38,241 bases of DNA, taken from contig CANDMI010000033.1 of the NCBI GenBank assembly GCA_947385775.1, positions 1-38,241 of the forward strand, in the 5' to 3' direction. The position numbers were made by a program, and so were the translations under genes. The DNA comes from an uncultured Eubacterium sp. GTDB taxonomy: Bacteria; Bacillota; Clostridia; Lachnospirales; Lachnospiraceae. Below, piece after piece: positions 1 to 38,241 of this stretch. The first letter of the stretch is position 1. Each line of letters starts with the position of its first letter. The notes beneath the pieces were generated by a model. That model was not told where the DNA came from and made no database searches. It worked only from the letters and a program-made list of their open reading frames with translations.

Positions 1-2
1 TT

Positions 3-44
3 GTGAATCTGATTTATCAGATAACCAAGGGAAAAAAGAAATAG
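3..44 (+). CDS. C-terminal tail of a small holin-like/Fst-like membrane toxin (cut by window edge)
   Basis: Only the last 13 codons are in the window. They read as a hydrophobic stretch followed by a lysine-rich tail (ITKGKKK) and a TAG stop. This is the usual ending of the 30-40-residue membrane peptides of Firmicute type I toxin-antitoxin loci. The call depends mainly on context: a convergent promoter at 142-170 drives a short RNA that ends in a hairpin sharing bases with this stop codon, the arrangement known for par/fst-like loci. The start codon and transmembrane segment lie outside the window, so this stays tentative. Confidence 0.4.
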   Translation: MNLIYQITKGKKK

Positions 45-136
45 CCGCCGCTACTGCAATAGTGACGGCTGACCTCGTATGAGGTTGTATTTAGCTGTTT
101 GAGGGGTAGAGCCGCTACTATGGCTTCCCTTTTCTG
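28..136 (-). ncRNA. Probable antisense antitoxin RNA of a type I toxin-antitoxin locus
   Basis: A minus-strand promoter (TTGAAT, 17-bp spacer, TATAGT) predicts a start near position 136. About 90 nt later a hairpin (43-70) is followed by a U-rich run, giving an RNA of about 100 nt with no useful reading frame. It contains the motif AGTAGCGGC twice and a small ACCTC/GAGGT hairpin (72-85). Its 3' end overlaps the end of the convergent small membrane peptide gene. Convergent genes sharing a two-way terminator, with repeated motifs, match known par/fst-like antitoxin RNAs. The start is inferred from the promoter only. Confidence 0.5.
43..70. terminator. Two-way hairpin terminator between toxin tail and antisense RNA
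   Basis: AGCCG (43-47) pairs with CGGCT (66-70). After one mismatch, CGCTA (49-53) pairs with TAGTG (60-64) around a 6-nt loop. On the minus strand the stem is followed by a T-rich run (42-28). Confidence 0.6.
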
Positions 137-141
137 GTTTT

Positions 142-170
142 ACTATAGCATATCTACCATCAAGATTCAA
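142..170 (-). promoter_or_regulatory. Promoter of the small antisense RNA
   Basis: On the minus strand, TTGAAT (170-165) is followed after exactly 17 bp by TATAGT (147-142). No reading frame starts close downstream, so the product is probably the structured RNA ending near position 28. Confidence 0.55.
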
Positions 171-236
171 GAGCCAAACACATGTTTATTGTAACTGGGT
201 CGAAAATAACGTCAGGTTTTGTTTGGTTGGTGTATG

Positions 237-446
237 TTATATCACCGTCCCATCATCAAAAACAAATTCAGCTCGCCATGTTCCGCCCAATACGTCTGCA
301 ATTTGTTCAAGTTCCTCCTTTGTTAGAGTGTTTTTTTTCGCTTTTTGATTGAGGTTTGAAGGGGTTGTGCCGATTCTACGGGCAAGTTCCGCCTGGCTAA
401 TGCTTTTATAAGATAAAGCCATGTTTAATTTTTGAGCTATAGTCAC
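237..446 (-). CDS. Small XRE-family helix-turn-helix protein
   Basis: This 69-residue protein is nearly all a Cro/CI-type helix-turn-helix. The segment ISQAELARRIGTTPSNLNQK (about residues 16-35) has the turn and recognition-helix pattern, followed by KEELEQIADVLG, the usual next helix of XRE proteins. The start is a GTG with an excellent AGGAGGTGA ribosome binding site 6 nt upstream. It has no dimerisation or sensor domain, so it is probably a DNA-binding regulator of the mobile element that seems to occupy the left end of the window. A structured leader with a possible attenuator lies upstream (520-751). The target is unknown. Confidence 0.75.
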   Translation of the reverse strand: MTIAQKLNMALSYKSISQAELARRIGTTPSNLNQKAKKNTLTKEELEQIADVLGGTWRAEFVFDDGTVI

Positions 447-523
447 TTATCACCTCCTTTCTCGTTGGAAAGTTGGAGGCGCTTCCCACTTTTCGCGGGG
501 GAATACTGCCTTTTGAAAAAACG

Positions 524-597
524 CCGAAGATTTTCGGATTTTTTCAAAAAATTTTTTGAGCAGCAAAATGCGCCTGTCCGAAAAGCCCGGATAGGCG
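524..597 (-). promoter_or_regulatory. Leader hairpins, possible attenuator, ahead of the XRE gene
   Basis: Read on the minus strand, the leader has a 10-bp stem (597-588 with 580-571, one wobble pair). A second hairpin follows (CCGAA/TTCGG, 537-524) with CGTTTTTTC after it, a terminator-like end. The XRE start codon is about 78 nt further on. The order of leader peptide, hairpins, terminator-like hairpin and gene resembles an attenuator, but no alternative antiterminator pairing has been shown. Confidence 0.4.
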
Positions 598-635
598 TAT
601 AGGTATTGTAAGCAGTATTCAGATGATTAGACAGT

Positions 636-728
636 TCATATATGTAAGCGTAATTTCCCCAGGCAGTGGTCGGGCTTTTTTGATATGTCAATGACCGTTG
701 GATTTTGCCGATATGATATGTGCTTCAT
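636..728 (-). CDS. Possible 30-residue leader peptide
   Basis: This reading frame begins MKHISYRQNPTVIDIS and has an AAAGGAGG ribosome binding site. The site lies in the loop of a perfect 7-bp hairpin (729-751) whose stem ends directly before the ATG. The peptide resembles no family I know. Its position ahead of hairpins and a terminator-like structure leading to the XRE gene suggests a leader peptide. A longer 82-codon frame overlaps it (443-691) but has no ribosome binding site, so I prefer the short frame. Confidence 0.35.
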   Translation of the reverse strand: MKHISYRQNPTVIDISKKPDHCLGKLRLHI

Positions 729-751
729 GGCGGCTGCCTCCTTTAGCCGCC
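729..751 (-). promoter_or_regulatory. Hairpin presenting a ribosome binding site in its loop
   Basis: GGCGGCT and AGCCGCC pair perfectly, and the loop AAAGGAGGC carries the Shine-Dalgarno sequence. The stem abuts the ATG of the 30-residue frame. Such a hairpin could expose or occlude the site depending on folding or protein binding. Confidence 0.45.
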
Positions 752-787
752 GCTTTGAACAGTGATACCGCGTCATTTTTTGAGAAG

Positions 788-831
788 ATAAAAAAGAAAC
801 GGCGGCTTTGATTTCTCAAAAGCCGCCGTTT
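788..831 (-). terminator. Strong terminator of the ABC/PspC operon
   Basis: AAACGGCGGCTTT (797-809) pairs perfectly with AAAGCCGCCGTTT (819-831) around a 9-nt loop. On the minus strand it is followed by a T-rich run. It lies downstream of the PspC gene and most likely ends the transcript that starts near 3600. Confidence 0.7.
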
Positions 832-855
832 ATGAATTGACATGCGAAAATACCT

Positions 856-896
856 CTGCTGTACGACGGCTTTTTTTCTTTGCCGTCGTGCGGCAG
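856..896. terminator. Second long hairpin downstream of PspC
   Basis: Positions 856-870 pair with 882-896 in 13 of 15 positions, with a T-rich loop. It stands in tandem with the hairpin at 797-831 between the PspC gene and the regulatory genes. It is probably a back-up terminator, though no clean T-run follows the stem. Confidence 0.4.
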
Positions 897-986
897 ATTA
901 GTCAGTATTCGCTTTTCATCAATGATGTGCTTTTTTTGCGACGTTTCACTTTTGCCGCAATTCTATTTCTGATAGTAGCATAGAAG

Positions 987-1181
987 TTAATTTGCTTTCG
1001 GTTCTTTTCGCATGAAAATCATCAAAATGATATATATCATCAAACCACTTGAAAAGGCAAAAAACATAAGGATAAAAAGCCAGCGTACAGCTTTAGGGCT
1101 TACATCAAAATACTTTGCCAGACCGCCGCAAACACCAGCAATTATTTTTCCTTTTCTAACTCGATATAATTTTTTCGTCAT
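987..1181 (-). CDS. PspC-domain membrane protein
   Basis: This 64-residue protein matches the PspC domain. It has the basic start MTKKLYRVRKGKIIAGVCGG, then the LAKYFDVSPKAVRWLFIL helix and a hydrophobic segment ending in a positive tail. Stand-alone PspC proteins sit in the membrane and are linked to envelope stress. The ATG at 1181 overlaps the stop of the upstream permease as ATGA, with AAAGGA ahead of it, so the two are probably translationally coupled. As last gene of a bacteriocin-immunity-like operon it may help protect the envelope; that role is inferred. Confidence 0.8.
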   Translation of the reverse strand: MTKKLYRVRKGKIIAGVCGGLAKYFDVSPKAVRWLFILMFFAFSSGLMIYIILMIFMRKEPKAN

Positions 1182-1918
1182 ATATTTTTCCTTTCTTTGT
1201 GATTTAACCCTATCAGTAGCAAAATTGAAAGACAACCGCATAGCAATAGAATTGTGATACTTGCAATCAATTTCTCGGTAGTAGTTTCATAGTAACCCGC
1301 AACACCCATTACCGCCGTAATAGGATAGAAAGCTCTTAAAGCGCCGGACATACTCATAAACATTCCTGCAAAAGAGTACATTTCTGTTAAGATTAGGGCT
1401 AACCAATAGCTTTTCTTTGTATATGTTACTAATGCAATGATAGGAGAAACAGCTAAAAATACGCCTATTCCCTCTAAAAAGTATGTTTTCAAAAAATTTA
1501 AAACCATTCCTGCCGTCAAATCGGAAAAATGTAAACATGCTTCTGTCAAAAAAGTTATTACAAAAAGCAACACATAGACAAATATACTGAAAATAAAAGT
1601 AACAATCAGCTTTGCAATAGTCAATTTTACTTCATTGACAGGAATCAGCCTTAAAGTTTTTATTGTGTCGTCTTGTTCCTCCCGACAAACTATATAACTT
1701 CCCAACAGGGCGATAACAGCGGGAATAACAAGCAAAGTAGCCCAAGGCTGAACCATTGTCATGTACCACCCCGCACTATCAATATACTGTCCCTCTAAAT
1801 CCATACTGTTTCCACCGATAAAAACAACAATAGCAGCTAATACGGTTGCAAATATGGTAAGTAAGGCGATACTTGAGCGACGGAGTTTTTGACGTTCCGC
1901 CCAAAGCAATTTCAGCAT
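1178..1918 (-). CDS. ABC-2-type permease, lantibiotic-immunity family (second subunit)
   Basis: This 246-residue protein has about six hydrophobic segments and the N-terminus typical of MutG/EpiG/BcrB-like subunits, a basic stretch (LLWAERQKLRRSS) before the first membrane helix. These subunits pair with an ATPase to expel or exclude membrane-targeting peptide antibiotics. I place the start at the ATG at 1918 because an AGGTG site precedes it; a GTG three codons upstream is possible. It follows the other permease by 10 bp and overlaps the PspC start. The substrate cannot be told from sequence. Confidence 0.75.
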   Translation of the reverse strand: MLKLLWAERQKLRRSSIALLTIFATVLAAIVVFIGGNSMDLEGQYIDSAGWYMTMVQPWATLLVIPAVIALLGSYIVCREEQDDTIKTLRLIPVNEVKLTIAKLIVTFIFSIFVYVLLFVITFLTEACLHFSDLTAGMVLNFLKTYFLEGIGVFLAVSPIIALVTYTKKSYWLALILTEMYSFAGMFMSMSGALRAFYPITAVMGVAGYYETTTEKLIASITILLLCGCLSILLLIGLNHKERKNI

Positions 1919-1928
1919 TGAACACACC

Positions 1929-2663
1929 TCACTTTCTTTTCAAAGCAATATTAGCAAGCAGAATAAAGATAATATCCCAAACAACAATACAGAGCAATGC
2001 AAATGGAACATTTATCGTCTGTGAAAAAACCAGTCCCGGAATATCGCCCTTTCGCATAATGATAGCCGCTGTTGAACAAACTGGGTGTAGATATATGTTC
2101 GTGTTCATTAAGAAAAATCCTAAGAGGGCATATATCAATGTGATACAGGACGGGAGAATATACCCCTTTGTCATTGTTGCGATTGATAGAATAGGCAATA
2201 TTGCCAAAGCCGTAATCACTCCTATTTCTAAACATCTTTCAAACAAGTACAAAATACTATCCCCGTCAAATCCGATATATCCGGGAAGCATACCAAACGC
2301 CACAGATGCTATTGCAGCAATCAGCATAAAGACGGCCGAATAGAGTAAAGCCATAAAAAACTTGCTGAAAAAATAACTCATTCTGCTTATCGGTACTATC
2401 CAAAGTTGCTTTGTTACGTCATGCTGTTTTTCTTCATAGATAAGCATTACACAAAATATTCCTAATACGACTGGCAAAATAATAAAAAGCGTATAGCCGA
2501 ATGCAGACCACCGATAAAACTCTAACGGGTCTATTCCTGTTTCTCCTTTGTAACGAAACAGCAGCGTTGCGAAAAAAGGCATGATAAGCGCTGCGAGCAG
2601 CATAATCAATAAAAGTTTTCTTCGGCGAAGTTTCAGTAGTTCGGTTTCAATCAATTTAAGCAA
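1929..2663 (-). CDS. ABC-2-type permease, lantibiotic-immunity family (first subunit)
   Basis: This 244-residue protein has a basic amphipathic start (ELLKLRRRK) and six membrane segments, as in MutE/EpiE-type immunity permeases. I place the start at TTG 2663: it lies 8 nt after a GGAGG and makes the usual N-terminus for the family. The upstream ATG at 2711 would lie inside the ATPase gene with no ribosome binding site. The start overlaps the ATPase stop by 8 bp, suggesting coupled translation. It should form the membrane channel with the adjacent permease. Confidence 0.75.
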   Translation of the reverse strand: MLKLIETELLKLRRRKLLLIMLLAALIMPFFATLLFRYKGETGIDPLEFYRWSAFGYTLFIILPVVLGIFCVMLIYEEKQHDVTKQLWIVPISRMSYFFSKFFMALLYSAVFMLIAAIASVAFGMLPGYIGFDGDSILYLFERCLEIGVITALAILPILSIATMTKGYILPSCITLIYALLGFFLMNTNIYLHPVCSTAAIIMRKGDIPGLVFSQTINVPFALLCIVVWDIIFILLANIALKRK

Positions 2664-3579
2664 CGCCTTCCCCTCCTGTAATTTTTTTGAAATAATCCTC
2701 CAATGTATCATTGCAAAGCAGAGAACTCATAACGGTAATATCCTGCATGACAAGTGCCTTGTTGACTTCTCCCATATCAAGGGAAGCGTCATAAAGCCGT
2801 AACGTATGGTCGTCTTGAACAGAATAATCGGTCAAATGGAATTGACGTTCTAAAATCAATGTCGTTTTTGGAATATCGGACACTTGTAACAGGATATATT
2901 TACGGTTTTTCTTTTCCAGTTCCCTCATGCTGCTTTCTTCCAAAAGAACGCCATTATCAATAATTCCAATATCGTCGGCTAACAGTGAGATTTCAGAAAG
3001 AATATGGCTGGATATAAGAATAGTTTTACCCTGTGCCGCACTTAACTCTTTGATAAAATCCCTTACTTCTGCAATTCCGATAGGGTCAAGCCCGTTTGTC
3101 GGTTCGTCCAAAATTAACAATTCCGGGTCATGCAGGATAGCGTTTGCAATCCCAAGCCGCTGTTTCATGCCGAGGGAATATTTACTGAATAGCTTTTTAT
3201 CCTTATAGGGTAATCCAACTATTTCCAGTGCGTTTTTTACTGCATGAGGGGCGGCTGTGCCGCGCAGCTTTGCAAAAATTTCCAGATTTTCCGTTCCGGT
3301 AAGGTTTGGATAAAAACCCGGCGTTTCGATAATTGCACCAATACGGGGATATACTCGTTTTTCCCGTCCTTTGATATTTTTACCGAATACATCCACTTCG
3401 CCGGAAGTAATAGAAGCCAGTCCTAAAATCATTTTCATAATTGTTGTTTTTCCGGCTCCATTACGCCCTAACAGACCATAAACCCGTCCTTTTTTTACAT
3501 GGAGATTTACTTTGCTAACAGCCGTTTGTTCTCCATAGATTTTTGTTAGCTGCTTTGTTTCAATTACTAAATCATTCAT
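2656..3579 (-). CDS. ABC transporter ATP-binding subunit, lantibiotic-protection type
   Basis: This complete 307-residue ATPase has Walker A GRNGAGKTT (about 38-46), the signature SLGMKQR, Walker B LLILDEPTNGLDP and the switch histidine in SSHILSE. The length and C-terminal extension fit the BcrA/MutF-like group, which powers export of or immunity to bacitracin-like or lantibiotic peptides. It is first in an operon with two permeases and PspC, with AAAGGAGG ahead of the ATG. The promoter region carries three 11-bp repeats that are probably bound by the response regulator encoded at 4611-5309. It might instead protect against host antimicrobial peptides. Confidence 0.85.
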   Translation of the reverse strand: MNDLVIETKQLTKIYGEQTAVSKVNLHVKKGRVYGLLGRNGAGKTTIMKMILGLASITSGEVDVFGKNIKGREKRVYPRIGAIIETPGFYPNLTGTENLEIFAKLRGTAAPHAVKNALEIVGLPYKDKKLFSKYSLGMKQRLGIANAILHDPELLILDEPTNGLDPIGIAEVRDFIKELSAAQGKTILISSHILSEISLLADDIGIIDNGVLLEESSMRELEKKNRKYILLQVSDIPKTTLILERQFHLTDYSVQDDHTLRLYDASLDMGEVNKALVMQDITVMSSLLCNDTLEDYFKKITGGEGVA

Positions 3580-3605
3580 AGATTTTTCCTCCTTTTGTAC
3601 TCCCT

Positions 3606-3648
3606 ATTATAAATCAGTAACCTTGCCATAACCTTGCCGATACCTTGC
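3606..3648 (-). promoter_or_regulatory. Activator-type promoter with three 11-bp direct repeats
   Basis: On the minus strand a perfect TATAAT (3611-3606) lies about 27 bp before the ATPase start codon. No consensus -35 box is present. In its place GCAAGGTTA-like units end at 3618, 3629 and 3640 with an exact 11-bp period (two of TAACCTTGC and one of ATACCTTGC on the plus strand). Head-to-tail repeats of about one helical turn overlapping -35 are typical of OmpR-family activators, so this is probably the site of the adjacent response regulator. Confidence 0.7.
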
Positions 3649-3670
3649 TTTTTTCATGTTTTATCAAGAA

Positions 3671-3697
3671 AAAGCCCCGTATTTTTTACAGGGCTTT
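3671..3697 (-). terminator. Terminator at the end of the histidine kinase gene
   Basis: AAAGCCC pairs with GGGCTTT around a 13-nt loop, followed on the minus strand by CTTTTTC. The kinase stop codon (3686-3688) lies inside the loop. This separates the two-component transcript from the ABC operon, which has its own promoter. Confidence 0.65.
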
Positions 3698-4609
3698 CGG
3701 AAATAATATGGTAAATTTAGTCCCATTGCCGAAATTGCTTTCGGCGGTGATGGTTCCTTTGTGAACGCTGATAAGTTCCTTTGTAATCGCCAGACCTAAT
3801 CCGTTTCCTTTTGCAGACCGCGACTGGTCGCACTGGTACATTCTTTCAAAGATATGTGGGAGATTGTCGGAAGTTATCCCCTTTCCATTATCCCAGATTA
3901 TAATTTTAGCTTGTTGCATATCCTCGTAAATGTGCAATTCCATTTTGTCTCCCTCACTGTGAATGATAATGTTTTGCAAAAGGTTATTAAGGACGCGGGT
4001 ATATGCGTTTACGTCTATACGGATAAAATACTCTGTTTCGGGTATGACAAATTCATATTCAAAATGATTGTTTTCTAAGACAAAAACCCAATCCGCTATA
4101 ATGTTGCGGGATAGTTCATTCAAATCTATTTTTTCAAAATGAAAAATCTGCTCCCCGGAATCCAGTTTTACCCACTCAAACAGATTTTCCACAAAGGATT
4201 TCAGATATTGCGCCTTTTCATGTGCGACATGGATATATTCGTCTTTTTCCTCCCCAGTGACTATTTTGTTTTCAACCGCTTCCAAATAACCCACAAGGGA
4301 AGCAAGCGGGGTTTTTACATCATGTGAAAGGCTTGTCATCAGCCGTTTATATGCCTGTTCAGATTGTCTTTGCCGTATAAGCTGTGCTTGGCTGTTTACG
4401 GCTATTTCGTTAATACCATAGCAAATTTTCTTTGTCATATCGTTTTCACCTGCTAAAATACGTCGGTTCAAGTTTCCACCCTTTATGTCCTCTAAGGCGT
4501 CTTTTATCAGCGCAAGCTGTGTTCGCACACGTCGTAATGCAGCAATGAGGTACACAATGATAAGCAGCATGAAAGCTAACACTATGAAAAGATAAACATT
4601 TATGTTCAT
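3686..4609 (-). CDS. Sensor histidine kinase
   Basis: This is a 307-residue membrane histidine kinase. It has a single N-terminal membrane helix (about residues 7-25), a short HAMP-like linker, the H-box SLSHDVKTPLASL with phospho-acceptor His96, an N-box (NNLLQNIIIHS), and the G boxes WDNGKGI and GNGLGLAI. There is essentially no extracellular sensor loop, as in kinases that sense cell-envelope antibiotics within the membrane or through a partner transporter. The start is ATG 4609, directly after the regulator stop, with GGAGG upstream. A longer frame would overlap the regulator and lacks a ribosome binding site. The neighbouring ABC transporter is its likely regulatory target. Confidence 0.85.
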   Translation of the reverse strand: MNINVYLFIVLAFMLLIIVYLIAALRRVRTQLALIKDALEDIKGGNLNRRILAGENDMTKKICYGINEIAVNSQAQLIRQRQSEQAYKRLMTSLSHDVKTPLASLVGYLEAVENKIVTGEEKDEYIHVAHEKAQYLKSFVENLFEWVKLDSGEQIFHFEKIDLNELSRNIIADWVFVLENNHFEYEFVIPETEYFIRIDVNAYTRVLNNLLQNIIIHSEGDKMELHIYEDMQQAKIIIWDNGKGITSDNLPHIFERMYQCDQSRSAKGNGLGLAITKELISVHKGTITAESNFGNGTKFTILFPKAL

Positions 4610-4610
4610 G

Positions 4611-5309
4611 TTATGCCTCCTTGTTAAAACGATAGCCGACACCCCGGACAGTTAAAATGTAAAAAGGATGGTCGGGGTCTGGCTCAATCTTTTTCCTTAA
4701 TTTGCTGATAAAAGACATAATATTGCTATCGTCAAAAGCATATTCTTCCTCCCATACCTGTGAATAAATTTGCTTTTTGGTAAATACCCGCCCTTTGTTG
4801 GAAGCAAGAAAGAACAGTAAATCAAATTCTTTCCCTGTAAGCGAAACGGGAATATCTTTGACCGAAACTGTACGGTTTAATTTGTCAATTACCATATCTT
4901 TCAGCAGTATATTATCTGTAACTGCCGTAAAGGGATTTAAGGTAGTGTATCGTCGGATAAGGGAATTGACACGCGCCATAAGCTCGTTAATGCTGAATGG
5001 CTTTGTCAAATAGTCGTCTGCTCCAAGCCGCAGCCCGAAAACCTTATCTTCTTCGTCGCTTTTTGCGGTAAGCATAAGTACCGGGATATTACTTGTATCT
5101 CTGATTTTTTTAAGAATTTGAAACCCGTTTATATCTGGTAACATTACATCCAGAATAATAAGGGAACAGCTATCTTTGTTTTCATCTATCAGACGCAGCC
5201 CTTTAATGCCGTTATATGCAACTATGGCTGATAAATTTTCCTGCTCTACGCATTTTTTCATAAGAGCGCAAAGCTCTTTATCATCATCTATAATCAATAC
5301 ATTATTCAT
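4611..5309 (-). CDS. OmpR/PhoB-family response regulator
   Basis: This 232-residue protein has a receiver domain with acidic pocket DDD (8-10), phospho-acceptor Asp54 (LDVMLPD) and the conserved Lys in LTKPFS. A winged-helix DNA-binding domain follows (SLTGKEFDLLFFLASNKGRV, ending in TVRGVGYRF). The start is ATG 5309 with AAAGGAG upstream, because the receiver fold begins at once from there. It is first of a two-gene unit with the kinase. OmpR-type regulators bind direct repeats, and three such repeats precede the ABC operon, so that operon is the likely target. Confidence 0.9.
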   Translation of the reverse strand: MNNVLIIDDDKELCALMKKCVEQENLSAIVAYNGIKGLRLIDENKDSCSLIILDVMLPDINGFQILKKIRDTSNIPVLMLTAKSDEEDKVFGLRLGADDYLTKPFSINELMARVNSLIRRYTTLNPFTAVTDNILLKDMVIDKLNRTVSVKDIPVSLTGKEFDLLFFLASNKGRVFTKKQIYSQVWEEEYAFDDSNIMSFISKLRKKIEPDPDHPFYILTVRGVGYRFNKEA

Positions 5310-5475
5310 GTCGTAACTCCTTTCCCTGTTTTGTTCTTCCGTCAATAGGTTTTTTTGCGTCTTTGGGTATCAGCCACATATGCCCAGGTTTTGAAACGCC
5401 GGGTATGCGCTTCTTGCTGTATCAGTATATAATTATACGCGGACAGCCGAATAATAGCGAGCGTCTAATTGTGAA
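5310..5475. other. Gene-poor boundary between mobile-like left region and backbone
   Basis: No convincing gene or recombination site is visible here. The stretch is AT-rich and follows the divergent end of the response-regulator gene. Base composition rises toward the riboflavin operon, so the edge of the left accessory region may lie here or in the next few hundred bases. Confidence 0.3.
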
Positions 5476-5604
5476 TTATTTTGGCCTGCGCAGGAGCGTA
5501 AGCTCTTCCGCCAGGTTCATGGCCGTCTTAGGGGTGTGTGAACCGGAGCCGACATCCAGCCGGCCCTCCCTTGCGGCTTTCATCATTTCTCTTTGATTAT
5601 ACAT
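5476..5604 (-). CDS. Possible 42-residue protein or gene remnant
   Basis: The minus-strand frame begins MYNQREMMKAAREGRLDVGS and ends in TAA after LTLLRRPK. An AAGGA sequence precedes the ATG, and a promoter-like TTGTAT/TATACG pair with a 17-bp spacer lies about 30 bp upstream. I do not recognise a family. Codon use looks like the backbone rather than the left AT-rich region. It could be a small real gene or the start of a chromosomal gene broken when the left element arrived. Confidence 0.35.
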   Translation of the reverse strand: MYNQREMMKAAREGRLDVGSGSHTPKTAMNLAEELTLLRRPK

Positions 5605-5678
5605 CAAATCCTTGCGTATAAGATGTCAACTAAAATGATACAACATCACCAATCGCCCAAAACTTTATGTAAGGTTAT

Positions 5679-5751
5679 AATGGGTTATAAAATGAAAACC
5701 CCATAAAACCCGCAAAAACCCACTTGCATAACCGCATACAATGGGTTATAA
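5679..5751 (+). repeat. Duplicated AATGGGTTATAA overlapping the rib promoter
   Basis: The 12-mer AATGGGTTATAA occurs at 5679-5690 and again at 5740-5751, where it contains most of the -10 box. Similar GGGTTAT and AACCC pieces lie between. This may be a repressor site or a duplicated promoter segment. Confidence 0.4.
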
Positions 5752-5752
5752 T
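5724..5752 (+). promoter_or_regulatory. Promoter of the riboflavin operon
   Basis: TTGCAT (5724-5729) is followed after 17 bp by a perfect TATAAT (5747-5752). The start of transcription would fall just ahead of the FMN aptamer at 5772. Confidence 0.7.
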
Positions 5753-5771
5753 AACGAAAGCAACCGCATAA

Positions 5772-5912
5772 AATCTTCAGGGCAGGGTGAAATTCCCTAC
5801 CGGTGGTATAGCCCACGAGCCAGGCGTTTATTAGGAAAGTGTGTTCCTTTTGATGCCGCGCATGATTCGGTGAGATTCCGAAGCCGACAGTATAGTCTGG
5901 ATGAAAGAAGAT
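5772..5912 (+). ncRNA. FMN riboswitch (RFN element)
   Basis: The aptamer matches the RFN consensus: closing stem ATCTTC/GAAGAT, the segments GGGCAGGGTGAAATTCCC and GTGGTATAGCCCACGAGC, then GATTCGGTGAGATTCCGAAG, CCGACAGT and AGTCTGGATG. FMN binding to these RNAs favours termination or hides the ribosome binding site. Here it sits 110 nt ahead of ribD with an intrinsic terminator in between, so FMN should cause early termination of the rib operon. Confidence 0.95.
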
Positions 5913-5943
5913 CGCGCAGAAACAGGTTGAGTATTGGATTCTG

Positions 5944-5974
5944 CTCTGGAGTGTCTGGCATTCCAGAGTTTTTT
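5944..5974 (+). terminator. Riboswitch-controlled terminator
   Basis: CTCTGGA (5944-5950) pairs with TCCAGAG (5962-5968) and is followed by six T residues. It lies between the FMN aptamer and ribD, the expected place for the expression platform. Confidence 0.85.
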
Positions 5975-6022
5975 GTGTTGTAATAAAGATGTAATAATAA
6001 TTATAGAAATAAAGGGGGCGGC

Positions 6023-7105
6023 ATGGAAGATATAGAATATATGAAGCTGGCGCTGGCGCTGGCGGAAAAAGGGGAGGGGTGGACGTCGCCGAATCCGATG
6101 GTGGGGGCGGTCATTGTCAAAGACGGCCAGATCATTGGGCAGGGATACCACGAACGCTACGGGGGGCTTCATGCTGAACGAAATGCGCTTTTATCCTGCA
6201 CGAAATCTCCAAAGGGCGCGCAAATGTATGTGACGCTGGAGCCATGCTGCCATTATGGGAAACAGCCGCCTTGCGTGGAAGCGGTTTTGGAGGCGGGCAT
6301 CCGGCGGGTAGTTGTTGGCTCCCATGATCCGAACCCTTTGGTAAGCGGGAAAGGAATCCGCATTTTGCGGGAGCATGGCGTGGAAGTGGCAGAGCATGTG
6401 TTGGAGGAAGAATGCGACCGGTTAAATGAAGTATTTTTTCATTATATCCGTACTAATATGCCGTTTGTGGTCATGAAGTATGCTATGACGCTGGATGGAA
6501 AAATTGCGGCGTATACCGGGGAATCCAAATGGGTGACAGGGGAGGCTGCAAGGGAGCATGTGCACAGACAGAGACATCGGTACCGGGCGATTTTGGCAGG
6601 GGTTGGGACGGCGCTTGCGGACGACCCATTGCTGACCTGCCGAATGGAAGGCGGGAGAAATCCGGTGCGTATCGTTTGCGATACGAGGCTTCGGACGCCG
6701 CTTACATCTAAGATCATTGCGACAGCGGGGGAGGCTGCGACTGTTATTGCGACCTGCTGCGGGGATGAAAAAAAGCAGCTTCCTTATCAGGAGGCGGGGG
6801 CGCATATTTTATGCCTGCCGGAAAAAAACGGGCATGTGGATTTGCGGGCATTGATGGAACGGCTTGGGCAGGCAAACATTGACAGCGTGCTGATCGAAGG
6901 CGGCGGCACCCTGCACTGGTCGGCGCTGGAAAGCGGGATTGTGCAAAAAGTGCAGGCTTATATCGCGCCAAAACTTTTTGGCGGGGAGACGGCAAAAACG
7001 CCGGTGGAAGGCGCCGGATTCCCGTCCCCGGCTAAGGCGGTTAAGCTAAAAAGCAGTTCTGTGATAAAAATCGGGGAAGATTACCTGGTGGAAGGGCTGT
7101 TATAA
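6023..7105 (+). CDS. ribD: Bifunctional riboflavin deaminase/reductase RibD
   Basis: This 360-residue enzyme carries out the second and third steps of riboflavin synthesis. The N-terminal deaminase (about 1-145) has the zinc site residues in HAERNAL and EPCCHYGKQPPC. The C-terminal reductase (about 147-360) has MKYAMTLDGKIA and a Gly-rich LIEGGGTLH. The length is normal for the family. The ATG has a GGGGGC site about 5 nt upstream. It is the first gene after the FMN riboswitch and terminator, followed 35 bp later by ribE, so it should be repressed when FMN is plentiful. Confidence 0.95.
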   Translation: MEDIEYMKLALALAEKGEGWTSPNPMVGAVIVKDGQIIGQGYHERYGGLHAERNALLSCTKSPKGAQMYVTLEPCCHYGKQPPCVEAVLEAGIRRVVVGSHDPNPLVSGKGIRILREHGVEVAEHVLEEECDRLNEVFFHYIRTNMPFVVMKYAMTLDGKIAAYTGESKWVTGEAAREHVHRQRHRYRAILAGVGTALADDPLLTCRMEGGRNPVRIVCDTRLRTPLTSKIIATAGEAATVIATCCGDEKKQLPYQEAGAHILCLPEKNGHVDLRALMERLGQANIDSVLIEGGGTLHWSALESGIVQKVQAYIAPKLFGGETAKTPVEGAGFPSPAKAVKLKSSSVIKIGEDYLVEGLL

Positions 7106-7140
7106 ATGGTTACTGGCAGAACAGGAAATGAGGTGCGCGT

Positions 7141-7791
7141 ATGTTTACAGGTATCGTAGAAGAGATCGGGACGATCAGGCAGGTTGAAATGGGCAGGCAT
7201 TCCGCTGTGCTGCATATTGACGCAAAGGAGATACTTACAGACATCCATATAGGGGACAGCATTGCGGTAAACGGGGTCTGTCTGACGGTGACGGCTCTGC
7301 GCGCGGACGGGTTTGCGGCGGACGCTATGCATGAAACCTTAAACCGCACGACGCTTGCGGCGTTAAAAAATGGGAGCCATATAAACCTGGAGCGGGCGAT
7401 GGCGGCGGACGGCAGGTTTGGCGGACATATTGTGGCGGGGCATGTGGACGGAGTCGGAACGATTGTAAAATTACAGCGGGACGATACGGCTGTCTGGTAT
7501 ACGGTTCAGGCGCCGCCGACCATTATGCGCTATATTATAGAAAAAGGCTCCATTGCGGTGGACGGAATCAGCCTTACGGTGGCAAAGGTGTCTGCGGACA
7601 GCTTTTCGGTGTCCGTAATCCCCCATACGGTACGGGTTACGGCGCTTGGGGAGCGAAAAACGGGGGATAAGGTGAACCTGGAAAATGATATGATCGGGAA
7701 ATATGTGGAAAAGCTGCTGGGGAAAGATGCGGCTGCGGAAGCCACGCAGAGCGCGTTGACCAGGGAGTTTTTAATAAAGCATGGATATTAA
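7141..7791 (+). CDS. ribE: Riboflavin synthase alpha subunit
   Basis: This 216-residue enzyme joins two lumazine molecules to make riboflavin and a pyrimidinedione. The start MFTGIVEEIG is the family hallmark. The two lumazine-binding repeats can be seen at about residues 1-95 (SIAVNGVCLTV) and 97-195 (SIAVDGISLTV). It is complete, with AGGTG upstream of the ATG, and lies between ribD and ribBA in the riboswitch-controlled operon. RibH supplies its substrate. Confidence 0.95.
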   Translation: MFTGIVEEIGTIRQVEMGRHSAVLHIDAKEILTDIHIGDSIAVNGVCLTVTALRADGFAADAMHETLNRTTLAALKNGSHINLERAMAADGRFGGHIVAGHVDGVGTIVKLQRDDTAVWYTVQAPPTIMRYIIEKGSIAVDGISLTVAKVSADSFSVSVIPHTVRVTALGERKTGDKVNLENDMIGKYVEKLLGKDAAAEATQSALTREFLIKHGY

Positions 7792-7846
7792 GCTATAGAA
7801 ATTAAAATAATTAAGTTGCAGCAATTAAGCTTTAGGAGGATAAGTC

Positions 7847-9046
7847 ATGCATCAGTTTGATACGGTGGAGCAGGCGTTAGAGGATTTGAAAAAGGGGCGT
7901 ATTATTTTAGCGACGGATGACCCAGAGAGGGAAAATGAGGGGGATTTTATCTGCGCCGCCCAGTTTGCGACGACGGAAAACATTAATTTTATGGCGACTC
8001 ACGGGAAGGGGCTTATCTGTATGCCGATGTCGGAGGAGTATGTGACGAAATTGCAGATTCCTCAGATGGTTGCGGATAATACGGATAACCATGAAACGGC
8101 GTTTACGGTTTCCATTGACAGCGTGGATACGACGACGGGCATTTCCGCCGCGGAGCGTTCCATTACGGCGATGCGCTGTGTGGCGGACGATGTAAAGCCC
8201 CAGGATTTTCGCAGGCCGGGGCATATGTTTCCGCTTTTGGCAAAGAAAAACGGGGTGTTGGAGCGTAACGGGCATACGGAGGCGACTGTGGATTTATGCC
8301 GTCTGGCGGGGCTTAAGGAATGCGGGTTGTGCTGTGAGATTATGCGGGAGGACGGCACGATGATGCGCACCACAGAGCTGATGGAGCTGGCAAAGCAGTG
8401 GAATCTTACGTTTATTACGATCCAGGATCTGCAAAACTACCGCAAATGCCATGAGAAGCTGGTGGAGCGGGTTGCGATCACGAAGCTTCCGACAAAATAC
8501 GGAGATTTCAGGGCCTATGGCTATGTCAATCAGCTAAACGGAGAGCACCATGTCGCGTTAGTCAAAGGGGATATCGGGGATGGTAAGAACGTCCTTTGCC
8601 GTGTACATTCGGAATGCCTGACTGGGGATACCTTTGGCTCCCTTCGCTGCGACTGCGGGCAGCAGCTCCATGCGGCTATGCGCCAGATTGAAAAAGAAGG
8701 CCGGGGCATTTTGCTCTACATGCGCCAGGAGGGACGGGGCATCGGCCTGATCAATAAACTGCGGGCATATGAGCTTCAGGAGCGCGGGATGGATACGTTA
8801 GAAGCAAACCTGGCGCTTGGATTTGAAGGGGATGAGCGAGAATATTACATCGGCGCGCAGATCCTTCGGGATTTGGGTGTGCGCAGCCTGCGGCTTTTGA
8901 CAAACAACCCGGATAAGCTTTATCAGCTATCGGAGTTTGGCATGGAAATTTTGCACCGTGTGCCGATTCAGGTGGATGCTACAAAGTATGATCTGTTTTA
9001 TTTAAAAACAAAACAGAACCGGATGGGGCATATGCTGGGCTTATAA
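7847..9046 (+). CDS. ribBA: Bifunctional DHBP synthase / GTP cyclohydrolase II
   Basis: This 399-residue fusion makes both starting units of riboflavin. The N-terminal half (about 1-200) is 3,4-dihydroxy-2-butanone 4-phosphate synthase, with the acidic metal site in [10 protein letters not shown]. The C-terminal half (about 205-399) is GTP cyclohydrolase II, with the zinc cysteines in [14 protein letters not shown] and the GTP loop RQEGRGIGL. Both active sites look intact. AGGAGG precedes the ATG. A 138-bp gap separates it from ribH; I see no terminator there. Confidence 0.95.
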
Positions 9047-9184
9047 TGGGCCGGGATTCACGAGAAAGTGACGGTTGTAATTTTCCTGGCAGTTAGGGAC
9101 TGACGCAGAAAAAGACGAGAGATATGGCAGGTTATTTCAGGGCAGTTTTGTTTACGTTTAAATAAAAAGAAAGGCAGGAAGGAA

Positions 9185-9652
9185 ATGAAAGTATTAGAAG
9201 GAAAACTGGTTTCGGAAAAAATAAAAATCGGGATCGTGGCGGCGCGGTTTAATGAATTTATTACCTCAAAGCTGCTTAGCGGCGCGGTGGACGCTCTTGT
9301 GCGGCACGATGTAAAGGAAGAGGATATTGAGGTGGCATGGGTGCCGGGGGCGTTTGAGATTCCGCTTATCGCGTCAAAGATGGCAGGCAGCGGGAAGTAC
9401 GACGCGGTGATCTGCCTTGGGGCGGTTATCCGGGGAAGCACCACCCACTATGATTATGTATGCAATGAGGTTTCCAAGGGCATCGCCCAAGTTTCGCTCT
9501 CCAGCGGCATTCCGGTGATGTTTGGCGTGCTGACGACGGAAAATATTGAACAGGCCATTGAGCGGGCAGGCACAAAGGCAGGGAATAAAGGGTATGACTG
9601 TGCGCTTGGGGCAATTGAGATGGTCAATTTAATCCGGGAAATAAATTCCTAA
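9185..9652 (+). CDS. ribH: Lumazine synthase
   Basis: This 155-residue enzyme condenses dihydroxybutanone phosphate with the ribityl-pyrimidine to give lumazine. Family landmarks are [17 protein letters not shown] at the start, VPGAFEIPL, the loop [20 protein letters not shown] with its catalytic histidine, and [16 protein letters not shown]. It has normal length, an AAGGAAG ribosome binding site, and is the last biosynthetic gene of the operon. A phosphopantetheinyl transferase follows 24 bp later. Confidence 0.95.
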
Positions 9653-9676
9653 AAGTTTTTGAAGGAAAAAGGCGGT

Positions 9677-10357
9677 ATGGTCACGGTATATACTTTTTCT
9701 ATCGAAAACCTGCCTGACCCGGCCGGGGAGCCTGGCGTAATGGCGCGCCTGCCAAAGGAGCGCACAGAAAAAATATTAAAATACCGCTGTGAGCCTGACC
9801 GGAAAAGGAGTCTTGGCGCGGGGCTGCTCCTTTTGGAGCTGCTGCCGCGCTATGGAGCGGATATAAAGGACATCCGAATATCGGCGGATGGAAAACCGGA
9901 GGCGGAGGGTGTATTTTTTAATCTGTCCCATTCCGGCGGTTATGTCATATGCGCGGTTGGGGACCGGCCGGTGGGATGTGACGTAGAGCAGGTAAAAAAA
10001 GCCCCGGGGCGGGTTGCGGAGCATTTTTTTTGCGAAAGCGAGATCGCATATATAAATATGGCGGAAAGCGGGCGGCGGGATCAGGCTTTTTTCCGGATCT
10101 GGACGATGAAAGAAAGCTATATGAAAATGACCGGGGAAGGGATGCGGCTGCCGCTGAATGAGTTTGAAATTTTATTATCTTCGCCGAAAGCAATCCGGGT
10201 TCGCAGGGCGGGGAAGTTACAGCCCTGCCGCATTTGTTGCTTTGAGCTTCCTGGCTATCAGATAAGCGTATGCTATATGGGGAGCAAGGATTTGGAAAAA
10301 AGCCCGGCAGAGGAAGTAACGCTGCAAGCGTTTCATTGGGCTGGAAACCTGTGGTAG
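9677..10357 (+). CDS. Sfp-type 4'-phosphopantetheinyl transferase
   Basis: This 226-residue protein carries the two family signatures: FNLSHSGGYVICAV followed by VGCDVEQV with the magnesium-binding Asp-x-Glu, and IWTMKESYMKMTGEG with the WxxKES motif. Enzymes of this type move phosphopantetheine from CoA to carrier proteins. I chose ATG 9677, which has AAGGCGG upstream; a TTG at 9659 would add six residues. No carrier-protein or synthase gene is in the window, so its partner lies elsewhere. It appears to ride on the riboflavin transcript, an unusual pairing. Confidence 0.85.
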   Translation: MVTVYTFSIENLPDPAGEPGVMARLPKERTEKILKYRCEPDRKRSLGAGLLLLELLPRYGADIKDIRISADGKPEAEGVFFNLSHSGGYVICAVGDRPVGCDVEQVKKAPGRVAEHFFCESEIAYINMAESGRRDQAFFRIWTMKESYMKMTGEGMRLPLNEFEILLSSPKAIRVRRAGKLQPCRICCFELPGYQISVCYMGSKDLEKSPAEEVTLQAFHWAGNLW

Positions 10358-10425
10358 CAGTTTAAGGGTTATTTGCGGTTATACTTACGGGTATACAATT
10401 CATAAGGATTACAAGGAGAAAATAT

Positions 10426-11604
10426 ATGAAAGAATTAGAATTAAAATATGGATGCAACCCGAACCAGAAGCCGTCCAGAATCTTTATGGAGGATGGCTCG
10501 GATCTTCCGATCGAGGTGTTGAACGGAAAGCCGGGGTATATTAATTTTTTGGACGCGTTTAATGGCTGGCAGCTTGTGACGGAATTAAAAAAGGCCACGG
10601 GGCTTGTGGCGGCGACATCCTTTAAGCATGTGTCCCCGGCAGGGGCGGCGGTGGGGCTGCCGCTTCGTGAGGTGGAGCGTAAAATCTACTGGGCGGAGGA
10701 TGAAAAGGAATATTCCCCGCTGGCCTGCGCCTATATCCGGGCGAGAGGGGCTGACCGGATGTCTTCTTTTGGAGATTTCATCGCGCTTTCTGATGTTTGC
10801 GACGTATCGACGGCTGAATTTATCAAGCATGAGGTGTCCGACGGCATCATTGCGCCGGGTTATGAGCCACAAGCGCTGGAATTGCTGAAATCCAAAAAGC
10901 GGGGGACTTACAACATTGTAAAAATTGACCCGGACTATGCGCCGGCGGCGGTGGAGCGCAAACAGGTGTACGGCATTACGTTTGAGCAGGGGCGCAATGA
11001 GCTGGATATTAACGCGGACTTTTTTGGAAATGTAGTGACGAAAAATAAGGAGCTGACAGACGCGGCAAAAATTGACCTTGCGATTGCCATGATCACGTTA
11101 AAATATACCCAGTCCAATTCTGTTTGCTATGTCAAAGGCGGGCAGGCCATCGGGATTGGCGCGGGGCAGCAGTCCCGTATCCACTGTACAAGGCTGGCGG
11201 GCAATAAAGCGGATAACTGGTTTTTGCGCCAGTCCCCGCAGGTTTTGGATTTGCAGTTTCGAGATGACATTAAGCGGGCGGACCGCGACAATGCGATTGA
11301 TTTATATATTGGGGAAGATTATATGGACGTGCTTGGGGAGGATGTCTGGGAAAAGACATTCCGGGTAAAGCCTCCGGTGTTTGACGCGGCTAAAAAGCGG
11401 GAATGGTTAGATCAAAATACAGATGTGACCCTTGGCTCCGACGCGTTTTTCCCATTTAGCGACAATATTGAGAGGGCATACCGAAGCGGCGTAAAATATG
11501 TGGCGCAGCCAGGCGGCTCAAAGCGCGACCAGGATGTGATCGACGCCTGCGACAGACACAATATGGTTATGGCGTTTACTGGAATCCGCCTGTTCCACCA
11601 TTAA
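10426..11604 (+). CDS. Stand-alone AICAR transformylase (PurH-like, no cyclohydrolase domain)
   Basis: This 392-residue protein matches only the AICAR formyltransferase part of PurH, starting at KYGCNPNQKPSRI. The catalytic Lys-His pair is seen in SFKHVSPAGAA, and further family blocks in YTQSNSVCYVKGGQAIGIGAGQQSR and SDAFFPFSDNIE. It adds the formyl group in the next-to-last purine step. The usual 190-200-residue IMP cyclohydrolase domain is absent, and the gene has its own AAGGAG site and a natural start, so it is a true single-domain form rather than a truncation. A separate cyclohydrolase must be encoded elsewhere. The helicase gene starts 2 bp after its stop. Confidence 0.85.
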   Translation: MKELELKYGCNPNQKPSRIFMEDGSDLPIEVLNGKPGYINFLDAFNGWQLVTELKKATGLVAATSFKHVSPAGAAVGLPLREVERKIYWAEDEKEYSPLACAYIRARGADRMSSFGDFIALSDVCDVSTAEFIKHEVSDGIIAPGYEPQALELLKSKKRGTYNIVKIDPDYAPAAVERKQVYGITFEQGRNELDINADFFGNVVTKNKELTDAAKIDLAIAMITLKYTQSNSVCYVKGGQAIGIGAGQQSRIHCTRLAGNKADNWFLRQSPQVLDLQFRDDIKRADRDNAIDLYIGEDYMDVLGEDVWEKTFRVKPPVFDAAKKREWLDQNTDVTLGSDAFFPFSDNIERAYRSGVKYVAQPGGSKRDQDVIDACDRHNMVMAFTGIRLFHH

Positions 11605-11606
11605 TT

Positions 11607-13973
11607 ATGAAAATAAAGATCAGTGTGCGAAACCTTGTGGAGTTTCTTTTGCGGGAAGGGGATTTGGACAACCGCCAGGTATCCGGTATGCAGGTCCAGG
11701 CTATGCGCCTGGGCAGCCGGATGCACCGCAAGCTGCAAAAAAAGGCAGGGCCGATGTACCATGCGGAGGTTCCTTTAAAGCTGGAATTGGAAGAAGAGCA
11801 TTATACCATCGTCCTGGAAGGCAGGGCGGATGGCATTATACAAAACGAAGACGCCGGAGAAGTCATAATCGATGAGATCAAAGGCGTTTTTTTTGATATT
11901 CATACAATGGAAGAGCCGCTAAAGCTGCATTTGGCCCAGGCGAAATGCTATGCGTTTATTTATGCGCTGCAAAATAAATGTAAGGCCATCGGTGTGCGGA
12001 TGACTTATGTAAACCTGGATACGGAGCAGTTGCGGTATTTCCATATCAAATATGAATTTGAGGAATTGGAAGCCTGGTTTTTGGGGCTGATACGGGAATA
12101 TAAAAAATGGGCGGATTTTCAGTATGAATGGGGCCAGATCCGACAAGCTTCGATTAAAAGGCTGGAATTTCCATTTCCATACCGAAAGGGCCAAAAAGAG
12201 CTTGCGGTCGGGGTTTACCGGACGATCTTACGGGAGAAGATTTTGTTTATCCAGGCCCCTACCGGAACAGGAAAAACGCTTTCCGTATTATTTCCGGCGG
12301 TGAAGGCGGTCGGGGAAGGGCTTACAGACAAAATTTTTTATTTAACGGCAAAGACGATTACGGCTGCGGTCGCGATGGAGACGTTTTCGCTGTTTTATAA
12401 TTTAGGCTACCGGGCGAAAACGGTGCAGCTTACGGCGAAAGAAAAGCTGTGCCTAAACGGGGAGGTGGACTGCAACCCGCTGTCCTGCCCTTATGCAAAA
12501 GGGCATTTTGACAGGGTAAACGACGCGGTATACAGCCTGCTTTCCCAGGAAGATTTTTTTACCCGGGAAACCGTGCTGGAACACGCAAAAAAATATATGG
12601 TATGCCCTTTTGAATTTTGCCTGGATCTTTCGCTTTGGGCGGATAATATCATTGGCGACTACAACTATGTGTTTGACCCAAGGGTGTATCTGAAACGGTT
12701 TTTTGCAGAGGGCATCCGGGGCGCGTATTCGTTTTTGGTGGATGAAGCCCATAACCTAGTGGAGCGGGGCAGAGAAATGTACAGCGCGCAACTTACGAAA
12801 GAGGACTTTTTAGCGGTAAAAAAGCTGGTGAGGGACAAAAGCCCAAAGCTTGCAAAAGCGCTTAGTGCGTGCAATCAGATTATGCTGGATTACAAACGGG
12901 AATGTGAGGGTCAGATGCATTATCAGGAGGACATATCGCCGTTTTTATTCGCCCTGCTGCGCCTGTCCGGGGAATATGATAAATTCCTGCAACAAAACCG
13001 GGAATTTGAAGGCCGGGATATTGTGCTGAACTTTTATTTTGAAGTGCTGCGTTTTCTGGATACGGGGGAGGGGCTGGATGAAAATTATGTCATTTATTCG
13101 TATTTTTCCGAGGATGGCAGGTTTTCGCTCCGCCTGTTTTGCGTAGACCCTTCCGCAAATTTGCAGGAGCGGCTGAACAAAGGGCGCAGTACGGTATTTT
13201 TTTCCGCGACGCTGCTTCCGATTCAATATTATAAGGCTCTGCTTAGCACGAAAGAGGATAATTATGCGGTCTATGCGGAAACGGTGTTTTCGCCAGGACA
13301 AAAGCTGCTATTGGTGGCGGGGGATGTGAGCAGCAAGTATACCCGCCGCACAGCGGAGGAATATGGGCGCATTGCGGATTATATTTATTATACGGGCATA
13401 CAAAAAAAGGGGAATTATCTGGCGTTTTTCCCTTCTTATAAAATGATGGAGGAAGTGTACGCCGTTTTTTTAGAGAAATACAACGGGTGTATGGACTGTA
13501 TTTTGCAAAAAAGCGGGATGCAGGAAGCGGACCGGGAAGAGTTTCTGGCGCAGTTTGCGGCAGACAGACAACGACCGTTAATGGCGTTTTGTGTTTTAGG
13601 CGGCATTTTCGGGGAAGGGATTGATTTAAAAGAGGACCGGCTGATTGGAGCGCTGATCGTGGGGACGGGGCTGCCGCAGATTGGGAATGAGCGGGAAGTG
13701 TTGCGGCAGTTTTACGAAAAGCGGTCGTCCGGCAGCGGGTTTGATTACGCCTACCGCTACCCGGGCATGAATAAGGTATTGCAGGCGGCGGGGCGCGTGA
13801 TCCGCACGGTATCGGATGTGGGTGTCATTGTTTTGCTGGACGAGCGGTTTTTGCAATGGGATTACCGCGCGCTGTTTCCAAGGGAATGGACGGATTATCA
13901 GGTCTGCACGGTTGACCGTGTAGGGGAGCTGCTGCGGCAGTTTTGGGAAAATAAAAATGTTGATAAAAATTAA
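11607..13973 (+). CDS. PD-(D/E)XK nuclease fused to an XPD/DinG-like iron-sulfur helicase
   Basis: The N-terminal 190 residues of this 788-residue protein form a RecB/Cas4-like nuclease: His40, Asp75 in EGRADGI, Asp89-Glu90-x-Lys92 in IDEIKG, and Gln111/Tyr115 in QAKCYAF. A superfamily 2 helicase follows, with Walker A APTGTGKT (217-224), a cysteine cluster (282, 289, 294, 333, 338) for a 4Fe-4S cluster, DEAH (379-382), and a C-terminal GRVIRT motif. Such fusions are thought to act in DNA repair or end processing. It lies 2 bp after the transformylase with no clear ribosome binding site, so translation is probably coupled. All nuclease and helicase motifs look intact. The true substrate is unknown. 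Confidence 0.85.
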   Translation: MKIKISVRNLVEFLLREGDLDNRQVSGMQVQAMRLGSRMHRKLQKKAGPMYHAEVPLKLELEEEHYTIVLEGRADGIIQNEDAGEVIIDEIKGVFFDIHTMEEPLKLHLAQAKCYAFIYALQNKCKAIGVRMTYVNLDTEQLRYFHIKYEFEELEAWFLGLIREYKKWADFQYEWGQIRQASIKRLEFPFPYRKGQKELAVGVYRTILREKILFIQAPTGTGKTLSVLFPAVKAVGEGLTDKIFYLTAKTITAAVAMETFSLFYNLGYRAKTVQLTAKEKLCLNGEVDCNPLSCPYAKGHFDRVNDAVYSLLSQEDFFTRETVLEHAKKYMVCPFEFCLDLSLWADNIIGDYNYVFDPRVYLKRFFAEGIRGAYSFLVDEAHNLVERGREMYSAQLTKEDFLAVKKLVRDKSPKLAKALSACNQIMLDYKRECEGQMHYQEDISPFLFALLRLSGEYDKFLQQNREFEGRDIVLNFYFEVLRFLDTGEGLDENYVIYSYFSEDGRFSLRLFCVDPSANLQERLNKGRSTVFFSATLLPIQYYKALLSTKEDNYAVYAETVFSPGQKLLLVAGDVSSKYTRRTAEEYGRIADYIYYTGIQKKGNYLAFFPSYKMMEEVYAVFLEKYNGCMDCILQKSGMQEADREEFLAQFAADRQRPLMAFCVLGGIFGEGIDLKEDRLIGALIVGTGLPQIGNEREVLRQFYEKRSSGSGFDYAYRYPGMNKVLQAAGRVIRTVSDVGVIVLLDERFLQWDYRALFPREWTDYQVCTVDRVGELLRQFWENKNVDKN

Positions 13974-14132
13974 GTTATAAAATAAAGAAATTTCAGTTAA
14001 TTTAGGCGTTAAGCGTTTAAAATAAACTTTATTATTTCAATAGGTTACAATGTTTATCGGCAAAATGCGCAAAATCTGTTTCTTTTTCGTAAAAAAAGTG
14101 TTTTTTTGCACAAAATTGGTCGTTGCCTGGAT

Positions 14133-14161
14133 TTGACAAATTTGTAATTGCGTGCAATAAT
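14133..14161 (+). promoter_or_regulatory. Promoter of the HPr-like gene
   Basis: A perfect TTGACA (14133-14138), a 17-bp spacer and AATAAT (14156-14161) stand 45 bp before the start codon. Confidence 0.6.
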
Positions 14162-14205
14162 TGGTTTATGGATCAAAAAAGAACGAATAGAGAAGGTGTT
14201 GCAGA

Positions 14206-14430
14206 ATGAAAGAATGTATGATCCGTTTAAATAAAGCAAATGATGTGGAGGAATTTGTCAGGGCGGCGCAGCGTTGCGAGTTTGAAATTCATTTAATCTA
14301 TCAGCATTTGTTTATTGACGGGAAATCTATTTTGGGGGTGTTTGCGCTGCTTACGAAAGATATGACGGTGGCCTATTTGGGGGAGGACCCGATTTTTGAG
14401 CGGGTTTTGCAAAAATATGCTGTGGCGTAG
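14206..14430 (+). CDS. HPr-like protein lacking the phosphorylatable histidine
   Basis: This 74-residue protein has the HPr fold pattern. It begins with a beta strand and the NDVEEFVRAAQRCEFEIHL helix/strand, then has DGKSILGVFALL, which corresponds to HPr residues around Ser46. The histidine of the usual HARPA motif is missing, so it cannot pass phosphate in the sugar phosphotransferase system. Such HPr-like proteins are common in clostridia and may act through the serine site, like Crh; this is inferred. AAGGTG precedes the ATG and the gene has its own promoter. It is not part of a pts operon. Confidence 0.7.
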   Translation: MKECMIRLNKANDVEEFVRAAQRCEFEIHLIYQHLFIDGKSILGVFALLTKDMTVAYLGEDPIFERVLQKYAVA

Positions 14431-14732
14431 CCGCAGTCAGGGCGATACGGCTAAAGCGCGGTAATCGCAAATGATCTTAAAAAGAGCCGAATGCCAGGAG
14501 CTTGCTTAAAGCATCTATTGGTTTCGGCTTTGCATTTCTAACATTCTTATGGATTCTTATAGATTTTTATACGATTTGCGTTGACGAAACGCAAAAAATT
14601 TATCCTATTCACTTACAGAAAGTATTTTTCAAACACACTCTAGCAAAAAACGCCCGGATGCGTTATACTTTAAAATATCAGATCATTTGACAATCAGAAT
14701 GCTCTTTAGAAAAACATATGGAGGGAAAAGGA
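14431..14732. other. Structured intergenic region before purL
   Basis: No convincing gene is visible. AGCCGAA (14485-14491) can pair with TTCGGCT (14523-14529), and TTTGCGTT (14575-14582) with AACGCAAA (14588-14595). I looked for a purine riboswitch ahead of purL and did not find the conserved core. The first hairpin may terminate the HPr-like transcript. An ATG at 14718 lacks a ribosome binding site and is not the purL start. Confidence 0.4.
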
Positions 14733-17700
14733 ATGGGAAATGTACGACGTGTTTATGCGGAAAAAAAGCCGGAGTTTGCAGTTGCGGCAAGGGCGCTGCG
14801 GCATGAGGCCAGACATTACCTTGGCATATCGGGCGTAACCGATGTGCGTGAATTGATCCGTTACGACGTTGAAAATATTTCGGACGAGGTGTTTGAAAAA
14901 GCAAAGATCACCGTTTTTTCAGAGCCGCCGGTGGATGATATTTATGAAGAAGCGTTTGACGCGGGAGGCGGCAGGGTGTTTTCCGTAGAGTTTTTGCCGG
15001 GGCAGTTTGACCAGCGGGCGGATTCCGCGGCCCAGTGCATTAAGCTGTTGAATTCCACGTCCGATCCGGTGATCCGTACGGCGGTGACCTATGTGGTTTC
15101 AGGGGATATAAGCGATCTGGAATTTGAAGCGATCAAAAAGCACTGCATCAACCCGGTGGATTCTAGGGAAAGCGGGATGGAAAAGCCGGATACGCTGCTG
15201 CAAAGCTTTAAGGAGCCGGACGACGTATTGATTTTTGACGGATTTACAGATAAGCCGCAAGAGGAGCTTTTCGAAGTTTACCAGTCTTTGAACCTTGCCA
15301 TGACATTCAAGGATTTCCTTCATATACAGAATTATTTTAAAAATGATGAAAAACGCGATCCGTCCATGACGGAGATTAGGGTGTTAGACACCTACTGGTC
15401 GGACCATTGCAGGCATACGACGTTTTTAACAGAGCTTACGGATGTCCGTTTTCAGGACGGATATTATAAAAAACCGATCGCGGATACGTATGAAAGCTAT
15501 ATGGATTCCTTTCATGAGCTTTATAAGGGCAGGGAGGATAAATATGTCTGCCTGATGGATCTGGCGCTGATGGCGATGAAGCGTCTGAAAAAGGAAGGGA
15601 AGCTGGCAGACCAGGAGGAATCGGATGAAATCAACGCCTGCTCCATCGTAGTCCCGGTGGAGGTGGACGGGGAAACGCAGGAGTGGCTTGTGAATTTTAA
15701 AAACGAAACCCACAACCATCCGACAGAAATCGAGCCGTTTGGCGGGGCGGCCACCTGCCTGGGCGGGGCAATCCGCGACCCGCTCTCTGGGCGCACCTAC
15801 GTATACCAGGCGATGCGCGTCACCGGGGCGGCTGACCCGACGCTTCCTGCGGGGCAGACAATGGAAGGGAAGCTGCCGCAAAAAAACCTGACGCGCACCG
15901 CGGCGAAAGGATATTCTTCTTACGGAAATCAGATCGGGCTTGCCACCGGATATGTAAAAGAGGTTTACCATCCAGATTACGTAGCAAAGCGTATGGAAAT
16001 CGGGGCGGTGATCGGCGCGGCGCCAAGGAAGGCGGTGCAGCGGCTAAATTCTGACCCTGGGGATGTGATTGTGCTTTTGGGCGGACGCACTGGGCGTGAC
16101 GGCTGCGGCGGCGCGACCGGCTCTTCCAAGGCGCACACAACGGATTCCATTGACGAATGCGGCGCGGAGGTGCAAAAAGGAAACGCCCCGACGGAGCGGA
16201 AACTACAAAGGCTGTTCCGCAGGCCGGAGGTGTCGCATATAATTAAAAAATGCAACGACTTTGGAGCCGGGGGCGTTTCGGTTGCGATCGGGGAGTTGGC
16301 GGACGGGCTTCGGGTGGATTTGGATTCGGTGCCGAAAAAATACGCGGGATTAGACGGTACGGAAATCGCGATCTCAGAATCCCAGGAACGGATGGCGTGC
16401 GTTATCGCGCCGAAGGATGTGGAGCGGTTTTTGGCCTATGCAAAGGAAGAAAACTTAGAAGCGGTGCCGACCGCGGTTGTTACAAAAGAGCCGCGGCTTG
16501 TATTGGTATGGAGGGGGAAAGAGATTGTTAATATTTCCCGTGAATTTTTAAATACAAACGGGGCGCATCAGGAGGCTTCGGTTGAGGCGCTGCTTCCATC
16601 GGATGGTGCGGACAGTTTTTTCCGGAATTTAGAGCTTTCCGCCGTGGAAAAGGATTTAGACTGCGGCGACGTAAAGAAAGCCTGGTTAGACACCCTTTCG
16701 GATCTGAACGTATGCTCGCAAAAGGGGCTTGTGGAAATGTTTGATTCATCCATTGGGGCGGGAAGCGTATGGATGCCGTACGGTGGACGCTACCAGCTTA
16801 CGGAGACCCAGGCGATGGTGGGCAAGCTTCCGGTACTGGAAGGCAGGACGGATACGGTGACGCTGATGGCTTACGGGTTTGACCCGTATTTATCCAGCTG
16901 GTCGCCTTACCATGGGGCGGTGTACGCGGTACTGGAATCGCTGTCACGGATTGTGGCGGCAGGCGGCGACTGCGGCAAGGTGCGTTTTACGTTCCAGGAA
17001 TATTTTGGCAGGATGAATGAGCGCCCGTCCCGCTGGAGTCAGCCATTTACCGCGCTGCTTGGGGCTTATGCCGCGCAGATTGGCTTCGGGCTTCCTTCCA
17101 TTGGCGGAAAGGATTCCATGTCCGGGACGTTTAATGAGATTGACGTGCCGCCGACGCTTGTATCCTTTGCCGTGGACACCGGAAAACAGCAGGATATCAT
17201 TACGCCGGAGTTTAAGCAGGCGGGAAACCGGATTGTGCTTTTTACGATTGAAAAGGACGAATACGACCTGCCGGTTTACGAAAAGGTATTGGAATTGTAT
17301 CAGGAGGTTCAAAGGCAGATACAAAGCGGGGCGTTAATTTCCGCATACGCGCTGGATGGCAAGGGCATTGCCCCGGCGGTGAGCAAAATGGCGTTTGGAA
17401 ATAAGCTTGGCGTAGAATTATATACGGACGCGGTTTCAAAGCTTTCTGATAGGTTCAAAATTTCCGGGCCTTCCACAAAAGCGTTGTTTGCGCCTGGGTT
17501 TGGCTGTCTCGTTGCGGAAGCGGCGGCAGGGCAGGAAGAGAAGGTTGTACAGGCCATAAACGCTGCCGGATTGGCCGGGCATTGCGCGGTGATCGGTGAA
17601 GTGACGCAAAAGCAGGCGTTTGTCTATGGCGACGTGAGCATTCCATTGGAAGAAGCGCTGGGAGCCTGGACGCGGACTTTGGATAAGGTATTTCCGGCGG

Positions 17701-18581
17701 CAGCGGCAGATTTAGGCGCAAAGGAAATAAACACCGGTGTTTATAAGGCGGATACGGTTTATGTGTGCAGGAAAAAGGCGGCAAAACCGACGGTATTTAT
17801 CCCGGTATTTCCAGGCACGAACTGTGAGTACGATTCGGCGGCGGCATTTCGGCGCGCTGGGGCGGATGTGAGCGTAAAAGTATTTCAGAATTTAAATGCA
17901 AAGGATATCCGGGATTCGGTTGAGGAATTTGTAAAATCCATCGAGCAGGCCCAGATATTAATGTTCCCGGGGGGATTTTCCGCGGGGGATGAGCCGGAGG
18001 GCTCGGCGAAGTTTTTTGCAAACGCATTCCGCAATGAAAAGATAAAGGATGCGGTTATGCGGCTTTTAAATGAGCGGGACGGGCTTGCCCTTGGCATTTG
18101 CAACGGGTTCCAGGCGCTTGTAAAGCTTGGGCTTGTGCCTTATGGGGAGATCATCGAGCAAAAGCCGGATTCCCCAACCCTTACGTACAATACGATCGGA
18201 CGGCATATTTCAAGGATGGTCTATACGAAAGTGGTGTCCAATAAAAGTCCGTGGCTTGCAAAGGCTGAGCTTGGGAAAACGTATGTGATTCCTGCATCCC
18301 ACGGTGAAGGGCGTTTTGTGGCGGATCAAAACTGGCTGGATAAGCTGTTTGCAAACGGCCAGGTGGCGACGCAATACGTAGACGATACGGGGGCGCCGAC
18401 GATGGATGGGGAATGGAACGTGAACGGTTCTTATATGTCCATCGAAGGGATCACAAGCCCGGACGGGCGCGTATTTGGCAAAATGGCGCATTCCGAGCGG
18501 CGTGGAGAGTCGGTTGCCATAAATATTTACGGCGAGCAGGATATGAAGATATTTGAGTCGGGGGTTGCGTATTTTCAGTAG
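14733..18581 (+). CDS. purL: Phosphoribosylformylglycinamidine synthase, single-chain form
   Basis: This 1282-residue enzyme carries out the fourth step of purine synthesis, turning FGAR into FGAM with ATP and glutamine. It is the large single-chain type with synthase and glutaminase parts together. Synthase blocks include DTYWSDHCRHTTF, FKNETHNHPTEIEPFGGA and SIGGKDSMSGTF. The C-terminal amidotransferase begins at VFIPVFPGTNCEYD, with the nucleophile Cys1123 in LGICNGFQ and a catalytic His in ASHGEGRF. I chose ATG 14733, 8 nt after GGAGG. No other early pur genes are nearby, so it is a lone locus. Confidence 0.95.
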   Translation: MGNVRRVYAEKKPEFAVAARALRHEARHYLGISGVTDVRELIRYDVENISDEVFEKAKITVFSEPPVDDIYEEAFDAGGGRVFSVEFLPGQFDQRADSAAQCIKLLNSTSDPVIRTAVTYVVSGDISDLEFEAIKKHCINPVDSRESGMEKPDTLLQSFKEPDDVLIFDGFTDKPQEELFEVYQSLNLAMTFKDFLHIQNYFKNDEKRDPSMTEIRVLDTYWSDHCRHTTFLTELTDVRFQDGYYKKPIADTYESYMDSFHELYKGREDKYVCLMDLALMAMKRLKKEGKLADQEESDEINACSIVVPVEVDGETQEWLVNFKNETHNHPTEIEPFGGAATCLGGAIRDPLSGRTYVYQAMRVTGAADPTLPAGQTMEGKLPQKNLTRTAAKGYSSYGNQIGLATGYVKEVYHPDYVAKRMEIGAVIGAAPRKAVQRLNSDPGDVIVLLGGRTGRDGCGGATGSSKAHTTDSIDECGAEVQKGNAPTERKLQRLFRRPEVSHIIKKCNDFGAGGVSVAIGELADGLRVDLDSVPKKYAGLDGTEIAISESQERMACVIAPKDVERFLAYAKEENLEAVPTAVVTKEPRLVLVWRGKEIVNISREFLNTNGAHQEASVEALLPSDGADSFFRNLELSAVEKDLDCGDVKKAWLDTLSDLNVCSQKGLVEMFDSSIGAGSVWMPYGGRYQLTETQAMVGKLPVLEGRTDTVTLMAYGFDPYLSSWSPYHGAVYAVLESLSRIVAAGGDCGKVRFTFQEYFGRMNERPSRWSQPFTALLGAYAAQIGFGLPSIGGKDSMSGTFNEIDVPPTLVSFAVDTGKQQDIITPEFKQAGNRIVLFTIEKDEYDLPVYEKVLELYQEVQRQIQSGALISAYALDGKGIAPAVSKMAFGNKLGVELYTDAVSKLSDRFKISGPSTKALFAPGFGCLVAEAAAGQEEKVVQAINAAGLAGHCAVIGEVTQKQAFVYGDVSIPLEEALGAWTRTLDKVFPAAAADLGAKEINTGVYKADTVYVCRKKAAKPTVFIPVFPGTNCEYDSAAAFRRAGADVSVKVFQNLNAKDIRDSVEEFVKSIEQAQILMFPGGFSAGDEPEGSAKFFANAFRNEKIKDAVMRLLNERDGLALGICNGFQALVKLGLVPYGEIIEQKPDSPTLTYNTIGRHISRMVYTKVVSNKSPWLAKAELGKTYVIPASHGEGRFVADQNWLDKLFANGQVATQYVDDTGAPTMDGEWNVNGSYMSIEGITSPDGRVFGKMAHSERRGESVAINIYGEQDMKIFESGVAYFQ

Positions 18582-18617
18582 GATGCGTATCGGTTATTGA
18601 TGAAAGCAGGTGGTTGT

Positions 18618-18746
18618 ATGACAGGCAGGGAAATAGTGAACCTCATCCGTATATTACGTGAAAAAGGCTTAGAAAGCGATGAAATATTAAAAATCATAGA
18701 ATATGTTGAAACACATGAACCGCGTGAAGATCATGAAATAAAGTAG
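18618..18746 (+). CDS. Small helical protein, 42 residues, unknown function
   Basis: A short gene begins MTGREIVNLIRILREKGLES 36 bp after purL. It has an AGGTGG ribosome binding site 5 nt before the ATG and predicts two short amphipathic helices (about 3-16 and 20-31) with an acidic tail. I recall similar short proteins in Lachnospiraceae but know no function. It may be cotranscribed with purL; a long inverted repeat follows it. Confidence 0.6.
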   Translation: MTGREIVNLIRILREKGLESDEILKIIEYVETHEPREDHEIK

Positions 18747-18773
18747 TAATATCCAGAAGTAAAAAATAGAGCC

Positions 18774-18835
18774 ACATTGCAGAAATAATGGTGAATATAT
18801 AGCGGATGCTGTATTAAACGTTATTTCTGCAATGT
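18774..18835 (+). repeat. Perfect 15-bp inverted repeat, large hairpin
   Basis: Positions 18774-18788 are perfectly complementary to 18821-18835, and the stem can extend by a wobble and one more pair, around a loop of about 28 nt. A T-rich stretch, not directly adjoining the stem, follows at about 18846. It may end the purL transcript or be the relic of a small inverted-repeat element. Confidence 0.6.
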
Positions 18836-18900
18836 TATATTTAATCTTTTTATTAATGAACAATGGTTTGTAGACTTATGCCATAAGGAGTGCAACGCAA

Positions 18901-20196
18901 ATGAAAACAGTGATTATGGCCGGAGGAAAAGGGACGCGTCTTGCGGATATTTTATCGGATGCGGGAGGAATACCAAAGCCAATGGTAAAAATAGAAGGAA
19001 AACCCATATTAGAGCGCGAGATCGAATGCTTAAAAAAGCAGGGGTTTACGGATATTATCCTAACGGTCGGTTATCTGGGGCAGGCCATCCGGGAGTATTT
19101 TGGCGATGGCGGCGCGTTTGGCGTGCATATTTCGTATTTTCAGGAAACAGAGCCGTTAGGCAATGCCGGGGCGTTGTTTCGGATGAAGGACAGCCTGACG
19201 GAGGATTTTTTGCTCTTGAACGCGGATGTGCTGTTTGACGTGGATTTTAACCGGTTTGTGCGGTTTCATAAGGAGCATGGTGCTTTGGCCACGCTTTTTA
19301 CCCATCCAAACAGCCACCCGTATGACAGCGGGCTGATCATTTCAGATGAACAGGGCGCTGTGGCCCGGTGGCTTGCAAAGGAGGATGAACGCCCGCTTTA
19401 TTACAAAAACCGCGTCAACGCCGGGCTGCATGTGTTATCTCCAAAGCTTTTAAACCAGGAAATTTTCACTCCAAAAATCGACCTTGACAGACAGCTTTTA
19501 AAGCCGCTTGCAGGCACAGGCCGGATGTTTTGCTACGACAGCCCGGAATATGTCAAGGATATGGGAACGCCGGAGCGTTACCAGGCGGTGTGCAGGGATT
19601 TTAAGGACGGGCTTGTGACGGCAAAAAACCTCCATAACAGGCAAAAAGCAGTCTTTTTAGACCGGGATGGGACAATCAACCGCCATGTTGGGTTCCTTAC
19701 GGATATCGATGCCTTTGAATTGCTGCCTGGGGTTGCAAAAGCGGTAAACCAGTTTCATGCGCTTGGGTATCTGGTCATCGTTGTGACCAACCAGCCTGTG
19801 GTTGCCCGGGGCGAGGTGACGTTTCGGGAATTGGATGAAATTCACAATAAAATGGAAACGCTGCTTGGGCTGGAAGGGGCTTATATAGACGGCCTGTACT
19901 TTTGCCCGCACCATCCGCATGGTGGATTCGAAGGGGAAGTGGCGGAGCTGAAAATAGACTGCGGGTGTCGAAAGCCAAAGCCTGGGATGCTGCTCAAAGC
20001 CGCGTCGGATTTTCATATTGATTTAAGCGCATCCTGGATGGCAGGCGACAGCCGGGCGGATATCGAGGCTGGACGGGCGGCAGGGTGCCGGACGGTTTTG
20101 GTAGGAGGGACGGGGCAAGATTACGGACAGGATTTTGCGTTTGCATCGTTGGAGGAATTTTCGGCGACGATTGGAAGATTGTGTAAAATCGGTTAG
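18901..20196 (+). CDS. Sugar nucleotidyltransferase fused to D,D-heptose bisphosphate phosphatase (HddC-GmhB-like)
   Basis: This 431-residue two-domain enzyme starts with a nucleotidyltransferase (about 1-235) showing MAGGKGTRL, the lysine in GGIPKPMVKI, and LLLNADVLFDVDF. The C-terminal part (about 250-431) is a HAD-family GmhB-like phosphatase with LDRDGTIN (Asp254, Asp256), VVTNQPVVARG, the zinc-site residues CPHHPHGG and CGCRKPKPGML, and GDSRADIEAGRAAG. GmhB removes a phosphate from heptose 1,7-bisphosphate and HddC-like domains charge heptose-1-phosphate, so the fusion would join two linked steps. The exact nucleotide (GDP or ADP) is unclear. No gmhA or heptose kinase is in the window. 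AAGGAG precedes the ATG. Confidence 0.8.
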   Translation: MKTVIMAGGKGTRLADILSDAGGIPKPMVKIEGKPILEREIECLKKQGFTDIILTVGYLGQAIREYFGDGGAFGVHISYFQETEPLGNAGALFRMKDSLTEDFLLLNADVLFDVDFNRFVRFHKEHGALATLFTHPNSHPYDSGLIISDEQGAVARWLAKEDERPLYYKNRVNAGLHVLSPKLLNQEIFTPKIDLDRQLLKPLAGTGRMFCYDSPEYVKDMGTPERYQAVCRDFKDGLVTAKNLHNRQKAVFLDRDGTINRHVGFLTDIDAFELLPGVAKAVNQFHALGYLVIVVTNQPVVARGEVTFRELDEIHNKMETLLGLEGAYIDGLYFCPHHPHGGFEGEVAELKIDCGCRKPKPGMLLKAASDFHIDLSASWMAGDSRADIEAGRAAGCRTVLVGGTGQDYGQDFAFASLEEFSATIGRLCKIG

Positions 20197-20233
20197 AAAA
20201 ATGTAAGTCTTTTTCAGAAAAAAGGAGTGCGCC

Positions 20234-21556
20234 ATGGAGCAGTTAAGCCTGTTTGATGATCGACAAACCATGTCCCCGCTTGCAAGCCGTCTTAGGCCGG
20301 ATACGTTAGAGGGTTATGTGGGCCAGAAGCATTTGCTTGGAAAAGGGAAGCTTTTGCGGCGTTTAATCGAAGAGGACCAGGTTTCCTCCATGATTTTTTG
20401 GGGGCCGCCGGGAGTTGGAAAGACGACGCTTGCGCGTATCATCGCGGTTATGACCAAAGCGGAATTTGTAGAATTCAGCGCCGTTTCAAGCGGCATCAAA
20501 GAGATTAAAGAGATGATGGCACAGGCAGAGCAGAGCCGGAAAATGGGAGTCCGCACGCTGCTGTTTGCAGATGAGATCCATCGTTTTAATAAGGCGCAGC
20601 AGGATGCGTTTCTTCCTTTTGTAGAAAAGGGGAGCATCATCTTAATCGGGGCTACGACGGAAAATCCATCTTTTGAGCTAAATTCCGCGCTTTTATCCCG
20701 TTGCAAGGTATTTATTTTAAAAGCGCTGGAGGAAGGCGAGTTAAAAGAGCTGCTGGAGCGCGCGTTAAAAAGCGAAAGCGGGCTGGGAAGGATGCGTATT
20801 CAAATCGAAGACCGTCTTTTATCCGCGATTGCGCGGTTTGCAAACGGGGATGCCAGAACGGCGCTCAATACATTGGAGATGGCGGCGTTTAATGGAAAGA
20901 TGAATGAGGATGGAGCATTATGCGTGGACGATGAGACGCTGGCGCAATGCATGAACCGACGTTCCTTATTGTATGATAAAAATGGGGAGGAGCATTACAA
21001 CCTGATTTCCGCCCTGCATAAATCCATGCGAAACAGCGACCCGGACGCGGCGGTTTACTGGATGTGCCGGATGTTGGACGGAGGGGAGGAGCCTTTATAT
21101 ATCGCAAGAAGGCTTGTGAGGTTTGCAAGTGAGGATATCGGGATGGCGGATTCCGGCGCCTTGCAGGTGGCGGTGGCGGCTTATCAGGCATGTCATTTTT
21201 TAGGGATGCCGGAATGCGACGTGCATTTGACCCATGCGGTTGTCTACCTTTCGATGGCGCCAAAATCCAACGCGCTCTACCAGGCGGTGGATGCTTGTAA
21301 AACGGACATCCGAAACCTTCCGGCGGAGCCTGTCCCGTTGCATATTTGCAACGCGCCGACAGAGCTTATGAAAGACCTGGATTACGGAAAAGGGTATATT
21401 TACGCCCATGATACGAAAGAAAAGCTTACGAGTATGCAATGCCTGCCAGATTCGCTTGCAGGAAAGCGTTATTACCAGCCTACTCTGCAGGGACAGGAAA
21501 AACAGACAAAAGCCCGTCTGGAGGAAATTTTAAAATGGAAGCGGGAAAATAGCTAA
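20234..21556 (+). CDS. rarA: Replication-associated recombination protein RarA (MgsA)
   Basis: This 440-residue AAA+ ATPase of the clamp-loader-like RarA/MgsA/WRNIP1 family acts at stalled replication forks. It has the family start SPLASRLRPDTLEGYVGQKH, Walker A GPPGVGKTT (about 58-66), Walker B LLFADEIHRFNKAQQD, sensor 1 GATTENPSFELNSALLSR, and the C-terminal tetramerisation region ending in YYQPTLQGQE. The length is normal. AAAGGAG lies ahead of the ATG. It follows the heptose gene by 37 bp and may be cotranscribed. A two-way terminator follows. Confidence 0.95.
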   Translation: MEQLSLFDDRQTMSPLASRLRPDTLEGYVGQKHLLGKGKLLRRLIEEDQVSSMIFWGPPGVGKTTLARIIAVMTKAEFVEFSAVSSGIKEIKEMMAQAEQSRKMGVRTLLFADEIHRFNKAQQDAFLPFVEKGSIILIGATTENPSFELNSALLSRCKVFILKALEEGELKELLERALKSESGLGRMRIQIEDRLLSAIARFANGDARTALNTLEMAAFNGKMNEDGALCVDDETLAQCMNRRSLLYDKNGEEHYNLISALHKSMRNSDPDAAVYWMCRMLDGGEEPLYIARRLVRFASEDIGMADSGALQVAVAAYQACHFLGMPECDVHLTHAVVYLSMAPKSNALYQAVDACKTDIRNLPAEPVPLHICNAPTELMKDLDYGKGYIYAHDTKEKLTSMQCLPDSLAGKRYYQPTLQGQEKQTKARLEEILKWKRENS

Positions 21557-21561
21557 AGGCG

Positions 21562-21618
21562 GCGCCGTTCCCCTTACCAGGCAGGATTTTGGCAAGGGGA
21601 AAGCGATGCCGTTTTTTT
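21562..21618. terminator. Terminator between rarA and the convergent 54-residue gene
   Basis: TTCCCCTT (21568-21575) pairs with AAGGGGAA (21594-21601). Flanking GC-rich bases extend the stem imperfectly, and seven T residues follow on the plus strand. It lies between two convergent genes. Confidence 0.65.
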
Positions 21619-21623
21619 GAAAT

Positions 21624-21788
21624 TTACGGCGACTGCCTGCCGCAGTTTTCCTGTCGCACAAGGATGGATTCTAACATTTCGCCCAGAGTGCGCAGGTCGG
21701 CGGAGAGGATTTCCAATTCGGCTTCCTTCAGGCAGTCGCCAAGCATACAGGCGATGGACGATAAGTAATATAGATTACAGCATGACAT
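21624..21788 (-). CDS. Small DUF6774-like protein, 54 residues
   Basis: This minus-strand frame begins MSCCNLYYLSSIACMLGDC and continues through CLKEAELEILSADLRTLGEMLE to a Cys-containing tail. The cysteine-rich start, two hydrophobic helices and the layout x-LSADLRTLGEMLE-x resemble DUF6774 proteins of Lachnospiraceae, whose function is unknown. An AAGGA lies about 12 nt before the ATG, a little far. Codon use favours this strand over the 78-codon plus-strand frame covering the same bases, which has a basic, low-sense composition. Confidence 0.6.
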   Translation of the reverse strand: MSCCNLYYLSSIACMLGDCLKEAELEILSADLRTLGEMLESILVRQENCGRQSP

Positions 21789-21849
21789 CATTTATCGATT
21801 CCTTTTTGATCAGTATATGCAAAATGTATGGGGCTGTGCTGGAATCCTT

Positions 21850-22503
21850 TTAAACCAGCCGCCAGCTTCCGTCTGGAAAGTGGGTCAAACAGCCGGTTTC
21901 TTCCGACAGGATGTTTCCCGCATAGTCTTTGATGATCAGCTTGTCATAATATTTATAATGATCTGTGATCACATCATTTTCCACGCCTTCTTCGATCCAC
22001 GCGCTGAAATATAAGCGGTCGTCTTCTATATGGATCAGCGATTCATTTGGCGCCTGCGGGCATTCAAATGGTTTTGGGTAATAGCAGCGCAATTTTTTGC
22101 TGCTTTGGCTGATAATATGTACGGGCGTTCCCATGACCATTAGGTTGTACAGGTCAAACTGGTCAAGGCTTTGCATAAAAACAGGGTTTGGCGCTTTTCC
22201 TGGAAGATACTGATATAATGTCAGCAGGTTTTTGTGAAAGTCGCCCCGCAGGAAATAGATAAATTCATCGCAAAATATCGGGTGGCCATAAAGCACGTTT
22301 CGTTCTTTGGAAAACGGGAAATATTTTGTCCCTGTTTCCAGATCAAAAAAATGTATCACAGAGCCCTGGTAACCTCCGTTTTCCAACCAGCCTGGGATGT
22401 CATAAAAGTCTTCTGTATCGCTTTGTCCAAAATAGTAACGGGATTGTCCTGGGATTAAATCCAGGTAGATGCCGTCTGTTTGCGCGCATTTTTTTATTTC
22501 CAT
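21850..22503 (-). CDS. Uncharacterised 217-residue protein
   Basis: I do not recognise a family. The protein is rich in aromatic residues and short beta-type stretches (LDLIPGQSRYYFG, VIHFFDLETGTKYFPF, FIYFLRGDFHKNLLTLYQYL, DDRLYFSAWI), suggesting a small beta-propeller-like or sandwich fold. There is no signal peptide or membrane helix, so it is probably cytoplasmic. The ATG has AGGAGG 9 nt upstream. It is divergent from the BlaI/M56 pair and convergent with nothing, so it is a single-gene unit. No catalytic motif is visible. Confidence 0.75.
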   Translation of the reverse strand: MEIKKCAQTDGIYLDLIPGQSRYYFGQSDTEDFYDIPGWLENGGYQGSVIHFFDLETGTKYFPFSKERNVLYGHPIFCDEFIYFLRGDFHKNLLTLYQYLPGKAPNPVFMQSLDQFDLYNLMVMGTPVHIISQSSKKLRCYYPKPFECPQAPNESLIHIEDDRLYFSAWIEEGVENDVITDHYKYYDKLIIKDYAGNILSEETGCLTHFPDGSWRLV

Positions 22504-22699
22504 TTTATAGAGCCTCCTGTCTTTTGTGTATTTTCTGTTATCTGAAATGATAAGATTTTACGGTTCAGCTGTTTTTCATTATATTATTTTGAAATTGCAT
22601 TTTCAAGCGTAACATATTTGGAGATAGTCGGACGCTTGGAGAGGGGAGTTGCCCGGCCTGTCTGGGGACATTCCAGTTTTGCACAGTTACAATATCTTA

Positions 22700-22729
22700 T
22701 TGACAAATGGACTTCAAGATGTTATCCTA
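22700..22729 (+). promoter_or_regulatory. Promoter of the blaI-like/M56 operon
   Basis: TTGACA (22700-22705) with TATCCT (22724-22729) at an 18-bp spacer lies 95 bp before the repressor start. Repeated TTATC(C)TAA units follow at 22722-22757 and may form the repressor operator, although no clean BlaI-type TACA-TGTA palindrome is seen. Confidence 0.45.
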
Positions 22730-22823
22730 AACTTAGCCTACATATTGTTATCTAAAAAATACCCGCAGGCATTATCAATCAAAAACATTTTGCCCGCGGA
22801 AAAAAGAAAGGAGGTATCCGACA

Positions 22824-23204
22824 ATGATTCCAAAGGTTTCGGATTCGGAACTGGAGATTTTAAAAATCATCTGGGCAAACGGGGGGAGCGCGCTGTATGC
22901 TAAGATTATGGGGGAGCTTTTAAAAACGGGGCGCGCCTGGCAGAAAAATACTGTGATCACGCTCTTATCCAGGCTGGCGGAAAAGGGAATGGTAAAGGCC
23001 AAAAAGATCGGGCGGCGCAACGAGTATACCGCCATCGTATCAGAAAAAGACTATCAGGCCGCACAGACCCAGACCCTAGTAAACAAGCTGTATGAGGGAA
23101 GCGCAAAAGGGCTTGTGGCGACATTGATCCAAAGGGATATGATCTCGCCCGGGGACTATGAGGAACTGAAAAGGTTTTGGGAAAGCGGGGCAAAGGAAGA
23201 ATGA
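22824..23204 (+). CDS. BlaI/MecI-family repressor
   Basis: This 126-residue protein is a BlaI/MecI/CopY winged-helix repressor. It opens with the family phrase VSDSELEILKIIWANGG and has the recognition helix WQKNTVITLLSRLAEKGMV (about 41-59), a wing (RRNEYTAIVS) and a C-terminal dimerisation helix. Repressors of this group are inactivated by cleavage after a membrane M56 peptidase senses a signal. Here the peptidase gene overlaps it by 4 bp (ATGA). AAAGGAGG lies 8 nt before the ATG. No beta-lactamase is nearby. Confidence 0.9.
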   Translation: MIPKVSDSELEILKIIWANGGSALYAKIMGELLKTGRAWQKNTVITLLSRLAEKGMVKAKKIGRRNEYTAIVSEKDYQAAQTQTLVNKLYEGSAKGLVATLIQRDMISPGDYEELKRFWESGAKEE

Positions 23205-25366
23205 ACCGTATTTTTAAATTGGTTTTTTCCATGTCCTTATCCGGTTCGATGCTGATCCTTACTCTGTTTATTTTAAGGCCGCTTTACAAAAACCGGACGG
23301 GCAGGCGGTGGCAGTATTATATCTGGCTTGTCGTTATTGGTCGCCTGCTTTTGCCGTTTTCGCCGAAAGAAAGCTTATCGGGGACTTTGGCGGACCGGCT
23401 TTGGCAGTCTGTTTCCCAGGAGTCGTCCGGGCTGGATGCTGATTTTGATTCCGGAGAGGATTTCGTAGATGATTCTGGAAATGATTCTGAAAATGACTTC
23501 GAAAATGATTCTGGGGGTGATTCCCCGCAGGCGCCTGACAAAGAAAATGCCACGGCGGATTTTTCAGGCTCTTTAAAAGCTTTCGTCCAAAATAAAGACG
23601 GTTCAAGCATGGGAGAAAAGGCGGCGAAAGAAGCGGAACTGGAAAAAGCGGAAGATTTGTTTTCCCATTTGTGGATGGTATGGATTGGGGTGGCGGCGTT
23701 GCTGCTTATGCGAAAGGCCACGATTTACCAAAGCTATGTGAAATACATAAAAGCCGGGCGAAAGGAGGTTTCTAATGTGCGGCTGCTGGATACGCTTTCG
23801 CAGGTTGGGGAGCGGGTCGGAGTAAAGCGCCCGGTGGAGCTGTATGTGAATGAAATGGCTTCTAGCGCGATGTTGTTGGGCTTTTTTCGGCCCTGTATCG
23901 TGCTTCCCTGCGCGGATTTGCGGGAGGAGCATTTTTTGTATACCGTATGGCATGAGCTGTCCCATTATAAACGGCTTGACCTGATTTACAAATGGCTTGT
24001 GCAGCTGACGATATGCGTTCACTGGTTTAATCCGTTTGTCTGGATGATGGGACGCGAACTGGGGCGCGCCTGCGAGCTGGCGTGTGATGAAGCGGTCATT
24101 TGCAGGCTTGATGGGGATGGGCGTATCGCTTACGGGGATACGCTGTTAGAAGCGCTAAAGGCAGGCGTAAGCTGTAAAAATCCCGGTTCTGCGGTTATGC
24201 TAAGCAAGGATGCAAAGCAATTAAAAGAAAGGTTGTGGACGATCATGAATTTTAAGAAACGCTCAAAATTAACGGTTTTTTTGTCCGGCGCGCTTACCGC
24301 GGCTTTGCTTGTGGGCGCGACAACAGCCGGGGCTGCGGTTACGGACGAAGCAGGCGGGGAGAAAGTGACTGCGCCGATCAGCCTAAAAAACGTAAAGGAT
24401 GGAGATTATGCCTGGATCGGAACCTATGATTTATCTGAAAACGACAAGGTTTATTATAAGGTTTCAGCAAAAGGCGGCAAGCAGCTGTCTGTCGGTTTTG
24501 CAAAACCCGGAGACGATCATCCGGACACGACTTATGTTACGGTGTGCAATGAGAGACAGGATGGAAACTTGGAGGCGGTTTGCGGCCCGTATATTTGGAA
24601 AAGTCCGCTCAAACCCGGGAAATACCGTCTGTTTGTGCATGCAAAGGGCGCGGATTTAAAAAACGTGGAAGGAGCGGCGGTAATCGTAAAAAAAGAATCA
24701 GCGCAATTGGATACAAGGATACAGACTTTGGCGGCTAAAAACGTAGATCGCTCGGCGGAATATGCCAGCTTTGGCATCACAGCCAATGGAAAGGCGCACT
24801 ATTATAAGGACAGCCGCATTCGTATTTTTCAGGATATGAAAGCAGACCGTTCGTTTGAATATAGCTTTATAGACCGGAAAGGAACCGTCGATATCCGTTT
24901 GCTCCGGGGGAAAAGCGGGGCGGTAAATGCATTGGAGCTTATCCCAAAAGCGCAAGCCAATGAAATTTTGAAGGATTTATTTGGCAACGTTCCATCCAAT
25001 CAAAAGACAGGGAAGGAAAAAGCCGCCGGAAAAGCAAAGAAAACCGTTACGAAAGCAAAGAAGCCTTTGGAATATACGGATGTTTTGCGCTGCGATAGGG
25101 AGAATCTGCCGTCTGGCTTACAGGGGATATTGGAGAACAAATGCAAGGGCAGACGCTGGTATGTAATTCGGACCGCGGACAGGCAGTATGTATATTTTAA
25201 CAATCTGCCACGAGATTATGCGTTCCATATTTCCGGGAAAAAACTGTATGTGCGCGATATGGGTAGGCATACTGGCGTTTGTGTGCTGTTGTCTTTGGGA
25301 AAAGACGTGGATTTTTCATTATATTATAATGACAGGAAGGTTCGATTCACTTCGATCGATGTGTAA
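23201..25366 (+). CDS. M56 (BlaR1/MecR1-like) membrane sensor peptidase with unusual sensor domain
   Basis: This 721-residue membrane metallopeptidase has N-terminal membrane helices, a zinc motif HELSH (His251-Glu252-x-x-His255) and the distal ECACDE-like ACELACDEAV. A further membrane helix lies near residue 365. The roughly 340-residue extracytoplasmic C-terminus does not show the SxxK and KTG motifs of the penicillin-binding sensor of BlaR1, so it probably senses something else. An acidic Asp/Ser/Asn-rich loop (about 80-110) lies between the second and third helices. ATG 23201 overlaps the repressor stop. An upstream start would sit inside the repressor gene. Confidence 0.8.
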   Translation: MNRIFKLVFSMSLSGSMLILTLFILRPLYKNRTGRRWQYYIWLVVIGRLLLPFSPKESLSGTLADRLWQSVSQESSGLDADFDSGEDFVDDSGNDSENDFENDSGGDSPQAPDKENATADFSGSLKAFVQNKDGSSMGEKAAKEAELEKAEDLFSHLWMVWIGVAALLLMRKATIYQSYVKYIKAGRKEVSNVRLLDTLSQVGERVGVKRPVELYVNEMASSAMLLGFFRPCIVLPCADLREEHFLYTVWHELSHYKRLDLIYKWLVQLTICVHWFNPFVWMMGRELGRACELACDEAVICRLDGDGRIAYGDTLLEALKAGVSCKNPGSAVMLSKDAKQLKERLWTIMNFKKRSKLTVFLSGALTAALLVGATTAGAAVTDEAGGEKVTAPISLKNVKDGDYAWIGTYDLSENDKVYYKVSAKGGKQLSVGFAKPGDDHPDTTYVTVCNERQDGNLEAVCGPYIWKSPLKPGKYRLFVHAKGADLKNVEGAAVIVKKESAQLDTRIQTLAAKNVDRSAEYASFGITANGKAHYYKDSRIRIFQDMKADRSFEYSFIDRKGTVDIRLLRGKSGAVNALELIPKAQANEILKDLFGNVPSNQKTGKEKAAGKAKKTVTKAKKPLEYTDVLRCDRENLPSGLQGILENKCKGRRWYVIRTADRQYVYFNNLPRDYAFHISGKKLYVRDMGRHTGVCVLLSLGKDVDFSLYYNDRKVRFTSIDV

Positions 25367-25380
25367 CCGATGCAATTTCA

Positions 25381-25412
25381 GGGAGTGGCGCATTTTTAAT
25401 TATGCCACTCCC
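25381..25412. terminator. Hairpin between convergent M56 and serpin genes
   Basis: GGGAGTGGC (25381-25389) pairs with GCCACTCCC (25404-25412), and CAT/ATG extends the stem past a bulge. Only a weak T-rich stretch follows. Lying between convergent genes, it may serve both. Confidence 0.5.
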
Positions 25413-25530
25413 GTGTTGTCTTTCAAGACGATCAAATTTCTGCTTTTATACCCGCAAGCAAAGGATCTGCAAGAAAGCGAAAACATCGATCATTTGGCGT
25501 TCAGGTATGCTCGTAAGTGCGAAAATCTGC

Positions 25531-27312
25531 CTACGGCTGGTTTACTGCCCCTACAAACAGCGGCAGTTCATCGTTTCCTGTAACTGCGAAAAGGAACGGA
25601 CGGTCTAATATAAAATCGATAATCTCATCCGGCGGCATCGCTGCGCCCGCGTCCATGCTCATAACCGTATAGGCTGCGGCGGTTACGCCTTTTTCATCGA
25701 TTTTTACCCGTCCGGCATGGTCGGCTGTGCTTAAATAAATCGGGTAAGGGTCGCGCGTCATAGGGGAAAAATCGGAGATATCCCCGTCAAATACATCCGT
25801 AACGCCCAGCGCTTTTAGACCGTCGCACAGGTCAAACTGGGAGGATGCGTCAAATTTTGGCACAGATAAATTTACAAGGCAGTCTTTGTGTTCTACCAGT
25901 TCGTTCCGGTCGCGGGATGTCAAAAATGCCATTGCCTGGTCATCCTTTAACAGTTCTTCCACCGTCACGCCTTTATCCGGAAGCAAAAACCACATAGATC
26001 CGGATTGAGAAAGGGATTCGGATACGGCGGAAAATTTTTCACCTTTGTAAAATGTACTGCTTGTTTTATCCTTATGCATAAAGTCACAGGTAACGCCTGC
26101 GGAGGCTGTATGGAAAGTCTCTTCCTTTGTGTTTAGGGCAGAGAACTCATCATGCCATTTTGCGCGGTAATAAAGCGTGGTAGCTAACGCCATTACGGTG
26201 TTTGGCCGAAGCTTTACGTTTGAAGCCTGTTTTTTCAAAAGGTTGCCGGTCTGTTCGTTTAACCAGCCCTGCAACGCCTCGTTAAGCTGGTCGGAGCCCA
26301 TTTCGCCCTGGTAGGACGAAGCATAGTAATTTTTCGCAAGGATGTCTAAAGTAGGTTGGACAAAGTTTACAGAATTATTCATCCAAAGGGAGCTTGCAAG
26401 GATGCTTTTTACCGTCTTGTCATTGCGGTACTGGGCGTTCCACATGTTGGAAGCCTGTTTGCGCAGCGAGGCGATATCCTTACTGCCCAGCAGGTCTAAA
26501 ATCTGCTGTCGGCTGTTTCCATCCGTAAGTTCCGCCAGCATCCCAAGGGCCATATAGACATTAAGCGGGGAGTAAACCCGGTTTTCGTCATCCTTTGAGG
26601 ATAAAAACTGCGCGCAGCTTTTTGTAAGGAAGCCGTCTAAATTGTCGGCATAGCCTGTGATGTTGCGCCTTGCGCGGATGTCTTCCCACCATTTGCTGTA
26701 GGCTTCATTGTATTTGTCATAATCCACTTCGCCGTTTTTCTTGGTGAAATCGGCTTCCTCCGGATATGGGGCGGTTTTTGGATAGCTTGCGGCGGCAATG
26801 CGGTTATGGTTATTGACGTCGCTGTCCGATGGAGCCTTTGCCTTAAATATTTCGCGCAATTTATCCAGAGGGTTGTTTTTGACAATCGTATAGGTTTTCT
26901 TGCCGTTTGTTAGGCTTTTTTCCGTTAAGGAATAATTTTTTGTTTTCCCGTTTTTTAAATAAAGCGTTATTTTTTCGGCGTTATTGAAATTGCCTTTTTT
27001 GGCGGCTTGCGTAAGCGCCATGCCAGAAAGCAGTTCGTAAGCCTTTTTGACCGTCTTTTTGTCTTTTACAACGCAGCTTTTCGCGCCGAAGCCGATTTTA
27101 ACCGTCTTTTTGTAAAGCGCCTTGGTAAATACCTCGTTTTGATATTGCGCCGCGCCTGCCATTTCCGTATGCCCCAGCGTCGCAGGGTATATGGCGGTGA
27201 GCGCGGCTGCGGCAATCAGCGTCCCAGCGAGGGCTTTTTTCAAAGCGGGAGCTGTTTTTTGCTTTGCCAGGCTTGATTTTTTTGAAAATGATTTCATAAA
27301 GTCTTTTTTCAT
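25531..27312 (-). CDS. Secreted serpin with an extra N-terminal domain
   Basis: This 593-residue protein has a signal-like hydrophobic segment (about 25-45) with a possible cleavage site at AGAA-QY. A roughly 95-residue extra domain (about 60-155) follows, then a serpin domain (about 220-593) with NRVYSPLNVYMALGML, the breach region, and a reactive loop. The hinge EKGVTAAAYT starts at Glu540, which places P1 at about Gly556 (GAA), a small-residue site that points to elastase-like targets. Serpins trap serine or cysteine proteases irreversibly. It has an AAAGGAG site and shares a 29-bp upstream element with the ECF sigma operon. It is paralogous to the membrane-anchored serpin upstream. Confidence 0.85.
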   Translation of the reverse strand: MKKDFMKSFSKKSSLAKQKTAPALKKALAGTLIAAAALTAIYPATLGHTEMAGAAQYQNEVFTKALYKKTVKIGFGAKSCVVKDKKTVKKAYELLSGMALTQAAKKGNFNNAEKITLYLKNGKTKNYSLTEKSLTNGKKTYTIVKNNPLDKLREIFKAKAPSDSDVNNHNRIAAASYPKTAPYPEEADFTKKNGEVDYDKYNEAYSKWWEDIRARRNITGYADNLDGFLTKSCAQFLSSKDDENRVYSPLNVYMALGMLAELTDGNSRQQILDLLGSKDIASLRKQASNMWNAQYRNDKTVKSILASSLWMNNSVNFVQPTLDILAKNYYASSYQGEMGSDQLNEALQGWLNEQTGNLLKKQASNVKLRPNTVMALATTLYYRAKWHDEFSALNTKEETFHTASAGVTCDFMHKDKTSSTFYKGEKFSAVSESLSQSGSMWFLLPDKGVTVEELLKDDQAMAFLTSRDRNELVEHKDCLVNLSVPKFDASSQFDLCDGLKALGVTDVFDGDISDFSPMTRDPYPIYLSTADHAGRVKIDEKGVTAAAYTVMSMDAGAAMPPDEIIDFILDRPFLFAVTGNDELPLFVGAVNQP

Positions 27313-27355
27313 AAATATTCTCCTTTCTTTTTCATTATGATAAAGATCCCTTTAC

Positions 27356-27384
27356 TAATATTGTCGCATTTTAATTGGAAATAT
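27356..27384 (-). promoter_or_regulatory. Shared 29-bp promoter-like element ahead of the secreted serpin
   Basis: On the minus strand the element contains AATGCGACAATATTA preceded by ATATTTCCAA. It matches the element ahead of the sigma factor (29688-29716) at 28 of 29 positions and ends 43 bp before the serpin start codon. This spacing suits a promoter with a short leader. It is probably the site of the ECF sigma factor encoded at 29078-29635. Confidence 0.65.
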
Positions 27385-27470
27385 GAAATAACATTAGGAA
27401 AAAATTTCATTCTATACAGCTGCATGATACCATAGGCGTGACACAAAGTCTATTTGTTTCTAAAGGCTGT

Positions 27471-29081
27471 TTACGGCTGGTTTACGATACCTAAAAACAG
27501 CGGCTGTCCATCCCTGTCTGTCACGGCAAATAAGAATGGGCGGTCAAGCGTAAAGTCGATCTCCTTATCCGGCGGCATGGCGGAGCCGGTGTCTGCGCCG
27601 ATCACGGTATAGGAAGCGGCGGTTACGCCCTGTTCATCAATGGCTACCCGCGCGGCATGGTCCGCCTGGGACAGGGCGAGCTTATCTGGCTTGCCGGCCA
27701 TTGGGGAAAAGTCGGCCCGGTTTGCGCTATAGATATCGGTAACGCCAAGCTCCATCAGTCCTTCTTTTAAGTCATATTCGCAAGTGACGTCAAATTTTGG
27801 GATGGCAAGGTTTACCAGCAGGCTTTTTTGGTTTTCCCAGTTTTCCTGGTTGTCTGGCTGTAAAAATGCCATCGCCTCGTTATCATTTAATAAATCTTCC
27901 GCAGTTACGCCCTCATCTGGGAGCAGGAACCACATAGAGCCGGACTGCTCCAGCCCTTCGCAGACGGCGGAAAATTTTTCTCCCCAATAATAACTATGGC
28001 TGGATTTATATTTGTGCAAAAATTCGCAGACAGAATCGCCGGCTGCTGCATGAAAGGTTCCTTCTTTTGTATATTTTGAAGAAAATTCATTCCGCCATTG
28101 GGCGTGATAATTTAGCGTGACAGCCAGAGCCATCGCTGTATCCGGCTTTAACGTTACGTCAGCGGCCTGTTTTTCCAAAAGCCCTCCGGTCTGTTCATTC
28201 AGCCAGTCTTGAAGCGCTTTGTTAAAGCTTTTGGAGCCCATTTTGCCCTGATAGGAGGATGCATAGTAATATTTTGCGAGCGTATTTAATACTGGCTGGT
28301 GAAACTCTACGTCATCGTTCAGCCATAAGGAGCTTGCAAGGATGCTGGTTACAAGGCCGTCATCGCGATAATGGGCATTCCATATATCGGAAGCCTGTTT
28401 TCGAAGCGATGCAACCGAATCGCTGCCAAGCAGGTCAAGGATTTGCCGTCTGCTGTTTCCGTCTGTCAGCTCTGCCAGCATTCCAAGAGCCATATAAGCC
28501 CCTAACGGGGAGTAGACGCGGTTTTCCTTTTTTTCATTGGCGCCGGACAGAAAGCATTTTGCGCTGGCGGATGAAAAACCGGACAGTTTGCGGACGGAGG
28601 ATGATTCGGAAAGTTTACGGCGCGCGCTGACATCCTCCCACCATGCGTCATATGCTTTTGTATATGCGTTAGCGTCTAAGGCGCCCTCGGTTTCGCCAGC
28701 CCCGTCAGAAGCGTCGGGGGAGTCCGGTATCGTGCTGGTATCATCGGAAATACTGTCGGATTCCGGTATGGAGCCATTGTCATTGGAGCCGTCGGCGGCT
28801 TGTCCGCCATCGGAGTCATCGAAATAATCGGCTTCATTTGGGTACTTTGCCATTTGCGGGTATTCCGCCTTTGCCAGGGTGCGCGCGTTGGCAGGCGTGA
28901 TGCTTTCGATCGGAAATAAGGCAAAGCCTGCGATCGCGGAAACCGCCAATATGGCGGCAATGGCGGCAAGTCGTTTTATGTATGTGAAACGAACATGCAG
29001 ATGCGCGGAATCGGTTATCAGGTCGTCTCGGATATCGGTGATGCCGTCATAAAGATTTTCACTTTTTCGCGTCCGGTTCAT
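27471..29081 (-). CDS. Membrane-anchored serpin with an anti-sigma-like cytoplasmic N-terminus
   Basis: In this 536-residue protein, residues 1-35 are cytoplasmic and include NLYDGITDIRDDLITDSA, which resembles the short segment at the N-terminus of membrane proteins paired with clostridial ECF sigma factors. A membrane helix follows at about 38-57. A Ser/Asp/Gly-rich spacer (about 85-135) leads to an outward-facing serpin domain (about 165-536) with NRVYSPLGAYMALGML and the loop hinge EQGVTAASYT from Glu483, putting P1 at about Gly499 (GSA). Its ATG overlaps the sigma stop as ATGA. The likely role is a protease trap that also holds the sigma factor. The anti-sigma function is inferred. Confidence 0.8.
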   Translation of the reverse strand: MNRTRKSENLYDGITDIRDDLITDSAHLHVRFTYIKRLAAIAAILAVSAIAGFALFPIESITPANARTLAKAEYPQMAKYPNEADYFDDSDGGQAADGSNDNGSIPESDSISDDTSTIPDSPDASDGAGETEGALDANAYTKAYDAWWEDVSARRKLSESSSVRKLSGFSSASAKCFLSGANEKKENRVYSPLGAYMALGMLAELTDGNSRRQILDLLGSDSVASLRKQASDIWNAHYRDDGLVTSILASSLWLNDDVEFHQPVLNTLAKYYYASSYQGKMGSKSFNKALQDWLNEQTGGLLEKQAADVTLKPDTAMALAVTLNYHAQWRNEFSSKYTKEGTFHAAAGDSVCEFLHKYKSSHSYYWGEKFSAVCEGLEQSGSMWFLLPDEGVTAEDLLNDNEAMAFLQPDNQENWENQKSLLVNLAIPKFDVTCEYDLKEGLMELGVTDIYSANRADFSPMAGKPDKLALSQADHAARVAIDEQGVTAASYTVIGADTGSAMPPDKEIDFTLDRPFLFAVTDRDGQPLFLGIVNQP

Positions 29082-29635
29082 AGGCAGACTCCTTCCTTTT
29101 CTAAGTATAGTTTTAATTTTTTTCGAAGCCGGAACAGACGTTGGGATATTTGGTTTGGGGATGAGCCGTATTCAGCCGCCAGGGCGTTTACGGCATCGCC
29201 ATACCAGTAGCGGCGGACAAATAAGGCGCGGTCGTCCTGCTTTAAAGAGTCCAGCCAGACATCCAAAAGCCCGGCAAGCTCTTTTCGATCGATTTCTTGT
29301 TGGACGTTATCTGACACCGGCACGCACTCGTCCAGCTCGGACAACAGGACTTCCATGCCGCGATAGCGTTTTTTTGCATGGCAGGCGCGCCAGCGGCTGA
29401 TAGACAGGTTGCGCGTGATCCGTCCCAAAAACGCCCCAAGCGCTCTTGGGCGGTCAGGCGGCATACGCTTCCATGCGGCAAACCAGGTATCGTTAACGCA
29501 TTCCTCCGCATCCTCTTTCACGCTTAGAATATTAAAAGAGATGCGACGGCACAAAGGGCCGTATTTGCGGTCGCTTTCTGTAATTGCCTGTTCGTTGCGG
29601 CTATAGTAAAGATTGATGATCTGGCTGTCTTCCAT
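29078..29635 (-). CDS. ECF sigma-70 family RNA polymerase sigma factor
   Basis: This 185-residue sigma factor has region 2 (about 20-75, with EDAEECVNDTWFAAWKRMP for -10 binding) and region 4 (about 125-180, with a helix-turn-helix at AVNALAAEYGSSPNQISQRL). There is no region 1.1 or 3, as expected for ECF factors. ATG 29635 is followed by a serpin that overlaps its stop by 4 bp, a pairing usual for sigma and anti-sigma genes. The upstream region has the same 29-bp element as the second serpin gene, suggesting autoregulation. Expected target: a regulon of at least these two units. Confidence 0.9.
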   Translation of the reverse strand: MEDSQIINLYYSRNEQAITESDRKYGPLCRRISFNILSVKEDAEECVNDTWFAAWKRMPPDRPRALGAFLGRITRNLSISRWRACHAKKRYRGMEVLLSELDECVPVSDNVQQEIDRKELAGLLDVWLDSLKQDDRALFVRRYWYGDAVNALAAEYGSSPNQISQRLFRLRKKLKLYLEKEGVCL

Positions 29636-29687
29636 TTGTGGTTCCCCTTATCTAATGTGCTTTTATAGGTTTGGAAATGCCCCTTAA

Positions 29688-29716
29688 TAATATTGTCGCA
29701 TTTTATTTGGAAATAT
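29688..29716 (-). promoter_or_regulatory. Shared 29-bp promoter-like element ahead of the ECF sigma gene
   Basis: This matches the element ahead of the secreted serpin at 28 of 29 positions. On the minus strand it ends 52 bp before the sigma ATG. The core is ATGCGACAATATTA. Its presence before both genes suggests positive autoregulation by the sigma factor. Confidence 0.65.
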
Positions 29717-29831
29717 TGAGGGGAAAATATATTTTTGGTGATTTTTTCTGCTTTAATATTGTAACGACTCTGCTAATCCACAGCGCCTAAGATGGGCGAA
29801 AAGGCGGCAGGAAAAGCGATAGAAGATTTCA

Positions 29832-29883
29832 TTGTAATCCAGTCGGTTATGTGCTATAATCCCACTGTCGTCGACAGCGACAG
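29832..29883 (+). promoter_or_regulatory. Promoter plus CGACAG palindrome and repeat
   Basis: TTGTAA (29832-29837), a 17-bp spacer and TATAAT (29855-29860) form a good promoter. Just past it, CTGTCG (29865-29870), T, then CGACAG (29872-29877) form a palindrome, with a second CGACAG (29878-29883). The position suggests an operator for the small membrane protein gene that follows. Confidence 0.5.
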
Positions 29884-29909
29884 ATAAAATTTGCGGGAGG
29901 ATTTGTGCG

Positions 29910-30083
29910 ATGAAAAACAGGAAAATGATTCGTGGGATTATCTTGGCGGTGTTGTTAATATGCACAGCTTTTTTGATTTATTCCATATTTAAAGACCCAT
30001 TTGGGGAACACGACGTGATGCTCGCGCTTGCGGTTACGGCGGGCTACGTGGCGTTGTGGGAGGATGGGAAAAAAGAACGATAA
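29910..30083 (+). CDS. Small membrane protein, 57 residues, unknown function
   Basis: The gene begins MKNRKMIRGIILAVLLICTA and has two hydrophobic segments (about 8-26 and 36-49) with a charged tail. GGGAGG lies 9 nt before the ATG. It has its own promoter and probable operator, and a strong terminator about 48 bp after its stop, so it is a one-gene unit. I recognise no family. It sits next to the sigma/serpin operon but is divergent from it. Confidence 0.65.
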   Translation: MKNRKMIRGIILAVLLICTAFLIYSIFKDPFGEHDVMLALAVTAGYVALWEDGKKER

Positions 30084-30130
30084 AAACCAGATTGTCAATT
30101 TCAGATCAAATAATCGCGACAAACGAATCG

Positions 30131-30166
30131 GCGGTAAACCTGTCATACGGGCTTACCGCTTTTTTT
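30131..30166 (+). terminator. Terminator after the small membrane protein gene
   Basis: GCGGTAA (30131-30137) pairs with TTACCGC (30153-30159), and CC/GG inside extends it. Seven T residues follow. Confidence 0.8.
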
Positions 30167-30192
30167 ATGCGCACGGGCGCCCAAGTGAAATT

Positions 30193-30213
30193 TGCGCAGG
30201 CGCGCATATGGAA
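30193..30213 (+). repeat. 21-bp dispersed repeat, copy 1
   Basis: TGCGCAGGCGCGCATATGGA followed by A. It lies just downstream of the terminator at 30131-30166. A second copy with one mismatch lies at 35368-35388, also directly after a terminator. Confidence 0.5.
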
Positions 30214-30225
30214 ATAAAAAAACAT

Positions 30226-30278
30226 TTGACAAATACGTCCATTAGTGATATGGTTAGTTGCATAAGTAATGAACCATA
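30226..30278 (+). promoter_or_regulatory. Promoter and inverted-repeat operator of the YtrA-type operon
   Basis: TTGACA (30226-30231) and TATGGT (30249-30254) have a 17-bp spacer. TATGGTT (30249-30255) and AACCATA (30272-30278) form an inverted repeat with a 16-bp gap, covering the -10 box. This is the likely operator of the GntR regulator encoded downstream. Confidence 0.6.
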
Positions 30279-30305
30279 CAACATACCAAACGGTCAAAAG
30301 AAAGC

Positions 30306-30680
30306 GTGGTGAAGCATTTGAATGAAATCTTAAACCAGGAAAAGTCCATTTATTTGCAGATCAGTGAAATGATTGAAAATGATATTTTAAGGGATGTCCT
30401 GTTAGAAGATGAGAAGGTTCCCAGTACAAATGAGCTTGCCAGATTTTTTAAGATAAACCCGGCAACGGCTGCGAAAGGAGTGAACTTACTGGTGGATGAA
30501 AATATTTTATACAAAAAGAGGGGGATTGGCATGTTTGTTTCAAAGGGGGCAAAGGAAGCGGTAAAGAAAAAACGAAAGGACAGGTTTTATGAGAGCTTTG
30601 TCAAAACCCTGTTAGAAGAAGCGTCCGGCCTTGGGATAAGCAGGGAGGAATTAATTGAAATGATACGCGCTCAGGCATGA
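30306..30680 (+). CDS. GntR-family regulator, YtrA subfamily
   Basis: This 124-residue regulator has the GntR winged-helix signature PSTNELARFFKINPATAAKGVNLL and a short C-terminal helical region in place of a large effector domain, which defines the YtrA subgroup. These repressors usually sit ahead of an ABC transporter and control it. An ABC operon follows here. The start is a GTG (30306 or 30309) with a weak purine-rich site; I chose 30306. An inverted repeat over the promoter -10 box is the probable autorepression site. Confidence 0.85.
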   Translation: MVKHLNEILNQEKSIYLQISEMIENDILRDVLLEDEKVPSTNELARFFKINPATAAKGVNLLVDENILYKKRGIGMFVSKGAKEAVKKKRKDRFYESFVKTLLEEASGLGISREELIEMIRAQA

Positions 30681-30797
30681 AATATGGATTAATCTTAAAG
30701 GCATACGAATTTTCAAAATGATTTAGCTCACGGGGATAACAGTAAAAACATGGATAGGAAAAGACATTGTGCGTTTGGCACAGAAATGGAGGTTGCA

Positions 30798-31673
30798 ATG
30801 AGCCTTATATGCAAAGGTATTACGAAAACTTATAATCAGACAGATGTTTTAAAGGATATTGACCTGACACTGGAGCAGGGGAAAATTTACGGGCTGATCG
30901 GCAGAAACGGGGCGGGAAAGACGACGCTGTTATCGGTTTTAACGGCGCAAAATCCGGCTACAAAAGGGACGGTAAGCCTGGATGGAAAGCCGGTATGGGA
31001 AAACCAGGACGTGATCGACCGGATCTGTTTTTCCAGGGAGCTGAATGCAATGACGGCGTTTGGACAAAACCCTTTGAAAATCAAAGAATATTTAAAGATC
31101 GCCTCGGTTTTTTATCCGGGATGGGATAAACGGATGGAAAAAGAGCTTGTGGAGCTTTTTTCTTTGGGTATAAAAAAGAGGATCTCAAAGGTTTCCAAAG
31201 GGATGATGAGCATGGTCACGATTTTGGTGGCGCTTTCGAGCAAGGCGGATTATACCTTTTTGGATGAGCCGGTGGCGGGGCTGGACGTGGTGATGCGGGA
31301 GCGGTTTTACAAGCTTTTAATTGAAGAGTATACAAAAACAGGCCGCACCTTTGTCATTTCTACCCATATCATCGAAGAAGCGGCGGATTTATTTGAAGAG
31401 GTCATTATCATGAAAGAAGGGCGGATTTTATGTAAGGAAAATACCCAGGGGCTTTTGGAACGCAGTATGCATGTGAGCGGGAAAGAAGCGGATGTGGACG
31501 CTGCCTGCGCGGGGATTAAAGTTTTTCAAGAAGAGCATATGGGGCGTTCCAAAGGCGTGACGGTTATATTGCAGGAGGGGCAAAATCTGGCGCGGGGCTT
31601 TGATGTGACGGTGCAGCCGGTCAGCCTGCAAAAGCTGTTTGTCGCGCTTTGCGGAGAGGAGGGGCAGATATGA
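30798..31673 (+). CDS. ABC transporter ATP-binding protein (YtrB-like)
   Basis: This 291-residue ATPase has Walker A GRNGAGKTTL, a degenerate signature (SKVSKGMMSM) in place of LSGGQ, Walker B YTFLDEPVAGLD and the switch His in STHIIEEA. The weak signature and the GntR partner fit YtrB-like transporters, which respond to cell-wall antibiotics or other envelope stress. ATG 30798 has GGAGG upstream; an earlier start at 30750 has none. Its stop overlaps the first permease start by 4 bp. Confidence 0.85.
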   Translation: MSLICKGITKTYNQTDVLKDIDLTLEQGKIYGLIGRNGAGKTTLLSVLTAQNPATKGTVSLDGKPVWENQDVIDRICFSRELNAMTAFGQNPLKIKEYLKIASVFYPGWDKRMEKELVELFSLGIKKRISKVSKGMMSMVTILVALSSKADYTFLDEPVAGLDVVMRERFYKLLIEEYTKTGRTFVISTHIIEEAADLFEEVIIMKEGRILCKENTQGLLERSMHVSGKEADVDAACAGIKVFQEEHMGRSKGVTVILQEGQNLARGFDVTVQPVSLQKLFVALCGEEGQI

Positions 31674-32350
31674 GAAAGAGTGGCTTGGGGCGCGCGTTAT
31701 ATTATTTTTGCGGCCAGGCGCAGGTTTATGTGGCAGGCATATTGACCGGCAGCTTTGCGATGGCTGTTTATTACTGGTTTGTGGGAGCCTATGATCCGGA
31801 CGAAAGCCTGCTCGACGCAATGTATCTTACGCCCGCGATGCTTGTAAGCATTACGATATTTGTTTTATTTATGGTTAATATGAGTTCCGTACAAAAGTGG
31901 TATGCAATGGCGGTTTCGTTTGGGTGCCTTCGGAAAAACGCGTTTCTTGGGGTATTTGCAATGAATATGCAGATTGCCGTAGAAAGCCTGATCCTGTTTG
32001 GAGCGCTGGTGTATTTTTTTAAATGGGACGGGGGGACGGTATTGCTCTTATCAATAGCTGTTTTGTATCTGGCGGCGGAAGGATGCGCGCAGTTAATAGG
32101 GGTTGCCTGCTGGAAATGGGGGAAGATTGCCTATCTGGCGGCGATCGTTGTCGTCACCGGCTTTATATTTGGCGTTGCCGTCACAAACGCGGTGGTTGCA
32201 AACAACCTGATGAACGCATGGTGGCAGGCGACCATAAGGACGGCAAAGCCGCTTTGGATGGCTGGGGCTTTGGTATGCGCGGGGCTTTTTTGCGCAGCGG
32301 GAAATATGGTTAGCTGCTATTTTATCCGAAAGCTGGAAGTGAAGATTTAG
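31670..32350 (+). CDS. Membrane permease of the YtrA-type ABC operon (first)
   Basis: This 226-residue protein is dominated by about six hydrophobic segments, starting with a short basic segment and AGILTGSFAMAVYYWFV. It has no soluble domain. ATG 31670 overlaps the ATPase stop as ATGA and has AGGAGG upstream. It is the likely membrane partner of the ATPase. I know no named family beyond ABC-2-like permeases. Confidence 0.75.
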   Translation: MRKSGLGRALYYFCGQAQVYVAGILTGSFAMAVYYWFVGAYDPDESLLDAMYLTPAMLVSITIFVLFMVNMSSVQKWYAMAVSFGCLRKNAFLGVFAMNMQIAVESLILFGALVYFFKWDGGTVLLLSIAVLYLAAEGCAQLIGVACWKWGKIAYLAAIVVVTGFIFGVAVTNAVVANNLMNAWWQATIRTAKPLWMAGALVCAGLFCAAGNMVSCYFIRKLEVKI

Positions 32351-32370
32351 AAATGGGCGAGGTGGACAGC

Positions 32371-33096
32371 ATGAAGGAATGGAAGAGGGAACTAAAAAAG
32401 CAACTGGTAATGAGATGGGATGAGATATTAACGTTGTTTGTGCTGCAAATGATCGTTTTCCTGTTCGGCCAGCTTGTGGCAGCCGCGGCCGTATATATTT
32501 TCAAAGGATCGTTGATAGAAATCGGCACGCTGCTGTCGCTTACAGGCGCGGCGATTGTGTTATTTTGTTGTGGAATCGGGGCAACCGGAACTTACTTTAA
32601 TGTCGGGATCAGCATGTGCGCAGTGAGAAAACGGCTTGTGCCGGCGATGTATCTTGTTACGTTTGCGGAAGCGTTTTTGGCTGCCTGTACGGGGTATTTC
32701 TTTTACAGACTGGAGCTATGGATATTTGACACATTTTATCCAGGGGTGAAATGTGAAATGGACTTTGGGTTCTTGTTCCAGTGGAAGTATATTTTGGCGG
32801 CAAGCCTTGCGCTGACAGCGGGTTATAGCTTGATTGGGGCATTGTTTGTAAGGTTTGGGAAAGTGGCGTCCTGGATCTTTTGGATGGCCTGGGTAGTCGG
32901 GTGTGCCGGGCTGCCAAGGAGCGGGCAGATTTTGGAAAGGCATCGGGATACGGCTGTGGCGCAGGCTCTTTTTGCAGTAGGCGGCGCGTTTGGAAAAATT
33001 ACGGAAAGCGCCCTGCTTTGGGGGATTGCGGGGGCTTCGGCGTTAATGCTGATCGTGTCTTATCTGATGCTGCGCAGGCAGCAGGTGCAGTTATAA
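32371..33096 (+). CDS. Membrane permease of the YtrA-type ABC operon (second)
   Basis: This 241-residue membrane protein has a basic start (MKEWKRELKKQLVMRW) and about six membrane segments, weakly similar in layout to the preceding permease. GAGGTGG precedes ATG 32371, which I prefer over the ATG six codons upstream. It follows the first permease by 20 bp. The two proteins would form a heterodimeric channel with the ATPase. Confidence 0.75.
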   Translation: MKEWKRELKKQLVMRWDEILTLFVLQMIVFLFGQLVAAAAVYIFKGSLIEIGTLLSLTGAAIVLFCCGIGATGTYFNVGISMCAVRKRLVPAMYLVTFAEAFLAACTGYFFYRLELWIFDTFYPGVKCEMDFGFLFQWKYILAASLALTAGYSLIGALFVRFGKVASWIFWMAWVVGCAGLPRSGQILERHRDTAVAQALFAVGGAFGKITESALLWGIAGASALMLIVSYLMLRRQQVQL

Positions 33097-33172
33097 AATG
33101 TAAATACAACGACATTCGGACGACAGAAAGTTTTCTATGGGCAAAAGCCGGATGCTTGCAATTTTTAGAAAG

Positions 33173-33202
33173 AAAGACAGTCATAGCAGACTGTCTTTTT
33201 TT
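33173..33202 (+). terminator. Terminator of the YtrA-type ABC operon
   Basis: AAAGACAGTC (33173-33182) pairs with GACTGTCTTT (33189-33198) around a 6-nt loop, with T residues running to 33202. Confidence 0.85.
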
Positions 33203-33224
33203 CGTGCAGAAAAAGGATTAAATA

Positions 33225-33585
33225 TATGGCAGATATAAAAACAGAAAAGTAGAAAGTAAAGGAGATCACTGACAAGCTGGAGGAAGGCTACTGCTTCCGA
33301 TACAGGCATGGAACTGATTTTCTGCAAAAATTCAACTATATACTACCCGCGGCATAATCACGTTTCCGTACCGACAATTGGTATCATATTGGATGGCTTC
33401 GTAGTTCTTACATGCGGCAGCTTTCCTTCCTAGTTGAATTTTTCAAACAGATTTTTGAAATCCATTTTCAACACTTTCTTTCAAATTTTTTTGCGATTCC
33501 TTTGCCTGCTTACATCATACCAACAGGCTTTGGATCTGAATAGTAAAAAATTGCGGAATATGGAACGCAGCGATCTGCTGTGATT
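33225..33585. pseudogene. Decayed DNA with a possible conjugative-element remnant and a 13-bp inverted repeat
   Basis: No intact gene is visible. A plus-strand frame from 33225 begins with ATG, meets a TAG after eight codons, then reads KVKEITDKLEEG, weakly like the N-terminus of ArdC/LtrC-type proteins of conjugative elements. AAAAATTCAACTA (33326-33338) is an exact inverted copy of 33431-33443. Between them, the minus strand carries a short coding-like stretch (KNYEAIQYDTNCRYGNVIMP) I cannot place. The area looks like eroded insertion debris. Confidence 0.35.
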
Positions 33586-34299
33586 TTAAAATAGCACATT
33601 TTTTATGGCGACAATGACAGAAAACTTCTGGCAGGAATAGACGCAGTTTGCAATTTTAAACTTACAGTCTGTTAACATATTTAGTTCCTGCTTCACAGTG
33701 CATTCCCTGTCTAATTTTCTGCGTTCTTTCCATAGCGCGATGTCCTGATCCGTTAATCCGCTGTTTGCCAACTGGCTTTCCCAAAAAGAATTAAACCAAC
33801 GATCCATTTCCGTCTGCCCGGCGCAAAATTGGTCATAGTTTACGAATAAGCCGCCATTCGGCAGGCGGTCATAGATTCTTTCAAACAGTTTCTTTTTATC
33901 CTTATCCTCTAAATGATGAATGGATAAGGCGGAGATAACCGTATCAAAAAGAATATCGGGAAGCTTGTGCGTATAATTTTCGGTTTGATATGCTATGTTT
34001 TCAATGCCGTCAAATCTTTTTCGGGCAACATGCAGCATTTCATCGGCAATGTCCACAAGCGTATAGTTCGAATCAGGGCATCGCTGATGCCAGAAATAGG
34101 TTAATAAGCCTGTTCCAGCGCCTAAGTCAACAACCTGTTTTGGCTTCGCTATATTAGAAATGATAAAATTAGTTGTATTTTTATAAAAGTCGTCAAAGCA
34201 GGGAATAAACTTTCTCCGGTTGCGGTCATATTCCTCTGCGATCAGATTAAATTGTGTTTCTATGTTCATTTTTGACCCGTCAGATTCCTGTTTGATCAT
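33586..34299 (-). CDS. Class I SAM-dependent methyltransferase
   Basis: This 237-residue protein has the SAM-binding motif VVDLGAGTGLLT, the acidic ribose-binding position in YTLVDIADEML, and SALSIHHLEDKDK, as in UbiE-like small-molecule methyltransferases. ATG 34299 has AAAGGAG 5 nt upstream. An earlier start would run into the ilvD remnant. It follows the remnant by 19 bp on the same strand. The substrate is unknown; no biosynthetic partner is adjacent. Confidence 0.8.
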   Translation of the reverse strand: MIKQESDGSKMNIETQFNLIAEEYDRNRRKFIPCFDDFYKNTTNFIISNIAKPKQVVDLGAGTGLLTYFWHQRCPDSNYTLVDIADEMLHVARKRFDGIENIAYQTENYTHKLPDILFDTVISALSIHHLEDKDKKKLFERIYDRLPNGGLFVNYDQFCAGQTEMDRWFNSFWESQLANSGLTDQDIALWKERRKLDRECTVKQELNMLTDCKFKIANCVYSCQKFSVIVAIKNVLF

Positions 34300-34318
34300 A
34301 TCGACTCCTTTTGGCAGG

Positions 34319-35199
34319 TCACTCCGATATCGCTCCTTTACAGCCGGATGTGACCAGTTTTGCATACCTTGCTAAATAGCCTTTTTTTACTTTGATTTCA
34401 AAAGGAAGCAAAGTTTTTCTCCTAATTTCCAGCCCATCATCTGAAACTAGGACGTTAATTGTATTTGCAGGTATATCTATCTCTATCATATCGCCATCCT
34501 GGATTAAAGCGATGTTTCCCTGGGCTGCGGCCTCCGGCGACACATGGCCGATCGCCGCTTCGCGTGTGGCTCCGGAAAATCTGCCGTCTGTTATAAGCGC
34601 GACGCGCTCTTCCAAACCGCTTCCCATAATAGCCGATGTGGGATTTAGCATTTCACGCATATCGGGCCGCCTTTTGGCCCCTCATATCGGATCACGACGC
34701 ATCCGTCCGCAGCTCTTTTGTTATAATGTCCTTTGGCTTTATCCTTTTTTTACCAATTCCACAATCTGCATTCCCGTTTCTTTCGCAAGACAAAGCCTTT
34801 TGGAGCCTTGCAGCCGCCATAAGCAACCCTGGAACACTTTTATCGCAATTCGGTATAAATACCAGCCGTCAAAAGGATGCGCCGTTGCCATCGCCACAGT
34901 GGAGTCAGCGATCAGCTCTCTTGTAGCCAGTGAAAACCTCATGCCTTCATGTCCCATTGCAATGCCGTCGCATACCGCAATGGCAGGAAAGACAAACGGC
35001 GTCCCGCCAGCCTGCGCAACCCCCTGTTTTACAGCTTCGGCAATCTTATCAATATTCATATGTCCTGGCACGATTTCATTATAAGAGCTTACAATGCCTA
35101 TGAAAGGTTTTTCCAATTCTTTTTTTGTTACGGCTAATGCATGGAGCGGCGCTCTTTGCGGAGCCGCCGGGATTCCTTTTTTATTTTATCGCTTCGCAT
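34319..35199 (-). pseudogene. ilvD: Degraded dihydroxy-acid dehydratase (IlvD/Edd family) pseudogene
   Basis: Recognisable pieces appear in order but in different frames: the start MRSDKIKKG, then [77 protein letters not shown], and the C-terminal [23 protein letters not shown]. At least four one-base shifts are needed: in an A-run near 35180, near 34864, in an A-run near 34748 and near 34672. Two internal blocks are missing, so about 880 bp remain of an expected 1.6-1.7 kb. The promoter, ribosome binding site (AAGGAG) and start codon are intact. A FadR-type regulator lies just upstream, so this was a regulated dehydratase. Confidence 0.85.
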
Positions 35200-35244
35200 A
35201 TTTATGGTCTCCTTCTTTATGGCCGCCTTCGTTTCTTGTTTTTT

Positions 35245-35273
35245 ATTATAATATGTCCGACATCTTATGTCAA
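35245..35273 (-). promoter_or_regulatory. Perfect promoter with palindromic operator, for the ilvD remnant
   Basis: TTGACA and TATAAT, both perfect, have a 17-bp spacer on the minus strand. Inside the spacer lies ATGTCCGACAT (35253-35263), an exact palindrome fitting the GntR/FadR-type GT-n-AC pattern. It is probably bound by the FadR-type regulator encoded at 35480-36166. The site outlives its broken target gene. Confidence 0.7.
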
Positions 35274-35330
35274 GTATAATGTCTACTCAATATGCGCTTG
35301 TCTGATTATTTGGAATCAGCGCCGAAACGC

Positions 35331-35366
35331 AAAAAAAGCGCGGTCGAAATTGACCGTGCCTTTTTT
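35331..35366. terminator. Two-way terminator after the FadR-type gene
   Basis: GCGCGGTC (35338-35345) pairs with GACCGTGC (35352-35359), with one wobble. A T-run follows on the plus strand (35361-35366) and an A-run precedes it, giving a T-run on the minus strand too. Confidence 0.75.
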
Positions 35367-35367
35367 A

Positions 35368-35388
35368 TGCGCAGGCCCGCATATGGAA
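35368..35388 (+). repeat. 21-bp dispersed repeat, copy 2
   Basis: This matches the copy at 30193-30213 at 20 of 21 positions (G to C at one base). Both follow a T-run ending in TTTTTTATGCGCA, so the repeat may be a mobile or conserved terminator-linked unit. Confidence 0.5.
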
Positions 35389-35479
35389 GTTTGCCGCTGA
35401 CGCAGCACGCGGGCCGCGCGGCGAGTAGGGAAGATGGCTCTTTTCTGCTTGATTGCTCTGTATTTTAAAATCTGAAATT

Positions 35480-36166
35480 TTACTCTGTTTTTTCCAGCCC
35501 TAACCGCTCTATCGCATGAAGAATGTGTATCCGCATAGCGTTCCTTGCGCCCTCTGCGTTTCTGTTTTTCATAAAATTCATAAGTATCCTGTGATCCGTA
35601 ACCGTATCCTTTGATGCGGCTTTTTTCTGTTTTGACAAGGTTACGCCCTTATCGATCGCTTCCTGTATCACCGGCATCAGCTTGTTCATAAAATCATTAT
35701 GGGTTGCCTTTGCAATGGAACGGTGGAAAGCCTGTTCTTCCAAAGTCCTGTCTTTATCCTCCAATATGAGCCGCTCTATATTTTCGCCAATGGATAGGAT
35801 TCTTTGCAGCTCACTTTCTGTGGCGCGCAATGTTGCGTAATAGGCGGCCTCCGGCTCAAAAATCAGCCGCATCTCATATAGATCGTCAGCGTTCATTTTC
35901 GCTGAAGCAAGCGCGGATAACTCATCCAAAGTATGTTCTTCAAAACTTTCTTTCACAAAAGTCCCTTTGCCTCTTTGGATCTCGACAACACCGCCGGCAG
36001 CCAAAATTCTTATGGCCTCTCTTAACGTCGTCCGGCTAACGCCAAGCTCTTGCGATAACTCATTTTCATTCGGGAGTTTATCTCCCGCTTTGAATCTTTT
36101 TTCTATCGTGATCATGGATAATATAGAATCAGCCACATCGTCTGATAAACGTTTTTCTTTGGTCAT
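35480..36166 (-). CDS. FadR-subfamily GntR regulator
   Basis: This 228-residue protein has the N-terminal GntR winged helix ([25 protein letters not shown], about 30-55) and the FadR-type all-helical FCD effector domain (about 85-225). The FCD domain has metal-site residues in [27 protein letters not shown] and DHRILMNFM. Such regulators often sense sugar acids or their relatives. It lies just upstream of a broken ilvD-family gene whose promoter carries a GT-n-AC palindrome, the likely operator. AGGAG precedes ATG 36166. It is intact although its target is not. Confidence 0.9.
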
Positions 36167-36201
36167 TTCATCAACTCCTGTCTGCGATTTTTCTAACCAT
36201 A

Positions 36202-36246
36202 ATTATATCTAAAATCTGTATGGAAATCAAACATTTGTATGGAAAT
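36202..36246 (-). promoter_or_regulatory. Promoter and direct repeats ahead of the FadR-type gene
   Basis: TTGATT (36230-36225), a 17-bp spacer and TATAAT (36207-36202) form a promoter on the minus strand. The 11-mer TGTATGGAAAT occurs at 36217-36227 and 36236-36246 (plus-strand reading), 19 bp apart, overlapping and just upstream of the -35 box. This may be a regulatory site. Confidence 0.5.
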
Positions 36247-36374
36247 GAAATGCTGTTGGACGTCTAACATCGATACGCCAGCTTACCGAGATTTCCCAAA
36301 GTCCATGTACTGCAAATTAACTTAAATATAAATACGCCAATAAAGGACATTATAAATGTAGGCTCAAAAACGGG

Positions 36375-36632
36375 GTGGAATATGAAAGTGATAGAAAACC
36401 GGGAGTAGAAATTGCAGAGCAAAAGGAAGCAGATTATGCGGTAATTACCATACGCAAACCATTTGAAAATGCTTTTGAGCGTATTCCTAACGCCTATAAA
36501 AAAATAATGCAGTATTTAGGAGCAAAAGGTTTTAAGGAAAAAGCAGAGGATAATATATTATCATATTACGAGTATGTATATGACAAGGAGAAAATTACAT
36601 ACATGGACGTGTTTGTTTATGTAAATGGGTAA
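36375..36632 (+). pseudogene. Fragment of a GyrI-like/AraC-effector-type domain protein
   Basis: This 85-residue frame reads IAEQKEADYAVITIRKPFEN, then a helix (YKKIMQYLGAKGFK) and ends with ITYMDVFVYVNG, matching the last part of the GyrI-like effector-binding domain found at the C-terminus of AraC/MerR regulators. The frame stays open upstream of the GTG, and no clear ribosome binding site is seen. The DNA-binding half is missing. It is therefore probably a truncated relic rather than a working gene, though a stand-alone SOUL/GyrI-like domain is possible. Confidence 0.55.
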
Positions 36633-36695
36633 CAAGCGGAAACTTGCACACAGATTTTTCATAGTGTAACCAAAACTGGAATAAAGGAGAAATTT

Positions 36696-37055
36696 ATGGA
36701 ACTGATTAAACAACCATCTTTTGCAACTTGTGGGCAGGCGTGTATCGCAATGATTACAGGCAAAGACATAAATGATGTGATAAGGGATATGAAAACAAGT
36801 GGTTCAACCAGTATTGGGCAACTTATAGAAATACTTGATAAATATGAAATCCGTCATGCTGAACGGAACATTCGAATATCAAAGAAAAATTCTAAGCCTT
36901 ATAAGTATTCTATTTTGACCGTTCATGCAAATGGCGGTTATACTCACTGGGTATTATTTTATAATGACAAATACTATGATCCTGAATTTGGTTTAGTTGA
37001 GGGCGAATATACGTATGGAAAAATCACATCATTTCTTGAAATTTATGAGGAATGA
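36696..37055 (+). CDS. Small C39-like cysteine peptidase domain protein
   Basis: This 119-residue protein looks like a C39 peptidase domain: QPSFATCGQACIAMITG near the N-terminus with the candidate nucleophile cysteine, then GGYTHWVLFYNDKYYDPEFG with the His and Asp of the triad. C39 domains cleave leader peptides of bacteriocins or act alone as housekeeping peptidases. There is no membrane helix or ATPase part. AAAGGAG precedes the ATG. The AT-rich codon use fits its place in the mobile right end. The substrate is unknown. Confidence 0.65.
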   Translation: MELIKQPSFATCGQACIAMITGKDINDVIRDMKTSGSTSIGQLIEILDKYEIRHAERNIRISKKNSKPYKYSILTVHANGGYTHWVLFYNDKYYDPEFGLVEGEYTYGKITSFLEIYEE

Positions 37056-37171
37056 TACTAATATTGAATTGATATCTATTAGTTTAGGAAAAAATCAGAA
37101 GATAATTTCATGTAAAAATGCACAACATTACAAATAAAAAAGAATAATAAAACTGAATATTGTTTAGCTTT

Positions 37172-37215
37172 AGGTAGCGATTATCTTAACGGACAATCAG
37201 CTGCCTTTTTTATTT
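37172..37215 (+). terminator. Terminator after the C39-like gene
   Basis: GGTAGC (37173-37178) pairs with GCTGCC (37200-37205), with one wobble. GATT/AATC extends it inside, and a T-rich run follows. Confidence 0.55.
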
Positions 37216-37258
37216 TCAGAAACTATCAACACAGCACAGAAAGAATGAGGTATCAAAA

Positions 37259-37477
37259 ATGATTGAGAGTAAACAGGAAATCAGCAAGGACTTAGAAAAA
37301 GCATTACAGGTATTGCAACAGGCGAAACAGCGTGTAGCCAACGAAAAGAAAAAGCAGAACGAGAAGAAACGGAAAGCCAAGAATCCACTCCCCCACAATC
37401 CACTCTCCCCAATGCGGAAAACGAAAGCGAGGGCGGTACGGAATGACAAAGGCGAGGACACTGGAAAGCCGAGGTAA
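37259..37477 (+). CDS. Small lysine-rich coiled-coil protein, DUF3847-like
   Basis: This 72-residue protein is strongly basic with a helical heptad-like stretch (ISKDLEKALQVLQQAKQRVA, about 8-27) and a Lys/Arg-rich tail. It resembles small DUF3847-type proteins encoded just ahead of MobA/MobL relaxases on mobilizable elements. The ATG has a weak site (GAATGAGG) upstream. It lies 200 bp before the relaxase and may be an accessory relaxosome or regulatory protein; this is inferred from position. Confidence 0.55.
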   Translation: MIESKQEISKDLEKALQVLQQAKQRVANEKKKQNEKKRKAKNPLPHNPLSPMRKTKARAVRNDKGEDTGKPR

Positions 37478-37483
37478 CGTATC

Positions 37484-37540
37484 CACCCTGTTTACAGGGT
37501 GCGCACAAATATATCACCAGAGGTGGTATATGCGCCCTTC
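37484..37540 (+). other. Candidate origin of transfer (oriT) with nested inverted repeats
   Basis: CACCCTG/CAGGGTG (37484-37501) is a perfect 7-bp repeat. GCGCA (37501-37505) and TGCGC (37531-37535) enclose a further ATATCACC/GGTGGTATAT repeat. These lie about 140-190 bp before the relaxase gene, the usual place of oriT in MobQ/MobA-type elements. The nick site cannot be read from the sequence. Confidence 0.4.
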
Positions 37541-37677
37541 GGGGAGCAAGTTTCACTTGCATGGACTCCTGCGGCAGACAAAATGGAAAACGACAATTCC
37601 CCTTCGCAGGCTGCGCTTGCTACCCTTTAGTGAACTTTGCGCCCCACTACCCTGTCGGCAGAATGTAGGTGTTGCGT

Positions 37678-38166
37678 ATGGGTAATGTCACGAAACAGGC
37701 AAGCACACGTTTTTCCATAGTCAAGCGGAGCAAGGGGCAGTCGGCAGTTGAGAAAGCGTCCTATATCAGCAGGAGTGTTCTTGTCAGCGAGTTTGACGGG
37801 CAGACCTACCGCCCGAAATACCATGAGGATTTAGTGCATAGTGAAATCACTCTCCCACCCAATGCGCCCAAAGAATATGCAGACCGAGCCACCTTATGGA
37901 ACGCTGTTGAACTGTCAGAGAAAGGGCAGAAATCACAGCTTGCGAGAATGTTAAAAGCGTCACTCCCCAACGAATGGAGTTACGAACTTGCGGAGGAAGT
38001 TGTGAGGGATTATGTGCAGAGGAATTTTGTGTTAAGCCATATGTATTTGCTGAACTTGTCCGGGAAGTGGGAAAATTTTATAACACATGTTTGCTTGTTG
38101 TGGAAAAGCTATCCGCTGGATATACTGTTGTTGACAAGCTATATGATTCCAACAACAGGTACATAA
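37678..38166 (+). pseudogene. MobA/MobL-family relaxase, truncated by a foreign junction
   Basis: The first about 115 residues (QASTRFSIVKRSKGQSAVEK, then ASYISR, YHEDLVHSEITLPPNAP) match the N-terminus of MobA/MobL relaxases, which nick oriT for mobilization. After VRDYVQRNFV the family sequence (normally SKGMCADFAIH and a histidine cluster) stops abruptly. The frame runs on with unrelated residues to a stop at 38166. I chose ATG 37678 because TAGGTG precedes it. Without the HUH metal site the product would be inactive. The break is at about 38022-38034. Confidence 0.7.
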
Positions 38167-38241
38167 ACCTGTATAAGTACAAGTCGTATGACGCAAAAGG
38201 CAAGATGAGGAAAAAGCCAGGATTTGAAACAAGCGGCAAAA
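38034..38241 (+). pseudogene. Phage terminase large-subunit-like fragment running off the window
   Basis: Beyond the relaxase break, a different frame reads AELVREVGKFYNTCLLVVEK, then YINLYKYKSYDAKGK and KPGFETSGK up to the window edge. This resembles the C-terminal nuclease domain of phage terminase large subunits, which cut concatemeric DNA during packaging. No start codon or ribosome binding site is visible, so it is a downstream part of a gene joined to the relaxase. The upstream part is absent. Confidence 0.5.

Follow-up and report, generated by a model that had tools for sequence, protein, structure and literature searches.

The window, by which we mean the whole 38,241-nucleotide stretch of DNA that was analysed, carries on its reverse strand a gene for an ECF sigma factor, directly followed by a gene for a membrane-anchored serpin and, further downstream, by a second serpin gene. 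The features discussed below are:

29690..29717, minus strand: promoter-like element MATATTT-N11-SCGWCWNTAT, upstream of the sigma gene
29078..29635, minus strand: ECF sigma factor gene, 185 aa (open reading frame and family profiles)
27471..29081, minus strand: gene for the membrane-anchored serpin and predicted anti-sigma factor, 536 aa (open reading frame and Pfam)
29004..29063, minus strand: conserved cytoplasmic segment, the predicted sigma-binding part, residues 7-26 with LYDGITDIRDDLI as core
28911..28970, minus strand: single hydrophobic membrane helix, about residues 38-57 (hydropathy and reading of the sequence, hydropathy of homologues)
28884..28892, minus strand: A-x-A motif (ANA, residues 64-66), a weak, possible signal-peptidase-like site
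28839..28862, minus strand: clade-specific tail YPxMAxYP between membrane helix and serpin, residues 74-81
27474..28538, minus strand: serpin domain, residues 182-536 (PF00079, profile positions 17-370 of 370, E 2.8e-59)
27570..27635, minus strand: reactive-centre loop, with the hinge from Glu483 (P17) and a small residue near P1, about Gly499-Ser500
27358..27385, minus strand: the same promoter-like element upstream of the second serpin gene, its only other exact match in the genome
25531..27312, minus strand: second serpin gene, 593 aa, with a signal-peptide-like N-terminus and without the anti-sigma segment; predicted regulon member

The sigma and serpin genes share the bases ATGA at 29078-29081, exactly the 4-bp overlap reported in a first-pass annotation made from the sequence alone, and an AAGGAG lies 5' of the serpin ATG. 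Both Sigma70_r2 (E 7.5e-10) and TIGR02937 (sigma70-ECF, E 3.2e-17) matched the sigma factor over their cut-offs, and region 4 (PF04545, PF08281) fell under the Pfam cut-off. The 536-aa protein begins with a cytoplasmic part of about 37 residues containing LYDGITDIRDDLI, followed by a single hydrophobic helix, a linker and a complete serpin, so that the domain order given in the annotation was also borne out, by Pfam (PF00079) for the serpin and by hydropathy and reading of the sequence for the helix. Serpin was the only domain that Pfam reported in this protein at E up to 0.05. By sequence the serpin domain is full length, and comparison with the PDB returned 195 distinct sequences at E<=0.001, headed by conserpin (9.7e-34).

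Serpin matches were found in 11 of 13 genomes of the same genus, seven of which carry the sigma and serpin genes side by side. All seven pairs share the ATGA overlap, a later in-frame start being also possible in one of them (L011), and G012, with a partial serpin of this clade where a contig ends, could be an eighth case. The sigma homologues of the six other same-genus genomes are 69-72% identical to that of the window. In the cytoplasmic segment of the seven proteins L10, I14, T15, I17, R18, D19 and L21 are invariant, and their L-I-I-L spacing is compatible with a single side of a predicted helix. The stretch from this segment to the membrane helix differs greatly in length.

A scan of named genomes, with an alignment of the seven genus proteins as the query, gave 49 loci and from these 36 sigma-serpin pairs, which belong to Lachnospiraceae, Oscillospiraceae (e.g. 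Flavonifractor, Pseudoflavonifractor and Faecousia) and other Clostridia; Flavonifractor sp. An112 (L106) and Pseudoflavonifractor phocaeensis An507 (L094) are two of the carriers. Six of the 36 are apparently the same contigs as in six of the genus genomes, and one (L095) has a sigma gene cut by the contig end. The set leaves out 17 serpin ORFs lacking an intact adjacent sigma gene, including L107, L119 and L128, in which the reading frame of sigma or serpin is broken or weak. The overlap is as in the window in 27 of the 36 pairs (25 ATGA, 2 GTGA) and the other nine lie at offsets of -20 to +25; start codons were picked by a script favouring the overlap position, and other in-frame starts are possible in L011, L064, L065 and L069. 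One of the two scan patterns was the N-terminal motif itself, which biases the scan towards pairs; the other, serpin-derived pattern is also present in 33 of the 36. Among the best 30 loci of the same family (that of the window included) a sigma gene lies directly upstream in 13, a number that takes in the window, L176 (29-bit sigma match), L200 (20-base gap) and L182 (92-base gap); L185 is unpaired in this count and paired under the rule used for the tree below, and some of the 30 repeat loci from the named genomes. Strong whole-protein matches (E <= 1e-60), some of them unpaired, occur in 54 of 397 genomes of the family and 16 of 391 of the class. An additional serpin of the same clade stands beside the sigma-serpin pair in L087, L101 and L126; that in L126 has nearly the same membrane helix as its paired neighbour and is without the cytoplasmic segment.

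In a FastTree phylogeny of 130 serpin domains, 85 sequences including these serpins formed a clade separated from 45 generic serpins at full local support. A sigma gene of the window's family lies directly upstream of 46 of the 85 clade serpins and of none of the 45 generic ones, which rules out chance adjacency; two generic serpins (L036, L056) lie near such a sigma gene, though not directly behind it. Within the clade the tree requires a minimum of 20 changes of pairing state, ten or more of them forced by strongly supported branches, with L095, L107 and L119 counted as unpaired despite sigma remnants. A loosely defined lipobox-like pattern occurs in 21 of the 39 unpaired and 9 of the 46 paired clade serpins, and in 29 of the 45 generic serpins. 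Since 39 of the 85 have no intact sigma gene directly upstream and 21 of these are lipobox-like, a serpin of this clade can exist without the sigma gene, and members of the clade seem to stay on the cell surface by either of two predicted routes, as lipoproteins or as anti-sigma proteins. The tail YPxMAxYP is shared by paired (37/46) and unpaired (28/39) members and is found in no generic serpin (0/45).

Two loci in other genera show a different arrangement, in which a generic serpin gene adjoins a sigma/anti-sigma pair of the same family (L077 in G256, 985-3699; L076 in G213, 6896-10055). There the anti-sigma protein is separate and non-serpin, in one case with an I66 peptidase-inhibitor match that stays below threshold (E 0.0098). 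Serpin-like sequences 27-28% identical to the window serpin also occur in two unannotated phage records from human faecal samples (MT835777.1 and MT835510.1). A phage origin was considered and ruled out, these two records matching at no more than that identity, over about two thirds of the query.

All 13 genus genomes encode further sigma factors of the window's family, and their partners offer a comparison for the cytoplasmic segment. Forty such paralogous places were fetched, 32 of them scoring above 200 bits, and in 31 of the 32 the next gene follows at the same overlap. The partner proteins have a similar N-terminal segment (e.g. MNSKDLYDAIGALDDDILEQSE), a hydrophobic helix and non-serpin outer domains; four partners submitted to Pfam gave no outer domain above the cut-off, and the fifth tested was a serpin fragment. 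A profile HMM of the serpin-type N-termini placed 17 of the 32 non-serpin partners above all 824 decoy ORFs, and the remaining 15 score no higher than the top decoy, an ORF that is a sigma partner too, from a different genus. With the decoys identified as sigma partners (L036 and L056) removed afterwards, the best decoy scores 7.9 bits and 22 of the 32 partners exceed it. Between helix and YP tail, an A-x-A-type match is present in 29 of the 36 serpin homologues and unmatched in seven, and a looser form of it matched 27 of the 32 non-serpin partners; near the membrane this pattern appears to be common and unspecific, and we treat it as weak evidence.

Divergence of the 20-residue segment was then compared with sigma-factor divergence and with the divergence of the fused serpin across the window and 35 pairs (36 rows, 31 after near-copies were dropped). 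Over the 31 pairs the segment follows the sigma factor (r 0.79, partial 0.78-0.79, permutation p 0.0002) and not the serpin to which it is fused (r 0.20-0.21, partial -0.09 to -0.10, permutation p 0.87). The membrane helix is intermediate (partial 0.26 with sigma, 0.17 with serpin), the 30 residues outside it follow the serpin (0.37, against 0.06 with sigma), and no partial above 0.26 with sigma was obtained for any of 18 serpin windows of 20 columns. The tracking therefore switches from sigma to serpin at the membrane helix. It is retained when the genus is left out (24 pairs; 0.78 for sigma, -0.05 for serpin) and when ranks are used for all 31 pairs (0.66 and 0.02). Linkage and exchange of serpin ectodomains by recombination could by themselves give such tracking without contact, because no other part of the gene lies closer to the sigma gene than the segment. 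Even under such an exchange, segment and sigma factor would have remained coupled while ectodomains were replaced.

The gene pair and its domain order are thus real and conserved in many Clostridia. The survey suggested in the first-pass annotation, for ECF genes followed by N-terminally anchored serpins, yielded the 36 pairs across Clostridia, 27 of them with the same overlap, and the free variation of neighbouring genes that would have spoken against its reading was not seen; adjacency is conserved, though 39 of 85 clade serpins stand apart from a sigma gene. Its proposal of an anti-sigma segment at the N-terminus has good, if indirect, support on comparative grounds, because the adjacency is kept and because the segment resembles that of the non-serpin partners and tracks the sigma factor rather than the serpin. 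The segment is not a class I anti-sigma domain (ASDI); a recognisable ASDI has as a rule more than 50 residues according to the available text of PMC7406223, and here the cytoplasmic part has about 37 and Pfam reports Serpin only.

The sigma gene and the second serpin gene are preceded by nearly identical 34-base stretches. The element that these share with the upstream regions of the other genus pairs is bipartite, MATATTT and SCGWCW separated by eleven bases, with equal spacing in all eight copies. Its pattern has two matches in the window's genome, upstream of these two genes. A shorter form matched nine times in the 13 genus genomes, against four matches for a reversed-pattern control; seven of the nine lie upstream of the sigma gene in the seven pair-bearing genomes, one upstream of the second serpin and one in a genome without the pair. 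The pattern was drawn by eye from aligned genus sequences, and its longer form includes the window's two copies; the shorter form is what the six other genomes alone give, though the window's copies were already known when it was drawn up. Among the 36 scanned pairs the element is found upstream of the sigma gene in seven, six of the genus and one outside it (L110), with L095 offering no upstream sequence to search, and it was not found at the 40 paralogous sigma loci. No repeats were detected in the two intergenic stretches, each of which was compared only within itself. The CGAC/CGTC part of the element resembles the -10 elements of Firmicutes ECF promoters. With the element upstream of both genes, transcription of the sigma-serpin operon most likely depends on the sigma factor itself, as does, in this species, that of a second inhibitor, the second serpin.

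The second serpin, encoded downstream of the sigma-serpin pair, is 54% identical to the membrane-anchored serpin over 472 residues, and the two genes account for all serpin matches in the 3.98-Mb assembly (96% complete). Neither this gene nor the upstream element that it shares appears in the first-pass annotation of the pair. At about residues 50-165 it has an extra N-terminal stretch without a Pfam match, which is common to several serpins of the genus (L012, L021, L009, L017 and L010; two from G003). Converging on its gene at 22824-25366 (plus strand) are a BlaI-like repressor and then a BlaR1-type M56 metalloprotease sensor. The latter may be another envelope sensor, since Pfam reports no penicillin-binding domain in it. 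A match to a MobA/MobL-type relaxase at 37669-38166 (plus strand), close to the contig end, suggests a mobile element beside the region. Elsewhere in the same genome, a sigma paralogue on contig C94 (L079, 2869-3189, minus strand) matches over its first part only and is possibly a broken gene, and on contig C39 a 631-aa ORF (L080, 5340-7232, minus strand) resembles the window's sigma family over its first ~90 residues; a hydrophobic helix and a long outer domain follow, so that a piece of a sigma factor seems to have been joined to an anti-sigma-like protein.

Serpins act as covalent traps, and the hinge of inhibitory members is marked by Glu at P17, Gly at P15 and small residues at P12-P9. 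Reactive loops were compared in the window protein and 36 homologues (37 loops) under an assumption of equal length, the actual lengths being 29-32 residues and 30 in 28 of the 37. Glu at P17 and Gly at P15 are present in all 37 and Ala at P12 in 36, and P11 and P10 fit the hinge consensus in nearly all. P9 is Tyr or Phe in 36 loops and P14 is Val in 27, both of which we take to be departures from that consensus. At P1, 36 of the 37 have Ala, Gly, Ser or Thr, whereas P5 and P3 vary strongly. Conservation of P17, P15 and P12 suggests that the serpin mechanism has been kept, and the protein is likely to be inhibitory; with the small P1 and variable P5 and P3, the loops fit an inhibitor of elastase-like proteases.

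Based on these observations, we propose that the serpin protein is a single-pass anti-sigma factor with a protease-trapping sensor, in which attack leads to regulated intramembrane proteolysis, release of the sigma factor and production of more inhibitor, a reading that we regard as probable, if not firmly so. A cytoplasmic amphipathic helix would hold the ECF sigma factor, as its evolution indicates. A serine protease outside the cell, probably one preferring a small P1 (elastase-like), would attack the reactive loop, and the ensuing rearrangement of the serpin could disturb the tail between serpin and membrane and make it accessible to initial cleavage, either by signal peptidase or by the protease that attacked the loop. 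A site-2 protease might then remove the anchor and free the sigma factor, as for RsiV. Judging from the shared element, the freed sigma factor is predicted to transcribe its own operon and the second serpin gene, placing more inhibitor on or around the cell. We suggest, by analogy with tengpin, whose N-terminal tail binds the serpin body and stabilises its native state (PMC8233489), that loop insertion could release the YPxMAxYP tail and pull on the membrane tether. The window's genome has one Peptidase_M50 (site-2 protease) gene, which is simply permissive because all 14 control genomes carry one too.

Alternatively, the protein may be a true anti-sigma factor that answers to another signal, e.g. 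membrane stress, and displays the serpin only as an effector that the sigma factor keeps supplied. The evidence for an anti-sigma segment is silent on what is sensed, the partners of paralogous sigma factors carry unrelated outer domains, and the main predicted target of the sigma factor is the serpin operon itself. However, variation among the paralogous systems falls on the outer domain, which is where a sensor would be expected to vary, and RsiV is an example of an inhibitor that also senses (PMC5014341); we therefore consider this alternative unlikely, though of some weight. It is more doubtful that signalling is a matter of simple proteolysis, in which any cut in linker or loop would shed the serpin and start intramembrane proteolysis, loop insertion being unneeded. 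This would suit the long, flexible and probably protease-sensitive linkers of L097, L114, L116 and L127 and the presence of a site-2 protease gene, but linkers are short in most of the homologues listed and the hinge residues P17, P15 and P12 are conserved. That the segment is just the long start of a signal peptide, with a secreted serpin and a sigma factor that is a neighbour without direct contact, is very improbable in spite of the A-x-A-like motifs after the helix and the many unpaired relatives that look secreted or lipidated, given that the segment tracks the sigma factor, resembles that of the non-serpin partners and is not seen in unpaired lipoprotein-like relatives, and that the adjacency is conserved.

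The other half of the first-pass proposal, release of the sigma factor on protease attack through loop insertion or shedding, is an inference; a sensing serpin stands, by analogy with known systems, as the most economical reading. In its wider form, the irreversible shape change of a serpin would be the input of a transmembrane receptor that traps a protease, reports this through its tether and induces its own replacement together, in this species, with a second serpin, the serpin ectodomain being mounted on an interchangeable sigma/anti-sigma cassette; we regard this generalisation as evenly poised. Serpins have been studied mainly as inhibitors, and here one would serve as the input side of a genetic switch. 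For gut commensals, which are surrounded by host elastases, the pair supplies named genes and a predicted promoter for possible protease sensing. If the proposal is true, a protease-sensing circuit has spread through gut Clostridia, with serpin ectodomains placed on a standard sigma/anti-sigma cassette. The ECF system of these Clostridia appears modular, one short cytoplasmic segment serving several kinds of outer domain, and this should help to decode uncharacterised sensors.

The first-pass annotation knew of no bacterial system with a serpin as sensor, and we likewise found none, nor any paper on a serpin with a sigma or anti-sigma partner, in the open-licence literature, outside which most subscription journals lie. 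Several known systems share parts of the arrangement. The siropins of Eubacterium siraeum, serpins of a gut bacterium, act against human neutrophil elastase and proteinase 3 as inhibitors (PMC5127057); the available text of that paper lacks the terms transmembrane and signal peptide, and has 'sigma' only as a supplier's name. In Bifidobacterium breve, another gut bacterium, transcription of the serpin operon is induced by proteases (PMC8012564, citing Alvarez-Martin 2012), but regulation is by a separate two-component system, and the serpin is not described as a sensor in the available part of that source. Tengpin (PDB 2pee, 2vh4) is likewise a bacterial serpin with an N-terminal tail, whereas the tail of the window protein leads to a membrane helix; the tengpin match starts at residue 174 and so excludes the tail. 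A very short anti-sigma domain is known from CnrY, a class II anti-sigma factor with two helices (PMC7406223, in part); the window segment has about 37 residues and one obvious helix, and the two are likened by description only.

The use of one anti-sigma design with differing outer sensor domains is shared with the RsgI/SigI systems of Clostridium thermocellum, which, as far as the available text of PMC3413522 and PMC3990059 goes, sense carbohydrate. The window protein does not belong to the RsgI family, as Pfam finds no RsgI-type domain in it and its sigma factor matches TIGR02937. The closest precedent is RsiV of Bacillus subtilis, which both inhibits and senses lysozyme and is then cut by signal peptidase and RasP (PMC5014341, PMC6066255, in their available parts), and the RsiV/SigV system is reported from C. 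difficile as well (PMC9044953). The window protein is not a member of the RsiV family, since Pfam finds PF00079 alone and no DUF4179; RsiV answers to lysozyme through a non-serpin domain, whereas here the outer domain is a serpin. What the two would have in common is the single-pass form of the anti-sigma factor and an outer domain that is inhibitor and sensor of a host defence enzyme at once.
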